DNA of 64,000 bases from contig NZ_SJKA01000004.1 in assembly GCF_004331435.1 (NCBI RefSeq), positions 620,001-684,000 of the forward strand, given 5' to 3'. The stretch comes from Kribbella sindirgiensis (lineage in GTDB: Bacteria > Actinomycetota > Actinomycetes > Propionibacteriales > Kribbellaceae). Below are positions 1 through 64,000 of the stretch, piece by piece. Each line of letters begins with the position of its first letter. The first letter of the stretch is position 1. Both the position numbers and the translations under genes were made by a program. The notes beneath the pieces were generated by a model. That model worked only from the letters and a program-made list of their open reading frames with translations, was not told the DNA's origin and did not search any database.

Positions 1-52
1 ACAGCACCACGGCCAGCCCGAGAATCAGCAGGCTCAGCGTGCCTTCATCCAT
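1..52 (-). CDS. N-terminus of a membrane protein (partial), possibly SLC13-type permease
   Basis: Only the first 17 codons are inside the window. They read M-D-E-G-T-L-S-L-L-I-L-G-L-A-V-V-L, a hydrophobic stretch typical of the first membrane helix of a transporter. The ATG lies 9 bases after the stop of the AbgT gene on the same strand, so it is probably the third gene of that operon. The N-terminal pattern resembles actinobacterial SLC13/anion permeases, but this is recollection and 17 residues cannot prove a family. No strong ribosome binding site is visible, which fits translational coupling to the upstream gene. Confidence 0.5.
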   Translation of the reverse strand, partial: MDEGTLSLLILGLAVVL

Positions 53-61
53 GAGGGTTGC

Positions 62-1729
62 CTAGCCGAGATGGACCGGGGCGGACGGGCCCCACGGGAT
101 GCCGATCAGGTACCAGGCGATGTAGAAGAGCGTCCACGCGATCAGCACGATGCCGGTGTAGGGCAGCATCATCGACACCACGGTGCCCATGCCCGCCTTC
201 TTCCGGTACCGCTGGCTGACGAGCACGATGAACGGCAGGTACACCATCAGCGGCGTGATCACGTTCGCCGGGCCGTCGCCGACGCGGTACGCCGCGACGA
301 CCGTCTGCGGCGCGATGCCCAACCGGTAGAACAGCGGGATGAAGATCGGCGCCAGGATCGCCCACTTCGGGATCACGCCCGGCATGATCAGGTCGATGAC
401 GAAGACCAGCAGGATGAAGCCGATCAGCAACGGCAGCGCTCCGATGTCGGCCCGCTCGAGCAGGTCGGCCAGGCCGGTCGCGGCCAGTGTCGACATGTTC
501 GTGTAGTTGAAGTAGGCGATGAACTGCGCGATCAGCAGCATCAGGAAGATCAGGCCGCCGAGCCCGTTGAAGGTCTTCACGATCGCGTTGATCACGTTCG
601 TACTGCCGGTCAGGGACTTCGCGCCGCGGCCGTAGCCGAGGCCGGCGGCGAGGAACAGCATCGAGATGATGAAGAGCAGACTGCTCATGAACGGCGACGA
701 CCCGAAGATCTCACCGGTGTCCGGGTTGCGCAGCGGCGCCTTGGGGATGAACGTCAGCGCGGACACGATCGCGACCGCCACCAGCAGGTAGTACACCGAC
801 CAGCGCAGCCCGCGGGACTCCAGCCGCATCTCCTCGTCGGTGGGCTGATGGTCGACCGGTGCGTCGGACGGCGCCTCGGACGGGTCGTACCTGCCGAGCC
901 GGGGCTCCAGCAGCCGCTCGGTGATCACCGTCATCACCAGGGCGCAGAACAGCGTCGCCGCGATGCTGAAGTAGAAGTTGTGCGTGACGTTCAGGCTGAC
1001 GTCGGGAGCGACCAGGCCGATCGTCTCGTTGGTGACCTCGGTGATGATGCCGTCGGCGGGCGTGATCAGCACGTTCACGAAGAACGCCGCGCTGACCCCG
1101 GCGTACGCCGCCGCGATACCGGCCAGCGGGTGCCGCCCGAGCGACGCGAACGCCGCCGCTCCGAGCGGGATCAGCACCAGGTAGCCGGCATCCGAGGCCA
1201 CGCTCGAGATGCCGCCGAGCAGCACGATGATGAACGTGATCGCCGCTTTCGGGGCGACCTTCACCATCTTCCGGATCAGCGCCGCGATCAGCCCTGCCTC
1301 CTCGGCGACCCCGACCCCGATCATCGCGACCAGGATCACCGCGACCACACCGAAGTCGTTGAAGTTCTGCACGGCGGTGGTGAAGATGAAGCGGATCCCG
1401 TCGCCGGTGAGCAGGCTCTCGGCGGTGATCGTCTCGTGCTTGAGCTCGTAGTCCGGGATCACCGGTGCCGGCGGGGCGTCGTTCCCCGGCACGCTGCTGC
1501 CCTGGGGATACTCGGGTGCGACCTGGACCGTGGCCGGTTCGGCGACCTCGGTGGTCACGCTCGTCCCTGCCCAGGAAAGGATCTGGGACAGGCCGATGAC
1601 GATCACGATCAGCGCGAGGAAGATCAGCGCCGGATGCGGGACCTTGTTGCCGACCCGCTCGATACCGTCCAGGACGCGCTGCATCCCGCTCTTCTTGGCG
1701 GGCTTGTCCCCGACCGTTTTCGCGTTCAT
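62..1729 (-). CDS. AbgT family transporter
   Basis: A 555-residue integral membrane protein of the AbgT family, known for p-aminobenzoyl-glutamate uptake (AbgT) and drug/folate-precursor export (MtrF). The first helix follows a short basic N-terminus at residues ~30-50. A polar extracellular loop of ~70 residues comes next, then about ten more helices. The C-terminal signature VGDGPANVITPLMVYLP near residue 480 matches the family (R-x-G-D-S-P-x-N). The start MNAKTVG was chosen because its ATG overlaps the stop of the aminopeptidase gene by 4 bases (ATGA). A longer in-frame extension exists but lies inside that gene. Coupling to a peptidase suggests import of a peptide-like or N-acyl amino acid substrate; that link is inference. 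Confidence 0.9.
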   Translation of the reverse strand: MNAKTVGDKPAKKSGMQRVLDGIERVGNKVPHPALIFLALIVIVIGLSQILSWAGTSVTTEVAEPATVQVAPEYPQGSSVPGNDAPPAPVIPDYELKHETITAESLLTGDGIRFIFTTAVQNFNDFGVVAVILVAMIGVGVAEEAGLIAALIRKMVKVAPKAAITFIIVLLGGISSVASDAGYLVLIPLGAAAFASLGRHPLAGIAAAYAGVSAAFFVNVLITPADGIITEVTNETIGLVAPDVSLNVTHNFYFSIAATLFCALVMTVITERLLEPRLGRYDPSEAPSDAPVDHQPTDEEMRLESRGLRWSVYYLLVAVAIVSALTFIPKAPLRNPDTGEIFGSSPFMSSLLFIISMLFLAAGLGYGRGAKSLTGSTNVINAIVKTFNGLGGLIFLMLLIAQFIAYFNYTNMSTLAATGLADLLERADIGALPLLIGFILLVFVIDLIMPGVIPKWAILAPIFIPLFYRLGIAPQTVVAAYRVGDGPANVITPLMVYLPFIVLVSQRYRKKAGMGTVVSMMLPYTGIVLIAWTLFYIAWYLIGIPWGPSAPVHLG

Positions 1730-3234
1730 GAGCCCGGCGGGACGAACCGGAGGGCGAACTCGATCAGCAGCTTGGTCCCGAAGCCGGTCGCGCCCTTGTT
1801 CCGCCACGTCCGCGGCGCCGGCAGTTGCGCCGTACCCGCGATGTCGACGTGGCCCCACGGCTTGCCGTCGACGAACTCCTGCAGGAACAGGCCGGCGGTG
1901 ATCGACCCGGCGTTGATCCCGCCCATGTTCGTCAGGTCGGCGATCGTCGAATCGAGCTGGGAGCGGTACGACTTGTGCAGCGGCAACTCCCACACCGGCT
2001 CGTCCACCACGTCACCCGCCCGCCGCAGCTGCTCGACCACGGCCGGGTCGTTGCCCATCACACCGGCGACCTCGACACCGAACGTCCGCAGGCACGCACC
2101 GGTCAGCGTCGCGATGTCGACGATCGCGTCGACCGGCTCCTCGGTCGCCAGAGCGAGTGCGTCGGCCATCACCAGACGCCCCTCGGCGTCGGTGTTGAGC
2201 ACCTCGACCGTCGTCCCGTTGCGCATCGTCAGGACGTCACCGAGCTTCATCGCCGATCCCGACGGCATGTTGTCGGTACACATCAGGTAGCCGGTCACGG
2301 CCGACGTACAGCCCAGGTCCCGCAGCGCCGTCATGCCTGCGAGTACGGCGGCGGCGCCGGTCATGTCGTTCTTCATCTGGGCGTGCGACTCGTCGCTCGG
2401 CTTCAGGCTGATACCGCCGGAGTCGTACATGATTCCCTTACCCACCAGGGCAATCCGGCCGGTCGGCTCCGCGGGTTGATACCTCAGGCGGATCATCCGG
2501 GGCGGTTCCACACTGCCCCGATTGACCCCGAGCAGGCCACCACAGCCCAGCTCGATCAGCTGGTCCTTGTCGAAGACCTCCACCTCCAGACCCGCCGCCG
2601 TACCGACCTCGACCGCGACCTCGGCCATCCGGACCGCGGACAGCGTCGTCGCCGGGCAGTTCGCCAAGTCACGGCCGAGACTGCACGCCGCCGCGACGAT
2701 CCGGCCGCGCTCGACGCCCGTCTCCGCCGCCGCGGCGTCCTCGTCGGCGGCCACGATCTGCAGCGATTCCAGCGTGGGCTGATCCGCGTCCCGGCCGACG
2801 AAGTAGCGCCAGCGCGCCAGCAGCACACCTTCGGTGGCAGCCTGGGCGAAGTCGGCGACCGCGATCCCGGACGACGCCTCTGACGGCACCTCGACGGCCA
2901 GGTTCTTGAGCCACGGGACGGCGCGCGCGAACTCCGCGGCCAGATCGCGGACGAGCGTGGTGTCGATCTCGTCGCGGCCGCCGATACCGACCGCGACCCG
3001 CACCGGGCCGTCCGAGCGCGGCTGGACCAAGGTCTGGCCACGCTGTCCGGTGAAACCGGCGGACCCCAGCCCGGCCAGGTCGACGCCCAGCTCCTCCGGG
3101 GGCTCGGTGCCGGCAGCGACCGGTACGGCGAGGGCATCCGCCACGTCCGCTGCCTGCTTCAACGAGGCGACACCGACCCGGATCCGGTACCGGGTCGAAG
3201 GCACCGGATCGAAGTCTCGAAGGACCGTGTTCAC
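1726..3234 (-). CDS. pepA: leucyl aminopeptidase (M17 family)
   Basis: A 502-residue cytosolic M17 aminopeptidase that removes N-terminal residues from peptides using two metal ions. The family signature NTDAEGRL begins at residue 347 and supplies the Asp and Glu ligands. The upstream metal/catalytic segment GKGIMYDSGG lies near residue 265, with the Lys and Asp in place. The length is normal for the family. The gene is first in an operon: its TGA overlaps the AbgT start. The ATG at 3234 is preceded by an AGGAGG-like site at about 3240-3245 (reverse complement of cctcctg). A housekeeping PepA may also exist elsewhere, so this copy may be specialised for the imported substrate. Confidence 0.93.
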   Translation of the reverse strand: MNTVLRDFDPVPSTRYRIRVGVASLKQAADVADALAVPVAAGTEPPEELGVDLAGLGSAGFTGQRGQTLVQPRSDGPVRVAVGIGGRDEIDTTLVRDLAAEFARAVPWLKNLAVEVPSEASSGIAVADFAQAATEGVLLARWRYFVGRDADQPTLESLQIVAADEDAAAAETGVERGRIVAAACSLGRDLANCPATTLSAVRMAEVAVEVGTAAGLEVEVFDKDQLIELGCGGLLGVNRGSVEPPRMIRLRYQPAEPTGRIALVGKGIMYDSGGISLKPSDESHAQMKNDMTGAAAVLAGMTALRDLGCTSAVTGYLMCTDNMPSGSAMKLGDVLTMRNGTTVEVLNTDAEGRLVMADALALATEEPVDAIVDIATLTGACLRTFGVEVAGVMGNDPAVVEQLRRAGDVVDEPVWELPLHKSYRSQLDSTIADLTNMGGINAGSITAGLFLQEFVDGKPWGHVDIAGTAQLPAPRTWRNKGATGFGTKLLIEFALRFVPPGS

Positions 3235-3259
3235 GAAAACCTCCTGCGCCGGAGCGGGA

Positions 3260-3742
3260 TCAGCTCTGGAGAGCCTGGACGAGCTCGTCCTCGCGCTCCT
3301 TCGTCAGATTGGTCTGGATGATCGTCGGGCTGAACGGTTTGAGCGCGTCGACCACCCGGTCGACCGTCGCCGAGCGGGCGAGCAGGAACACGGCCGCGTG
3401 GCCTTCCTGCAGTTCCTGGCCGACCTGCTTGATCAGGTCGTCGTTGATGCCGATGTCGGTGAGCTTGCCGGCGATCGCGCCGGAGGCCGCTCCCACCGCG
3501 AAGCCGGCGATCGGGCTCAGGAAGATCAGTCCGATCAAGGTCCCCCACAGCGCACCGCTCGCGGCGCCCGCGCCGGCCAGGTTGACGGTCTGCTGAATAC
3601 GAACCTTGCCCTTGGCGTCCTTGTACGCGTACGCCGCATCCTCGCGCTGGAGGAGTTGCTGCTTCGCCAGATCCTCGGTCAGCTGAATGACGCGCTCGGC
3701 GTCATCGCGGCTGTCCAGACCGAGCACCACCAGATGGGTCAT
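3260..3742 (-). CDS. DUF1269 family membrane-associated protein
   Basis: A 160-residue protein beginning MTHLVVLGLDSRDDAERV, which is the DUF1269 pattern. A ferredoxin-like N-terminal segment is followed by an Ala/Gly-rich hydrophobic hairpin (about residues 58-92). A soluble C-terminus ending in a Lys/Glu-rich helix follows. The family is common in actinobacteria, sits at the membrane, and has no proven biochemical role. It lies 25 bases upstream of pepA on the same strand, so read-through into the pepA operon is possible. A GGAG-like site precedes the ATG. Confidence 0.8.
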   Translation of the reverse strand: MTHLVVLGLDSRDDAERVIQLTEDLAKQQLLQREDAAYAYKDAKGKVRIQQTVNLAGAGAASGALWGTLIGLIFLSPIAGFAVGAASGAIAGKLTDIGINDDLIKQVGQELQEGHAAVFLLARSATVDRVVDALKPFSPTIIQTNLTKEREDELVQALQS

Positions 3743-3828
3743 CGCGAACTCCTCGGGGCAGGGCGCGTCATTGTTGCCGCGCGGGACGCCTCATCCCACC
3801 AACAGCACCTGGCGGCGTCCTCCTCCGA

Positions 3829-4749
3829 TTAGGGTGATTCGGCCTGCCGGGCGAGAAAGGCGGACAGCGGGCCCGGGAGTTCCGCGGGCCGATCACCCCA
3901 GTCATGGACGACCGCCGTACCGGCGAGCAAGTCGTGCAGGGCGCGGTGCTCGCGCTGGAACACGATCGGCAGGAAGCCCAGGCCCAGCGGTACGACGCTG
4001 AGCGGGAACGCGAGCACCCACCGCAGAGCCTGCCCGGGGTGGATCGTGCCGCCGTCGGAACGCACGATGCGGAGCCCGACGATTCCTTGGCCCGGTGTGC
4101 GTGCGGCGATGGCGAGGAATCCGAGCGCGTAGCAGACGGCTAGTGCCGCCACGCCTGCGGTCGCGGGCAGTGGGCGTCGTACTGATAGTCCCCAGAAGGC
4201 GTTGGTCAGCAGGTTCACGCCTGCCAGGGCGATGGTGAAGGAGGTCGTGATGATCAGGAGGTCGAGGGCGGTCGCTGCTGCTCTGCTCACGGCGCCTGCG
4301 TGGTGACCTGTGATGGTCAGGCGGCCGTTGCCGGTCGGGATCGGGACGTCTCGCCGGAGCAGGCGCCTGACGCCGCGGTCGAGCAGCGCATCCAACCCGG
4401 CAAGCTGCCTGCGAACCAGATCGAGAACCGACCCAGCCAACCGCGCCTGACTCTCAACCACCACCCCAGCCACACCGGCCCGCCGAACCAACCCCTCAAC
4501 ATCAACCCGCTCAACCAGCCGCTCGACATCAACCCGCTCGAGGAGCCGCTCGACGTCGACTCGGTCGAGGAGGCGGTCTACGTCTACTCGGTCCAGGAGG
4601 CGTTCTATGTCTATGCGGTCGAGTAGGCGGTTGATGTCTATTCGGGCGAGTTGGGCGTCCAGGTCAACGTGCGACAGGACGACGTCCGGCTGAACGGTCT
4701 CGACCACGCGACCGGTGACCTTGCCCGCGAGTCGTCCGAGCATCCCCAT
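3829..4749 (-). CDS. RDD family membrane protein with N-terminal nonapeptide repeats
   Basis: A 306-residue protein in two parts. Residues 28-90 contain seven tandem nine-residue units such as VDLDAQLAR, IDINRLLDR, VDVDRLLDR, VDVERLVER and VDVEGLVRR, an amphipathic repeat. Residues ~150-290 form an RDD domain with membrane helices and the usual late motif in which an Arg/Asp-rich end follows the last helix (HRALHDLLAGT). The function of RDD proteins is not settled; some are ion exchangers. The start at 4749 is 4 bases after the regulator gene's stop and has TAGGGG as ribosome site; a second ATG six bases downstream is also possible. The repeats are mirrored as DNA repeats at 4480-4670. Confidence 0.82.
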   Translation of the reverse strand: MGMLGRLAGKVTGRVVETVQPDVVLSHVDLDAQLARIDINRLLDRIDIERLLDRVDVDRLLDRVDVERLLERVDVERLVERVDVEGLVRRAGVAGVVVESQARLAGSVLDLVRRQLAGLDALLDRGVRRLLRRDVPIPTGNGRLTITGHHAGAVSRAAATALDLLIITTSFTIALAGVNLLTNAFWGLSVRRPLPATAGVAALAVCYALGFLAIAARTPGQGIVGLRIVRSDGGTIHPGQALRWVLAFPLSVVPLGLGFLPIVFQREHRALHDLLAGTAVVHDWGDRPAELPGPLSAFLARQAESP

Positions 4750-4753
4750 GCCC

Positions 4754-7471
4754 CTACAACAGTCCAGTAGACCTGGCAGCCCGCAGAGCCGCAGACCGCT
4801 TGTCCACACCCAGCTTGCGATACAGCGAGATCAAATGCGTCTTCACAGTGTTCTCGGTGATGAACAACGCCTGAGCGATCTCGCTGTACGAACTACCCAA
4901 CGCAAGCTCGTCAAGCACCTCAGCTTCCCGCGCCGTCAGCCGCACATGGACACCGTTCACCAGAGCATCCAGCCGGCGCGGCGGCGGAGCCTGCGCCCCC
5001 GGCCGAACGCGTACCAACGGCGACATCCCCCCGGCCTTACTCCACCCGGCCCGGTGTCCGGACAGCTTCTCCAACGCCGCTGCGGCGTACGGATGTGGGT
5101 TCGGTCCCGTAGCGTTCCGGCGCAACAGATCCAGCAACACCGGATCGTCCGCAACCGACGCGAGCGCATGCAGCATGTGCTGCGGGGTCACGCGGTTCAA
5201 CGTGTCCAGCAACGCGGCTTCCGCAGCCGTCTCGTCGCCGGTCCGGCTGAGCAGCACCGTCCGGAAGGACGCGGCGGCTGAGGCCAGCGGCGGATAGAGA
5301 CCGGGCTGGTCGAGCCCCGCGTCGAGCTGTTTCAGCGCAGTCTCGGCGTCCTCGCTGATCATTGACGTCATCGCCCGAACCAACCCGGCTTCGGTCGAGT
5401 TACCGGTGCGCTCGAGCACCGTCACCTGTGTGCCAACGGTGGACGTGTCCCCGAGCAGTGCCGCCAGCCAGGCCCGCGCCAGTGCCAGGTCCCGGGACAG
5501 GAACGACGGCAGCGGGCCTGCTGCCGTCGGGTCTGCGGTCAGCTCGGTCAACGCCTCACCGAGCCGGCCCCGTTCGATCAGGAGCACGGCTCTCAGCATC
5601 GTGCGAAGACCAGCGACAACGGTGTCGGACCCAGCCACCTCGGTCCCCGCCACCACCCGGTGGTACTTCCACCCGGTGTCCAGGTCGAGCTCGTTCACCG
5701 CCGCGAGGCCCAGTACGACGTTCGCGCGCGCGGAGTACTCCTCTGGAAGGCTCTCCCGTCCTCCCACATCGAAAGAGGCTTGGGCCGACCGGGCCGCGTT
5801 CTGTACTTGGCCACGGGCGTAGTGCACGACGGCCTGATGCGCCAGACAGCCGGCGATCAGCCGGTGGTGCCCCGCCATCCGTGCGGTCACGAGAGCCTCG
5901 TCCAGATGGGTGAGTGCCGCGTCCAGGTCGTCGGCCCAGGTCTCGGTGGCTGCGAGCTCGATGAGCAACCACGCCAGCCGCTCAGGGCCCAGTACTGCGG
6001 GAGGGCTGCTGTGGCCGCCGGTCAGCAGTGACCGCGCCTTTGCGATCGCCTCCTGGACGTCCTGCCATCCGTAGCGGGACCTCCACAGTCGCAGCAGTGC
6101 GGCGTCCGCCTCCAGTGCGTCGTCGTCCGGTGTCGCCGCAGCCCTGTCAGCCGCGCGTTCATCGGCCGCCGCCGCGTCCAGGACGGCACCGGACACGTCG
6201 CCGCTCACTCGACGGAGCAGCCCTCGGACGCCGAGCAGATGGGGATGCTCATCCAGGTAGCCGGCCGGCAACGCGTCGAACCCGACCGCGACCAGATCGG
6301 CCTTGCCCGCAGCGAGCAGCTCCGGGCCGTGGCCGAGCAGGATCCGCTCGACCAGCGCCGCGTCGTCGGCATCGACAGCACTGCGCAGTGCGGACCCGCT
6401 GTCGCCACGGTTCTCGTAGTACAAGGCCGAGCGATGCTGTGCGCTGACGACCAGTTGGCGGTCGTCGGCGCTGGCCGCGATCCGCCGGCGGAGCAGTTCG
6501 ACCAGCAGCGGGTGGTACCGGTACAACGGTTTGCTCGCCGAGTCATCGGCGTACGCCGTCACCAGCAGGCCACTGCCGGCGAGATCCGCGAGCATCGAAC
6601 CCGCCTCGGAGTCACCGCTCAGAACCTCGGCGAGCCGACCGCTCAGCGTGGTTGCGCCGAAGGTGCTGAGGAGCATCGCCTGGACCCGTTTGTCGAGGGT
6701 GTTCAGCGTCTCGCCGAGCAGCAGGTCGAGCACCTCCCCCTGATTGCCCAGGGGCCACACGACGTCACCGGATGCCTGCAGTGTGCGGGCGGCGAGCACC
6801 AGTGCTGCTGCCCAGCCAGCCGCCTTCTCCTGAACCAGCATGATGTCGGCTGGACTGGCGTCCTGGGCATGCGCTCGGACCAGAGCGGCGGCCTCTGCGT
6901 CGTTGAACCGCAGCTCGCGCGAACGCAGGGTCAGCGCCATCCCTCTGACCTCGAGCTCGGACACCGGCAACAACAGGTCGTACCGGGTGGCCAGGAGCAA
7001 CCGGACCGCGTGCGGTGTCTCCTGCAGAACGCGCGACATCTCGCCGACGACTGCCGCCGGCAACAGGTGGGCGTCGTCGACAACGATCGGGTCCGTGACG
7101 GCCGGCCCGTCGCCTTCGCGAACCCATTCGAGGACTCCCTCGAGCACACCGGGGGCCTGGCCCCGCAACCAGACCACAGGCTGAGCGGACTGCCTTCTGC
7201 GTGTCACCCAGTCGGACAGCAGAACGGTCTTGCCAGTCCCGGGCGGCGCGACCACCATGGTCAGCGGCGAGTGCACCCCGAGGTCGAGGGCAGAGTGCAG
7301 GCGCTCACGCGTCACGAGCGTCAGCGGCGGCCGTGCGATCGTCCCATCGGCCGGGTACCGGAACTGCTCACGCGCTCGATCGGGCCTCGGGCTCGTCACG
7401 CGCGTCCCCCTCCCCTGGGCGGGCGTGTCTGACTGGCTCCTTGTCCCCGTTCCTCCGTCCTCCTCCGACAT
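4754..7471 (-). CDS. LuxR family regulator with MalT-like ATPase (LAL type)
   Basis: A 905-residue transcription factor. An N-terminal STAND ATPase carries Walker A APPGTGKT at residues 75-82 and Walker B VVDDAHLL at ~130-137. A long helical/TPR-like middle region follows. The C-terminal LuxR helix-turn-helix (about residues 845-905) contains the LTAREAEVLDELA start and the TENTVKTHL recognition helix. Proteins of this class are ligand- and ATP-controlled activators. The RDD gene follows after 4 bases and is the obvious co-transcribed partner. No clear Shine-Dalgarno site precedes the ATG at 7471, so an internal GTG near codon 25 cannot be excluded. The inducing signal cannot be read from the sequence. 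Confidence 0.9.
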   Translation of the reverse strand: MSEEDGGTGTRSQSDTPAQGRGTRVTSPRPDRAREQFRYPADGTIARPPLTLVTRERLHSALDLGVHSPLTMVVAPPGTGKTVLLSDWVTRRRQSAQPVVWLRGQAPGVLEGVLEWVREGDGPAVTDPIVVDDAHLLPAAVVGEMSRVLQETPHAVRLLLATRYDLLLPVSELEVRGMALTLRSRELRFNDAEAAALVRAHAQDASPADIMLVQEKAAGWAAALVLAARTLQASGDVVWPLGNQGEVLDLLLGETLNTLDKRVQAMLLSTFGATTLSGRLAEVLSGDSEAGSMLADLAGSGLLVTAYADDSASKPLYRYHPLLVELLRRRIAASADDRQLVVSAQHRSALYYENRGDSGSALRSAVDADDAALVERILLGHGPELLAAGKADLVAVGFDALPAGYLDEHPHLLGVRGLLRRVSGDVSGAVLDAAAADERAADRAAATPDDDALEADAALLRLWRSRYGWQDVQEAIAKARSLLTGGHSSPPAVLGPERLAWLLIELAATETWADDLDAALTHLDEALVTARMAGHHRLIAGCLAHQAVVHYARGQVQNAARSAQASFDVGGRESLPEEYSARANVVLGLAAVNELDLDTGWKYHRVVAGTEVAGSDTVVAGLRTMLRAVLLIERGRLGEALTELTADPTAAGPLPSFLSRDLALARAWLAALLGDTSTVGTQVTVLERTGNSTEAGLVRAMTSMISEDAETALKQLDAGLDQPGLYPPLASAAASFRTVLLSRTGDETAAEAALLDTLNRVTPQHMLHALASVADDPVLLDLLRRNATGPNPHPYAAAALEKLSGHRAGWSKAGGMSPLVRVRPGAQAPPPRRLDALVNGVHVRLTAREAEVLDELALGSSYSEIAQALFITENTVKTHLISLYRKLGVDKRSAALRAARSTGLL

Positions 7472-7540
7472 TCGAGACTAGCTGGTTCGGGCCGACCGTG
7501 GCAGGCCCGGACGCGGCCGGGTTTCCTGCGGCCGTTCGCT

Positions 7541-8404
7541 TCACTTGTGGGCTGTTCTGTTCTTTCCACCGGGGATGCGGGGCACCTTGGCCCCGATCCA
7601 GACCGCGACGACGACCAGCAGCCCGATACCGACCAGCCAGCCCCACAGGCCTTCGGAGACCGGGCCGAGCCGCCCGAGCCCGAACCCTCCCGGGTCGGGC
7701 TGCTCCCGCAACGCCATGATGTACGCGATGACGGCGCGCTTGTCCTCAGGGAGCAGGACCTGGTCGGAGAACACCGGCATCTGCTGCGGACCGGTGAGCA
7801 TCGCCAGGTAGATGTTCCGCGGCGTGACGTCCATCAGCGACGGCGCGTAGCGGCCGTTCGGGAGCGCGCCGCCACGGCCGGCGAAGTTGTGACAGGCGGT
7901 GCAGTTCGTCCGGAACAGCTCACCGCCGCGGACGACGTCCTCCTGCGTGGCCTTGCTGATGTCGTACGCCTCGCTGGCCGGCACCGCGGGTCCGGGAGCG
8001 AGCGATGCGATGTACGCCGCCAACGCAGCGGTCTCCTGCTCGTTGTACACCGGCGGCTTCCGCGGGATCTGCGCGTTGGGCTGGGCGGCCGGCATCCGTC
8101 CGGTGCTGACCTGGAACTCGACCGCGGCTGCGCCGACACCGAGCAGCGAAGGTCCGGCCAACCGGTCCTCACCGTTGGTCCCACCCTCGGCATGCAGGCC
8201 GTGGCAGCTCGAGCAACCGACCGCGAACAGTCGCCGCCCTTCGTCGATCTGGTCGGACTGCGGCCCGTCCGCCCCCGCGGCACCGCCGGGCAGCAGCACG
8301 GCGTACGCGAACCCCACGATCACCAGCGCCACGCCGACCACCAGCGATCGGGCGACCCGTCCCCGGCGTACCGGCCGAGCGGTCCCGCTGTCCGCGTCGC
8401 GCAT
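7541..8404 (-). CDS. diheme cytochrome c, QcrC type, solitary copy
   Basis: A 287-residue membrane-bound diheme cytochrome c resembling QcrC, the cytochrome cc subunit of the actinobacterial bc1 complex. It has an N-terminal anchor at ~20-38, heme motif CSSCH at 64-68, a second heme motif CTACH at 168-172 and a C-terminal helix at ~253-271. This is the layout of QcrC. The QPD-to-MPVF segment supplies the probable Met ligand around residue 209. A GGAGGTG ribosome site lies just before the ATG. Unlike normal qcrC there are no qcrA, qcrB or ctaE genes beside it, so it is either a displaced subunit or a second, specialised electron carrier. Heme attachment and two-helix topology are family knowledge. 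Confidence 0.85.
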   Translation of the reverse strand: MRDADSGTARPVRRGRVARSLVVGVALVIVGFAYAVLLPGGAAGADGPQSDQIDEGRRLFAVGCSSCHGLHAEGGTNGEDRLAGPSLLGVGAAAVEFQVSTGRMPAAQPNAQIPRKPPVYNEQETAALAAYIASLAPGPAVPASEAYDISKATQEDVVRGGELFRTNCTACHNFAGRGGALPNGRYAPSLMDVTPRNIYLAMLTGPQQMPVFSDQVLLPEDKRAVIAYIMALREQPDPGGFGLGRLGPVSEGLWGWLVGIGLLVVVAVWIGAKVPRIPGGKNRTAHK

Positions 8405-8519
8405 CTCCGCACCTCCGGGCCGGCCCGGACACCTTCTGCACGGCCAGCAGATCCGACCGGACGCCCCACGGGGATCCCCCGAATCGGGTGATCCGGAACC
8501 CCGCCCGGTGTGCTGACGC

Positions 8520-9017
8520 TCAGCGCGAGTCGCGCTTGGCCTGCCTGCGAGCCCCCATCGCCTGGGTCGACGCGTCCTTCTTCAGCCCGCCGGTGGTCTT
8601 CTTCGCCCGCGCCCTGGTACCCGCCGCGGGCTTGGCGGGATCCGCCGCACGCGTCGCCGGCGCCGTGGCCTTGGCCGACCGCGCCGCGTCGAGCCGTTCG
8701 CCGCGCAACTCCATCGACGCACGCCGCGCGGCGACCGCGACCTCACGGCTCACCTTCGCCAGCACCGACTCGAACAGCTCGGCCTTGTCACGATCGCGCT
8801 GGTTCCTCGGGTACGACATCCCCCTGCCGCCGGCCGACGCGACCGCGGCGCCCGCGGCCCGCCGATAGTTCTTCACGTACTTCGTGCGCGCCCGGCGAAC
8901 CCGCTGGTGCAACTCCAGGAGTTCGTCCTCGTCAAGGCCCTTCAACACGTCCCGCTCGCTCTCGGCCACCAGCAGCCGCTCAGCCTCGGTCAACGAGTTC
9001 ATCAAACCCTGGTTCAT
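8520..9017 (-). CDS. small basic protein, unrecognised
   Basis: A 165-residue protein with no domain I can name. The N-terminal ~45 residues are acidic and helical (SLTEAERLLVAESERD). A central Arg/Tyr-rich segment RTKYVKNYRR follows, and the last 45 residues are a Lys/Arg/Ala/Thr-rich tail resembling histone-H1-like extensions. Such tails bind nucleic acid in other proteins, but that is inference. The ATG at 9017 has an excellent GGAGGGG ribosome site; another Met five codons later is possible. It is transcribed away from the toxin-antitoxin-like pair, with about 80 bases between. Confidence 0.7.
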   Translation of the reverse strand: MNQGLMNSLTEAERLLVAESERDVLKGLDEDELLELHQRVRRARTKYVKNYRRAAGAAVASAGGRGMSYPRNQRDRDKAELFESVLAKVSREVAVAARRASMELRGERLDAARSAKATAPATRAADPAKPAAGTRARAKKTTGGLKKDASTQAMGARRQAKRDSR

Positions 9018-9098
9018 CTCACCCCTCCTCGCCCCGCCTCGCACATTACGTGCCGCTCCAGCAGGCGTCGACCCCAGCGCGGACGTACGCTGGAACGC

Positions 9099-9617
9099 AT
9101 GTCTGTGTCGCCAGATTCTGACCTGCCGTCCGTTGCCGCCGTTGCTGCTGACATCGCCGGTGTGATCGGGCGATTCACGCACGGCGAGACCCATGCCTTC
9201 GCGTTCGGCGACGGCGGTGTCCCCGAGGCGGTCATCGCGAGCTACGACCAGTACGACGATCTCGGCGGGGATGACACCCTCGGCAAGTACCGGACCGTGG
9301 TTGCTCCCGAGGTGCTCGGCCGGCAACTGCCGGAGATGGTCGAGGCGATCCGCCGCGGAACCTTCGGCCCTCCGGTCCTCGTGGGCTCCGACACCGGCCC
9401 CGTCCTGGTGGTGATGTCGACCCAGCAGTACCGCACCCTGCGCGGTGACGACGAGCCGCCGCCGGGCGTGATCGACGACCCGACCGTCCGCACCTACGAC
9501 TCGTCGCCGACACCGGGCAGCGTCCCGTTCAGCGTGGACGAGTGGGCCAAGGACGACCCGTTCACCCAGCAGATGCTCGAAGAGATCCGCCAGGAACGCG
9601 GCAGCGGCGATGGCTGA
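9099..9617 (+). CDS. putative antitoxin with two Phd/YefM-like domains
   Basis: A 172-residue protein whose two halves look alike. Residues ~14-55 contain GRFTHGETHAFAF then a strand and PEAVIASYDQYDDL. Residues ~75-112 contain IRRGTFGPPVLVG then a strand and PVLVVMSTQQYRTL. Both follow the Phd/YefM antitoxin pattern of helix, two strands and a (S/D)xxxY-x-x-L end. An acidic C-terminus (VPFSVDEWAKDDPFTQQML) resembles antitoxin tails that wrap the toxin. The gene overlaps the following RelE-like gene by 8 bases. The start was set at the ATG where homology-like sequence begins. An antitoxin role is inference from domain pattern and operon layout. The duplication is unusual, because most Phd antitoxins are 70-90 residues. 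Confidence 0.6.
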   Translation: MSVSPDSDLPSVAAVAADIAGVIGRFTHGETHAFAFGDGGVPEAVIASYDQYDDLGGDDTLGKYRTVVAPEVLGRQLPEMVEAIRRGTFGPPVLVGSDTGPVLVVMSTQQYRTLRGDDEPPPGVIDDPTVRTYDSSPTPGSVPFSVDEWAKDDPFTQQMLEEIRQERGSGDG

Positions 9618-10284
9618 GAACCAGCCAGAGCGGCCGTACCAGGTCCTGCTCGGCGAAGGCGCCGTTCAGGACCTCAACCGGATGCGCGACGCGGCCGCCG
9701 CGGAAGCCAAGCAGTACCCAGGAGACAAGTCACCGGCGAACAACGCGAACCGCACGCTCTACAAGGGCGTCCTCCGCGAGTTGCAGGATCTCGAGAGCGG
9801 CGCGTCGAAGGGCCACCATGTGCTCGGCGCGCACAAAGGTCTCGGCGACGGCCGGGACATCGTCGTGTCGAAGATCGGCGACGGCACCGGGAAACCCAAC
9901 CATCGCATGACGTTCCGCGAGATCCCCGGCCGGAACGCCGGCGGGAAGGATGCCCGCGACGTGATCGCGATCGGTCCTCGGCACGCCGGCGACAACAACG
10001 CCTACCACCAGACGGCGATGCGCCTCGGACGATCGGCCGACCGGACCCTCCCGGAACTCGACCGGTTCGGTGCGGCGCAGGTCGGTAGTGGTGGCAAGGC
10101 CCATCAGCGCAACCCCGTCCTGGACGCGAACCGCGCGATCGCGCACGCCTTCGACGGCCAGAAGCCCCTGTCAGGTTCGCGGCCGCTCAGCGAGACCGCG
10201 TTCGGGAGCCGCGCAGGTTCGAGCGGCGGCAAGCACGCCGGCAAGCAGGCTGGACGTCAGACCGACCCACAGCAAGGCAAGTAG
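9610..10284 (+). CDS. putative RelE/ParE-superfamily toxin with long C-terminal tail
   Basis: A 224-residue protein. Residues ~9-141 fit the RelE/ParE fold pattern: a first strand YQVLLGEGAVQDLNRM, helices with LYKGVLRELQDLESG, a basic strand region ending HRMTFREIP, and a closing DVIAIGPRHAGDNNAYHQTAMRL. The last resembles the family's v-x-x-v-G-x-R-x-x-x-x-Y-x-x-A-x-x-R-L ending. Candidate catalytic residues are His99, Arg100, Arg103 and Arg124. Residues 142-224 are a low-complexity Gly/Ser/Lys/Gln tail not expected in a RelE toxin (normally 85-100 residues). The gene overlaps its presumed antitoxin by 8 bases, indicating coupled translation. mRNA cleavage or gyrase poisoning are both possible and cannot be decided here. 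Confidence 0.6.
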   Translation: MAENQPERPYQVLLGEGAVQDLNRMRDAAAAEAKQYPGDKSPANNANRTLYKGVLRELQDLESGASKGHHVLGAHKGLGDGRDIVVSKIGDGTGKPNHRMTFREIPGRNAGGKDARDVIAIGPRHAGDNNAYHQTAMRLGRSADRTLPELDRFGAAQVGSGGKAHQRNPVLDANRAIAHAFDGQKPLSGSRPLSETAFGSRAGSSGGKHAGKQAGRQTDPQQGK

Positions 10285-10308
10285 TACCTCCAGGGGCAGA
10301 ATTGGGGT

Positions 10309-10788
10309 GTGAAGAAGCCTGAGGCTGAGCCTGTTGTCGCGCGGAACCGGAAGGCTGCGCATGACTATCACTTGGGTGAGGCCTGGGAGGCCGGGATCGT
10401 GTTGCAGGGGCCTGAGGTCAAGGCGCTGCGGGCCGGGCGGGCTTCGCTGGTGGGTGGGTTCGCGATGGTCGAGGAGCGGGAGATCTGGTTGCACGGCGTG
10501 CACATCCCGCAGTACTCGCAGTCTCGCTGGTTCAACGGCGGCTCGCGGCGTAAGCGGAAGTTGCTGCTACATCGGGCGCAGATCGACAAGATCGAGCGCA
10601 AGGTGAACGAGGGCGGACTGACGATCGTCCCGGTGAGCCTCTATTTCAAGGACGGTCGCGCGAAGGTCGAGATCGTCCTGGCGCGGGGCAAGAAGACCTG
10701 GGACAAGCGGCAGACGCTCGCCGAGCGCGAGGCCACCCGCGAAGTCGAGCGCGCGGTCAGCCGGCGGTTGAAAGGTCGGTCCGACTAG
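10309..10788 (+). CDS. SmpB-like tmRNA-binding protein, probable paralogue
   Basis: A 159-residue SmpB-family protein, the partner of tmRNA in ribosome rescue. The conserved core is visible: ARNRKAAHDYHLGEAWEAGI, GPEVKALRAGRASL, SRRKRKLLLHR, PVSLYFKDGRAKVEIVLARGKK and the basic tail DKRQTLAEREA. The family's usual TGTEVKSLR is here QGPEVKALR, and the C-terminal tail is short. Start is GTG; a GGGG run abuts it and AGGGG lies 12 bases upstream, so initiation is not textbook. Canonical smpB sits with ftsEX/prfB and ssrA; neither is present here. Its TAG stop overlaps the stop of the convergent kinase gene within one CTAG. It may be a second, diverged SmpB. Confidence 0.85.
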   Translation: MKKPEAEPVVARNRKAAHDYHLGEAWEAGIVLQGPEVKALRAGRASLVGGFAMVEEREIWLHGVHIPQYSQSRWFNGGSRRKRKLLLHRAQIDKIERKVNEGGLTIVPVSLYFKDGRAKVEIVLARGKKTWDKRQTLAEREATREVERAVSRRLKGRSD

Positions 10789-11330
10789 GTCTTCAGATAG
10801 AGGTCGACCTCGGACAGTACGTCGGACAGCGGGCGGTGCATGTCCAACTGCAGGTAGCCGTCCGCGGGACGCTCGACACGATCCGCCCACCCGCTGAAGA
10901 AGGCCTCGCCGTCCACCAGTTCGTCGCCGAGGTCCACCGGTGGCTGGTTGACGCTGCGGCGGTGTGTTCGCAGACGGGGACGCTGAGACAGACGTTCGTC
11001 GAGGAGGGTCAGGTCGTCGATCTGGCACTCGATGTAGCGGTACGCCGCATCGTGTGCGCGAGCGATCTCCATACCCTGGTCACGGATCCGCGGCCAGAAG
11101 CAGGGGCTGTCCATCACCACGGGATGACCCTGGCCGAGGATCTGGCGGGCCAGGGCGTACATGACTTCGTACGACGTCTTGCCGCTGGTGGCGAGGTCGA
11201 CGCCCGCCTCGAGAGCGGCGGTCTTGATCACGTCGTAGTCGACGGCAACGGCACCGTGCGTCGCGACGACGTGAGCGGCGACGGTGGACTTCCCGGAACC
11301 GGGAACACCCGACATCTGCAGCAGGAACAT
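10785..11330 (-). CDS. P-loop ATPase/kinase of the AAA_33 type
   Basis: A 181-residue single-domain nucleotide-binding protein starting MFLLQMSGVPGSGKST, with Walker A GVPGSGKS at residues 8-15. The next Asp-rich strand VDYDVIKTAAL fits a shikimate/gluconate-kinase-like fold, and a basic lid segment LSQRPRLRTHRR is near residue 120. Relatives phosphorylate small molecules or antibiotics; the substrate cannot be deduced. Start at 11330 is supported by an AAAGG/GAG-type site and by the exact family N-terminus. It lies 11 bases downstream of the TetR gene on the same strand, so the two may be co-transcribed. Confidence 0.82.
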   Translation of the reverse strand: MFLLQMSGVPGSGKSTVAAHVVATHGAVAVDYDVIKTAALEAGVDLATSGKTSYEVMYALARQILGQGHPVVMDSPCFWPRIRDQGMEIARAHDAAYRYIECQIDDLTLLDERLSQRPRLRTHRRSVNQPPVDLGDELVDGEAFFSGWADRVERPADGYLQLDMHRPLSDVLSEVDLYLKT

Positions 11331-11341
11331 CTCTCGACCTT

Positions 11342-12013
11342 TCAGCGGGGCAGGCCGGCCAGGTCGGCCATCAGGTGCATGTGGTGGTCGAAGTAGGCGG
11401 AGCGGGCTTCGATCATCAGGGTGAGGCGGCCGAAAACCTCGAAGTTCAGCGTGCCGTACAAGTGGGTCCACGCGACCAGTACGCGGTCGAGCTGTTCCTC
11501 GGGCATGGTGCCGTCGCGGTCCGCTGTCAGCCGCTGCAGATCCTCGTGGACCGCGGTGGGTACGGCCGGGAACGACGGATCGGCGTCGGCGACGATCGCG
11601 GCGAGGAGCAGGATCACCTTGGTCGCCGGCTCGACGGTGTCCGGCGGCGCGGCGTACCCCGGAACCGGGCTGCCGTAGATCAGTCCGTACTCCGCCGGAT
11701 GCGCGAGGGCCCACTCGCGAACGCCTCGGCAGACGGCGATCCAGCGCCCGCGGAGGTCGTCGCGCGGTACGGCGGACTCGGCGGCGCCCGCGGCCGCGGC
11801 GAGGTCGTCGTACGCGTCGATGATCAACGCGGTGAGGAGCGCGTCGCGGCTCGGGAAGTACCGGTACAGCGCCGAGGCGACGATGTCGAGGTCCCGGGCG
11901 ACCGCGCGCAGGGACAGGTTGGCGCCGTCCGCGGCGAGGTGCCGGCGCGCGACGGCCTTGATCTCCTGACTCATCTCCGAGCGCACGCGGGCGCGGAGCG
12001 ACGGTGCCGACAT
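11342..12013 (-). CDS. TetR family transcriptional repressor
   Basis: A 223-residue TetR-type regulator. The N-terminal helix-turn-helix runs to about residue 60 with SLRAVARDLDIVASALYRYFPSR as helices 2-3. A C-terminal ligand-binding domain of the TetR_C_13/25 kind follows (AHPAEYGLIYGSPVPGY is typical). Start MSAPSLRAR was preferred over an upstream ATG that would lie within an operator. Two GAGAAC(A)-type palindromes in the divergent gap to the epimerase gene are its likely operators, so it probably represses itself, the downstream kinase and the epimerase. Confidence 0.9.
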   Translation of the reverse strand: MSAPSLRARVRSEMSQEIKAVARRHLAADGANLSLRAVARDLDIVASALYRYFPSRDALLTALIIDAYDDLAAAAGAAESAVPRDDLRGRWIAVCRGVREWALAHPAEYGLIYGSPVPGYAAPPDTVEPATKVILLLAAIVADADPSFPAVPTAVHEDLQRLTADRDGTMPEEQLDRVLVAWTHLYGTLNFEVFGRLTLMIEARSAYFDHHMHLMADLAGLPR

Positions 12014-12053
12014 GCCGTCCAGTCTCGCACATCCGAGAACATTGATGCGTAGC

Positions 12054-12068
12054 GAGAACACCGTTCTT
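12054..12068. promoter_or_regulatory. TetR operator, site 1
   Basis: GAGAACACCGTTCTT, an imperfect inverted repeat with half-site GAGAAC. It lies in the divergent gap between the TetR gene at 12013 and the epimerase gene at 12130. A further GAGAAC half-site is at 12035-12040. Confidence 0.7.
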
Positions 12069-12100
12069 GACATCCGCGTCGCGGTACAGTGAACTGAAGA

Positions 12101-12115
12101 GAGAACACTGTTCTC
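12101..12115. promoter_or_regulatory. TetR operator, site 2
   Basis: GAGAACACTGTTCTC, a perfect 15-bp palindrome around a central C, 47 bp from site 1 and only 15 bp before the epimerase ATG. It covers the leader of the + strand transcript, as expected for repression. Confidence 0.78.
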
Positions 12116-12129
12116 ACCTGAGGAGTGCC

Positions 12130-13044
12130 ATGTCCCTGCAGATCGTCGTCGGCGCCGGACCGGTCGGTTCGGCCACGGCGCGCCTGCTCGCCGAGCGGGG
12201 CGATCAGGTCCGCGTCATCACCCGCTCCGGTAGCGGACCGGACGGGGTCGAGCGAGTCGCCGCCGACGCGAGCAATCCCGACGTACTTGCGCGGTACGCC
12301 GAGGGCGCCACCACGATCTACTCGTGCGCAGGCCCGCCGTACCACCGTTGGTCGACGGACTGGCCGCCGCTGGGCGCCGCGCTGATCAAGGCAGCCGAGA
12401 GCAGCGGGGCCTTGCTGGTGACCACAGGCAATCTCTACGGGTACGGCGCCGTGGCCGGGCCGATGACCGAGGAGGCCCCACTCCGTCCGAACTCGATCAA
12501 GGGGCACGTGCGGGCGAAGCTGTGGACCGACGCACTCGAGGCGCATCGGGCCGGGCGGATCCGGACCGCGGAGGTGCGGGGTTCGGACTACCTCGGCGCC
12601 GGCGCGGTCACGTCGTTCAGCGTGGCGGTGCTGCCGAAGGTGATCGCCGGCAAGCGGGCGTCCGCGCCGGCCGATCTGGACGCGCCGCACAGCTGGACGT
12701 ACGTCGGTGACGTCGCGCGCACGTTGCTCGCCGTCGCCGACGACGAGACCGCCTGGGGCCGCGCGTGGCACGTGCCGAGCGCGGAGCCGGTGCCGGTGCG
12801 GGCACTCGCCGCACGCGCGGCCGAGCTGGCCGGCGCACCGCCCGCGCGGATCGGTGCGATGCCGGTGATCGCGTTGCGGCTGGCCGGTCTCTTCAACCCG
12901 ACGGCGCGCGAGCTGGTCGAGACGCAGTACCAGTGGCGGCGCCCGTTCGTCCTCGACTCGACCGCCGCGACTGTTGCCTTCGGCATCAAACCGACACCGG
13001 TCGACGACGCACTGTCCGAGTCGATCGAGGCACTCCGGACCTAA
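12130..13044 (+). CDS. NAD(P)-dependent epimerase/dehydratase family protein
   Basis: A 304-residue extended SDR-type enzyme. The Rossmann nucleotide motif is GAGPVGSATARLL near residue 8 (GxGxxG). The active-site Tyr region is weakly conserved: TTGNLYGYGAVAG occupies the place of the YxxxK loop. The C-terminal part resembles sugar- or quinone-reductase-like members acting on unknown substrates. AGGAG sits 5 bases before the ATG. It is transcribed divergently from the TetR gene and carries that regulator's operators in its leader, so its expression probably responds to a small molecule. Confidence 0.85.
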   Translation: MSLQIVVGAGPVGSATARLLAERGDQVRVITRSGSGPDGVERVAADASNPDVLARYAEGATTIYSCAGPPYHRWSTDWPPLGAALIKAAESSGALLVTTGNLYGYGAVAGPMTEEAPLRPNSIKGHVRAKLWTDALEAHRAGRIRTAEVRGSDYLGAGAVTSFSVAVLPKVIAGKRASAPADLDAPHSWTYVGDVARTLLAVADDETAWGRAWHVPSAEPVPVRALAARAAELAGAPPARIGAMPVIALRLAGLFNPTARELVETQYQWRRPFVLDSTAATVAFGIKPTPVDDALSESIEALRT

Positions 13045-13123
13045 CGACCCGAACCGGACGACGCCCAGCGGAGTCTCACCACCGAGGTCCTAGGCTGTGG
13101 GCGTCGACCAGAGAAGGGCAGTT

Positions 13124-13843
13124 ATGAGTTCCAGGAGACCGCGCCGGTGGTTGCGTCGCCTCGTCGTCACGCTGCTGGTGCTGGCGGTGCTGGCGATCGT
13201 CGTGGATCGCGCGGCCGCGTACGTGGCCGAGAACCAGCTCGCGTCGATGGCCGAGAAGGAGGCCAAGCAGTACGACGTACGCTCGGCCGGCACCTCGGTG
13301 AAGATCGGCGGGTTCGGGTTCCTGCCGCAGCTCGTCAACGAGGACTTCTCGAAGGTCACGCTGACGATGGAGAAGCCAACGTTCTCCGGCGTACCGGGCG
13401 AGGATCTGAAGGTCGAGCTGCAGAACGTGCACGTGCCGCGATCGCTGCTGACCCAGCAGTCCGGCGCGGTGACCGTCGACGCGACCGATCTGCGGCTGCA
13501 GTTGTCGCCACGTGAACTGGCTCGGCTGGCGGTGCGCAGTACCGGACTCGAGGGTTTGTCGATGTCGGTCGTCGACGGGCAACTGCAGGTGAAGGCGACG
13601 GTGCGCGGCATCAGCATCGACGTACCGATCACGCCGCAGGTCACGGACGGCCGGGTCGCGCTGACGCTCGGGCAGATGTCCGACTCGATCCCGTCACCCG
13701 TGCAGAGCGCGATCCGCAGCCAGCTTGCCACCGGTATCACGCTCCCGGAGCTGCCGTTCGGCGCCCAGCTCACCGGGATCAGCGTGGTGGACAACTCCGT
13801 CGTCCTGACCGCCGTCGTGAAGGACCTGAAGTTCAACGCGTGA
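13124..13843 (+). CDS. DUF2993 (LmeA-like) membrane-anchored protein
   Basis: A 239-residue protein with a basic N-terminus and one signal-anchor helix at ~10-30. It is followed by an extracytoplasmic beta-rich DUF2993 domain (GFLPQLVNEDFSKVTLTMEK; repeated LxVELxNVHVP-type strands). Family members such as mycobacterial LmeA act in cell-envelope lipoglycan (lipomannan) maturation or lipid binding; the substrate here is unknown. The ATG at 13124 follows a GAAGGG-type site. It stands alone, 80 bases after the epimerase and 75 bases before the PadR gene. Confidence 0.85.
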   Translation: MSSRRPRRWLRRLVVTLLVLAVLAIVVDRAAAYVAENQLASMAEKEAKQYDVRSAGTSVKIGGFGFLPQLVNEDFSKVTLTMEKPTFSGVPGEDLKVELQNVHVPRSLLTQQSGAVTVDATDLRLQLSPRELARLAVRSTGLEGLSMSVVDGQLQVKATVRGISIDVPITPQVTDGRVALTLGQMSDSIPSPVQSAIRSQLATGITLPELPFGAQLTGISVVDNSVVLTAVVKDLKFNA

Positions 13844-13854
13844 GTCCCTTGGGT

Positions 13855-13889
13855 TGCGATGGTTCGCGATATATCGTCGAGCTATCGCA
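13855..13889. promoter_or_regulatory. PadR autoregulatory operator/promoter
   Basis: A nested inverted repeat: outer arms TGCGAT (13855-13860) and ATCGCA (13884-13889) enclose the perfect palindrome CGATATATCG (13867-13876). It lies just before the PadR gene, in an otherwise G+C-rich stretch. A TATATC-like element inside may also serve as the -10 region. Confidence 0.65.
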
Positions 13890-13918
13890 AACACTTTCGT
13901 GAGGGACGGGTGGTCCAG

Positions 13919-14617
13919 ATGACCGGATCGGCGTACGCCGCGGGCTGGCCTTGGGCGCAGTTCGCGCGGCACTGTTCAACCTTCGACGACATCAAGGACG
14001 AGTTGCGGGCGGCGATGAGCGGTCGCCGCGGGCACCAGGGACACAGTCACCAGCAGCACTTCGGGCCGCCGTGGGCGATGTTCGGCGGCGGGCAGATGTT
14101 CGGTCCGCCGTGGGGACCGCCGCCGCGCTGGCGGGGGCCGAAGGCGCGGCGCGGCGACGTCCGGGCGGCGATTCTGGCCGTCCTCGCCGAGCAGCCGATG
14201 AACGGGTACGGCATCATCCAGGAGATCGCCGAGCGCAGCGGCGGGGCGTGGAAGCCTTCGCCTGGGTCGATCTACCCGACGCTGCAGCAGCTCGAGGACG
14301 AGGGTCTGGTGACAGCAGACGCGGAGGTCGGGCGGCGGACGTTCCGGCTGACCGACGAGGGGCGTGCGTACGTCGCCGAGCACCAGGACGAGGTGTCCGC
14401 GCCGTGGGCCGCGATGTCCGCGCCGGCCGGCAGTGAGGACGAGAACGGGTTCAAGCCGCTGTTCGGGCAGGTCGCGACGGCGATGTGGCAGATCCTCGCG
14501 AGCGGTACACCGGAGCAGCAGGCGAGGGCGCGGGACGCGGTCGCCGATCTGCGCCGCAAGCTGTACGGCATCCTCGCCGAGGAAGACGACGGCACGGACC
14601 AGCAGGACCGGTCATGA
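13919..14617 (+). CDS. PadR family transcriptional regulator
   Basis: A 232-residue regulator. The N-terminal ~75 residues are a His/Gly/Pro-rich linker (HQGHSHQQHFGPPW, MFGPPWGPPPRW). The PadR winged helix follows (residues ~78-160) with DVRAAILAVLAEQPMNGYGIIQEI and GSIYPTLQQLEDEGLV, the family signatures. The C-terminus carries a short helical dimer segment. The upstream ATG at 13859 was rejected because it lies within the operator-like inverted repeat. The stop overlaps the DUF1707 start (ATGA), so both are co-regulated. The His-rich stretch could bind metal, but that is only a possibility. Confidence 0.88.
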   Translation: MTGSAYAAGWPWAQFARHCSTFDDIKDELRAAMSGRRGHQGHSHQQHFGPPWAMFGGGQMFGPPWGPPPRWRGPKARRGDVRAAILAVLAEQPMNGYGIIQEIAERSGGAWKPSPGSIYPTLQQLEDEGLVTADAEVGRRTFRLTDEGRAYVAEHQDEVSAPWAAMSAPAGSEDENGFKPLFGQVATAMWQILASGTPEQQARARDAVADLRRKLYGILAEEDDGTDQQDRS

Positions 14618-15216
14618 CCTCCGCCGACCGGGACCGTCGCCGCCGGCACCAGCGCAACTGGGGCGGCGACTGGCACAGCCGCGGCTGGGGCGGCGAACTA
14701 CGCGCCACCGCCTGGAACAACAACCCCTGGGACGCCCCACAGAACACCGGACGGGACATCGGTCGGTGGGACGGACGGGATACCGGACGTGACAGCGGGC
14801 GGGACAGCGGACGGGGCGACGTACGGGGCGACGTGCCTCGGAAGCGGATTCGGATTGGGGATGCTGAGCGGGATCGGGCCGTTGCGGTGCTGAGTGAGCA
14901 CTTCGTGGCGGGGCGGTTGACGCAGGCCGAGTTCGAGGAGCGGAGCGAGGTGGTGACGCGGGCGCGGTACGCGGATGATCTCGAGCCGCTGTTCGACGAC
15001 CTGCCGACCTCGACGGAACTGCAAGCCGTACCCGGCCGGGCCGACCTCCGTCGCCGCCCCGGCCCGCCACCGCCGTTCATGATGCTCGCGCCGTTCCTGA
15101 TGGTCGGTCTGGTGATCACCTCAGTCGCACTCACGGCACCCTGGCTGCTCTGGGGCATGTTCTGGATCGTCCTGATCAGCGGCATGTCCCGCCGCCACTG
15201 GCACCACCACCGCTGA
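14614..15216 (+). CDS. DUF1707 domain membrane protein
   Basis: A 200-residue protein. A Trp/Arg-rich N-terminus contains short tandem units (GRDTGRDSGRDSGRGD, residues ~48-70). A DUF1707 domain follows with the hallmark RIRIGDAERDRAVAVL and HFVAGRLTQAEFEER. Two C-terminal membrane helices occupy ~150-190. DUF1707 proteins are common actinobacterial envelope proteins of unproven function. Translation is coupled to the PadR gene by a 4-base overlap; PadR-DUF1707 pairing is frequent in actinobacteria (from memory). Codon choice shifts to G/T endings around 14836-14990. Confidence 0.85.
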   Translation: MTSADRDRRRRHQRNWGGDWHSRGWGGELRATAWNNNPWDAPQNTGRDIGRWDGRDTGRDSGRDSGRGDVRGDVPRKRIRIGDAERDRAVAVLSEHFVAGRLTQAEFEERSEVVTRARYADDLEPLFDDLPTSTELQAVPGRADLRRRPGPPPPFMMLAPFLMVGLVITSVALTAPWLLWGMFWIVLISGMSRRHWHHHR

Positions 15217-15237
15217 CCTACCAACCGATCAACCGAC

Positions 15238-15621
15238 CTACCGCCGCTCCCGAGCCCGCGGAATCTCCTCCGCGAACTCGACGACGAACCCGTCCGGGTC
15301 GGCGACATGGACCGTCCGGTGTCCCCACGGACGGTCCGCCGGCCCGTTCAGCACCGGTACGCCGGCCGCCCGCAATCGCTCGGCGTACGCATCCACGTCC
15401 GCCACCATCACCACCACTTCCCCACCCGCACCCGGCGTCACCGCCCGCCCGGTCAACCACTCCGCCCGCCGCCGCTCGTACAACGCGAACCGCACCCCAC
15501 CAGCGTCGAACTCCGCATACCCCGCATCCGTGAACTTGTACGCCAGCCCCACCACATCCCGGTAGAACCCCACCGACCGCCCCAGATCCCCGACGTACAA
15601 AATCACGTACCCGATCTCCAT
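15238..15621 (-). CDS. glyoxalase/VOC family protein
   Basis: A 127-residue vicinal oxygen chelate protein with two beta-alpha-beta-beta-beta halves. The first strand is MEIGYVILYVGDLGRSVGFY. The C-terminal VHVADPDGFVVEFAEEI carries the usual metal-ligand Glu. Members are lyases, dioxygenases or resistance proteins; no substrate is suggested. It is divergent from the XRE gene with 43 bases between and converges towards the DUF1707 gene. Confidence 0.85.
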   Translation of the reverse strand: MEIGYVILYVGDLGRSVGFYRDVVGLAYKFTDAGYAEFDAGGVRFALYERRRAEWLTGRAVTPGAGGEVVVMVADVDAYAERLRAAGVPVLNGPADRPWGHRTVHVADPDGFVVEFAEEIPRARERR

Positions 15622-15654
15622 GGGCGGGACGCTACGCCATTGCCACCACTCCAC

Positions 15655-15672
15655 TGTTGCATATATGCTACA
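15655..15672. promoter_or_regulatory. operator/-10 palindrome of the XRE gene
   Basis: TGTTGCATATATGCTACA contains the perfect palindrome GCATATATGC (15659-15668) flanked by TGT/ACA arms. It overlaps the ATG at 15665. An A+T-rich -10 within it would place the transcript start near 15674. Confidence 0.6.
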
Positions 15673-16261
15673 ACCTGTGAACGCAGGCGATCTGGTGAGA
15701 CGAGCGCGGGAGGACGCGGGGCTGTCGCGCAGTGCGCTCGCGGCCAGAGCGGGGGTTCCCACGTCGACGGTGTCACGCATCGAGGCAGGCTCGAGCGACC
15801 CGACACTCACGATGCTTTCGCGATTGGTCGCGGCCGCAGGTCGTCAGCTGTCGGTCACCATCGACAGCTCGGCACTCGCGCATCAGCTGTCGATCGACAG
15901 TCTCACTGCGGCGTTCTCGCCTGAAAGCGCCGTCCGCAAGGTCAACTGGGCCCGGCTGCGAGGATTCCTTGACAACCTCCTCGCCCATCCTCAGCTCACT
16001 GCCGCCGCCATCGAGTCGCCCCCGCGACGGACCGGCGACGCTGCCTTCGACGCGCTGCTGGCAGGCATCGCCGAGAAGCTCGCGGACGACGCCGGGATCC
16101 CGCGACCTCGATGGACCAGATCAGTGCCCCCGTCACCCACACCTTGGGAGGCTCCTGGCACACCGGCGCGCGTCCAGCGAGCCCGCGCGCAGGCACCTGC
16201 CCAACTGGCGGCCCGTAACATCTGGCTGGCCGAGCACGACCTCTGGCGCGACGCCGCGTGA
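15665..16261 (+). CDS. XRE family helix-turn-helix protein, antitoxin-like
   Basis: A 198-residue protein. The N-terminal XRE DNA-binding domain spans residues ~5-65 with GDLVRRAREDAGLSRSALA and TVSRIEAGSSDPTL. A ~120-residue C-terminal extension ends in an Ala/Arg-rich helix (QLAARNIWLAEHDLW). This layout is that of antitoxins paired with minimal nucleotidyltransferases. The ATG at 15665 sits inside the operator palindrome; a GTG at 15677 is a credible alternative (leaderless). The stop overlaps the start of the next, decayed gene (GTGA). Confidence 0.8.
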   Translation: MLQPVNAGDLVRRAREDAGLSRSALAARAGVPTSTVSRIEAGSSDPTLTMLSRLVAAAGRQLSVTIDSSALAHQLSIDSLTAAFSPESAVRKVNWARLRGFLDNLLAHPQLTAAAIESPPRRTGDAAFDALLAGIAEKLADDAGIPRPRWTRSVPPSPTPWEAPGTPARVQRARAQAPAQLAARNIWLAEHDLWRDAA

Positions 16262-16482
16262 GTCATCCTGATCCCCCGCTGGGCCCCACTGTCCTCGGCA
16301 AGACCGAAATCCTCAGCTACCTCAGCGAGGTCGCTGATGAACTGGCCGTCGTACGGGAGGTCGGCGAGCGGCACGGTCTGCGGGCAAGCTGGCTCAACGA
16401 CGGCGTACCCATTCGAAGAGCTAGACCCGTACCTCGTTGACTACGTGCAGCAGATCGCGGACCAATCCACACAGCAATAACT
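16258..16482 (+). pseudogene. remnant of a nucleotidyltransferase-type gene (toxin partner of the XRE gene)
   Basis: The first frame encodes LGKTEILSYLSEVADELAV then VGERHGLRASWLND, reminiscent of DUF6036-like nucleotidyltransferases. The central block that would carry the G-G-A nucleotidyl-transfer motif and its Asp residues is missing between these two parts. After WLND the frame shifts: the sensible C-terminus continues in another frame as EELDPYLVDYVQQIADQ and ends at a TAA at 16480-16482. So there is at least one internal deletion and one frameshift. The upstream XRE gene is intact. Family identity rests on remembered motif order and is moderate. Confidence 0.55.
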
Positions 16483-16498
16483 GTCGGCGGCGGGCCAT

Positions 16499-16741
16499 AT
16501 GTTGCGTTCCGTGTATGACGGTGTGTTGATTCTCGAGAGTTTGAAGGTCGGGACCGTGCTGAGCGGGATCCCGTTGGCCGTGACGAAGGTCAGTCGGGTG
16601 GCAGTGGAGGGTACGTCGGCCGACCAGCCGCCCGTGTGGTCGTTGGTGGAGTTCGCGGTGGAGCGTGGGGAGGCGAAGGAGTTCGGGCGCGGTGGTGGCG
16701 ATCCCGGAGGCGCAACTGGACTGGACACGGTGATTGGATGA
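16499..16741 (+). CDS. small hypothetical protein, possibly 3'-truncated
   Basis: An 80-residue reading frame with coding-like codon use (many GTG, TTG, GTC codons). Its N-terminus LRSVYDGVLILESLKVGTVL followed by PLAVTKVSRVAVEGT and PPVWSLVEFAVE looks like a genuine small beta-rich protein. After residue ~57 the sequence degenerates (GRGGGDPGGATG), while another frame reads SGAVVAIPEAQLDWTR, hinting at a frameshift. No ribosome site is obvious. I do not recognise the family. Together with the decayed gene before it, 16262-16745 is a zone of gene erosion. Confidence 0.4.
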   Translation: MLRSVYDGVLILESLKVGTVLSGIPLAVTKVSRVAVEGTSADQPPVWSLVEFAVERGEAKEFGRGGGDPGGATGLDTVIG

Positions 16742-16745
16742 GCAG

Positions 16746-17573
16746 ATGGTGACCGTTCTTCGCTACGCGGCCTTCACGTCCGATCCTGCCGGGGGTAATC
16801 CGGCCGGTGTGGTGCTCGATGCCGGCGGGCTCGACGACGACGCGATGCAGGCGATCGCAACCGAGGTCGGGTACTCCGAGACCGCGTTCACCGACGGGCC
16901 GGACGCGAGCGGCGTGCGCCCGGTGCGGTACTTCTCGCCCAAGGCCGAGGTCCCGTTCTGCGGTCATGCCACCGTCGCGACCGCCGTCGCGCTGGCGGAG
17001 CGGAACGGCCCGGGAGAGATCGTCTTCGACACGCGAGCAGGCCGGGTCCCGGTCACGGTCGACGACACCCTGCGCGCAACACTGACCAGCGTCGAGCCAT
17101 CCGTCGAGGACGCCGGCGACCTGACCGACGTACTCGACATCCTCAACTGGTCACCCGCCGACCTCAACCCGGCCTTACCGGCAAGGATCGCGTACGCCGG
17201 GGCGCGGCATCTCGTCCTGAGTACGGCGACCCGGCGACGACTCGCCGCGCTCGACTACGACTTCGACCGCCTGCTCGCGTACATGCTCGAGCGCGACCTC
17301 ACCACGCTCCAACTCGTCTGGCGGGAATCACCGACCGTCTTCCACGTGCGCGACCCGTTCCCCGTCGGCGGCGTCGTCGAGGACCCGGCGACCGGCGCGG
17401 CAGCAGCCGCCTTCGGCGCGTACCTGCGTGAACTCGGCGAAGGGCAACCCACGATCACCCTGCATCAGGGCGACGACCTCGGACGGCCCAGCCTCATCAC
17501 GGTCGAGCTCCGTCCGGACGACAACCGCGTGCGGGTCAGCGGCAACGCCGTACCGATCACGGCACCCGCGTAA
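16746..17573 (+). CDS. PhzF family isomerase
   Basis: A 275-residue PhzF-type protein with two pseudo-symmetric diaminopimelate-epimerase-like halves. Early motif DPAGGNPAGVV is followed by the catalytic Glu in VGYSETAFT (near residue 42), FCGHATVA near 75 and EDPATGAAAAAFGAYL at ~215, all family hallmarks. PhzF itself isomerises trans-2,3-dihydro-3-hydroxyanthranilate, but no phenazine genes are nearby, so this is one of the many PhzF-like enzymes with unknown substrate. The ATG at 16746 was chosen over an upstream TTG. It converges on the lipoate ligase gene, overlapping its 3' end by 17 bases. Confidence 0.9.
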   Translation: MVTVLRYAAFTSDPAGGNPAGVVLDAGGLDDDAMQAIATEVGYSETAFTDGPDASGVRPVRYFSPKAEVPFCGHATVATAVALAERNGPGEIVFDTRAGRVPVTVDDTLRATLTSVEPSVEDAGDLTDVLDILNWSPADLNPALPARIAYAGARHLVLSTATRRRLAALDYDFDRLLAYMLERDLTTLQLVWRESPTVFHVRDPFPVGGVVEDPATGAAAAAFGAYLRELGEGQPTITLHQGDDLGRPSLITVELRPDDNRVRVSGNAVPITAPA

Positions 17574-18606
17574 GCCACTCCTCGGTGCCGAACTTCGCCG
17601 CGACCCGCTCCTCGGCCAGTGCGACGGTGTCATCGGAGATCATGCCGTCCAACAGGCCGTACCGGTTCCGGAACGTCCCCACCATCCGCGAGATCACGTC
17701 CGCGCGGTCGAGCCCGGTCTGGCTGCGCAACGGGTCGACGCGCTTGTTCGCACTCGTCGTGCCCTTGTCGGACAGCTTCTCCCGGCCGATCCGGAGGACC
17801 TCGACCATCTTCGAAGCGTCCATGTCGTAGGCCATCGTCACGTGATGCAGCACGGCGCCGCCGGCCGGCCGCTTCTGCGCGGCGCCTGCGATCTTGCCGG
17901 CCGGTGAGGTGATGTCGTTGATCGGCTGGTACGTCGCCGCGACGCCGAGATCGTTGAGCGCGCCAATGACCCAGTCGTCGAGGAACGCGTACGACTCGGT
18001 GAACGAGAGGCCGGAGACGAGCGATTCCGGGACGTACAGCGAGTACGTGATCGTGTTGCCCGGCTCGACGAACATCGCGCCGCCGCCGCTGATCCGCCGT
18101 ACGACGGTGACGTCGTGACGGGCCGCGCCGTCCAGGTCGACCTCGTTCCGCAGCGACTGGAAGCTGCCGATGATGACCGCGTTGGACGCCCACTCCCAGA
18201 CCCGCAGCGTCGGCGGGCGCTCCCCCGCTCCGACCTGCTCGGTCAGCACCTCGTCGAGCGCCATCTGCAGCGCCGGCTCCCGCGGTACGTCGTGCACGAA
18301 CTCCCACTCGTGGTCACGCCAACCGGTCGCGCCGGTCACCGCCCGCCGTACGGCGACAGCCACCGCCTCGGGCGAGAACCCGAGCATCTCGACACCGTCG
18401 CCAAGCGCACCGCGCACCCGCGCAGCAACCTGAGCCGCGGACGTGTCGACCTGCAGACCGGCCAGAGCCCCGTTGATCCGCTCCAGCGCATCATCCGGTT
18501 CGAGAAAGAAGTCACCCGAGATCTGCGCGTTCCGGACATGCTCATCGACCACATCGAGATCAGCAACAACGAGCTTCCCACCCGGAACTTTGTACTCACC
18601 ATGCAT
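17557..18606 (-). CDS. lplA: lipoate-protein ligase A family protein, accessory domain first
   Basis: A 349-residue enzyme that attaches lipoate to carrier domains of 2-oxoacid dehydrogenases or GcvH. Residues 1-85 resemble the LplA accessory domain (EYKVPGGKLVVADLDV, FFLEPDDALERINGALAGL). Residues ~100-349 are the catalytic BPL/LplA domain with ALQMALDEVL, RRISGGGAMF (lipoyl-AMP loop) and KIAGAAQKR containing the catalytic Lys. In E. coli LplA the accessory domain is C-terminal; here it is N-terminal. The start MHGEYKV is preceded by GGTGA at a fair spacing; an ATG nine bases upstream is also possible. It is divergent from the hemerythrin gene. Confidence 0.85.
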   Translation of the reverse strand: MHGEYKVPGGKLVVADLDVVDEHVRNAQISGDFFLEPDDALERINGALAGLQVDTSAAQVAARVRGALGDGVEMLGFSPEAVAVAVRRAVTGATGWRDHEWEFVHDVPREPALQMALDEVLTEQVGAGERPPTLRVWEWASNAVIIGSFQSLRNEVDLDGAARHDVTVVRRISGGGAMFVEPGNTITYSLYVPESLVSGLSFTESYAFLDDWVIGALNDLGVAATYQPINDITSPAGKIAGAAQKRPAGGAVLHHVTMAYDMDASKMVEVLRIGREKLSDKGTTSANKRVDPLRSQTGLDRADVISRMVGTFRNRYGLLDGMISDDTVALAEERVAAKFGTEEWLTRVP

Positions 18607-18661
18607 ATTCACCATCAACTTGCTCTGGTCAACAGTTGTTCCCGGACGCATACTCCCGGCC

Positions 18662-19294
18662 ATGGCGGAGATGAGTATGAACAAGGCGATCCATGCCGCC
18701 GTTCGGCGGGATCTGGATCGGTTTCTCGACGCACTGCAACGGTTCCCGGACGGGGATCGCGCGCGGGCCGCGCAACTGGCGGCGGCCTGGCAGAACTTCG
18801 ACGGACAGCTGACGCACCACCACGAAGGTGAGCACGAGATCGCGTGGCCGGCGCTGCAGAAGCTCGGGGTGAGCCAGGAGCTGCTGGCGCAACTGGACGC
18901 CGAGCACGACACGATGGCGGCCGCACTGGCCGCGTCGCGAACGGCGATGGGCGTGTTGCAGCGCACCGCGAGCGCGGAGGACGCGGCGGCCGCACGCACC
19001 GCGATCCAGGAACTGCGACGGGTCACCGTCGAGCACCTCGAGCACGAGGAAGCCGAGATCGAGCCCGTCTACCTGGCGAACGAGGGCTCGCCGGAGCTGA
19101 AGGCGATGGGCCGCGAGTTCGCCAAGGTCGGTCCGGCCCAGGGCGGAGCGTTCTTCGCCTGGGCGCTCGACGGCGCCACACCCGCCGAGTCCGCCGCGAT
19201 CACCGGCACGATCCCGAAGCCGGTCCTCGCCGTGATCGCCGGCGTGTTCGGCCGCTCCTACCGCAAGTCAATCGCGCCGACCTGGCGGACCTGA
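18662..19294 (+). CDS. hemerythrin HHE domain protein
   Basis: A 210-residue protein. Residues ~10-145 form a hemerythrin four-helix bundle with the iron-ligand motifs THHHEGEHEIAW near 45-56 and HLEHEEAEIEPV near 127-138. The remaining ~60 residues (AITGTIPKPVLAVIAGVF) form a C-terminal helical extension seen in actinobacterial members. A non-heme di-iron site for O2 or NO sensing or detoxification is family knowledge. The 55-bp divergent gap to the lipoate ligase gene must hold both promoters and contains CAACAGTTG. Confidence 0.87.
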   Translation: MAEMSMNKAIHAAVRRDLDRFLDALQRFPDGDRARAAQLAAAWQNFDGQLTHHHEGEHEIAWPALQKLGVSQELLAQLDAEHDTMAAALAASRTAMGVLQRTASAEDAAAARTAIQELRRVTVEHLEHEEAEIEPVYLANEGSPELKAMGREFAKVGPAQGGAFFAWALDGATPAESAAITGTIPKPVLAVIAGVFGRSYRKSIAPTWRT

Positions 19295-19846
19295 CGGGTG
19301 CTCGACCGGTAGCCGGGCGGGCAGCCCGCGCAGCAGCGTGTCCAGGTAGAGGTCGAAGCGCGGCTGCGTCGGCCCGAAGTCGTGGGCGCCCTGCTGGGCG
19401 CCCAGCCAGGTGATGACGCCGATCGAGAAGATGTGCCAGCTCTGCACGGCGAGCTCGCCGTCGGCGCCGGCGAGTTCGAACGCGAGCGTCGCCCGATCCC
19501 TGAGGAGCCCGTACGACACCGGGTTATGGCGGTGCGGGGCTGCCACCCGCGCCGCGTACCCCGGAACCGACAGGAACTCGTCGTGCATCGACCAAGCGAG
19601 CTCCGCCAGCCAGTCGCGCCAGCTGTCCGGCGTCGGCTCCTTCTCGGGCAGGATCCGCCCGACCATCACCTCGCTGACCAGGTCGAACAGCTCGTCGCGG
19701 TCGCGGACCCAGCGGTACAGCGCCGAATGTGAGACCTCGAGTCGCGTCGCCAGCTCTCGCATGGTGAGCGTGTCCAGTCCGGTCTCGAGAGCGGCCTCGA
19801 CGATCCGCTCCCGGTTCAGCCGCGCGGGCCGTCCCACCTTCGCCAT
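19268..19846 (-). CDS. TetR family transcriptional regulator
   Basis: A 192-residue TetR protein. The HTH is LTMRELATRLEVSHSALYRWVRDRDELFDLV (helices spanning ~25-55), with the TetR_C_1-like ligand domain beyond. It is divergent from the MFS gene, and a 23-bp palindrome lies directly upstream of its ATG. Auto-repression and drug-induced control of the exporter are the natural reading. Its 3' end overlaps the convergent hemerythrin gene by 27 bases. Confidence 0.9.
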   Translation of the reverse strand: MAKVGRPARLNRERIVEAALETGLDTLTMRELATRLEVSHSALYRWVRDRDELFDLVSEVMVGRILPEKEPTPDSWRDWLAELAWSMHDEFLSVPGYAARVAAPHRHNPVSYGLLRDRATLAFELAGADGELAVQSWHIFSIGVITWLGAQQGAHDFGPTQPRFDLYLDTLLRGLPARLPVEHPSGPPGRRD

Positions 19847-19869
19847 GCGCGGCAGCCTAACTCGGCCTC

Positions 19870-19892
19870 ATTAGTGACCACTGGTCACTAAT
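19870..19892. promoter_or_regulatory. TetR operator, 23-bp palindrome
   Basis: Perfect inverted repeat with 11-bp arms ATTAGTGACCA and TGGTCACTAAT around one central C. It lies 23 bp from the TetR ATG and 45-110 bp before the two possible MFS starts. This is the most A+T-rich part of the gap and probably covers the promoters. Confidence 0.85.
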
Positions 19893-19936
19893 AGTGTTAG
19901 GGTCACCTAAGTTCCCCTGATGCGAAGGAGCGGTGG

Positions 19937-21172
19937 ATGTGGATCCTGGCCGGCCTGATCACGGTGACGCTGGGACTCTGGCGCCGCCGGAAAGGACAAT
20001 CGATGACCGCGTACCGACCACTCGTGGCCCCGGTGCTCGTCACCGCGGCGCTCGCCGTCGCGATCGCGCAGACGATCGTGGTGGCGGCGTTGCCGGTGTT
20101 CCAGGACGAGTTACGGGTGTCCGGCGCCGCGGTCACCTGGTTGCTGACCGGCTTCATGGTGGTTTCCGCGGTCGCGACACCGCTCGCCGGCCGGCTCGGT
20201 GACCGGATCGGCTACCGCCCCGTCCTGATCGCCTGCCTGCTGGCCTTCCTGGTCGGCGCCGTCCTGGCAGCGGTTGCCAACAGCAACAGCTGGTACGCCG
20301 GGGTGCTCGCGGGACGCAGCCTGCAAGGCGTCGCGGGTGGCGTGTTCCCGCTGCTGTTCGGCCTCGCACGCGCCATCGCCGGCCCCGAACAGCGTCGTCA
20401 CCTGGTCGCGTTGCTCAGCTCGATGTTCGGCGTCGGCGGCGCGCTCGGCATGGTCCTGGCCGGCCCGATCACCGACTGGCTCGGCACGTCCGCGCTCTTC
20501 TGGTGCACGGCATTGCTCGGCGTCGCAGCATTGCTCGGAGCAACCGCTCTCCCCCGCACCGCGCCCGTCCCCACGACCGGACCCGGTCTGCTCACGGTGC
20601 TCCGCGGGCGTGCGCTTGCCACCACCAATCTCACGACGGTCATCGTCTCGGTCGCGATGTTCGCCGCCGTGACTCTGCTTCCCCAGTTCATGCAGACCAG
20701 GCTCGGCGCCTCGCCGACAACGACCGGCACGGCGATGATCCCGATGGCTGCCCTGATGCTGATCGGCGGCCCGCTCGCCTCCCGGTTCGCCGCGCGGAGA
20801 GCACTCCAGACCGGTGCGGTACTGGCTGCGGCCGCGTTCACGTTTCTCGCGGCGGCGCACCAGCATCTCTGGCAAACATACGTTTTCGCCGCGATCCTTG
20901 GCGCCGCCTACGGTCTCGCCTTCGCATCACTCGGCAACCTCGCGGTCGACGCCGTACCGCCGGACCAGACCGGCGCCGCAACCGGTATCAACACCATCCT
21001 GCGTACCCTCGGCGGCGCGCTGGGCACCCAACTCAGCGCCCTCGCCCTGACCGGTGGCTACGTCGTCGCCTTCCTGACGTTCGCGGTTGTCGCACTCGCG
21101 GCGGCGGCCGCGGCGGGCGGGATTGTGGTGGGGCGGACGTCAGACACTCATCAAATGGCACCGCCCGCGTGA
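19937..21172 (+). CDS. MFS transporter, drug-exporter type (two candidate starts)
   Basis: A major facilitator protein of 411 residues if started at 19937, or 389 from the ATG at 20003. About twelve helices are visible. The loop 2-3 motif GRLGDRIGYRP near residue 88 is the MFS signature, and GRSLQGVAGGVFPL marks helix 4-5. Both starts have strong ribosome sites six bases upstream (AAGGAG at 19925-19930, AAAGGA at 19991-19996). The longer form adds a hydrophobic leader WILAGLITVTLGLW followed by RRRK. Divergent TetR and palindromic operator imply inducible export. The last five codons form one arm of a 16-bp hairpin. Confidence 0.88.
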   Translation: MWILAGLITVTLGLWRRRKGQSMTAYRPLVAPVLVTAALAVAIAQTIVVAALPVFQDELRVSGAAVTWLLTGFMVVSAVATPLAGRLGDRIGYRPVLIACLLAFLVGAVLAAVANSNSWYAGVLAGRSLQGVAGGVFPLLFGLARAIAGPEQRRHLVALLSSMFGVGGALGMVLAGPITDWLGTSALFWCTALLGVAALLGATALPRTAPVPTTGPGLLTVLRGRALATTNLTTVIVSVAMFAAVTLLPQFMQTRLGASPTTTGTAMIPMAALMLIGGPLASRFAARRALQTGAVLAAAAFTFLAAAHQHLWQTYVFAAILGAAYGLAFASLGNLAVDAVPPDQTGAATGINTILRTLGGALGTQLSALALTGGYVVAFLTFAVVALAAAAAAGGIVVGRTSDTHQMAPPA

Positions 21173-21195
21173 GTTCACGCTCACGCGGGCGGTGC
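21158..21195. terminator. 16-bp hairpin spanning the MFS stop codon
   Basis: Arms 21158-21173 and 21180-21195 (starting GCACCGCCCGCG) are perfect complements around a 6-base loop TTCACG. The left arm includes the last four sense codons and the TGA. It lies between convergent genes and has no T-run. Confidence 0.7.
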
Positions 21196-21236
21196 ATCGG
21201 CCGTTGATGGAGGTTAGTGAGTGGTGGGGGTCCGCA

Positions 21237-22070
21237 TCACGCCGACGGACTGGCCGTGGGCGGAGTGCCCGTCGGCGGGGTGCCACCCGGGCCGCCCGGC
21301 ATCTGGAACGAGTCGTCGGCGCCCACCGCGGTGTCGGACAGGTCGAGCGCGATCGCGAACGCCGCCTCGTACCCGTCGCGGGTGCGCTTCGGGGTGAGCA
21401 GCATCTGGTCGCCGATGTCCGCGTAGTGCATGTCTGTGTCGTTGGTGGTGTCCGGGGTGCCCTTCGCGGCGTACGGCGCCTGGGCGAGGTAGGCGGCCTT
21501 GAACTGCTCGGTGAAGTAGAGCTGCGACGTGAACTCGTACGCGTTCCCGTCCGTGCCCGTGGTGCGGATCTTCACATGCGTGTGAACGGTCCGGCCCTGG
21601 TACCAGCCCGGCAGGATCGTGGTGAACTTGACGATCCCACCACGGTTCGACACCTGGTACCCGCGCAGGTAGTTCTTGCCGGTCGTCCCTTCGGCCGCGA
21701 TGTCGGAGTACACGCCGGCCGCGTCTCAGTGCCAGATGTCGACAGTTGCCCCAGGCAAGGGCTTGCACTGGGACCCGGACAACTGCAGGACATGCAGGAC
21801 CAGATGAAATTTCGCACCGGCCACCACCGAACCGTCCGACGTGTCCACCCGCAGGTCCGAGCGATTGAGCCCCTCGTCCACGAAGTACGGTCCTTCGGTC
21901 ATCTCCGGCTTCGCGACACAACTCGGCGTAGTCGTCGTCTCGGTCGTCGCGTCGGCGTTGGCCGCCACCGCCGTACCTACCGCCGTGAATGTCACCCCGG
22001 CGGCGCCGAACACCGCCAGCGCGCGGCGCCGGCTCAGAACCCGGCCGACCGGCTTGTCGTCGTCTTCCAC
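21237..22070 (-). pseudogene. Tat-exported intradiol dioxygenase interrupted by one in-frame TGA
   Basis: One continuous 278-codon frame of an extracellular protocatechuate/catechol-type ring-cleaving dioxygenase, except for TGA at codon 115 (21726-21728). The N-terminus has a twin-arginine signal (SRRRALAVFGAAG). Before the TGA are TEGPYFVDEG (Tyr ligand) and ATVDIWH; after it, DAAGVYSDIAAEG, LRGYQ (second Tyr) and VHTHVKIR (two His ligands), all intact. In relatives the TGA position is Cys in W-H-C-D-A (from memory). Start is GTG with AAGGAG upstream. Most likely a recent nonsense mutation; a sequencing error or selenocysteine recoding are alternatives. The C-terminus is a Pro/Thr/Ser tail. 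Confidence 0.75.
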
Positions 22071-22157
22071 TGCGATCTCCTTCGCTCGTAACGAAGGCTC
22101 GACCGTAGAAATCCCCGCTGGGAAACCCGTTGGGCTTTGCTGGCAGTAGGCAGTGAA

Positions 22158-22739
22158 CTACGCGGCGGGTTTGAGTTGTACGGCGACCTGCCAGACGCGG
22201 GCGCGGACCGTGTCGATGTCGGCGGAGGCGTCGGCCTCGTGGTGGATGCCGCGGCCGGAGTAGAAGTCGATCAGCGGCGCGGTCTGCTCGTGGTAGACCT
22301 CGAAGCGCCGGCGGATGACGTCCTCGGTGTCGTCCGAGCGGTGTTCGATCTCGGCCCGCCGGAGCAGCCGGTCGACGAGGGCGTCGGCCTCGACCTGCAG
22401 GACCAGGGCCGCGTCCAGCGAACGGCCTTGCGCGCCGAGGATCTCGTCCAGGACGGCGGCCTGGTCGAGGGTCCGCGGGTACCCGTCCAGGACGAATCCC
22501 GGACGGGCGTCGGCCTCCGCGAGCCGGTCGCGGACCATCGCGTTGGTGACCTCGTCGGGCACGTACTCGCCCGCGTCCAGGTAGCCCTGCGCCGTCTTGC
22601 CGAGCTCGGTACCGTCCGCGATGTTGCGGCGGAACAGGTCACCGGTGGAGATCACGGGCACACCGAGATGCGCTGCCAGGTGGCCCGCGTGCGTACCCTT
22701 ACCGGCCCCAGGAGGGCCCATCAGCAAGACAGTGGTCAC
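22158..22739 (-). CDS. adenylate kinase family protein (paralogue-like location)
   Basis: A 193-residue nucleoside monophosphate kinase. The P-loop GPPGAGKGT begins at residue 8, the NMP-binding segment ISTGDLFRRNI is near 30, FVLDGYPRTLDQA is near 80, and the short-lid motif RRAEIEHRSDDTEDVIRRR is near 125-143, as in actinobacterial short adenylate kinases. Start is GTG with AGGAG seven bases upstream; an upstream ATG was rejected. The housekeeping adk normally lies beside secY in the ribosomal protein cluster, so this isolated gene is probably a second copy. Confidence 0.87.
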   Translation of the reverse strand: MTTVLLMGPPGAGKGTHAGHLAAHLGVPVISTGDLFRRNIADGTELGKTAQGYLDAGEYVPDEVTNAMVRDRLAEADARPGFVLDGYPRTLDQAAVLDEILGAQGRSLDAALVLQVEADALVDRLLRRAEIEHRSDDTEDVIRRRFEVYHEQTAPLIDFYSGRGIHHEADASADIDTVRARVWQVAVQLKPAA

Positions 22740-22862
22740 GGCACACTCCTGACTCTCGGTAAGGACCAAAGAATAGGAGAACCTCCGCCTCCGCGGTACG
22801 GCGTACGTCACTCCGGATCGCCGGTTGGGTCACACCCCGCTCGTTACTGTCCGGAATCGCCC

Positions 22863-23240
22863 TCAGAACTCCATTTCCGGGCGGAGCTCGATGACATCAC
22901 CGGGCCCGGCGAACTTGGCGGCGAGCTCCTCGGCGCGGTCGCGGGTGGCACAGTCCAGCACGAAGAACCCGGCGAGCTGCTCCTTGGACTCGGCGTACGG
23001 CCCGTCGGTGCTGACCGGGCGCTTGCCCTCCCAGCGGTAGGTCCGCGCGGTTGATGGTGCGTCCAACGCCAGGCCGGTGACCAGTTCGCCGGACGCGGAC
23101 AGCTCGGCGAGCAGCTCGTCGAACTCCTTGCCCATCGCCGCCCGCTCGTCCGCCGGGATCGCGCGGCCGACCTCGGTGAAGTCGATCGTCGGGTGACCCC
23201 ACGGCTGCATGTTCGAGTGGATCAGGACCACGTACTTCAT
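22863..23240 (-). CDS. YciI/DGPF domain protein
   Basis: A 125-residue YciI-like protein (ferredoxin-like fold). MKYVVLIHSN starts the first strand. The conserved loop STDGPYAESKEQLAGFF near 75-90 matches the DGPF signature of PhnB/YciI proteins associated with ECF42 sigma factors. An excellent AGGAGG ribosome site precedes the ATG. The biochemical role is unknown. It is divergent from the NAD(P)-binding protein at 23417. Confidence 0.85.
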   Translation of the reverse strand: MKYVVLIHSNMQPWGHPTIDFTEVGRAIPADERAAMGKEFDELLAELSASGELVTGLALDAPSTARTYRWEGKRPVSTDGPYAESKEQLAGFFVLDCATRDRAEELAAKFAGPGDVIELRPEMEF

Positions 23241-23416
23241 CAGAGAACCTCCTGTGTCGTGCCGGTACGCCGTACTGCGCCCGTGCACCCCGGACGTCGG
23301 AGGCGCCGACAGGCCCTCGACATTTTGCCTGGATGTATTCCAGCTCACATCGAGTCACACGCCGCGAGCGGGCTCCGTCAGCGCTGCAGAGACGACAACG
23401 AGAACGGAGAAGTTCG

Positions 23417-24172
23417 ATGAGCACGATCCTGGTGACAGGCGGTACGGGAACGATCGGCCGTCAGGTGGTCCCGCTGCTCCAGGCGGCCGGCAGCAAGGTC
23501 CGGGTCCTCAGCCGGCACACGGGCGATCGCGGCGCCGGCGTCGAGTACCTGGCCGTCGACCTCCTGAACGGCGACGGCCTGGACCGGGCCGTGGACGGCG
23601 TCGACGTGATCCTGCACCTGGCCGGCGGCCCGAAGGGCGACGAGATCGGCACCCGCAACCTGGTCGCGGCGGCCGAACAGGCGAAGGTCGGTCATCTGGT
23701 GCACATCTCGGTGACCGCGGTCGACCAGCTGCCGCTGACGTACTTCAAGTCCAAGCTCGGCGCCGAGCAGGCCGTCCGTGGGTCGTCGGTGCCGTGGACG
23801 GTACTGCGGGTCGCCCAGCTCCACGACTTCGCCTGGAAGACGGTGCGCGCGATGGCGAAACTGCCCGTCATGCCGATGCCGGGCGGCCTCCGCATGCAGC
23901 CCGTCGACGGCCGGGACGTGGCCGAACGACTCGCCGAGCTCGCACTCGGTGAGCCGCAGGGCCTGGTCCCCGACCTGGTCGGACCCAAGGTTTACAGCCT
24001 GTCGGAGCTGGCTCGCGACTACCTACGCGCCACGGGCAAGCGTCGGCTGTTGCTGCCGATCCGCGTCCCCGGCAAGGCGGGCAAGGTGTACCGCGCGGGC
24101 AGCAACCTCACCCGGGCCGGCGCCGACGTCGGCACTCACACCTGGGACGAGTTCGTCGCCGCACAGGTGTAG
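23417..24172 (+). CDS. NAD(P)H-binding SDR protein (NmrA-like)
   Basis: A 251-residue atypical short-chain reductase starting MSTILVTGGTGTIGRQVV with the GGTGTIG dinucleotide motif at residues 8-14. There is no YxxxK active site (VTAVDQLPLTYFKSKL is the equivalent region), pointing to an NmrA/quinone-reductase-like sensor or reductase. A GGAG site lies upstream. Its last 37 bases overlap the convergent DUF3800-like gene. The substrate is unknown. Confidence 0.86.
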   Translation: MSTILVTGGTGTIGRQVVPLLQAAGSKVRVLSRHTGDRGAGVEYLAVDLLNGDGLDRAVDGVDVILHLAGGPKGDEIGTRNLVAAAEQAKVGHLVHISVTAVDQLPLTYFKSKLGAEQAVRGSSVPWTVLRVAQLHDFAWKTVRAMAKLPVMPMPGGLRMQPVDGRDVAERLAELALGEPQGLVPDLVGPKVYSLSELARDYLRATGKRRLLLPIRVPGKAGKVYRAGSNLTRAGADVGTHTWDEFVAAQV

Positions 24173-25017
24173 GGCTCCAGCAGCTCCACCAAGTCCGGCG
24201 TACGACGGCGCGCGATACCGGCCAGGAAATCGGCGACCTGCACCCGCGGATCGTGTTTGGAGTCGACCTGCACGAACGAATGCAGGGGCGCCGGCTCCAC
24301 GTCCGCGGCGAGGAACGCGCCGAGGCGCGTCACCCGGCCCGGCGTCAACGCGCTCTGCTCGTCGTGCACGACGGCGACCGAACGACCGCCCGCGCTCCAG
24401 TACAGCACCGTCTCGGCGAGCGCCGGCACCAGCGGCTCCAGCGGCGGCGGGAGCTCCGGGTCCTCGTCGATCAGCCGCTGCATCACCTCTTCGACCCGCG
24501 GCCGCGTCACCGCACGCAACGCCGGTACGTCGGCCGGCATCGTCGCGAAGAACCGGTCCACCGCGGCGTGGTCCATCAACCGCACGCGCTTCGTCCTCGT
24601 CAGGTCCACGAACGCGGCCAGGAACCCGGTTCGGTGCCGCAGCGCCGCGGCGACCTCCGTGTGATCCGTGCCGAGGCTGGTGCCGGCGCCGTACGACGGC
24701 TCCTCGGTGAACAGCTCGAACACCCGCGCGGCGACGTACGCGGTCTTGTCGATGCTGAGCACGTGCGCATGCCCGCGCAGGGTGGTGAGCAGCCACTCGA
24801 GCGCGGGCCGCTGCTCGGGTCGCAGCAGCTGGTTGGACTTGTACTCCGACCGGCGGCGCAGGCGGGATCGCAGTACGTCGATCACGTCGGCCGCCGCTGG
24901 TACGGCGAGATCGACACTGGCATGGGTGATCACGGGTGAGGCGGGGTCGAGCAGGTTGGTTCCGGAGAACCCCGACTCGTCACACGCGACCTCGACGAAA
25001 GAAGTCACAGAAGGCAT
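24136..25017 (-). CDS. DUF3800-like protein
   Basis: A 293-residue protein with acidic N-terminal VEVACDESGFSG, mid motif SEYKSNQLL, and the late SKHDPRVQVADFLAGI. This order (DESG ... K ... D-x-x-x-Q-x-A-D) is that of DUF3800, a predicted RNase-H-like or nuclease-like fold. The function of the family is unproven; some members sit in defence islands, but no other defence gene is seen nearby. The Met at 25017 was chosen since the family-like sequence starts there; an upstream ATG at 25101 would add 28 low-complexity residues. Confidence 0.65.
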   Translation of the reverse strand: MPSVTSFVEVACDESGFSGTNLLDPASPVITHASVDLAVPAAADVIDVLRSRLRRRSEYKSNQLLRPEQRPALEWLLTTLRGHAHVLSIDKTAYVAARVFELFTEEPSYGAGTSLGTDHTEVAAALRHRTGFLAAFVDLTRTKRVRLMDHAAVDRFFATMPADVPALRAVTRPRVEEVMQRLIDEDPELPPPLEPLVPALAETVLYWSAGGRSVAVVHDEQSALTPGRVTRLGAFLAADVEPAPLHSFVQVDSKHDPRVQVADFLAGIARRRTPDLVELLEPYTCAATNSSQV

Positions 25018-25190
25018 GGAAAGGCCGGCTCCAAGGCTGAAGGACTGCACGCTACGGGGCCCGTCCTCGGGACGGGCTTGATCGGACGCGCCAGGAGTCA
25101 TCGGGGCGCGGTGACGATCAGTAAGCGGCAGCAGCCTGGGCAGACATGCGCCCATCATGGTCCGGCAGGCCGCCGGACACCAGCCATTTG

Positions 25191-26027
25191 TTACGGCTTG
25201 CGACCGAGAGCGACCAGGAGGAGCTGGCCGGCGCCGCTCAGGTTGAGTTTCTGCTGGTCCTCCGGCCACCACGACGTCAGGTCGACGACCCCGGGCGCGA
25301 CCAGCTCGAGCCCCGCGACAAGCTCTGCGATCTCGTCTCGGGTGCGGAACCGCATGTGCGGGAACGCGTCCTGCAGCTTCTCCTCGATCGCGGTCGAGAA
25401 CTCGGACAGCCGCCCGCCGTCGCGCGGGTTGAGCGGATGCGTGAGCGCCAGGTAGGAGCCGGGCGGTACGGCGGCCAGGTAGTCCGCGACGACCGGCACC
25501 GGGTCCGGCGTCGAGTGCAGGACCAGGCCGAGCAGGATCCCGACCGGGCGGGTCAGGTCCAGCGCCTCGGTCACGGACGGATGCGCGAGAACGACGGCCG
25601 GGTCGTTGAGGTCCGCGTCGGCGAAGAAGCTGTGCCGGTCGTCGGCGAGCAGCGCCTGGCCGTGCGAGATCGCCGTCAGGTCGTTGTCGACGTACACGAC
25701 CTTCGCTGCCGGGTTGGCGCGGAGGGCGATCTCATGGGTGTTCGGCACGGTCGGCAGCCCGGCGCCGAGGTCGAGGAACTGGTCGATCCCGCCCTCGGTG
25801 ATCATCCGGCCGATCGCGTCGGCCATCCAGCGGCGGTTCTGCCGGGTCAGCTCGGAGATCTCCGGTGCGATCTTCAGCAGTTCCTGGACGAATTGCCGGT
25901 CGACCTCGAAGTTGTTCTTGCCGCCGAGCAGCAGGTCGTACACCCGGGCCTGCGAGGCCCGTTCGAGGTCGATGGCGGCCGGCTCGTCGGCACGCACCGG
26001 CCGGTGCGTGCCGTCGTGTTCCCGCAT
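25191..26027 (-). CDS. SAM-dependent methyltransferase, DUF574/PF04672 family
   Basis: A 278-residue methyltransferase of the actinobacteria-specific PF04672 group. Typical motifs are ASQARVYDLLLGGKNNFEVDR near residue 25, FLDLGAGLPTVPNTHE (SAM-binding Gly loop) near 80, VVYVDNDLTAISHGQALL near 105 and the C-terminal LTSWWPEDQ. Substrates of this large family are unknown. The start MREHDGTH follows a GAGGTG site about 13 bases upstream. It reads divergently from the dihydrofolate-reductase-like gene, with 148 bases between them. Confidence 0.87.
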   Translation of the reverse strand: MREHDGTHRPVRADEPAAIDLERASQARVYDLLLGGKNNFEVDRQFVQELLKIAPEISELTRQNRRWMADAIGRMITEGGIDQFLDLGAGLPTVPNTHEIALRANPAAKVVYVDNDLTAISHGQALLADDRHSFFADADLNDPAVVLAHPSVTEALDLTRPVGILLGLVLHSTPDPVPVVADYLAAVPPGSYLALTHPLNPRDGGRLSEFSTAIEEKLQDAFPHMRFRTRDEIAELVAGLELVAPGVVDLTSWWPEDQQKLNLSGAGQLLLVALGRKP

Positions 26028-26175
26028 CGCCGTACCGCACCTCGCTCCGTCATGCGAAAAGCTGAATTGCCGGAAGCGTATCCAGGCGGCCGCCAGCAGG
26101 ACGCACCGGGTCGGCCGGCGATGAGTTTTCCCGGGTTCGCTCGTCTCAACACCAACCGCACGAGGAGGAACGACC

Positions 26176-26730
26176 ATGGCGAAGGTGCTGTACTCGGTGA
26201 CGCTGTCCGTGGACGGCTTCATCACCGGCCCGGACGGCGACATGCAGTGGATGCGCCCGTACCTGGGCCCCAACCCGGAGGTCGACGACCTGCTGCCCCG
26301 GATCGGGTCGCTGCTGATCGGCCGCCGCTCCCACGACGGCGACGACCCGCACAAGGGCGAGCCCGGGGAGGGCGAGGCGTTCGGCGGCGGCTGGAGCGGA
26401 CCGGCGTACGTCGTGACGCACCGCCCACCGTCCCGCCCGGAGACCGGGGTCACGTACGTCGACGACTTCGCAAAGGCCCTCACCCAGGCCAAGGAGGCGG
26501 CCGGCGACAAGTACGTGAACGTCATCGGCGCAAACATCGCCAAACAGTGCATCGAGGCCGGCGAACTGGACGAGGTCCTCCTCTTCTACGCCCCAGTCAT
26601 GCTCGGCGCCGGCACCCGCCTCTTCACCCACCCCAATGGCCAAACCGTCCCCCTAGAACGCATAAGCGTCACCAAAACCCCACTGGCCACCAGCCTCTGG
26701 TTCAAGGTCGTCCAACGCGCCACGCCGTAG
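26176..26730 (+). CDS. dihydrofolate reductase/RibD C-terminal family protein
   Basis: A 184-residue RibD_C-type protein starting MAKVLYSVTLSVDGFITGPDGDMQW, the usual N-terminus of YwjB/YyaP-like members. GSLLIGRRSHD and a late DEVLLFYAPVMLGAGTRLF complete the fold. These are NADPH-binding reductases without assigned substrate. AGGAGGAA lies 7 bases before the ATG. The last ~100 bases use C/A-rich codons unlike the rest. Two palindromes follow the stop. Confidence 0.87.
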   Translation: MAKVLYSVTLSVDGFITGPDGDMQWMRPYLGPNPEVDDLLPRIGSLLIGRRSHDGDDPHKGEPGEGEAFGGGWSGPAYVVTHRPPSRPETGVTYVDDFAKALTQAKEAAGDKYVNVIGANIAKQCIEAGELDEVLLFYAPVMLGAGTRLFTHPNGQTVPLERISVTKTPLATSLWFKVVQRATP

Positions 26731-26801
26731 GTCCACGACAAACGTCCGGAGTAGGTACCCGCGCCGACCAGATGCAACAGCCTGGGGCGTACGGGGAGAG
26801 C

Positions 26802-26893
26802 CTCCCCAAACTGGTTTGGGGAGCCTCTGTGCGTGAACCGGGGAGCCACACAGCCCGATCCGGGAGGACAGAACACCCCAAACCGGTTTGGGG
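26802..26893. terminator. two tandem CCCCAAAC/GTTTGGGG palindromes
   Basis: Site 1 at 26802-26823 has 10-bp arms CTCCCCAAAC and GTTTGGGGAG around TG. Site 2 at 26876-26893 is the perfect 18-bp palindrome CCCCAAACCGGTTTGGGG. Both lie between the convergent genes ending at 26730 and 26926. They could be paired terminators or a duplicated protein-binding site. Nothing else is seen in 26731-26925. Confidence 0.6.
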
Positions 26894-26925
26894 CGTCACT
26901 TAGGGCACGAGTTCCCGGTGCGGGG

Positions 26926-27219
26926 TTAGAAGTCGGTGGCGGATGGGTGCATTACTGCTCGGATTTCGACTGAGCGGTCGGTGGCTCGGGCGTCTGGGAG
27001 TAGGCGGGCCAGCTCGATGGCCCGGTCGCGGTTTTCTACGTCGATCACGTAGTAGCCGTCGATCTTGGTGGGCTCGTGGTCGGGCAGGCGGATGGACAGT
27101 TGGGCGTCCGCGAGCAGTTCACCGCCGACCAGTTCGCCGGCGTCGTGGGCGACTCGTTCGAACTCGTCGCGCCGCAGGCGTGCCTCGCCGTCACCCTGCA
27201 GGATCAGTAGAAACTTCAT
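26926..27219 (-). CDS. YciI-like (DGPF-family) protein, short
   Basis: A 97-residue YciI-type protein: MKFLLILQGDGEARLRRDE, GELVGGELLADAQLSIRL, then KIDGYYVIDVENRDRAIELARLLP and a C-terminal strand VEIRAVMH. It lacks the full DGPF loop, having a shortened version. GAGGAGA precedes the ATG. It is divergent from the GNAT gene with 60 bases between. Its function is unknown; the family often accompanies ECF sigma factors. Confidence 0.8.
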   Translation of the reverse strand: MKFLLILQGDGEARLRRDEFERVAHDAGELVGGELLADAQLSIRLPDHEPTKIDGYYVIDVENRDRAIELARLLPDARATDRSVEIRAVMHPSATDF

Positions 27220-27279
27220 CGGCGCTCTCCTCTCACAGGTACGACGGAGTCGAACGCGCAGTCTTGACATGATGTGCAA

Positions 27280-27837
27280 ATGTTCGCCCGCACCAACCGC
27301 CTGACCCTGCGCCGCTTCACGCCCGCGGACGCCGAGCAGTTCGCCGCGTACCGCTCAGATCAGCAGGTCGCCCACTTCCAGTCCTGGGAGCCCCCGCTGC
27401 CGCTCACCGAGGCGCAGCAGACTGTCGAGCGGTTCGCGCAGGGCGATCCGGAGGCGCCCGGCTGGTTCCAGTACGCGGTCGACCTGGACGGCGTACTGAT
27501 CGGCGACCTCGGCCTGAACCTGAGCCAGAACCTGATGCAGGCCGACCTCGGATTCACCCTCGCGGCGGAGTATCAAGGCCACGGCTACGCGTCCGAGGCC
27601 GTGCGCGGGCTGCTCCAGCACTTGTTCGTCGACCGCGAACTGCACCGGGTCTCGGCCGAATGCGATGCCCGCAACACCGCCTCGGCCCGGCTGCTCGAAC
27701 GCGTCGGCTTCACCCGCGAAGGCGAGCGACCCGCGAACTCCTGGTTCAAAGGCGAGTGGACCGACGACCTGCTGTACGGCCTGCTCCGGGACACCTACCT
27801 CAGCCGGCAGCCGCCCACGCCCGCGCCGTCAGACTGA
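27280..27837 (+). CDS. GNAT family N-acetyltransferase (RimJ/RimL type)
   Basis: A 185-residue acetyltransferase: RLTLRRFTPADAEQFAAYRSD at the N-terminus, acetyl-CoA loop YQGHGYASEAVRGLL near 105-120, and ARNTASARLLERVGFTREG near 130-150, a RimL-like pattern acting on amino groups of proteins or small molecules. A TTGACA-like element overlaps CATGAT just upstream of the ATG, so the message may be leaderless from 27280. A GTG at 27274 is possible. It converges on a methyltransferase gene with a 38-base overlap. Confidence 0.87.
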   Translation: MFARTNRLTLRRFTPADAEQFAAYRSDQQVAHFQSWEPPLPLTEAQQTVERFAQGDPEAPGWFQYAVDLDGVLIGDLGLNLSQNLMQADLGFTLAAEYQGHGYASEAVRGLLQHLFVDRELHRVSAECDARNTASARLLERVGFTREGERPANSWFKGEWTDDLLYGLLRDTYLSRQPPTPAPSD

Positions 27838-28561
27838 TCGACCCGTCGGCAGCGATCGGCAGCCGCGCCCGTACGGCGTCCCGCAACGCCTCCTGATCCT
27901 CGACCTCCAGGCTGCGCAGGTACGCCGGCGCCACGCCCTGCCCGCCCAGGAACGGCTCCCAGTAGTCATCGAACGACGCGAACTCCGTCGGTACGACGAT
28001 CTCGCGCGTCCGCACCTCGCCGAACCCGGCCTCGCGGAACAGCTCCTCCAACCCTTCCGGCGTACAGAACGGGAACCGTCGGCCTTCGTCGTGCTCCCGG
28101 TCCTGCGGCCGTACGTCGGCCATCGCGTCGAAGAAGTACCGCATCAGCTGCATACCGCCGGCGTAGTCCCAGACGTAGACCGCGACCGTCGAACCGATCT
28201 CGCGCATCCGGCGCAGCGCCTCGACCCGTTCGGGGATGAAGTTGAGCACCAGCCCAGCGACCACCACGTCGTACGGGCCGTCCGGGAGCTCGGCCGCGGA
28301 CCGGACCTCGAAGGTCGCCCGCGAATCGTCGACGGTCTGTCGCGCGTAGCCGACGAAGCCCTCCGACGGGTCGACACCGAGCACGGACACCGGATCCGCC
28401 GTACGAAGAATGGTGCCGGTCAACGCGCCGGTGCCGCAGCCAACGTCGAGCCAGCGCAGTCCGGCCGGCTGCTGGAGCCAGCCGACGAACTCCGGCGCGA
28501 CGAGCCGGCTCCAGCGGCCGACGTACGACTCGTAGATCCCCCCACTCGACCACTCACTCAT
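27800..28561 (-). CDS. class I SAM-dependent methyltransferase
   Basis: A 253-residue methyltransferase with motif [14 protein letters not shown] near residue 38-50, acidic motif [15 protein letters not shown] and post-[17 protein letters not shown] Trp/Tyr-rich region ([19 protein letters not shown]) resembles UbiE/small-molecule enzymes. The start MSEWSSGG overlaps the upstream SDR stop (ATGA), so the two are one operon. The substrate is not predictable. Confidence 0.88.
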
Positions 28562-29487
28562 TTGCGCAGGATAGACGGCAGCGCCACCCCCGTCAGTCCT
28601 TCGGAGACCGTCCACAGCCGGGCGCTGGTCTCGGCATCGAGGGCCGCCTTGGGCTGCTTGGCCAACGCGGTCGGGCCGACGAGGCCGAACCGTCCGGACG
28701 GGCCGTAATACTTACCGTGCTCAGCTGCGGGGTCCGCCGCGGCGAACAACAGCGGTTCGGTGCCGATCTCGACGCCCTGCGAAGGGAGTGGGGCGAGGAG
28801 CATCAGGCGTGTGGCCAGCGGCGTCCGGTCGCGGCCGAGGCTCGGGCCGGTCGTCTGAAGGTTGGTGTTCGTGTAGCCGGGGTGCGCCGCGACACTGAGT
28901 AGGCCCCAGCCGTGCTCGGTCGACAGCCGGGCGAGTTGGTTGCTCAGCATCAGGTCGGCGAGCTTCGACTGCGAGTACGCCGCCACCGACCGGTAGCGCC
29001 GTTCCCACTGGAGGTCGTCGAAGTGGATCCGGCCGAAGTTCGCCGCACCGCTGGCCATCGTCGCGACCCGCGGCGCCGGAGCGGCCAGGAGCAGCGGCAG
29101 CAAGCGGACGGTGAGCGCGAACGGGCCGAGGTAGTTAGAGCCGAACTGCAGCTCGAAGCCGTCCTTGGTGACCATGCGGTCGGGCGGGTTCATCACGCCG
29201 GCGTTGTTCACCAGCAGGTCGAGGTGCGGCTCGTCGGCGGTCAACTGCTCGCCGAACTCCTGCACCGAGGCCAGGTCGGCGAGGTCGATCCGCCGTACCT
29301 CGAGCTGGGCTCCTGGGTACGCGGCGAGGATCTCGGCACGAGCCGCCTCGCCCTTGGCGGGGGTCCGGACCGCCAGCACGACCCGCGCGCCCGCGGCCGC
29401 GAGCCGCTTGGCGGCCTCCTTGCCGGTCCCGCTGTTGGCGCCGGTGACGACGGCGAGCTTGCCGGTCTGGTCTGGGACGTCGTACAT
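28558..29487 (-). CDS. short-chain dehydrogenase/reductase (retinol dehydrogenase-like)
   Basis: A 309-residue SDR with [15 protein letters not shown] (TGxxxGxG) near residue 14-28, NNAGVM near 92, the catalytic Ser region (MASGAANFG), [10 protein letters not shown] (YxxxK) near 172 and the C-terminal substrate lid. This pattern is close to WWOX/RDH-like oxidoreductases. The ATG at 29487 has a GGAG site. It is divergent from a TetR gene whose operators lie between, and leads an operon with the methyltransferase. Confidence 0.9.
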
Positions 29488-29504
29488 GATCCACTCTCCG
29501 TAAA

Positions 29505-29574
29505 AGACTGGTGGTCTGTTATGACCGCGACGTTATCAGACCGATGGTTCGATAACAACAGACCGCCGGTCTGT
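29505..29574. promoter_or_regulatory. TetR operators between SDR and TetR genes
   Basis: Perfect repeat ACAGACCGCCGGTCTGT at 29558-29574 (7-bp arms, 3-bp spacer) is 13 bp from the TetR ATG. A related AGACTGGTGGTCTGT at 29505-29519 lies 18 bp from the SDR ATG. A weaker CAGACCGATGGTTCG sits between them. Common half-site is AGAC(C/T)G. Confidence 0.8.
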
Positions 29575-29586
29575 AGACTGTGACGT

Positions 29587-30255
29587 ATGACCTTCCAGCG
29601 CGCGCGCAGACCGGAGCAGCGGGCCGAGCGGCGGCGGGCGATCCTCGCGACCGCGGCCGCGATGCTGACCGAGATGCCGGTCGCGGACGTCAGCCTGAAC
29701 GAGCTGAGTCGTCGCGTCGGCCTCGCGAAATCGAACGTGCTGAACTACTTCGACTCCCGCGAGGCAGTCCTGCTCGAGCTGTCGAGCAGTGAGCTGTCGG
29801 CCTGGGTGCAGGACCTGGCGACTGCCTTGCCGGACAGCTCATCTGAGACGACCGACGAGCGTGCCGACCGGCTCGTCGCGACGATCGTCAACACGCTGGC
29901 GAAGCGGCCGGTGCTGTGCGACCTAATCAGCACGCAGGCAGCGGTCCTGGAGCGGAACATCACGACCGAAACGGCGCTCGCCTTCAAACGCGCGGCGGCT
30001 GTCTCCTACGAACAAATGATCACGGTAGTCGTCGGCGTACTGCCGGAGCTCGGGCCAGAGGGCGCAGGCAGGTTCATCGCCGCTGCGAGCCTGCTCGCCG
30101 GCTCGATCTGGACCCACTCGCACCCGGTGCCCGCGATCCTCGCCGCCTACGAGACCGACCCGGCGCTGGGCGCGCTCCGGATGGAGTTCGAGCCGGCGCT
30201 GACCGACGCGCTACGCACCTTGCTGTACGGCGCTCTGCCGCGCGTCACGGAGTGA
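29587..30255 (+). CDS. TetR family transcriptional regulator
   Basis: A 222-residue repressor. The HTH at ~20-60 (SLNELSRRVGLAKSNVLNYFDSREAVLLEL) and a TetR_C-type ligand domain match the family that controls divergent SDR genes. A palindromic operator lies immediately upstream of its ATG. It probably represses itself and the SDR-methyltransferase operon. Confidence 0.9.
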   Translation: MTFQRARRPEQRAERRRAILATAAAMLTEMPVADVSLNELSRRVGLAKSNVLNYFDSREAVLLELSSSELSAWVQDLATALPDSSSETTDERADRLVATIVNTLAKRPVLCDLISTQAAVLERNITTETALAFKRAAAVSYEQMITVVVGVLPELGPEGAGRFIAAASLLAGSIWTHSHPVPAILAAYETDPALGALRMEFEPALTDALRTLLYGALPRVTE

Positions 30256-30304
30256 AGACGGGCGCGAGGTCCACGTAGACGCGGTAATCGGTGATCAGAC
30301 CGTC
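30245..30304 (-). pseudogene. C-terminal fragment of a SnoaL/NTF2-like protein
   Basis: On the minus strand the last 19 codons of a protein are readable: D-G-L-I-T-D-Y-R-V-Y-V-D-L-A-P-V-F-T-P then TGA at 30245. This is the typical ending of SnoaL-like (limonene-epoxide-hydrolase-like) proteins. Nothing recognisable precedes it; a perfect hairpin begins at 30305 instead. It overlaps the TetR stop region. Confidence 0.45.
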
Positions 30305-30337
30305 GGTCGGCCGGATCAACGGGTGATCCGGCCGACC
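30305..30337. terminator. 14-bp perfect hairpin
   Basis: Arms GGTCGGCCGGATCA (30305-30318) and TGATCCGGCCGACC (30324-30337) enclose loop ACGGG. It lies between convergent TetR and acid phosphatase genes and has no T-run on either strand. Confidence 0.7.
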
Positions 30338-30353
30338 ATCGATCAGCGCGCGA

Positions 30354-31205
30354 TCACGGCAGGTAGTAGTTAGGGTTCGGCAGCTTGAAGGTGCGGTCGG
30401 CGAATCCGCCCTTCAGGTCGGAGAACTGGTCGCCGAAGTTCGCGACGATGTCGTAGCCGAGCGATTCGATGTGCGCCCGGGTGGCCGACTTGTAGTGGAT
30501 CGTCGTACAGGATCCGTTCGGGTCGCCGGCGCAGGCCTTCTTGAGGTAGTCCGGGTAGTCGGCGACGGCCGGCTTGGTGAACAGGCCGTCCTCGCCGTTG
30601 CTGAGCGCGGTCGGCTTCGGGTAGCCGGCGTCGACGCCGATGCCGTCCGCGGTGAGGTTGCCCAGCGTCGCCTGTTCCTGCGCGGCGCCGCGGCCGGTCA
30701 GGAAGAAGATCGCGTACCCCTCACGCTCGGCCGTCTTCACCAGGTCGACCATGCCGGGCACGGCCGGGAACCTCTGGTTCAGCACGTAGTCCGCGTTCGT
30801 GGCCGGGTTGTACGCCCAGTTGCTGAAGATCTCGTAGTTCCAGGTGGCCAGCGAGGTGTCGTCGACGTCCAGCACGATCGCCTTCGTCTTCGTCGTGTGG
30901 TGCGGCAGTGAGATCCAGCGGGTCCCCGCGGCGGCGGCCTTCCGCGCTTCCTTCGCGTAGTTGCTGTCCGCCGCGAAGGTGCCGGTGCCGAGCGGGTCGC
31001 CGTAGTAGTTGCGTAGTTGCTGCCGCAGTACGTCGATGTTGGTGACCTGCTTCTCGCTGTGCGGTGTCGACGTCTGGATCGCCGGCTGCTGTGTCGCGGC
31101 ACCGGCCGAGTACGCGACCCCGCCGACGACCGATGTCATCGCTACCGCGGCGACGCTGGTCAGAACCATGCGGCGGGACGGCCGGCGCCAGGAACGGAAT
31201 GCCAT
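30354..31205 (-). CDS. secreted HAD family acid phosphatase
   Basis: A 283-residue exported phosphatase. The signal region residues 1-38 has SRRMVLTSVAAVAMTSVV, probably Tat-type, cleaved near AGAA. HAD motif I is VLDVDDTSLATWNY (Asp nucleophile and acid) near residue 108, motif II FFLTGRG near 167, motif III KSATRAHIES near 240 and motif IV NFGDQFSDLKGG near 258. It resembles HAD class B/IIIB acid phosphatases. A GGAGAGG site precedes the ATG at 31205. It probably scavenges phosphate outside the cell. The neighbouring 31206-31304 holds its promoter region. Confidence 0.88.
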   Translation of the reverse strand: MAFRSWRRPSRRMVLTSVAAVAMTSVVGGVAYSAGAATQQPAIQTSTPHSEKQVTNIDVLRQQLRNYYGDPLGTGTFAADSNYAKEARKAAAAGTRWISLPHHTTKTKAIVLDVDDTSLATWNYEIFSNWAYNPATNADYVLNQRFPAVPGMVDLVKTAEREGYAIFFLTGRGAAQEQATLGNLTADGIGVDAGYPKPTALSNGEDGLFTKPAVADYPDYLKKACAGDPNGSCTTIHYKSATRAHIESLGYDIVANFGDQFSDLKGGFADRTFKLPNPNYYLP

Positions 31206-31304
31206 GGTGACCTCTCCAAGAACAGGAATGCTTGCGAAAGGCACGCTAACTCCATTCGCCGCCGATGCACCTGCCGCACGCCGCAACTTGAGGGGAATCC
31301 TGCG

Positions 31305-31775
31305 TCAGACAGCCTTCACGTAGCGGTGGCACGGGATCGGCAACGTTCCGCGTTCGACCGACGCCGGATAGTCGAAGGGGCCGCCGTCGGTCCAGCCGCT
31401 GCGTTCGTAGAACCGCCGGGCACGCGCGTTGCCGGTAGCCACCGCCAGCCAGGCTTCTTGGTGGCCTCGGGCCTTCACCTGCCGCTCAGCTTCGGTGAGC
31501 AGGGTCCCGGCGACACCCGATCCCCTGTGGTCGCGCGCGACGTACACCTGCTCGACCTCGGCGCCCACCACCATGACGAACCCGGCGATCTCGTCGCCGA
31601 CGACGAGCACCGTGGTGTCCGCGACCCGCTGCGCGGCGCGGGTCCAGAACGACTCTTTGGTGCGGATCGCGACCAGTTCGTCCGGCACGTGTCCCAGGTG
31701 GCCGTCCTGCCATCCGGCGTACCAGATCGCGGCCACCGCATCGGCATCTTCAGCAACAGCAGGTCGCACAGTCAT
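31305..31775 (-). CDS. GNAT family N-acetyltransferase
   Basis: A 156-residue acetyltransferase with N-terminal VRPAVAEDADAVAAIW, acetyl-CoA loop RDHRGSGVAGTLL near residue 80-92 and NARARRFYERSGW near 113-125. It is a single-domain GNAT; the substrate cannot be inferred. It is divergent from the unknown protein at 31849, with a 73-base gap. Confidence 0.88.
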   Translation of the reverse strand: MTVRPAVAEDADAVAAIWYAGWQDGHLGHVPDELVAIRTKESFWTRAAQRVADTTVLVVGDEIAGFVMVVGAEVEQVYVARDHRGSGVAGTLLTEAERQVKARGHQEAWLAVATGNARARRFYERSGWTDGGPFDYPASVERGTLPIPCHRYVKAV

Positions 31776-32662
31776 TCCGTCAGCGTAAATGAACCCGCGG
31801 CGCCCCTACGCTTGCTCCGTTCGCTTCCCTCACGAAGGAGAACACGCCGTGGCCACTGGTCTGGTCAGGACCGACGATCCGTGCCTCTCGTGGGGAGAGT
31901 CGATCGTAGAAGCCGTCAGCGAGAAGACCAATCGCGTCGTCCGCTGGCGCGGTATCGACTTCGTCGTCCGGCCGAACGATCGAGCGCCGATGGACGCGGT
32001 CCACTCGCTCCGCTCGAACGACAGTCCACTGTTCCTGCCCGAGGAGCTGGCCGACACGGTACGCCGGCACGCCGCCGGCGCGCCGAAACGGGGCGATGCG
32101 GAGCGGCTGGTCGAGGCCACGGGGCACACGATGTCCCAGTCGGCCGGGCTGAGCAGCGAGCTGTTCGACAACATCGGCGGGATCTACGAGCAGGAGGCCG
32201 ATCTGGACGCCGGGCTGGCCGACGTCTGGGCCCAGGAACGACTGGCCGAACTCTGGCCGAAGACCGAGTCCGGAAGGTTCGTCCCCGCCGGCGAGGTGCG
32301 GGACTTTGCCTTCGCCGGCCGGAACCCGGCGGCGGCAGCGGCCGCTCGGGAACTGATGACGGAGATCGTCCGCCAGCAAGGCCCGGGCGCGCCGATCGGA
32401 CCCGAGGACTACGCGGCCCTCTCCGAGGCGTTGATCAAGGAGAAGCCCGAGGAACGGTTCGGCGAGATCCTCAAGCTGCTGCCGGGCACCGACGAACTGT
32501 CGCCGTCCGACAGGTTCTCGGCCGAGGCCGCCCTCCGCAGGGGTTTCTCCGAGGCCGTCGCGACCGGCGACCCGTCGCGCGCGGCCGCTGCCGTCCGGAG
32601 GGCGTCGGAGCGGATCGACCCCCAGCTCCGGCGGCTGGCGGACGATCCGGCCCTGGCGCCGG

Positions 32663-36283
<3,621 letters not shown>

Positions 36284-36307
36284 CTGCCAACCCCTCCAGA
36301 AGAAACT

Positions 36308-36380
36308 CTCCGGAGGCGCCCTTGCATCAAAGCTCCAGGTCGAGCGTGGCGGACCCGGGTCCGTTGCAGCGCCTCTCGGC
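36308..36380 (-). ncRNA. probable SAH riboswitch in the metH leader
   Basis: Read on the minus strand, the leader contains GAGGCGCTGCAACGG, then an inner hairpin around GACCCGGGTC, CCGCCACGCTCGACC, and finally GCAAGGGCGCCTC. The outer P1 arms (36369-36375 with 36313-36319) pair perfectly over 7 bp. The conserved GCGCUGC-AACGG, C-A-x-GCUCG and GCAA-GGGCGC blocks match the S-adenosylhomocysteine riboswitch consensus, known upstream of ahcY and metH. It lies 25 bases before the metH ribosome site at 36291-36297. SAH binding would raise metH expression. A TAGAAT -10-like hexamer is at 36433-36438. Confidence 0.75.
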
Positions 36381-36452
36381 CTGGATGCCCCATGTTAGTG
36401 GCGTCACACTCAGCGCCAAGCGCAGAGTCCACATTCTAGGACGGGTGTTCAC

Positions 36453-36986
36453 TCAGTGGATGAGTTGCTGGATCGCCGGGGCGTAGAGGGCGACGACGGT
36501 GTCCAGGTCCGCGGCGGCGATCGGGCCGGTCTTGTCGATCGCGATCGCGGCGCCGAGGCCGAGCAGGTGCGCGGTGATCAGGGCGGCGCGGAGGCCGGCG
36601 TCCGGACCGGTCAGCCGGGCGGCGAACGCGCGGGTGACCTGGTCGCGGAAGTGCTCCCGGATCTGCGCCCGCTCGTCCCCCTTGCCTGCCGCGAAGACGA
36701 CCCGGACGAGCAGGTCCTGATCGTTCGCCCGGCGGTACTCGACCAGCGTCCGGACCGCGTGCTCGCCGAGCCGTTCGTTCGGTGCTTGCAGCAGTAGCTG
36801 AGCAGCCTCACTGAAGTCGGCGACCCGTTCGAAGAGCGCTTCCTTACTGCCGTAGTACTTGACGATCAGGGCAGCGCTGACCCCCGCGTCCGCGGCGACC
36901 CCGCGCAGCGTGACCGCGTTGTACGGTTCGCGCGCGAACGCCTTCCGGGCCGCGCGGAGGATCGTCGTCCGCCCCGGATCCGTCAC
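36453..36986 (-). CDS. TetR family transcriptional regulator
   Basis: A 177-residue TetR protein starting at a GTG that overlaps the MFS stop (GTGA). The HTH is VTLRGVAADAGVSAALIVKYYGSKEALFERV (about 22-52). The C-terminal domain resembles the PsrA/TetR_C_17 type with LLVRVVFAAGKGDERAQ and AALITAHLLGLG. It is co-transcribed behind the exporter it presumably represses; twin operators lie upstream of the MFS gene. A much longer apparent frame through the MFS gene is an artefact. Confidence 0.88.
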   Translation of the reverse strand: MTDPGRTTILRAARKAFAREPYNAVTLRGVAADAGVSAALIVKYYGSKEALFERVADFSEAAQLLLQAPNERLGEHAVRTLVEYRRANDQDLLVRVVFAAGKGDERAQIREHFRDQVTRAFAARLTGPDAGLRAALITAHLLGLGAAIAIDKTGPIAAADLDTVVALYAPAIQQLIH

Positions 36987-38392
36987 GTCGTCGTCACCTC
37001 GTACGCCGGCTCCGGCCGCCGTACCGGAATCAGCAGCACCAGCCCGGCGGCCACCAGCGCGGCGATCCCCGCGATCACGAACACGATCAGGTACGCCGAC
37101 AGCGCGGGCGCGACCCGGCCGCCCGAGGAGATCGTGACGCCGGCGAGCACGCTCGCCACGATCGTGCTGCAGATCGCCTGCCCGATCGTGCGCATCAACG
37201 TGTTGAGGCCGTTCGCCGCGGCCGTTTCGGTCACCGGCACAGCATGCATGATCAGCGCCGGAAGTGCCGAGTACGCAACGGCGGTTCCGGCACTCACCAC
37301 CGTCGCGCCGATCACGATCCCGGCGACATTGCTGCTGGTGAAGACGCGGACGACGTACCCGGCGGCCATCAGGACCGACGCGATCCCGAGCGTGAACCGC
37401 GGGCCGCGGGCCGCCGAGATCCGCGCGGACACCGGCGAGAGCAGCACCATCGCGACACCGCCGGGCAGCAGACACAGGCCGCTGACCACGATGGATTCGC
37501 CCAGCCCGTAGCCGGTCCACGTCGGCTCCTGCACCAGCTGGGCGGTCGAGAGCGAGTTGGCGTAGAAGGCGAAGCCGATCAGCAAGGCGCCGAGGTTCGT
37601 GAAGAGAACGGCCGGGCGCGCGGAGACACGGAGGTCGACGAGCGGGCTCCGCGTCCGCAGCTCGTACCAGCCCCAGAGCGGGACCAGCAGAACCGCGACC
37701 GCGGACAGTCCGACGATCGCCGACGTACTCCATGCGCTGCTCTTGGAGACCGCGAGCAGCAGGCAGACCAGGAACGCGCTCAGCCCGATCGCCCCCAGGA
37801 CGTCGAACCGGCCGCTGGTGCGGATCGCGGACTCCGGCACGATCAGCAGCACCAGGACGATGTCGAGCAGGCCGAGCCCGAGGTTGATCCAGAACATCGT
37901 GTGCCAGTTCGCGTACTCGACGACGAGCGTCGCGGCCGGGATGCCGAACGCGGCGCCGATGCCCAGGGTCGAGCTCATGATCGCGATCGAGGGAATCACC
38001 CGGCGCGGCGGCAGTTCGTCGCGCAGGATGCTGATCCCGAGCGGGACCACGGCGACCGCGGCGCCCTGGAACGCGCGGCCGACGATCAGCACGGACAGGT
38101 TCGAGCTGCTCGCGCAGAGCAGGGATCCGATGACCATCGACGACAGGGCGATCAGCAGGACGCGGCGCTTGCCGTACATGTCGCCGGCGCGGCCGAGCAG
38201 CGGCGTGAACACCGCGCCGGTGAGCAGCGTGACCGTGATCAGCCAGCTGACGTCCGACGCCGGGCTGTGGGTGATCTCGGGGAGTTCGGGGAGCAGCGGT
38301 ACGACGATGGTCTGGCTGATCGAGACCAGCACGCCGCAGAACGCCAGCGCTCCCAGAACCAGACGTGGCCGAACGGCAGGACGGGCAGACAA
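36983..38392 (-). CDS. MFS transporter, DHA2/EmrB-like
   Basis: A 469-residue drug:proton antiporter-like protein with ~14 helices. ITHSPASDVSWLITVTLLTGAVFTPLLGRAGDMYGKRRVLL is the conserved region from helix 2 to the loop 2-3 motif, written here only as landmarks: SWLITV near 48 and GRAGDMYGKRR near 67-77. Start is TTG at 38392 with GAGGA six bases upstream; no ATG or GTG fits. Two inverted-repeat operators lie just upstream. TetR is encoded behind it with a 4-base overlap. Confidence 0.88.
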   Translation of the reverse strand: MSARPAVRPRLVLGALAFCGVLVSISQTIVVPLLPELPEITHSPASDVSWLITVTLLTGAVFTPLLGRAGDMYGKRRVLLIALSSMVIGSLLCASSSNLSVLIVGRAFQGAAVAVVPLGISILRDELPPRRVIPSIAIMSSTLGIGAAFGIPAATLVVEYANWHTMFWINLGLGLLDIVLVLLIVPESAIRTSGRFDVLGAIGLSAFLVCLLLAVSKSSAWSTSAIVGLSAVAVLLVPLWGWYELRTRSPLVDLRVSARPAVLFTNLGALLIGFAFYANSLSTAQLVQEPTWTGYGLGESIVVSGLCLLPGGVAMVLLSPVSARISAARGPRFTLGIASVLMAAGYVVRVFTSSNVAGIVIGATVVSAGTAVAYSALPALIMHAVPVTETAAANGLNTLMRTIGQAICSTIVASVLAGVTISSGGRVAPALSAYLIVFVIAGIAALVAAGLVLLIPVRRPEPAYEVTTT

Positions 38393-38409
38393 GCGGAGTC
38401 CTCACAGGG

Positions 38410-38450
38410 GTGAACGGTTGTTTACCCGATGATCGTAAACGCTTGTTCAC
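38410..38450. promoter_or_regulatory. twin operators for the MFS-TetR operon
   Basis: GTGAACGGTTGTTTAC (38410-38425) and GTAAACGCTTGTTCAC (38435-38450) are mirror-related sites with half-sites GTGAAC and GTTTAC, 9 bp apart. They lie just upstream of the TTG start at 38392, in the gap to the epimerase gene at 38528. Confidence 0.75.
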
Positions 38451-38527
38451 CCCCGGAGGAAGTGGACCCGGAAACCGCTCACCAATTGGCCCAGCCCGAC
38501 AGGCAACCAGTTGCCTACGGTGACCCC

Positions 38528-39406
38528 ATGAGGATCTTCATCGCCGGCGCCACCGGCGCGATCGGCCGCCGCCTCGTCCCCCTCCTGCGCGCCGGAGGCC
38601 ACCAGGTAACCGCACTCACCCGCGAATCGCGTGGGACTGTGAGCGGTGGGGTGACGGCTGTTGTTGGGGATGTGTATGACGTTGGGCGGTTGCGGGAGGT
38701 GGTTGCTGAGGCTCGGCCGGATGTGGTGATGCATCAGCTGACCGACCTGGCGTCGCGGGACTTCGCCGCGAACAGCCGCATCCGCCGCGAAGGCACGCGC
38801 AACCTGGTCGACGCAGCCCTCGCGGCCGGCGTACGGCGAGTTGTGTCGCAGAGCATCGCGTGGGCCTACGAGCCTGGCGCGACCCCCGCGGCCGAATCCA
38901 CCCCGCTCGACCTGCATGCGACAGACGCCACCCGTCGCGCCACAGTCGAGGCCGTCGCCGCCCTGGAGGCGATCACCGCCGAAGCCCCCGAGTGGGTCGT
39001 GCTCCGCTACGGCATGCTCTACGGCCCCGACACCTGGTACACCAAGGGCGGTCTGATGGCCGATCTCGCCACCACCGGCAATCTCCCCACCGGGCCCGAC
39101 ATCACCAGCTTCCTCCACATCGCCGATGCCGCCACAGCCGCGGCAGCCGCTCTCGCGTGGCCCACCGGCCCCGTCAACATCGTCGACGACACTCCCGCGC
39201 CCGCCTCCACCTGGGCGCCGGCCTTCGCCGAGTCGGTCGGCGTGTCCCCCGACGTACTCGCTGACCACCGCGCTCGGGATGGTCGACGCGAGCTCGACCC
39301 GAGCGCCGCGCGTACGCCGTGGGCTCGCGGAGCGTCCAACGCCCACGCCCGCTCACTCGGCTGGACCCCCATCCACCCAACCTGGCGCACCGGCTTCATC
39401 TCCTGA
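38528..39406 (+). CDS. NAD-dependent epimerase/dehydratase
   Basis: A 292-residue extended SDR starting MRIFIAGATGAIGRRLVP with GATGAIG dinucleotide loop. AGVRRVVSQSIAWAYEP and LRYGMLYGPDTWYTKGG are the strand 5-6 landmarks of the sugar-epimerase-like group. A classical YxxxK is not evident. The substrate is unknown. Codons ending in G/T dominate 38637-38747, contrasting with C-ending codons before and after. The upstream 120 bases contain the neighbouring exporter's operators, so it may be co-controlled. Confidence 0.85.
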   Translation: MRIFIAGATGAIGRRLVPLLRAGGHQVTALTRESRGTVSGGVTAVVGDVYDVGRLREVVAEARPDVVMHQLTDLASRDFAANSRIRREGTRNLVDAALAAGVRRVVSQSIAWAYEPGATPAAESTPLDLHATDATRRATVEAVAALEAITAEAPEWVVLRYGMLYGPDTWYTKGGLMADLATTGNLPTGPDITSFLHIADAATAAAAALAWPTGPVNIVDDTPAPASTWAPAFAESVGVSPDVLADHRARDGRRELDPSAARTPWARGASNAHARSLGWTPIHPTWRTGFIS

Positions 39407-39456
39407 CCCACCTCCTGACCCGTCGAGTCGTGGCGATCGGCTCGCGGTCCGGAGTG

Positions 39457-39563
39457 CGAGTCGTGGATTGTGGCTGAGATTCGGCGCCGATTCTCACGAC
39501 TCGGCGGGTACAAGAGATCGGGCCCGGCGCTCCGAGGGGGAGGGGGAGCGTCGGGCCCGATCT
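39457..39563. terminator. two adjacent long hairpins between convergent genes
   Basis: Hairpin A: CGAGTCGTG (39457-39465) pairs with CACGACTCG (39495-39503), with an inner GAGATTCGGC/GCCGATTCTC near-repeat. Hairpin B: 19-base arms 39515-39533 (AGATCGGGCCCGGCGCTCC) and 39545-39563 with one G-T pair, loop rich in G. No T-run. The gap 39407-39599 holds nothing else. Confidence 0.75.
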
Positions 39564-39599
39564 GGGCGGTCCGCCGGCAGCGAGGGGGTGGCGCTGGGG

Positions 39600-41240
39600 T
39601 CAGCGGACCGGGCCTGTGATGAGTTCGATGGTTGCTTTGTGGGTTTGGCCGGACTGGTCGGTCCAGCCGACCTCGACCTTGTCTCCGGGGTGCTGCTTGT
39701 TGAGGAGTTCGGAGAGGGTTTCGGGCGAGGTGACGGCGTGCCCGGCGAAGGAGGTGATCACGTCACCGGCCTCGATCCCGGCCTCGTCCGCGTGACCGTC
39801 CGCGACCACGTCGCCGACGACCGCGCCGCTGGTGCCGGCACTGGTCACGACCGAGACCCCGAGCATCGCCGAGTCCCCGATGTGTACGTCGTCCGACGCC
39901 TTCCCGTCCTGAATCTGCTCAGCGATGTCCAGCGCCTGGTTGATCGGAATCGCATACCCCTCGGTCGTCGTCCCGGCCCCGTTCCCGGACCCACCCGAGC
40001 CGTCCCCGTACCCGTTACCCGAACCGTCCCCGTACCCGTTACCCGTACCCGACCCGTCGCCGCTGCCCGAGCCTGAACCGTCTCCGTAGCCGTTGCCCGT
40101 ACCCGAGCCATCGCCCGAGCCGTTGCCGTTGCCGAAGGGGAAGGTGCCGGTTCCGTTTCCGTCGCCGTAGCCGTTGCCGGTGGTGGTTCCGTTGCCCCAG
40201 GCGGCCAGCGTCGCGGTCGCGCTCTGTGCGGTGGACGCCGCGGTCTGTCCCGGACGGCCCTGGCCGCCGTTGTTGCCGCCGTTGCCGGCCACGTCGACGC
40301 CGATCACCTCGCCGTTCGCGTTCACCAGCGGGCCGCCGGAGTCGCCGGCCTGGATGTTCGCGTCGGTCTGGATCAGGTTCTCCAGGTTCTCCGGATCCTG
40401 CCCGTTCTCGTCGGTCGCGGTGATCGACTGGTTCAGCCCGGTCACCTTCCCGGCCGCGTAGCTCGGCTCGCCGCCGTCACCGCCGGCGTTCCCGACCCCG
40501 ACGACCTGATCGCCGAGCTTCACCTGGTCGGAGTTCCCGGTCTTCGCGGTCTCCAGCCCGGACGCGTCCTTCAGCTTCAGTACGGCGATGTCATGCTCCT
40601 CGTCGTACCCGACGACACTCGCGCTGTACGTCTTCCCGTTCCCCACGTTCGTCACGCTGATCGACGTCGCGCCTTCGATCACGTGGTGGTTGGTGAGGAC
40701 CTCACCGTCGGAGGTGAGCACGATCCCCGTGCCGGCTGCCCGTGCGTTCTCGTACCCGAGGACGGTGTTCACGTCCACCAGACCGGGAGACACCTTGGCG
40801 GCCACAGCGGCTGGGTCGAAAGCTTGCTGCGAGAGCTGCGAACTGTTCGCGCCCGAGCGCTGGTCGATGCCCCAAGCAACCGAACCGGCGACCAGCACCG
40901 CGGCCAGCCCGAGCGCACCGGCACCCAACAGCCGCCGCCCCCGCTTCTTCGGCGCCTGCACCGGAGCCCCAATCGCATACGGAGCCCCAAATTGCGCCCC
41001 ATACTGCGGTTGCCCGTACTGCGGCATCTGCTGGTACTGCGGATACGCCTGCTGCCCATACGCCTGCCCCGGCTGACCCGGCCGACCCGCCACGGGACCC
41101 GGCTGCTGACTCGGCTGGATCGGCTGGATCGGCTGGCTCGGCTGTTGGCCGTGGTGCCCGCCGGCGTGCTGTGCGCCGGGGTGTGGGCCGGCGCCCTGCT
41201 GTCCGTCGTTCTGCGGTCCCGGCGCAGCGCTCTCGTTCAT
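39600..41240 (-). CDS. HtrA/DegP-like trypsin-type serine protease with PDZ domain
   Basis: A 546-residue membrane-anchored protease. Residues 1-100 are a Gln/Pro/Gly-rich cytoplasmic tail (QPIQPIQPSQQ; QYGQPQYGAQ), with a single helix at ~104-124. The extracellular protease has catalytic His186 (TNHHVIEG), Asp217 (EEHDIAVLKL) and Ser301 (QAGDSGGPL). A PDZ domain is at ~458-546. Residues ~319-426 are a Gly/Asn/Asp/Ser/Thr insert of short repeats such as GDGSGTGNGYGDGSG, before the strand GYAIPINQALDIAEQI. AGGAGG lies upstream of the ATG. It probably handles misfolded envelope proteins. Confidence 0.92.
   Translation of the reverse strand: MNESAAPGPQNDGQQGAGPHPGAQHAGGHHGQQPSQPIQPIQPSQQPGPVAGRPGQPGQAYGQQAYPQYQQMPQYGQPQYGAQFGAPYAIGAPVQAPKKRGRRLLGAGALGLAAVLVAGSVAWGIDQRSGANSSQLSQQAFDPAAVAAKVSPGLVDVNTVLGYENARAAGTGIVLTSDGEVLTNHHVIEGATSISVTNVGNGKTYSASVVGYDEEHDIAVLKLKDASGLETAKTGNSDQVKLGDQVVGVGNAGGDGGEPSYAAGKVTGLNQSITATDENGQDPENLENLIQTDANIQAGDSGGPLVNANGEVIGVDVAGNGGNNGGQGRPGQTAASTAQSATATLAAWGNGTTTGNGYGDGNGTGTFPFGNGNGSGDGSGTGNGYGDGSGSGSGDGSGTGNGYGDGSGNGYGDGSGGSGNGAGTTTEGYAIPINQALDIAEQIQDGKASDDVHIGDSAMLGVSVVTSAGTSGAVVGDVVADGHADEAGIEAGDVITSFAGHAVTSPETLSELLNKQHPGDKVEVGWTDQSGQTHKATIELITGPVR
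39970..40200. repeat. short tandem repeats coding the Gly/Asp-rich insert of the protease
   Basis: Imperfect repeats of CCGTACCCGTTACC- and GAACCGTCCCC-like units, encoding GNGYGDGSG modules on the minus strand. Unit number varies by design of such repeats and may differ between strains. Confidence 0.7.
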
Positions 41241-41323
41241 CTGGTGTCGCCCTCCTCGGCAAGTTCCCTCTGCCTTCGAGTAGAGCTCGCCAGACTGAGA
41301 ACTCCATCGGGCCCGCCAATGAA

Positions 41324-41881
41324 TCAGCTGAGAATCCGCTCCACGGCCGTCACGACAGCCGTCCGCCGCAACGACCGGTCCGGAAGCTCCGCGCCGTACT
41401 CCGGGTTCATCGACGACCAGCTCGTCGCGATCGCCTGAATCAGCGACAGCAGACTGACCGGGGTGAACCGGCGCGACACCACCCGCCGCCGGATCCCCCG
41501 CTGAATCTCCTCCAGCCGGCGCTGATTGACCGCGACGATCGCCTCCAGCGGCTGACCGTCCGGACGCTCGAGCCGGTACCAGACCGACAGCCGAAGCCGG
41601 TCCGGATGCTCCTCGAAGTAGTCGAACACCCGGCCCGCGTACGACGGCAGGTCGTCGACGTCGAACCCGACCTCGTCCAGGTACTTCTCGAGCGACGCCT
41701 TGAACACCGCGTCGAACAGCTCGTCCTTGTTCCCGAAGTAGGCGTACAGCATCGCCTTGTTGCACTCGGCCACCTCGGCGATCCGGCTGACCCGGGCACC
41801 GCCGATCCCGCGCGCCGCGAACTCCTCGGTGGCGGCCTCCAGGATGCGGGCCCGGGTCCGGTCTGCGTTCCGTTGCTGCAT
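41324..41881 (-). CDS. TetR family transcriptional repressor
   Basis: A 185-residue TetR protein. The HTH is GGARVSRIAEVAECNKAMLYAYFGNKDELFDAVF (about 25-60), with the rest of the chain being the ligand domain. It is divergent from an SDR gene, with three copies of an AACCAACCGGTT-type site between. It sits 83 bases upstream of the protease gene on the same strand, so read-through is possible, but the protease probably has its own promoter. Confidence 0.9.
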   Translation of the reverse strand: MQQRNADRTRARILEAATEEFAARGIGGARVSRIAEVAECNKAMLYAYFGNKDELFDAVFKASLEKYLDEVGFDVDDLPSYAGRVFDYFEEHPDRLRLSVWYRLERPDGQPLEAIVAVNQRRLEEIQRGIRRRVVSRRFTPVSLLSLIQAIATSWSSMNPEYGAELPDRSLRRTAVVTAVERILS

Positions 41882-41893
41882 GCGACGAGCCTA

Positions 41894-41966
41894 CCAACCA
41901 ACCGGTTAGTTGATTTCCAACCAACCGGTTGGTTAGATTGAGGCGGATCCAACCAAACGGTTAGTT
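41894..41966. promoter_or_regulatory. triple TetR operator
   Basis: Three sites at ~28-32 bp spacing: CCAACCAACCGGTTAGTTGA (41894-41913), the perfect AACCAACCGGTTGGTT (41919-41934) and AACCAAACGGTTAGTT (41951-41966). They fill the whole gap between the TetR ATG and the SDR start. Confidence 0.88.
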
Positions 41967-41976
41967 AGGAATGATG

Positions 41977-42807
41977 ATGAGCAAGATCTGGCTGGTCACC
42001 GGGAGCTCGCGCGGCCTGGGTCGCGCGCTGACCGAGGCGGTGCTGGCGGCCGGCGACCGCGTCGTCGGCACGGCTCGCACACCCGAGCAGCTCGACGACC
42101 TGGTGACGAAGTACGGCGATCAGCTCCGGGCGGTCGCTCTCGATGTCACGGACGCTGACGCCGCGCGCGCAGCCGTACGGACTGCGGTGCGGGAGTTCGG
42201 TGGGCTGGACGTGGTGGCGAACAACGCCGGGTACGCGAACAGTGCGTCGATCGAGGAGATGGCCGACGACGACTTCCGGGCGCAGGTGGAGACCAACCTG
42301 TTCGGGGTGGTCAACGTGACGAAGGCCGCGCTGCCGGTGTTTCGCGAGCAGCGCAGCGGGCACTTCCTGCAGTTCTCGTCGATCGGTGGGCGGGTCGGCG
42401 GCACGCCCGGCATGGGCGCGTACCAGACCGCGAAGTTCGCCGTCGAAGGGTTCTCCGAGGTGCTGAACAACGAGGTGCGGCCGTTCGGCGTGAAGGTGAC
42501 GATCGTCGAGCCGGGCGGTTTCCGGACCGACTGGGGCGGCTCGTCGATGCAGCTCGCCGACGTGCACCCGGACTACGAGTCCACCGTCGGCGAGATGCAC
42601 CGGCGCCGGATCGAGACGGACGGCAAACAGCCGGGCGACCCCGCGAAGGCCGCGCAGGCGATCCTCGAGATCGTCGACCTGGACAACCCGCCGCTCCGGC
42701 TGCTGCTGGGCACCGACGCACTCAAGCTCGCCGAGACCGCATCGGTCTCCCGCGCCGCAGAAGCCGCCGAGTGGTCCCACCTCACCACCTCAACCGACTT
42801 CACGTGA
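41977..42807 (+). CDS. short-chain dehydrogenase/reductase
   Basis: A 276-residue classical SDR: TGSSRGLGRALTEAV (TGxxxGxG) near residue 8, NNAGYA near 86, Ser in FSSIGGRVG, YQTAKFAVEGF (YxxxK) near 150 and PGGFRTDW after it. Three consecutive ATGs occur (41971, 41974, 41977); the third is preferred because TTAGGA ends six bases before it. Expression is probably controlled by the divergent TetR protein through the three operators. The substrate is unknown. Confidence 0.9.
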   Translation: MSKIWLVTGSSRGLGRALTEAVLAAGDRVVGTARTPEQLDDLVTKYGDQLRAVALDVTDADAARAAVRTAVREFGGLDVVANNAGYANSASIEEMADDDFRAQVETNLFGVVNVTKAALPVFREQRSGHFLQFSSIGGRVGGTPGMGAYQTAKFAVEGFSEVLNNEVRPFGVKVTIVEPGGFRTDWGGSSMQLADVHPDYESTVGEMHRRRIETDGKQPGDPAKAAQAILEIVDLDNPPLRLLLGTDALKLAETASVSRAAEAAEWSHLTTSTDFT

Positions 42808-42856
42808 CGCGACGACAGCCCGCATCTGGTGGGTGGGCGTCCGAGAATCCGGGTCT

Positions 42857-42896
42857 ACGTCCGAGATCCGGGGCGTAAACCCTGCATCTCGGACGT
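42857..42896. terminator. 11-bp stem hairpin between convergent genes
   Basis: ACGTCCGAGAT (42857-42867) pairs with ATCTCGGACGT (42886-42896) around an 18-base loop that itself can form GGGG/CCCT pairs. A related GCGTCCGAGAATCCGGG precedes it at 42838-42853. Confidence 0.6.
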
Positions 42897-42938
42897 CAAC
42901 CCAGCAAATGCCACCGACGGGGTGGGCGGAGGGGGGAG

Positions 42939-44081
42939 TTATCCGCGGAGGTCGTGGAAGAACTCTCGTACGTCGTTGACCAGGAGTTCCGGCGCTTCGA
43001 GGGCGGCGAAGTGGCCGCCGTGGTCCACCTCGGTCCAGCGGGTGATGGTGTTCGAGGTTTCGCAGTAGCGGCGGATCGCCACGTCGTGGGCCATCGCGAG
43101 GACGGCTGTCGGGACGCCGGAGTTCGGGCGCGGGGTCCAGTCGCGCGGTTGCGCGTAGCCGATGTAGGCGGCCGATCCGCCGGTCCCGGTCAGCCAGTAC
43201 ATCATCACGTTCGTGAGCAGCCGGTCCTTGCTGATGATTGCCTCCGGCAAGGTCTCGGCCGGGTACGTCCAGGCCTTGAACTTGTCCATGATCCAGGCCA
43301 GTTGCGCCACCGGCGAGTCGACCAGGCCGTAGCCCAGCGTCTGCGGCCGGGTCGACTGGATCGAGATGTAGCCGAACTCCTCCTGCATGAACCGAGCGAT
43401 CCGCGCCACCTTGTCCTGCTCCAGCGGCGTCAGCGTCCGCAGTTCCTCGTCGGACATCTGCAGCGGCGGCAGGTTCGTCCCACCGTTCGTATGTACGCCG
43501 ACGACGTGCGAAGGAGCGGCCCGCCCGACCTCAGGTGACACCGATCCGCCCAGATCCCCGCCCTGTACGCCGTACCGCTCGTACCCGAGCTCGCTCATCA
43601 GCGCCGCCCACACCCGCCCGATCCGCGGGAACGTCCAGTCGTCGTCCGCCGTAGGCCCGGAGAACCCGAACCCGGGCAGCGCCGGGATCACCACATGGAA
43701 CGCGTCCGCGGCCTGCCCGCCGCAAGCGACCGGGTCGGTCAGCGGCCCGATCAGGTCGAGGAACTCGACGATCGACCCGGGCCAGCCGTGCGTCAGCATC
43801 AGCGGCAGCGCGTCCGGTTCCGCGGACCTGACGTGGATGAAGTGGATCCGCTGCCCCTCGATCTCGGCGGTGAACTGCGGGTAGGAATTCAGCTCCTTCT
43901 CGGCGGCGCGCCAGTCGTACGACGTACGCCAGTACTCGACCAGCGACGAAAGCCAGGAGACCGGTACGCCGGTGTTCCAGTCGTCACCGGGAAGCGGTGC
44001 GGGAAGCCGGGTGCTCGCCAGCTTGGCGGCGAGTTCGTCGAGCGTGCTCTGCGGGATGTCGATGCTGAACGGCTTGATCAT
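42939..44081 (-). CDS. epoxide hydrolase (EHN domain, alpha/beta fold)
   Basis: A 380-residue microsomal-type epoxide hydrolase. The N-terminal EHN segment is IDIPQSTLDELAAKLASTRLP. The oxyanion motif HGWPGS is near residue 100, the nucleophile Asp is in YGVQGGDLGG near 170, and the C-terminal catalytic His is in DHGGHFAALEAPE. GD-L-G replaces the usual GDWG, a mild change. It opens epoxides by water addition. It is divergent from a WYL regulator, with an inverted repeat between, and is probably induced by its substrate. Confidence 0.9.
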   Translation of the reverse strand: MIKPFSIDIPQSTLDELAAKLASTRLPAPLPGDDWNTGVPVSWLSSLVEYWRTSYDWRAAEKELNSYPQFTAEIEGQRIHFIHVRSAEPDALPLMLTHGWPGSIVEFLDLIGPLTDPVACGGQAADAFHVVIPALPGFGFSGPTADDDWTFPRIGRVWAALMSELGYERYGVQGGDLGGSVSPEVGRAAPSHVVGVHTNGGTNLPPLQMSDEELRTLTPLEQDKVARIARFMQEEFGYISIQSTRPQTLGYGLVDSPVAQLAWIMDKFKAWTYPAETLPEAIISKDRLLTNVMMYWLTGTGGSAAYIGYAQPRDWTPRPNSGVPTAVLAMAHDVAIRRYCETSNTITRWTEVDHGGHFAALEAPELLVNDVREFFHDLRG

Positions 44082-44092
44082 GTCTCTACTGT

Positions 44093-44124
44093 CCCAACCG
44101 GTTAGGACACCTTCAGTCCTAACC
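44093..44124. promoter_or_regulatory. operator between epoxide hydrolase and WYL regulator
   Basis: Perfect 9-bp inverted repeat GGTTAGGAC (44100-44108) / GTCCTAACC (44116-44124) with 7-bp spacer. The left part also reads CCCAACCGGTTAGGA (44093-44107), overlapping 11 bases with the TetR operator core at 41894. Confidence 0.75.
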
Positions 44125-44143
44125 AGATGGCAAACTGAGAAAC

Positions 44144-45088
44144 ATGATCGAGACCTCGGCACGACTGCTGAAGCTCCTCTCCCTGTTGCAGCAGCCCAAG
44201 GAGTGGAGCGGCACCGCCCTGGCCGATGAGCTCGGCGTCGGGGTGAGGACGGTACGGCGGGACGTCGACAAGCTGCGCAACCTCGGCTACCCCGTCGACG
44301 CCGTCCCGGGTGTCGCCGGCTACCGCCTCGGCGCCGGCGCCGCACTCCCCCCGCTGCTGCTCGACGACGAAGAGGCGGTCGCAGTGGCGGTCGGGTTGCG
44401 CGCTGCCGCGACGGGCACCGTGGCGGGCACCGAGGAGTCGTCGGTACGAGCGCTCACCAAGCTCGAGCAGGTCCTGCCGTCCCGCCTGCGCTACCGGATC
44501 GAGCTGCTGCAACAGATCGCCGTGACGCCCGCGGGCGGTCCGTCCGTGCAACCCGACGTACTGCTCGCCGTCGCCGCGGTGTGCCGCGACCACCTGCGGC
44601 TCAGGTTCGACTACCGCAACCACGACGGTACGGCGTCCACGCGCACGACGGAGCCGCACCGTCTGGTGCACACCGGGCGACGCTGGTACCTGGTCGCCTG
44701 GGATCTCGATCGCGACGATTGGCGGACGTTCCGGCTCGACCGCCTGGAGCCGCGCATCCCGACCGGACCGCGCTTCACACCGCGCGAGGTGCCCGACCTG
44801 GCCACGACGACGCGCGGAGTTGCCTCCGGCGCCTATCGCCATCAGGCCCGCGTCCTGGTGCACGCGCCCGCCGAGCAGGTGGCCGACCGCTACGGCCCGC
44901 ACGTCGCGGCCGTGACGCCGATCGACGAGACGACCACGCTGGTCGAGACCGGCGCGGACTCGCTCGAGCACCTCGCGCTCTACCTCGGCGTACTAGGCCT
45001 GCCCTTCGAGGTGCAGTCACCGCCGGAGCTGGTCGATTGCATCCGCGAGCTCACGACGCGCCTGGCGGCGGCGATTCCAGCGTCCTGA
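44144..45088 (+). CDS. WYL domain transcriptional regulator
   Basis: A 314-residue regulator. The N-terminal HTH_11 is ARLLKLLSLLQQPKEW and LADELGVGVRTVRRDVDKL (1-55), and the WYL domain ~140-225 includes YRNHDGTASTRTTEPHRLV and RRWYLVAWDL. A C-terminal WCX dimer segment follows. WYL proteins sense ligands or nucleic acid. No ribosome site is evident, so the message may be leaderless. It is divergent from and probably represses the epoxide hydrolase. Confidence 0.9.
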   Translation: MIETSARLLKLLSLLQQPKEWSGTALADELGVGVRTVRRDVDKLRNLGYPVDAVPGVAGYRLGAGAALPPLLLDDEEAVAVAVGLRAAATGTVAGTEESSVRALTKLEQVLPSRLRYRIELLQQIAVTPAGGPSVQPDVLLAVAAVCRDHLRLRFDYRNHDGTASTRTTEPHRLVHTGRRWYLVAWDLDRDDWRTFRLDRLEPRIPTGPRFTPREVPDLATTTRGVASGAYRHQARVLVHAPAEQVADRYGPHVAAVTPIDETTTLVETGADSLEHLALYLGVLGLPFEVQSPPELVDCIRELTTRLAAAIPAS

Positions 45089-45115
45089 CGGCGTCCTGAC
45101 AGGTACCGTTCAACC

Positions 45116-45952
45116 ATGCAGGATCGGTACGTCGAGACCGTGCTGGGCCGGATCCGGTTGCGCGTCGACGGGCGCGTCGACCGATCGGGGCCCGCGATGC
45201 TGTTCTGGCCGAGCCTGTTGATGGACGGCACGCTGTGGTCCGCCCAGGCCGCGCATTTCGCCGACCGTTTCCAGGTGGTCCTGGTCGATCCGCCCGGGCA
45301 CGGCGGCAGTGGTCCGCTGGCCGGGCCGTTCACGTTCGAGCAGTGCGCCGAGGTGATCCTGGCGATCATCGACGACCTACAGGTCGAGCGGGTGCACCTG
45401 ATCGGCAACAGCTGGGGCGGCATGATCGGCGGTACCTTCGCGGCACTGCATCCGGACCGGATCGGCATCGCCGTCCTGATGAACGCCACCGCGTCGCCGG
45501 CGGGCCGACGGCAACGATTCGAGTACGGCGTACTACTGGCCGCGGCGCAGCTCCTCGGCGGGATCCGCGGACCGCTCACCGGGCCGGTCCGCGACGCCTT
45601 CCTCGGCCCGACGGCGAAACGCGAGAAGCCCGAGGTCGTTGCCACGGTCAACGAACTTGCGCGCAAGGTGGACATCAGTTCGGGGCGGCACGCCGTCGCC
45701 AGCGTGGTACCGCGAAGGCCTGACCAGCGGGCGCTCTTCGGCACGATCCGGACGCCGGTTCTGGTGGTCGCCGGCGCGGAGGACGCCACCTTCCCGGTCG
45801 CGGAGACCGAGGAGATGGCGGATTCCATCCCCGGCGCGCGCTTCGTCGTACTCGAACAGTCGGCGCATCTGGCGGCGCTGGAGTCGCCGAAGGAAGTGAA
45901 TGCCCTGATCGACGATTTCCTCGCCGACCAGGGCGCGTGGGGCCTTAGCTGA
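45116..45952 (+). CDS. alpha/beta hydrolase
   Basis: A 278-residue alpha/beta hydrolase with nucleophile elbow GNSWGGMIGG (Ser near residue 99), preceding strand VVLVDPPGHGGSG, acid in VVAGAEDATFP and His in QSAHLAALESP. It is of the haloperoxidase/esterase-like group. It lies 27 bases behind the WYL gene on the same strand and may be co-transcribed. The last 8 bases overlap the convergent phosphoesterase gene. Confidence 0.87.
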   Translation: MQDRYVETVLGRIRLRVDGRVDRSGPAMLFWPSLLMDGTLWSAQAAHFADRFQVVLVDPPGHGGSGPLAGPFTFEQCAEVILAIIDDLQVERVHLIGNSWGGMIGGTFAALHPDRIGIAVLMNATASPAGRRQRFEYGVLLAAAQLLGGIRGPLTGPVRDAFLGPTAKREKPEVVATVNELARKVDISSGRHAVASVVPRRPDQRALFGTIRTPVLVVAGAEDATFPVAETEEMADSIPGARFVVLEQSAHLAALESPKEVNALIDDFLADQGAWGLS

Positions 45953-47570
45953 CGACGGCCCCGGTCTTCGGGTCCAGGATCAGCTTCTGCTTGCTCGGCC
46001 GCCAGAAGTCGAACATGCCGGTCAGGCTGCCGGCCCGCTGGTCGAACGAGTGGTCACCGATCCGGCCGGTCCGCCAGTTGTCCTCGATGAACTTCAGGAT
46101 CGAGGTCTGGTCGGTCAGCGAGTGGTCGACGTAGTTGGTCTTCGCGTACGGCGAGACCACCAGCAGCGGCAGGCGCGGGCCGTAGCCGCAGCGGTCGGCG
46201 TAACCACCGGCCACCGGGGTATGACCGCACAGCGCCGACTGGTCCAGTGCGGCGTCCTGGGACCCGTTCACTGTCGGGGGCTTCACGTGGTCGTACCAGC
46301 CGTCGGAGTCGTCGTACGCCAGCACGACCGCGGTCGAGGACCACTCCTTCGACTTCTGCAGCTGGTTGAGCTCCTTGACGATGAACGCCTGCTCGTCCAG
46401 CGGGTCGGAGTACCCGGCGTGGCCGTCCTGGTACTCACCGGCCTTCAGGAAGCTGACCGCCGGCAGGTTGTTGGCCGCCAAGGCCGCGTCGAAGTCCGAC
46501 GTGTCGTACTGGTGGTTCGCCTGATCGGTGTGACCGATGGCGGCGACCGATGTCGGAGCCAGGTGCTTCGGGTTCGCAGTCGACTTGTAGTACTGGAACG
46601 GCTCGTGGTGCGGGCTGTAGTCGTTCGCCGCGATGCCGCCGACGTTCGGGTGCGACGCGCCGCAGACGGCCTTGCCGTTCGCGGTGCCGGTCGGCTTGAA
46701 GCCACCCTGGAACCAGCCCCAGGTGACGTTGCGCTGGTTGAGCAGGTCGCCGATGTTCTGCCCGTGCATCCCGGCCAGGTTGTTCGTGGACTTGCCGTTG
46801 TTGTTCGAGCAGTCGTCGTAGATCGGGTCGGGGTCGTTGGTGATCGTCCCGATGCCGTTCGCGTCCGGCGACTGTACGACGTACGCGTCGGTGGTGGGCT
46901 GCCCCGTCTTCGGGTCGTAGGCCTGGCCGCCGTGGGTCTGCCCGGAGACCAGGTTCAGCGCGCCCGGGGTCGACGGGCCGTAGACCGTGCCGAACGAGTT
47001 GTCGCTCATCGCGTAGTGCTGGGCGTAGTTCCACAGCCCGGTGACGGTATTGCCGTCGTAGTAGTCCATCACCAGACCCGGCTCGCCGAACAGCACCGGC
47101 TGCCCGGTGCACTTGTCGGTCTCGGTGTTCTCGACGAACTTGTCCAGCTTGCCGCCGTTGACGGCCTTCTGCTCCGGCCCGTAGCCGTGGTTCTGGTCGC
47201 AGGTCAGCGCCTGCGACGGCGCCAACCGCTTCGGGTTGTACGCGTTCGGGTTGTCCGTCAGCAGCTTCTTCGACAGACCGTTCACCTTGGGCGTGTGCCG
47301 GGCAGCTGTGAACGGCGTACCGTCCGCGTTGGTCGCGTTCGGGTAGGTCCCGAAGTAGTGGTCGAACGAGATGTTCTCGCCGAAGATCACCACCAGGTGC
47401 TGGATCGGGGTGGTCGTTCGTGCCGGGTGGTACGAAGCGGCGTCGGCCGCCGTGAACGCCGCACCGGCGTTGGTCACCTGCTGGGTAGCGCCGGGGGCGC
47501 CACAGGCGGCCAGCAACAAGCCCGTCGCAGCCGCAACGGCTGTGGCAGCGACAGGAAGTCTTGCGCGCAT
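45945..47570 (-). CDS. exported phosphoesterase family lipoprotein (PF04185-type)
   Basis: A 541-residue lipoprotein of the phosphoesterase (phospholipase C / AcpA acid phosphatase) superfamily. The lipobox LLAAC with acylated Cys is at ~22. The N-terminal catalytic motif is IFGENISFDHYFGTYP near residue 63, with Glu/Asn metal ligands. Mid motifs include SDNSFGTVYGPSTPGALNL, and late ones AVVLAYDDSDGWYDH and PLLVVSPYAK. Start at 47570 was chosen for its GGAGGAGAAGGC ribosome site; it follows the DyP gene after 20 bases. It is the third gene of an EfeO-EfeB operon, so it may release phosphate or lipid outside in low-iron conditions; that link is inference. Confidence 0.9.
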   Translation of the reverse strand: MRARLPVAATAVAAATGLLLAACGAPGATQQVTNAGAAFTAADAASYHPARTTTPIQHLVVIFGENISFDHYFGTYPNATNADGTPFTAARHTPKVNGLSKKLLTDNPNAYNPKRLAPSQALTCDQNHGYGPEQKAVNGGKLDKFVENTETDKCTGQPVLFGEPGLVMDYYDGNTVTGLWNYAQHYAMSDNSFGTVYGPSTPGALNLVSGQTHGGQAYDPKTGQPTTDAYVVQSPDANGIGTITNDPDPIYDDCSNNNGKSTNNLAGMHGQNIGDLLNQRNVTWGWFQGGFKPTGTANGKAVCGASHPNVGGIAANDYSPHHEPFQYYKSTANPKHLAPTSVAAIGHTDQANHQYDTSDFDAALAANNLPAVSFLKAGEYQDGHAGYSDPLDEQAFIVKELNQLQKSKEWSSTAVVLAYDDSDGWYDHVKPPTVNGSQDAALDQSALCGHTPVAGGYADRCGYGPRLPLLVVSPYAKTNYVDHSLTDQTSILKFIEDNWRTGRIGDHSFDQRAGSLTGMFDFWRPSKQKLILDPKTGAVVS

Positions 47571-47590
47571 GCCTTCTCCTCCTGAATAAC

Positions 47591-48790
47591 TCATCCGAGC
47601 AACGACCGGGCGAAGTGGTCGTTGCCGTCCCGAACACCGGGAAGCACGAAGAAATAGCCGCCGCCGACCGGCCGGACGTAGTCGACGAGAGGCTCGTCGG
47701 CCAGCCTGGTCTGCACGGCCTCGAACTGCCGGGCGATGTCCTGCTGGTAGGCGCAGAACAACAGCCCCATGTCCAGGTCACCGACCGCGTCGGTGCCCTT
47801 GTCGTAGTTGTAGCCGCGGCGCAGGAACTGGCTGGCCGCGGTGTCCGCGGTGCGCGGGTTCGCCTTGCGGATATGGCTGGTCAGCGGAATCGCCCCGCCG
47901 GTCGGATCGGCCGGGTAGTTCGGGAGGTCGGTCTCGCTGCTGCCGTCGAGCGGCGCACCGGTGTCCCGGCGCCGGCCGAACATGTTCTCTTGCTCGCCGA
48001 CCGACACGCGGTCCCAGAACTCGACCAGCATCCGGATCTGGCGCAGCACCTGATAGCTGCCGCCCTCGGTCCAGGCCGGCTCACCGTTTCCCTTGCCGAC
48101 CCACACGAGCTTGTCGTGGTCGGCCGGCGCCGGCTTGACGATGCCGTCCTTGAAACCCATCAGGTTGCGCGGTGCACCGGCTGGGCGCGGCTGGCTCTGG
48201 AAGCCGTCGACCCGCCAGCGCAACTGCATCGCGCCACGGGTGTGCCGGGCCAGATCCCGGAGTGCATGCAGGACGGTGTCGGTCTCCGACGCGCACAACT
48301 GCAGGCTCAGGTCCCCGTGGCACAGGCTGGCGTCCAGGCTGTCGTTCGGGAACTCCTTCATCGCGGTCAGCTTCGCCGGTCTGCGACCCTTCAGACCGTA
48401 CCGCTCGTCGAACAGCGACGCCCCGACGCCGACGGTGACCGTCAGGTCGTCACCCGGCATGTCCGGTCCGAGTACGCCGGAATCGGCCGGCGGGGCTGTG
48501 ATGCCCAGGGGCGGCAGGGCACCGCCCGTGGTCAGGAGTCGCGCCCGGTCGGTCAGGGTTTTGAACAGGTCGGTGAGCTCATTCTTGCCCTCGGCAATCA
48601 CGTCGAACGACGCGAAGATCGCCTGCTTCGGCTGATCGGTGGTGATCCCGGCCTGGTGGAAGCCGTGAAAGGGCACGGCCGTCGGCGTCGTCGCCGCAGC
48701 GGCCTGCCCGGTCGCGACCGCAGCAACTGCGGCTGCACCGGCTCCCGCGAGGGCGCCGCGAAGAAAGGAGCGGCGGCCGACGTCACTCAT
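47591..48790 (-). CDS. efeB: Dyp-type heme peroxidase, EfeB-like, Tat exported
   Basis: A 399-residue dye-decolorising-type peroxidase. The Tat signal is [14 protein letters not shown] at residues 5-18. The family motif is NLMGFKDGI (GxxDG; distal Asp) near 210, and SHIRKANPR near 305 carries the proximal heme His. EfeB oxidises ferrous iron or removes iron from heme in EfeUOB systems. The ATG overlaps the efeO stop (ATGA). The downstream gene is an exported phosphoesterase. Confidence 0.92.
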
Positions 48791-49905
48791 GAACCCCTCC
48801 GGACTTCGCAGATCGCGGCGATCGGGGCGAGCTTCTCCAGTAGCTCGCCGACGGCGCCGTTGAGCTGTTCCCGCGTGGTCGGGTCGAGCTGGTCGACTGG
48901 GGTGTTCTGGTGCGCGGCGAGCAGCGTGCGGACGCGGCTCTCCCACTTCAGCACCTCGGGCAGGTCGGGGTAGCGCGGCTTGAGGACCGGGTCGAGGATG
49001 GCCAGCACGTTCGCCGTACCGTTCAGGTTCGCCAGCGCGGTGTTCAGCGCCGTACCGCTGCCTTGGTCGTTCTCGCCGGTCAGCTCGAGCTGCAGGGCGT
49101 TCTCCATGATCTCGTGCGCACGCAGCCCGAGATCATTCGGATCCACCTGCTCGTTGGGCAGATCTTTCTGCAGGCCGCGGACCGAGGCCGCCAACTGATC
49201 CGCGACCGGCTTCAGACCTGAGCCCTTGTGCCACAGGCCCTTCTCCAGCGCATGGAATCCATTGGCGGGCCCATCGATCATGTCGGCGAAGTCCCCGAAC
49301 GCGTCGTACGCTGCGCCCAGCGAGTTGTACGCCAGGTGCGCAGGCAACCAGTCCGCGCGAGCGGCATCCAGGTCGCCGGCATCCACGTCAGCACGCAGCT
49401 TGTCCGTCTTGACCGCCAAATCGGCGACACCACGAGCAACCCCGGCCTGATACTTCTTCACCAACGGCAGCAGCTCGTTCTTGGTGACGGGTACGACGGC
49501 AGCACCGCCCTGCCCAGCACCCGCGACTGTGACCGTCGGACCGGTGATCGCGTCGGTGTCCTCGATCAGGCAGCGGATCGCGTACTGTCCCGCGCCGAGC
49601 TGCACGTCCATCGATGCGCTCGCGTTCGGGCCCAGGCCCTCAACCTCGCCGTACACCTTCTTGCTGCGGACCTCGACCAGGTCGACCTCGGCGGCCGCGT
49701 CGCCGGTGTTGTGGACGACGAGCGTCTGGCGGCCGGTCTTGGCGTCGGTCCATCCCTGTCCGCATTGACTCCGGGACACGGTGATCCCGGACGGGTCGCC
49801 GGTCGCGTCGGCGGAATCCTCCCAGGGCCGCCAGACCGTGACTCCCACCGCCGCGCTCAGAACGACCATTGCGACAGCCGCCGGCACTGGACGGGGTGTG
49901 CGCAC
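48787..49905 (-). CDS. efeO: EfeO-like iron-transport lipoprotein/periplasmic protein (M75 family)
   Basis: A 372-residue exported protein with N-terminal signal anchor ([19 protein letters not shown]), cupredoxin-like N-domain (~38-130; [10 protein letters not shown] analogue, final C in YAIRC) and C-terminal M75 helical domain with the HxxE motif in [10 protein letters not shown] near 240 and [13 protein letters not shown]. EfeO captures iron for EfeU. Start is GTG with AGGAG nine bases upstream. EfeU permease is absent from this operon; efeB follows directly. Confidence 0.9.
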
Positions 49906-50040
49906 GACGGGTCGCTCCTGAGGATCGGCAATTTACATTCGCCGGCAATGCTAATCCTGGGAATGCCTTGCCCAGCACGGGTTCGGCCTGGTTTGCCGGT
50001 CCGTTCACGTACTGTTCGTCCGCTACGCCTGGCGGTTCGG

Positions 50041-50949
50041 TCAGCGGCGAGCCGGAACTGAGAGCCGGCTGAGATCGGAGGCCACCACGATCTCGCCGGA
50101 GAACTCCGCCGCGGCCTCCTCGTGGAAGCGTTCCGGCTCCAGATAACGCTGCGAGAAGTGGGTGAGGACGAGTTTGCGCACACCGCATTCGGCCGCGACC
50201 CGCGCCGCCTGGCGCGCGGTCAGGTGGCCGAAGCGCCGGGCGAGTTCGGATTCGGACGACAGGTACGTCGACTCGATGACGAGCAGGTCGGCGCCGTCGG
50301 CGAGGCGCAGCACGTTCTCGCACAGGCGGGTGTCCATGATGAACGCGAACCGCTGCCCTGGCCTCGGCTCGCTGACGTCGTCCACGTGCACGAGGCGATC
50401 GCCAAGGTCGAGCGATCCGGCCCGTTGCAGCCGGCCGACGTCAGGCCCGGTCACGCCGTACGCCGCAAGCTTGTCCGGGAGCATCCGGCGTCCGTCGGGC
50501 TCGATCAACTGGTACCCGAACGTCTCGATCGGGTGCTCCAGGCGGCGCGCCCACAGCTGGCCGAACGACCCGACGGACAGCAGCCCGTCCTCCTCCACCG
50601 GCTCCTCGAGCAGCTCGGCCCGCTCGAAGAACGACGCGGCGTACCGCAGTCGTGCGAAGTACGTCTGCCCCGACGCCGGATAGTGCGCCCGCACCGGATG
50701 CGGTACGTCGTCCAGCGACAACCGCTGCACGATGCCGGGCACTCCGAGACAGTGATCGCCGTGGAAGTGCGTGACGCACAACCGCGTGATCGCCCGGGCC
50801 GCGAGCCCGGCGTAGATCATCTGCCGTTGCGTCCCCTCACCGGGATCGAACAGGAACCCCTCGTCGTCCCAGCGCAGGAAGTACCCGTTCTGCGTACGTT
50901 CCCGCGACGGCACCTGACTGCCGGTCCCGAGCACGACGAGCTCACGCAA
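50041..50949 (-). CDS. rnz: ribonuclease Z / MBL-fold nuclease
   Basis: A 302-residue tRNA 3'-processing endonuclease. Metal motifs are [13 protein letters not shown] near residue 62, [10 protein letters not shown] near 210 (Asp), and [10 protein letters not shown] near 262 (His). [16 protein letters not shown] is the canonical N-terminus, so the TTG at 50949 is the start even though it overlaps the upstream stop by 8 bases. It is the last gene of the glyQS-ilvA-like-rnz operon. tRNA maturation behind a tRNA synthetase makes functional sense. Confidence 0.9.
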
Positions 50950-51912
50950 GCGCGGCTACCAGGGTGGACGACGACATGTTGCCGCCGCAGGACACGACCG
51001 CGACGCGCTTGCCGGCCAGTTCGGTACGCCGTTCGCGCGCGGCCGCGAAGGCCAGCGCGGCCGAGCCTTCGATCAGCTGGTGCTCGGTGTCGATCACCGT
51101 CCGGAGCGCGTCCCGGATCGCGTCCTCCTCGACGAGCACCCAGTCGTCGACGAGTTCACGGCACAGCTCGAACGTGATGCTCCCCGGCTCGACGCTGCCC
51201 GCCGTACCGTCCGACAACGTCTGCCCGGCGTCGACCTGCACGATCTCACCGGCCCGTACCGAGGCCGCCATCGCGTCGTCGACGGCCGGCTGCGCGCCGT
51301 ACACGCGGATCCCGGGCAGGTGTTTCTTGAGCACCGCGGCGACCCCGCTGATCAGCCCGCCGCCACCGACCGCCACCACGACCGCGTCGAGCGGCGCACC
51401 GGCCAACTGCTCGACGATCTCCACGCCGACCGTCCCCTGCCCGGCGATGATGTCCGGGTCGTTGTACGGCGGGACGTACGTCAGCCCGTGCTCCGCGGCG
51501 TACGCCCGGGCCTTGATCTCGAGGACGCCGGTGTCGTTGCCCTCGGCCCGTAGTTCGAGACCGAACCGGCGCAGGGCCGCGACCTTGCCCGGTGCGGCGT
51601 TCTCGGGCAGGTAGACGATGCCGTGGCCTCCGAGGGTCGCGAGCGCGTTGCCGACCCCTAGCCCGTGGTTACCGGTCGACGCGGTGACCACGCCCGCGGC
51701 ACGTTCCGCATCGGTGAGCGTCAGCACCTTCGCGAGCGCGCCGCGAGCCTTGAACGAACCGGTGCGCTGCTGGTGCTCACATTTCACCAGCACCTCAACG
51801 CCGAGCTCCTCGCTGAACGCGTCGTACCGCACGAACGCCGTCGGCCGCAGATGCTCTCGCAGGCGGGGCGCCAGTCGCTCCGCCTGCTCGGCAACGTCCG
51901 CCGGTCGCACGC

Positions 51913-51916
<4 letters not shown>
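50942..51916 (-). CDS. threonine ammonia-lyase/serine dehydratase-like PLP enzyme
   Basis: A 324-residue fold-type II PLP enzyme. The Schiff-base Lys is in [10 protein letters not shown] near residue 55, the phosphate-binding loop is GGGGLISG near 184, and SCGGNMSS is near the C-terminus. The single catalytic domain without ACT regulatory domain suggests a catabolic dehydratase or serine/threonine racemase-like enzyme. The ATG overlaps the glyQS stop (ATGA). Exact substrate cannot be told from sequence. Confidence 0.87.
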
Positions 51917-54909
<2,993 letters not shown>

Positions 54910-54955
54910 AGCAAACCTCAAGCCATCTTTCGGGGGGTTTCCGGAGCGAGTCTAT

Positions 54956-54969
54956 TAGGGCGCGCCCTA
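54956..54969. promoter_or_regulatory. 14-bp palindrome in the glyQS divergent gap
   Basis: TAGGGCGCGCCCTA, a perfect palindrome, with TACAGT (-10-like, 54967-54972) directed at the decayed methyltransferase (GTG at 54980, leaderless spacing). Confidence 0.45.
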
Positions 54970-54979
54970 CAGTGGTGCG

Positions 54980-55510
54980 GTGACCTCGCCGGTCACCACC
55001 ATCGACGACTCCAGTTCCGCGGATCGGGCCCTGCGCCTGATCAGACGCGGCTCGGCCCTCCACTGGGAGGGCGATTTCCAGAACGCCAAACAGCTCCTCG
55101 CCGCAACTCGTTGCTGGTTCCGCTCATCGACCACCAGCTCCGGCTCCGCGGCGTCTACGTACCGACCAGATCGGAGTACGCCGACCTCGTCGCCGACTGC
55201 CCGTTGCCGCGAGCGGACACCGCGTTCGACATCGGCACCGGGACCGGACTACTCACGGCGATCCTGTCCAGGCGAGACATTCGCCGAATAGTTGCTACCG
55301 ACAACAATCCGCGAGCGATCGCGTGCGCCCGCGCGAATCTCCAGCGGTTACAGGTGGACGTCACTGTCGTCGAGCCCGCCTTGTTCCCGCCGGGGCGCGC
55401 GGGGAGGTGTGGCGGATCCTGTCCGACCTGGCCGAGCGGCTCGGGCTAGGCAGGAGGGTGAGCCGCTGGAGCAAAGATGCGGGATGGCGGGTCGCGGACC
55501 TGCAGCACTC
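54980..55510 (+). pseudogene. frameshifted and internally deleted methyltransferase
   Basis: Three frames carry consecutive pieces of a class I methyltransferase. Frame 1 (from GTG 54980): ADRALRLIRRGSALHWEGDF and NAKQLLAAT. Frame 2 (from about 55105): LLVPLIDHQLRLRGVYVPT then FDIGTGTGLLTAILSRRD (SAM motif I) and ATDNNPRAIACARANL. Frame 3 (from about 55405): GEVWRILSDLAERLGLG and WSKDAGWRVADLQ. The N-P-P-(W/Y) catalytic block expected between frames 2 and 3 is missing. So there is one frameshift, one internal deletion with frame change, and an uncertain 3' end. It is divergent from glyQS. Confidence 0.75.
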
Positions 55511-55620
55511 ACCAAACCTGCCTGCGGCCCTTTCCGAGCCGCAGTTGAGCGTGGCGCGGCGGGATTCGCCCCGCTTGGTGAGTGCTGCATGTCCGCCTCG
55601 TCCGCGTCTACTATCGGCGG

Positions 55621-56877
55621 GTGACGGTTACGGATGCGCACGGGGCGGTCGACGCGGTCTGGAGGATCGAGTCGGCGCGGATCATCGCGGGCGTCGCGCG
55701 GATCGTGCGGGATGTCGGGCTCGCGGAGGAGCTCGCGCAGGACGCGCTGGTGGCCGCGCTGGAACAGTGGCCCGAGTCCGGCGTACCGAACAATCCGGGC
55801 GCCTGGCTGATGGCGATCGCGAAGCGGCGGGCGATCGACCTGATCCGGCGCAAGGACACGTACCAGCGCAAGCTCGCCGAGATGGGCCACGAGCTGGAGA
55901 TCGACGGCGACAGCGTCGAGGACGACGTGGAGGCCATCCTCGAGGACCACATCGAGGACGACCTGCTCCGGCTGGTGTTCACGGCCTGTCACCCGGTGCT
56001 CACCATGGACGCGCGCGTGACGTTGACGCTGAAACTGCTCGGCGGCCTCAAGACCGACGAGATCGCCCGCGCGTTCCTCGCCCCGGAGGCGACGATCGCG
56101 CAGCGCATCGTCCGCGCCAAACGCAACCTCGCGAAGGCCGGCGTCGAGTTCGAGGTGCCGTCCGGGCCGGAGCTCCTGGAGCGGACTTCGTCGGTGCTCG
56201 AGGTCGTCTACCTGATCTACAACGAGGGGTACTCCGCGACCGCCGGCGACGACTGGATGCGGCCGGCGCTGTGCAACGAGGCGATGCGCCTGGGCCGGCT
56301 GATCGTCGAGCTGATGCCGACGGAACCCGAAGTACTCGGCCTGCTGGCGCTGATGGAACTGCAGTCGTCCCGCGCGAACGCACGCGTCGGGAGCGACGGC
56401 GAGCCGGTGCTGCTCCTCGACCAGGACCGCCGGCGCTGGGACCGGCTCCTGATCCGCCGCGGTCTCGAAGGCATCGAACGCGCCTGGGCCCTGGAGAAAC
56501 CACCCGGCCCGTACCTCCTGCAGGCCGCGATCGCCGCCTGTCACGCCCGCGCGGCCGACCCAGAGGACACCGACTGGGCCCGGATCGCCGGCCTGTACGC
56601 CGTTCTCGCGCAGGTCACCCCGTCACCGGTGATCGAGCTGAACCAGGCCGTCGCGATCTCGATGGCGTTCGGCCCGGAACGTGGGTTGGCAGCGGTCGAT
56701 CTGCTGGCGGACGAGCCGTCGCTGAAGGACTACCACCTGCTGCCGAGCGTGCGCGGCGACCTGCTGTTCAAGCTCGGCCGGCTGGACGAGGCCCGCGCCG
56801 AGTTCGAGAAGGCCGCCGCCCTGACCCGCAACGAACGCGAACGCAAACTCCTCCTGGAACGCGCCGCCGCCTGCTGA
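55621..56877 (+). CDS. ECF sigma factor with C-terminal TPR-like domain (ECF42-like)
   Basis: A 418-residue RNA polymerase sigma factor. Region 2 is ~15-80 (ELAQDALVAALEQWPESG, NPGAWLMAIAKRRAIDLIRR) and region 4 ~115-170 (LTLKLLGGLKTDEIARAFL, ATIAQRIVRAKRNL). A long C-terminal DUF6596-like helical domain includes YLIYNEGYSAT and GPYLLQAAIAACHARA. This is the ECF42 (SigJ-like) layout, where the C-terminal extension replaces an anti-sigma factor. Partner DGPF proteins are usually adjacent; here the nearest is 3.5 kb away at 60404. Start is the GTG at 55621. Confidence 0.9.
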   Translation: MTVTDAHGAVDAVWRIESARIIAGVARIVRDVGLAEELAQDALVAALEQWPESGVPNNPGAWLMAIAKRRAIDLIRRKDTYQRKLAEMGHELEIDGDSVEDDVEAILEDHIEDDLLRLVFTACHPVLTMDARVTLTLKLLGGLKTDEIARAFLAPEATIAQRIVRAKRNLAKAGVEFEVPSGPELLERTSSVLEVVYLIYNEGYSATAGDDWMRPALCNEAMRLGRLIVELMPTEPEVLGLLALMELQSSRANARVGSDGEPVLLLDQDRRRWDRLLIRRGLEGIERAWALEKPPGPYLLQAAIAACHARAADPEDTDWARIAGLYAVLAQVTPSPVIELNQAVAISMAFGPERGLAAVDLLADEPSLKDYHLLPSVRGDLLFKLGRLDEARAEFEKAAALTRNERERKLLLERAAAC

Positions 56878-56884
56878 TTTCTCC

Positions 56885-57223
56885 CTACTTGTGCCGACGG
56901 GCCAGCCAGGTCATGGCGCCGGCAACGAGTACGACGGCTCCGCCGATGGCGGCTGCGGCCTTCGGGTGGCGCTTGCCCGTCGCGGGCAGTTCCTTCATCG
57001 CGCCAGGTACCTGCTTCATCTTGTCGCCGGTCTGGCCGGCGACGTCCGACATCCGGTGGCCCGCACTCGACGCCGTCTCCTTCATCCGATGCGGCACATT
57101 GAGCCGCCGGGTGAGTTCCTGCACGGTGTCGGCGAGATGCTGCCTGGTGTGGTCGAGGTCCTCGCGCAGCGTCTCGCTGTCGGTCATCGGCTCACGATGC
57201 GCGGCGTTCTTCGTGGTGCTCAT
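56885..57223 (-). CDS. DUF3618 membrane-anchored protein
   Basis: A 112-residue protein: N-terminal helical DUF3618 core (SETLREDLDHTRQHLADTVQEL), then a C-terminal single helix (KAAAAIGGAVVLVAGAMTWLARR). It is common in actinobacteria next to holin-X proteins, with unknown function at the envelope. The ATG overlaps the preceding gene's stop (ATGA). Confidence 0.85.
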   Translation of the reverse strand: MSTTKNAAHREPMTDSETLREDLDHTRQHLADTVQELTRRLNVPHRMKETASSAGHRMSDVAGQTGDKMKQVPGAMKELPATGKRHPKAAAAIGGAVVLVAGAMTWLARRHK

Positions 57224-57660
57224 GCGATGGTCTTCCCTTCCGGCTGGTGTCCCTTGAGGGCTTCCAGGTCCTCGTGCACGCCGTCGACGGCACGTTGCGG
57301 AACGGGCGGGGTGGCACGGGTGACGTGCCGCTTGCCGAGCAGAGCGGCGACGGCCGCGACCGCGAACACGACCGCGGCGACGATCAGCGCCGACAACCAG
57401 GCCGGCAACGCGGTCGCGAGCCCGAGGATCGCCGCGGCGATCAGGACGCCCACGCCGTACAGCGCGAGCGTGCTGGCCCCACCGAACAACCCGGCGCCGA
57501 CCCCGGCCTCCTTGCCCTTCTCCTTCAACTCGGCCTTGGCGAGCTGCACCTCGTCACGGACCAGCTGACTGAGGTCGCTGGTTACCTCACTCACCAGGCC
57601 GCCGATGTTCTGACCGTTCGGTCCAGCCTCACGCCGGACCATCTCCGGACGCGCCGTCAT
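57220..57660 (-). CDS. holin-X/phage-holin-superfamily-like membrane protein (PF07332)
   Basis: A 146-residue protein with N-terminal helix NIGGLVSEVTSDLSQLVRDEVQLAKAEL, in which DLSQLVRDEVQLAKAE is the family signature, and two membrane helices at ~60-80 and ~85-108. GGGAGG ribosome site upstream. Despite the family name it is a housekeeping envelope protein in actinobacteria, paired with DUF3618; no phage genes are near. Confidence 0.87.
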   Translation of the reverse strand: MTARPEMVRREAGPNGQNIGGLVSEVTSDLSQLVRDEVQLAKAELKEKGKEAGVGAGLFGGASTLALYGVGVLIAAAILGLATALPAWLSALIVAAVVFAVAAVAALLGKRHVTRATPPVPQRAVDGVHEDLEALKGHQPEGKTIA

Positions 57661-57815
57661 GACCGCCTCCCGTTCTCGGTTGCGCACCCGGTACCCAGAC
57701 GGACCGGCCGTCACGCAGCGCATCGCCTCAGATGTGATCTGCGTCACACGATGTCGAGTGGTCGGCCACCATTCGACGCAGTGGTGAGATCGTCACCCAC
57801 CAGGAGGAACCCACC

Positions 57816-58598
57816 ATGAACACCGTCGTATCGAAGGACGGCACCACCATCGCCTACGACCGGCGCGGGAACGGGCCGGCGCTCGTTCTCGTCGACGGCG
57901 CGCTCTGTTCCCGCGCACAGGGTCCGATGCCCGACCTCGCCGAGGCGCTCGCGGACCGTTTCACCGTCTACAACTACGACCGGCGCGGGCGCGGCGACTC
58001 CGGCGACGCGGGCGAGTACGCGGTCGAGCGGGAGATCGAGGACCTCGCCGCGGTGATCGAGGCGGCCGGTGGGTCGGCGTACGTCTATGGCTCGTCGTCC
58101 GGCGCGGCACTGTCGCTGCGGGCAACGGCAGCCGGGGTGCCGATCGAGAAGCTGGTCGCGTTCGAGCCGCCGTACGTCGTCGACGACAGCCGCAAACAGA
58201 TCCCGCGGACCTGGATCGCGGACCTGCAGGCCCTCGAGCCGGGTGACGCGATCAAGTACTTCTTCACGAAGGGGATCGGGCTGCCCGGGATCTTCGTCAC
58301 GATGATGAAGCTGATGCCGGCCTGGAAACCGATGAAGGCGGTCGCGCACACCCTGCCGTACGACGCGCAGATGCTCGGGCAGAACTGCTTCGGCGAGCCG
58401 ATGGACACCGAACAGTGGGCGCCGATCGAGCGGCCGGTGCTGGTGGTGAACGGCGGCAAGAGCCCGGGATGGATGAAGGCGTCGACGCGGGCGCTCGCGG
58501 CGGCGGTACCGGGCGCCGGGCACACCGAAGTACCTGGTCAGAACCACATGATCAAATCCGCGGCGATTGCCCCGGTGATCGCGGACTTCTGTCGGTGA
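57816..58598 (+). CDS. alpha/beta hydrolase
   Basis: A 260-residue hydrolase starting MNTVVSKDGTTIAYDRRGNGP. The nucleophile elbow is YGSSSGAALS (Ser near residue 92), after RRGRGDSGD; the C-terminal His is in VPGQNHMIK. AGGAGGAA lies before the ATG. It resembles the hydrolase at 59552 in layout. The substrate is unknown. Confidence 0.87.
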   Translation: MNTVVSKDGTTIAYDRRGNGPALVLVDGALCSRAQGPMPDLAEALADRFTVYNYDRRGRGDSGDAGEYAVEREIEDLAAVIEAAGGSAYVYGSSSGAALSLRATAAGVPIEKLVAFEPPYVVDDSRKQIPRTWIADLQALEPGDAIKYFFTKGIGLPGIFVTMMKLMPAWKPMKAVAHTLPYDAQMLGQNCFGEPMDTEQWAPIERPVLVVNGGKSPGWMKASTRALAAAVPGAGHTEVPGQNHMIKSAAIAPVIADFCR

Positions 58599-58605
58599 CG
58601 GATCG

Positions 58606-58681
58606 CCAGGCCATCACAATCGCGCCCGCCGGCCCCGCGTGAGCGGGACGCCGGCGGGCGCGATGAATTGTGATGGCCTGG
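58606..58681. terminator. 76-base near-perfect hairpin with GNRA-type loop
   Basis: Outer stem: CCAGGCCATCACAAT (58606-58620) with ATTGTGATGGCCTGG (58667-58681), 15 bp. Inner stem: CGCGCCCGCCGG (58621-58632) with CCGGCGGGCGCG (58651-58662), 12 bp, with ATGA bulged on the 3' side. Top: CCCGC/GCGGG around GTGA. Between convergent hydrolase and sod genes; no T-run. Confidence 0.85.
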
Positions 58682-58694
58682 GCGTCCGCGTTGG

Positions 58695-59321
58695 TCAGGC
58701 GCCGGTGATGAGCGCGCCGGAGCCGGTGCGGGCGGCGTCGAAGCGAGCCTGGGCATCGGCCCAGTTCACGACGTTCCACCACGCCTTGACGTAGTCGGGC
58801 TTCACGTTCTTGTACTGCAGGTAGAACGCGTGCTCCCACATGTCCAGCATCGCGATCGGGATCTGCCCGGCCGGCAGGTTGCCCTGCTGGTCGTAGAGCT
58901 GGTGGATCAGCAGCTGGCCGCCGAGGGCGTCCCAGCCGAGGATCGCCCAGCCGGAGCCCTGGATCGTGGTGGCGCTCGCGGTGAAGTTGGCCTGGAACGC
59001 GTCGAACGAGCCGAAGAACTCGTCGATCGCCGCACCCAGCTCGCCGTCCGGCTTGTCGCCGCCGTCCGGCGACAGGTTCTTCCAGAAGATCGAGTGGTTG
59101 ACGTGTCCACCGAGGTTGAAGGCGAGCGTCTTCTCCAGCCCGACGATCGCGCCGAAGTCACCCTTGTCGCGGGCCTCGGCCAGCTTGTCGAGGGTGTCGT
59201 TCAGACCCTTCACGTAGGTCGCGTGGTGCTTGTCGTGGTGCAGCTCCATGATCTCGCCGGCGATGCTCGGCGCCAGTGCGCCGTAGTCGTAGGGGAGGTC
59301 GGGAAGCGTGTACGTGGTCAA
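58695..59321 (-). CDS. sodA: superoxide dismutase (Fe/Mn type)
   Basis: A 208-residue superoxide dismutase. Start is TTG with AAGGAG upstream, giving [16 protein letters not shown], the canonical N-terminus. Metal ligands: His28 in ELHHDKHH, His in [10 protein letters not shown] near 78, and Asp/His in [13 protein letters not shown] near 165-169. Gly and Gln signatures ([10 protein letters not shown]) are mixed, so Fe versus Mn cannot be decided. It converts superoxide to peroxide in the cytoplasm. A SoxR-like palindrome is upstream. It ends before the long hairpin. Confidence 0.93.
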
Positions 59322-59393
59322 CTCTGCTCCTTCGTCAGGGCCCCGCGAGGGCCGATATCTGCGATGTCCGTTGGCAGCGACACCAGCTTGAAA

Positions 59394-59411
59394 CTTCAAC
59401 CACGGTTGAGG
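59394..59411. promoter_or_regulatory. SoxR/MerR-like box upstream of sodA
   Basis: CTTCAACCACGGTTGAGG is an 18-bp near-palindrome resembling the SoxR box. On the minus strand a TTGACC overlaps its left edge and could be a -35 element with a long MerR-type spacer. The rest of 59412-59551 holds nothing recognisable. Confidence 0.5.
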
Positions 59412-59551
59412 TCAAGTAGCCACGCGGGCGACGCGGCATCCCGACCAGTGCCCGGCACGACCGCAATCACACCCCTGCGCACCCACCGGACACCACCAGC
59501 TTCACATACTCCGCCAGACAACCCACGACCGAGTCTCACCTCAGCCAGAAG

Positions 59552-60367
59552 CTACACACTCGGGTGGAAACCCACCTCGGCCAGCTGAGCACGGAGCGCC
59601 TTCGCGAACGCCTCCGGATGGTCGACGAAACCGGTGTGGTCACCCGGGAACCGGGTCGGCTCGATACCGAGCCGCTCGGCGAGCGCGGTGGACGTCCGGT
59701 CGCAGAGCTGACCGGTGGACTCCTCGCCGATTCCGACCACGATGTCGACAGCGCGCAGCTTGCCGACGTCCGGGAGCCAGGTGATGGACTCACGCATCTC
59801 GTGGCCGAACCAGAACCGCTCGGTCGCCTCCTGCTCGGGGTCGCGCTCGCCGCCGAACATCATCTCGACGACCTCGTCCGGCAGTTGGATGTTCGCGAGC
59901 GCGAAGAACTGCTTCCAGGCACCGGTCACGTCACCGGCCAGATAGTCGGCCATCAGCTTCTCCGACTTCGCGAGCAGCTCGTCCGCGTCCGGGAGCAGCC
60001 GGTCGAGCGGCGGCTCGTGGGCGATCACCGTACGGACGACGTCCGGGTGCCCCTGCGCCAGTGCGAGCGCGCTGACCGCTCCCCCACTGGAGCCCAGTAC
60101 GACGGCCGGCCCCGCGTCGACGTACCGGATCAGCGCGGCCAGGTCATCGGCCCGCTGCTCGGGCCGCGACGTACCACCCGGCTCGAGCTTGCTCCGCTTC
60201 ACCCCGCGCGGATCGGTCGTCAGCACGGTGTAGACGGCCGCCAACAGATCAGCCAGCGGCGCGAACGCATCGGCATCCATCGGAGCGCCGACCAGGACCA
60301 GCAGCGGCCCTGATCCACGCACCTCGTAGTACAGCTCCGCCTCAGAAACCTTCAGTGTGTTGTTCAT
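59552..60367 (-). CDS. alpha/beta hydrolase
   Basis: A 271-residue hydrolase beginning MNNTLKVSEAELYYEVRGSGP. The nucleophile elbow is VVLGSSGGAVSAL (Ser near residue 94). Late residues FPGDHTGFVDHP supply His. No ribosome site is evident, suggesting a leaderless transcript. The gene is 36 bases downstream of the DGPF gene on the same strand and may form a pair with it. Confidence 0.87.
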   Translation of the reverse strand: MNNTLKVSEAELYYEVRGSGPLLVLVGAPMDADAFAPLADLLAAVYTVLTTDPRGVKRSKLEPGGTSRPEQRADDLAALIRYVDAGPAVVLGSSGGAVSALALAQGHPDVVRTVIAHEPPLDRLLPDADELLAKSEKLMADYLAGDVTGAWKQFFALANIQLPDEVVEMMFGGERDPEQEATERFWFGHEMRESITWLPDVGKLRAVDIVVGIGEESTGQLCDRTSTALAERLGIEPTRFPGDHTGFVDHPEAFAKALRAQLAEVGFHPSV

Positions 60368-60403
60368 GGCAGTACCACGAACGGCACTCCGGGGAATGGA
60401 CAG

Positions 60404-60781
60404 TCAGCTCGCGAAGACGTCCGAGTCGGGTCCGAAGTCGGCTTCCTCGACGACGCGGCGTACCTCGACCTCGTTGCCGAGGGCCTCGGCGAGGCGGGCG
60501 GCCCATTCGATCGCTTCGTCGCGGTTGCGGACCTCGACGACGATCACGCCGCCGATCAGTTCCTTGGTCTCGGCGAACGGGCCGTCGGTGACGGTGCGCT
60601 TGCCGGCGTCGACCTTCACCCGCGCGCCGAGCGAGCTGCGGTGCACACCCTCCGCGAACAGCAGTACGCCGGCCTTCGACAGGTCCTCGACCACACGGCC
60701 GACACCTTCGGCCACCTCCTGCGGCGGGAAGTTCCCGGCCTCGCTGTCGGCGTCGGCCTTGTTGATGATCATGTAGCGCAT
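60404..60781 (-). CDS. YciI/DGPF domain protein
   Basis: A 125-residue DGPF protein: MRYMIINKADADSEAG, EVAEGVGRVVEDLSKAGVLL, then the signature VTDGPFAETKELIGGVIVVEV near residue 68-88 and AIEWAARLAEALG. This exact loop (DGPFAETKE) is typical of partners of ECF42 sigma factors. GAGGGAG lies ~12 bases before the ATG. It precedes an alpha/beta hydrolase gene on the same strand. Biochemical role unknown. Confidence 0.88.
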   Translation of the reverse strand: MRYMIINKADADSEAGNFPPQEVAEGVGRVVEDLSKAGVLLFAEGVHRSSLGARVKVDAGKRTVTDGPFAETKELIGGVIVVEVRNRDEAIEWAARLAEALGNEVEVRRVVEEADFGPDSDVFAS

Positions 60782-60918
60782 CGCTGATGCTCCCTCGTCG
60801 TGTCGGTCGATCACTTACTCTCACGTCGAGCGGGGCATCGCCAGATCGACACCCTGATCTCAGAACATTTCCCTGGTCAGCTCGTACAGCCTGCCCGACG
60901 GAACAGTGTCCGCTCGGC

Positions 60919-62424
60919 CTAGTTCGGTTGGTCGCCGGATGGGTTGTAGGCGCAGGCGTCGGCGAGGTTCTGGACCGGGCCGGGGGGTGCGGTGGTGGTC
61001 GTGGTGGTCGGCTTGCGGGTGGTGGCCGGCGTGGCGGGGGTGGTTGGCGTGGGGGTTGGGGCCGGGGTGGATTCGAGGGCGTTCTCGACGGTGTCGCGGA
61101 GGGCCTGGTAGTCGGGGTGCAGGTACTTCAGGCGCAGCTTGTCGGAGTCGAGCGTGACGTTCGAGACCGTTCCCGACTTCACCTTCAGCGCCAGCTGCAC
61201 CATCGCGGGCAGCAGCTCCTGCGGGATATCGGTCCGCAGCAGGTGCCGGCCGGCGCGGGCGATCGCTTTGTACTTCGTGACGAGGGTCTGCGGATCCGCC
61301 GCGTCGACGATGCTCTTGATCACGCACCGCTGCCGGACCTGCCGCTGGTCGTCGTCGGCGCCGTACCGCCCGCGGGCGAACCACAGCGCGTGCCGCCCGT
61401 CGAGGTGCTGGTTCGCACCCGGCTCGATCCACTCCTTCGGCGGGATGTGCGAGCTGCTCACGCCGCCCATCGCGACCCGCTCGTTCACATTCACCCGGAT
61501 CCCGCCGAGCGCGTCGACGATCTCCGGGAAGCTCTGCAGGTTGACCTGCAGGTAGTAGTCGAGCTTCAGGCCGATCGCCTCACCGACGGACTGTTTCAGC
61601 ACGTCGGCGCCCTCGTTGTCGGACGGTCCGAGGATGCCGGGATGCGCGTCCGGGACGTTCTGGTACATCGCGGTCAGCATCCACTCCAGCCGCCCGTCGA
61701 GGCTGAGCCCTTCCTTGCCGAAACCGTTCGGGTAGTACTTGCGCAGCGGCGAATCCGCCGGGAACGGCATGAACGTCAGGTTCCGCGGCAAGGAGACCAG
61801 CGCCGTGTTCCCGGTCTTGGTGTCGATGCTCGCGACGATCACCGTGTCGGTCCGCACGCCCTCGCGGCTCGGCGCGTCGTCCCCGCCGAGCAGCAGCAGG
61901 TTCAGCCGCTGCTTGTCCTCCCACGGGTCCTTGACGTTGACCGTCGACGGCCGGGTCGCGCTCTTGCTCTCGCCCTGCGACTGGAACACGTCCTGCACCA
62001 GCGACCGCTGCGCCAGCACACTCTGGACGCCGATCGCCGCCGGCGCCGCGATCGCGAAACACAGCAGCCCGACGAACGACGCGCCGAAGGCCCGTCCGCC
62101 GGCCCCGCCCGTTGCCGGGCGCAACGACCGGTGCGAGGCCACGACCACCACGATCCAGCAGAACGCGACCGCGCCGATCACCACCGACGTCATCAGCAGC
62201 CGGCTCGGTACGACGGCGGCCGCGAGTACCTCCTCGCGCCGGGTCAGCCCGACGTACACCCCGAGCCCGACCAGGCCGAGGAAGAGCGTGAGCACGAACG
62301 CACCGAGCCGCCGGCGCCCGCCGACGATCAAACCGAGTCCTGGAACGAGTGCGCCCAACAGGGTGAACCCCAGCAACTTCGGCATCGACCGCGGCCGCCT
62401 CGCCGTCGCGCGTGCACTCCCCAT
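60919..62424 (-). CDS. LytR-CpsA-Psr (LCP) family cell-wall ligase with four N-terminal helices
   Basis: A 501-residue LCP protein that probably attaches teichoic acid or arabinogalactan-like polymers to peptidoglycan. Four hydrophobic helices fill residues ~12-130 (normal LCP has one). The catalytic LCP domain (~160-400) includes LLLGGDDAPSREGVRTDTVIV, SLPRNLTFMPFP and YLQVNLQSFPEIVDALGG, and ends with WFARGRYGADDDQRQ. A Thr/Pro-rich linker and a short tail with one Cys close the protein. The Met at 62424 is preferred (AGGGG eight bases upstream) over one 12 codons earlier. Confidence 0.9.
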   Translation of the reverse strand: MGSARATARRPRSMPKLLGFTLLGALVPGLGLIVGGRRRLGAFVLTLFLGLVGLGVYVGLTRREEVLAAAVVPSRLLMTSVVIGAVAFCWIVVVVASHRSLRPATGGAGGRAFGASFVGLLCFAIAAPAAIGVQSVLAQRSLVQDVFQSQGESKSATRPSTVNVKDPWEDKQRLNLLLLGGDDAPSREGVRTDTVIVASIDTKTGNTALVSLPRNLTFMPFPADSPLRKYYPNGFGKEGLSLDGRLEWMLTAMYQNVPDAHPGILGPSDNEGADVLKQSVGEAIGLKLDYYLQVNLQSFPEIVDALGGIRVNVNERVAMGGVSSSHIPPKEWIEPGANQHLDGRHALWFARGRYGADDDQRQVRQRCVIKSIVDAADPQTLVTKYKAIARAGRHLLRTDIPQELLPAMVQLALKVKSGTVSNVTLDSDKLRLKYLHPDYQALRDTVENALESTPAPTPTPTTPATPATTRKPTTTTTTAPPGPVQNLADACAYNPSGDQPN

Positions 62425-62519
62425 TGACACCCCTGTCGGCCCCGTTGTCCCCTGATGCAAGTGTGCGTCAAGTACCCGCGCTCTTACCTCTTCAGACGTG
62501 TTACAGGGTCAATCGGTTG

Positions 62520-63194
62520 TCAAACGGTCAGATGAGCGCCGTTGAAACCTTCGAGTTCGACGAGGCTCCGGACCACGGCGGCGATCCGGTCCGGCGGGGT
62601 CCACTTGCTGGTGTCCGCGTTCGGCATCGCGGAGCGGTTCGCGGGGGTGTCGATGGTGCCGGGCAGGATGGTGTTCACCCGGATGCCGTCGCGTGCGTAC
62701 TCCGCGTGCAGCGCGTCGGCGAACGCGATCACCCCGGCCTTCGCGGTGATGTACCCGGCCGCCCCGGAGAACGGGCGGAGCGCGGCACCGCTCGACGTAC
62801 AGACGATCGCTCCACCACCGCCGGCGAGCAGATGCGGCAGGACCCCCTGGGTGATCAGGTACGTCGGACGCAGGTTCAGCCGGAGCTGCTTCTCGAAGTC
62901 CTCGATCGGCGTCTCGTGTACCCGGGAACCGGACGCGAACCCGCCGACGAGGTTGACCAGGGCGGTCAGCGGGGCGTTCTCGTCCGAGGTGGCGAGCGCG
63001 ACGACGTCCGCCGTACCGGCCGGGTCGAAGGGGTCGGCGATCACCGGGTTGAGCGCGGGGTCGGCGCCGAGGCGAGCAAGGGACTCCTCGGACCGGCCGG
63101 GTACGACGACGCGCCAGCCGGCCCGCAGGAACTCGGCCGTCACCGCGACCCCCAGCGCGCCGGTGCCACCGGCAACCACCACAGTCTTGGTCAT
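62520..63194 (-). CDS. short-chain dehydrogenase/reductase
   Basis: A 224-residue SDR starting MTKTVVVAGGTGALGVAVTAE with GGTGALG loop, VNLVGGFASG, Ser in CTSSGAALRPFSG, YITAKAGVIAFADAL (YxxxK) near 150 and LPGTIDTPANR. The start is the first Met of the family-like sequence. It is divergent from an epimerase, with 43 bases between. The substrate is unknown. Confidence 0.89.
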   Translation of the reverse strand: MTKTVVVAGGTGALGVAVTAEFLRAGWRVVVPGRSEESLARLGADPALNPVIADPFDPAGTADVVALATSDENAPLTALVNLVGGFASGSRVHETPIEDFEKQLRLNLRPTYLITQGVLPHLLAGGGGAIVCTSSGAALRPFSGAAGYITAKAGVIAFADALHAEYARDGIRVNTILPGTIDTPANRSAMPNADTSKWTPPDRIAAVVRSLVELEGFNGAHLTV

Positions 63195-63237
63195 AATCGC
63201 GAGCCTAATCGGATCCCGCAGACTAAGTTGCTCGGTT

Positions 63238-64000
63238 GTGCGGATTCTGATGCTGGGTGGGAACGGATTTGTCGGGCGCGCGATCGTGGACGACGCGCTG
63301 GCGCAGGGGTACGAGGTCACGTCGTTCAGTCGCGGACGCAGCGGTTCGCCGCTGCCGGACGAGGTGACTCGGCTGGTCGGGGACCGGGAGTCCGGCGACT
63401 ACGAGGCGCTGCGGACCGGTGAATGGGACGCGGTCGTCGACACGAGCGGCTTCCGGACGCGGGACGTCGATCAGGCAATGGACGTCCTCGGGGACCGGGT
63501 CGGGCGGTACGTGTTCATCTCGAGCCACGCCGTCTACGTCCGCGACCTGCCGGCCGGGACCGACGAGACCGCACCCCGGCGCGAGCCGCTGCGCGACGCC
63601 GACGTACTCACGAACGACACGTACGGTCCCTGCAAGGTCGCGTGCGAGGACGACGTCGTCGAGCGGTACGGCGATCGCGCGACGATCGTCCGCCCCGGTC
63701 GCGTGACGGGCCCCGGCGATTCGTCCGGTACGGCGCTCTACTGGATCCGGCGCGGCGCCCGCGGCGGACGGGTCGCGCTCCCGACCAAGCCCGAGGCTCC
63801 GCTGCAGCTGGTCGACAGCCGCGACGTCGCCGGCCTGATCACCCGACTCGTCGCGGACGATCGCGCCGGCGCTTACAACGCGATCGGCCCCGACTCGACG
63901 ATCGCCGAACTGATCCGCACCGCGGCCGAGCTGGCCGGCAGCACCGTCGACATCGTCCCGGTCCCGTTCGACGCCGTACCTCGGCGCTTTCCCTTGATGG
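63238..64000 (+). CDS. NAD-dependent epimerase/reductase (partial, runs off the window)
   Basis: A frame open from GTG at 63238 to the window end (254 codons). It begins VRILMLGGNGFVGRAIVDD with the GGNGFVG dinucleotide motif. YVFISSHAVYVRDLP, YGPCKVACEDDVVERYG (YxxxK) and RPGRVTGPGDSSGTAL follow, typical of extended SDR sugar-nucleotide or isoflavone-reductase-like enzymes. The C-terminus is outside the window. It is divergent from the SDR at 63194. Confidence 0.88.
   Translation, partial: MRILMLGGNGFVGRAIVDDALAQGYEVTSFSRGRSGSPLPDEVTRLVGDRESGDYEALRTGEWDAVVDTSGFRTRDVDQAMDVLGDRVGRYVFISSHAVYVRDLPAGTDETAPRREPLRDADVLTNDTYGPCKVACEDDVVERYGDRATIVRPGRVTGPGDSSGTALYWIRRGARGGRVALPTKPEAPLQLVDSRDVAGLITRLVADDRAGAYNAIGPDSTIAELIRTAAELAGSTVDIVPVPFDAVPRRFPLM

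What the first reader, a model, noticed from the sequence alone, without database searches (positions are those of the whole stretch)
9099..10284. Toxin-antitoxin-like operon with a duplicated-domain antitoxin and a long-tailed RelE-like toxin
Seen: two coupled genes (8-base overlap). The first protein has two similar halves, each with a G-x-x-x-(A/V)-x-x-x-G strand hairpin and a final SYDQYDDL or STQQYRTL. The second has a RelE/ParE-like order ending GPRHAGDNNAYHQTAMRL, then an 80-residue low-complexity tail. Established: Phd/YefM antitoxins are 70-90 residues with one such domain; RelE toxins are under 100 residues. Inference: an enlarged type II module in which one antitoxin carries two DNA-binding or dimer units, and the toxin has an added targeting or RNA-binding tail.
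Basis: partly seen in the sequence, partly recalled or inferred. Interest (0 to 1): 0.65.

Follow-up and report, generated by a model that had tools for sequence, protein, structure and literature searches.

The report
Toxin–antitoxin pair with doubled antitoxin
Two overlapping genes in a soil actinobacterium (Kribbella) most likely encode a growth-stopping toxin of the RelE/ParE kind and an antitoxin built from two fused copies of a usually single DNA-binding unit; it is an unannotated variant of a well-known kind of system, not a new kind.

Summary
In detail: a 172-aa protein (9099-9617) with two similar halves overlaps by 8 nt a 224-aa protein (9610-10284). Curated families give no hit above cut-off. 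A predicted structure puts the second protein in the RelE/ParE/YoeB fold: nine of the ten best Foldseek rows and nearly all VIA-align rows are such toxins. Each antitoxin half matches the single Phd/YefM-like antitoxin of sister loci. Relatives occur in most of 38 Kribbella genomes (up to seven toxins per genome, sister branch included) and in three genomes of another genus of the order. In all intact two-domain pairs inspected the genes are adjacent. Decay is one-sided: toxins are deleted, truncated or frameshifted beside intact antitoxins; no intact toxin without an antitoxin was found. The "80-residue low-complexity tail" is mostly wrong: residues 143-200 are as constrained as the toxin domain, and only about 24 terminal residues are relaxed. 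Best reading: a type II module whose antitoxin may be a single-chain Phd pseudo-dimer with one neutralising tail. Toxicity, target, stoichiometry and DNA binding are untested. New variant of a known kind.

The parts
9086..9091 (+). putative -10 element TACGCT, 7 nt before the antitoxin ATG (leaderless-transcript architecture)
   Evidence: TANNNT at this place in all 9 loci of the window's subfamily, read from the upstream sequences; in the sister subfamily -12..-7 are the most conserved upstream positions. Function inferred.
9099..9617 (+). antitoxin gene, 172 aa, two Phd/YefM-like units and a C-terminal tail
9120..9284 (+). antitoxin half 1 (residues 8-62), Phd/YefM-like
   Evidence: hhalign to single-domain antitoxins 97.1%, E 6e-11; VIA-align best row 2odk_A (Phd family), Z 3.3 over 49 residues, weak
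9294..9458 (+). antitoxin half 2 (residues 66-120), Phd/YefM-like
   Evidence: hhalign to single-domain antitoxins 97.3%, E 2e-11, to half 1 97.0%; similar order of predicted elements as half 1
9459..9614 (+). antitoxin C-terminal tail (residues 121-172), helices predicted at 146-151 and 154-167, presumed toxin-binding
   Evidence: conserved in the alignment, low to middling model confidence; role inferred from YefM (PMC4803016)
9610..9617 (+). 8-nt overlap of antitoxin stop and toxin start
   Evidence: read from sequence; 8 nt in all window-type pairs, mostly 4 or 11 nt in the sister subfamily
9610..10284 (+). toxin gene, 224 aa
9634..10032 (+). RelE/ParE-fold domain (residues 9-141); R82, R99, R124 invariant and Y132 Y or F in 28 homologues
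10036..10209 (+). conserved C-terminal extension (residues 143-200) with helix 164-180 and a G-Q-x-P-L-x-x-S/T-R-P-L motif
   Evidence: pN/pS 0.19; alignment; model
10210..10281 (+). variable disordered end (residues 201-224)
   Evidence: pN/pS 0.72; pLDDT about 36
10309..10788 (+). neighbour: second smpB gene, 25 nt downstream; probably not part of the module
   Evidence: adjacent to the pair in 4 of 38 Kribbella genomes only

Best explanation
A chromosomal type II toxin-antitoxin module. The second protein is a RelE/ParE-superfamily toxin, most likely a ribosome-dependent mRNA endonuclease, with an added conserved C-terminal extension. The first protein is its antitoxin: two Phd/YefM-type units fused in one chain, followed by one tail that would block the toxin. 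Shown by computation: the fold of the toxin (as a predicted model), the internal duplication, the relation of both halves to single-unit antitoxins, strict pairing, one-sided decay, purifying selection. Inferred: toxicity, neutralisation through the tail, RNase activity, repression of the own promoter, and that the two units pack as an intramolecular dimer. In E. coli YefM2-YoeB only one of two identical tails holds the toxin (PMC4803016), so a single-chain antitoxin with one tail would build that 2:1 arrangement into one polypeptide. A plausible origin is an antitoxin gene left behind by toxin loss fusing with the next antitoxin.
For: Toxin model: b-a-a-b-b-b-a order; Foldseek: 9 of the 10 best rows are RelE/YoeB/ParE toxins, prob 0.80-0.99, best E 5.7e-3; VIA-align: nearly all 50 rows are this superfamily, top Z 8.9, 92 aligned, 2.7 A. 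hhalign against E. coli RelE (E 0.06, weak) is in register with RelE R61, R81, Y87 = R99, R124, Y132; these are R in 28/28, R in 28/28, Y or F in 28/28. Antitoxin halves: controls. Phd/YefM hits, all below the curated cut-off: 14.9 bits for the window protein, 15.6-19.2 in relatives. Overlapping pairs in most of 38 Kribbella genomes. Decay: toxin absent (L047), decayed (L048, by eye), internally deleted to 41 aa (L049), broken (L099, L100), antitoxin frame intact each time; G003 has only a frameshifted toxin and no antitoxin match. Pairwise dN/dS about 0.1-0.36 antitoxin, 0.15-0.29 toxin. Antitoxin and toxin divergence correlate, r 0.67 within one subfamily, 0 of 1000 permutations as high.
Against: No curated family hit above cut-off. 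Foldseek E-values are modest and none is below 1e-3. The antitoxin model matches Phd/YefM structures only weakly (Z up to 3.3) and Foldseek ranked CBS-domain proteins first, at low probability. RelE K52 and K54 have no clear lysine counterpart. ParE toxins match the model as well as mRNases do. No conserved operator palindrome was recognised by eye in the window copy. Nothing was tested in cells.
Confidence: 0.78

Rival explanations
1. Same module, but the toxin is a ParE-like gyrase poison (or hits another target) and not an mRNA endonuclease.
For: The best VIA-align rows are ParE2/ParE structures (Z 8.9-8.6), tied with YoeB/RelE; RelE K52/K54 lack a clear lysine counterpart.
Against: Positions aligned with RelE R61, R81 and Y87 are kept in all 28 homologues, allowing Y/F; Phd antitoxins are recorded with Fic/Doc, PIN, RelE and MazF-like toxins (PMC2701414).
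Confidence: 0.22
2. A retired or domesticated pair: the second protein is no longer toxic and the pair serves as a transcription regulator.
For: Antitoxins persist without toxins (L047-L049) and stay constrained.
Against: The toxin is under purifying selection with invariant putative active-site residues; one-sided decay is what a toxic partner would give.
Confidence: 0.13
3. Ordinary single-unit TA module in which the second antitoxin half is not a Phd unit but an unrelated spacer.
For: VIA-align rows for Phd structures cover half 1 only.
Against: Half 2 matches the single-domain antitoxins at least as well as half 1 does (97.3%, E 2e-11); Phd_YefM hits fall in half 2 in L018 and L002.
Confidence: 0.04

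Closest known systems
YefM-YoeB (E. coli, M. tuberculosis RelJK, S. aureus)
   Same: Phd/YefM antitoxin upstream of a RelE/YoeB-fold toxin; tail-mediated neutralisation presumed
   Different: One Phd unit per chain in YefM, two here; YoeB is about 84 aa, this toxin 224 aa with a conserved extension; no significant sequence match
E. coli RelBE / M. tuberculosis RelBE1
   Same: Toxin fold; aligned positions R61/R81/Y87
   Different: RelB (E. coli) is of another antitoxin type (general knowledge); the toxin here is larger; hhalign only E 0.06
PfiAT of the Pf4 prophage
   Same: RelE/ParE toxin with a C-terminal extension, there needed for complex assembly (PMC13048266)
   Different: The PfiT extension is a 15-residue helix; here about 58 conserved residues; antitoxins not compared
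Single-domain sister loci in Kribbella, another genus of the order, and a Streptomyces plasmid (L029, L030, L079, L205, L207, L102)
   Same: Related toxin, Phd-like antitoxin upstream, overlapping or abutting genes
   Different: One Phd unit per antitoxin; the Streptomyces toxin (170 aa) lacks most of the extension

Membership tests
Type II toxin-antitoxin system | Two-gene operon, genes adjacent or overlapping | tested here: met
   8-nt overlap; adjacent in all intact two-domain pairs inspected
Type II toxin-antitoxin system | Second protein toxic when alone, first neutralises it by binding | not testable with these tools
   Only indirect: one-sided decay of toxins
Type II toxin-antitoxin system | Antitoxin or complex represses the own promoter | not testable with these tools
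   Putative -10 next to the ATG; no conserved palindrome recognised by eye in the window copy
RelE/ParE superfamily | RelE/ParE fold | tested here: met
   Predicted model only (pLDDT 74.6)
RelE/ParE superfamily | RelE catalytic positions (needed for the mRNase branch) | tested here: inconclusive
   R61, R81, Y87 positions kept; K52, K54 without clear lysine; alignment weak, E 0.06
Curated RelE/ParE families in Pfam and NCBIfam | Score above curated cut-off | tested here: not met
   No hit
Phd/YefM antitoxins (PF02604) | Score above curated cut-off | tested here: not met
   14.9 bits against 29.8; best relative 19.2
Phd/YefM antitoxins (PF02604) | Phd N-terminal fold | tested here: inconclusive
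   Best VIA-align rows are mostly Phd/YefM but Z only 3.3 to 2.4; Foldseek itself put CBS proteins first
Phd/YefM antitoxins (PF02604) | One Phd unit per chain (typical, not strictly defining) | tested here: not met
   Two units

The most novel reading that the evidence does not exclude
The doubled antitoxin is an obligate intramolecular Phd dimer with a single tail, which fixes the antitoxin-to-toxin ratio in one chain and so changes or removes the ratio-dependent autoregulation (conditional cooperativity) usual for type II modules; doubling has arisen more than once in this family.
Probability: 0.35. Interest if true: 0.55.

Novelty: new variant of a known kind. Interest (0 to 1): 0.4.

Why it matters
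It adds a toxin-antitoxin family that curated libraries miss, present several times per genome in Kribbella. Natural single-chain versions of a dimeric antitoxin, together with single-unit relatives in the same genomes, would let one test directly what antitoxin dimerisation and tail number do for neutralisation and autoregulation.

Tried and rejected
NCBIfam and PADLOC: no hits for either protein; PHROGs: one weak antitoxin-family hit, E 0.23, for the antitoxin. Viral contigs and phage records: no relative of the toxin; plasmids: one Streptomyces record for the toxin, none for the antitoxin. Solved-structure sequence search with the family profiles: nothing credible. An operon with smpB as part of the system: rejected, since the pair sits next to the second smpB in only 4 of 38 genomes. 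A palindrome CCAGCG-N8-CGCTGG at 9074-9093, noticed by eye as a possible operator: its left arm is not kept in L004 or L005, so treated as chance. CBS-domain likeness of the antitoxin: probability at most 0.15, rmsd mostly 13-15 A, rejected. Papers: none found on Kribbella TA systems of this type or on fused Phd antitoxins in the open library, which does not show that none exists.

Full report
What is there. The window lies in a Kribbella genome: own genome G000, 8.9 Mb; its congener G017 has a contig of the same length and match position as the named record NZ_SODU01000003.1, Kribbella pratensis. ORF 9099-9617 (172 aa, ATG) overlaps ORF 9610-10284 (224 aa, ATG) by 8 nt. A second smpB follows 25 nt downstream.

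Family searches. Pfam: the first protein reaches PF02604 (Phd_YefM) with 14.9 bits, E 0.024, cut-off 29.8; the second has no hit. NCBIfam and PADLOC: nothing for either. PHROGs: one weak hit for the first protein, phrog_2268, an antitoxin family, E 0.23, and nothing for the second. In relatives PF02604 reaches 15.6, 18.1 and 19.2 bits, in half 2 for L018 and L002 and in the single unit for L029. So both proteins lie below curated thresholds.

Toxin. The AlphaFold2 model on 19 sequences has mean pLDDT 74.6 and the order E10-14, H16-35, H42-63, E85-89, E98-105, E114-123, H131-138. Foldseek in the PDB: nine of the ten best rows are RelE/YoeB/ParE toxins, with probabilities 0.80-0.99 and E from 5.7e-3; no row passes 1e-3. 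VIA-align rows are almost all of this superfamily (three TrmO rows near the bottom are not), top Z 8.9 with 92 residues at 2.7 A. Against E. coli RelE alone hhalign gives only E 0.06, but the aligned columns place R99, R124 and Y132 on RelE R61, R81 and Y87; in 28 homologues these are R 28/28, R 28/28, and Y 25 with F 3.

Antitoxin. The model (pLDDT 78.4) has two similar successions of helix, two strands and helix, then helices 146-167. As profiles, half 1 and half 2 match at 97.0%, E 1.1e-10, and each matches the single-domain antitoxins of sister loci, at 97.1% and 97.3%. Thirty column-shuffled controls reach 13.5% and E 2e-3 at best. VIA-align puts Phd/YefM structures mostly first, for residues 9-65, but Z is only 3.3-2.4.

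The C-terminal part of the toxin. Among six window-type orthologues pN/pS is 0.23 for residues 1-142, 0.19 for 143-200 and 0.72 for 201-224. The middle part is conserved in the sister subfamily too. Its function is unknown; PfiT shows that an extension can serve complex assembly (PMC13048266).

Distribution. Toxin relatives: 29 of 38 Kribbella genomes with the single protein; with the profile, 32 Kribbella genomes and three genomes of another genus (G517, G582, G604) among 343 of the order. Two of these three (G604, G582) carry the two-domain antitoxin beside a toxin (L203, L204). In 395 genomes of the class the toxin profile gave two weak short matches outside the genus. One Streptomyces plasmid has a single-unit pair, also with an 8-nt overlap. 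No relative in phage records or viral contigs.

Pairing and decay. In the intact two-domain pairs inspected the genes are adjacent. Toxin damage beside an intact antitoxin frame: L047 (no toxin remnant seen), L048 (remnant read by eye), L049 (41-aa internal deletion), L099 and L100. G003 has only a frameshifted toxin and no antitoxin match. G008:C36 and G023:C2 hold toxin fragments only. I did not inspect every toxin hit. Antitoxins without toxin (L047-L049) show dN/dS among themselves of 0.17-0.20, although toxin loss may be recent.

Origin of the doubling. In some single-domain loci there is a second Phd-like ORF just upstream of the antitoxin (L172-L175, L178, L179), and in L206 one open frame holds two whole single-domain antitoxins. 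These fit a route in which an antitoxin left after toxin loss fuses with the next one, and doubling may have happened more than once; this is inference.

Promoters. Upstream of the sister subfamily's antitoxins a TANNNT lies at -12..-7, and TGTGGATAA (the reverse complement of the DnaA box TTATCCACA) begins 46-49 nt upstream with at most one mismatch in 24 of 26 loci (18 perfect). The same layout occurs before other genes in the genus, while the reversed control pattern has no match in 38 genomes. The window copy lacks the box. What binds it is not known.

Verdict. A type II module of the RelE/ParE-Phd kind with a tandem-Phd antitoxin: new variant of a known kind, moderately interesting.

Noticed in passing
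window 10309-10788; G000:C44:63823-64272: Two smpB genes in all 38 Kribbella genomes searched; the window copy is the second, the other lies near the only tmRNA match over the cut-off in the own genome.
   Followed up: partly
upstream of antitoxins in L002, L003, L010-L021, L023, L025, L026, L052, L053, L056, L060, L069, L070, L072: DnaA-box-like TGTGGATAA beginning 46-49 nt before the start in 24 of 26 sister-subfamily loci, and the same layout before a LysR-type gene, a 96-aa protein family, a lysyl-tRNA-synthetase-like gene and an ABC-F-like gene in the genus; gene names by eye.
   Followed up: partly
L172-L175, L178, L179: Phd-like ORFs immediately upstream of single-domain antitoxin-toxin pairs, several ending before the toxin-binding tail.
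   Followed up: partly
L206:2003-2686 (-): One open frame with two complete single-domain antitoxins in tandem, possibly an independent doubling.
   Followed up: no
window 36307-36383 (-): SAH riboswitch match, 38.1 bits against a gathering score of 37.
   Followed up: no
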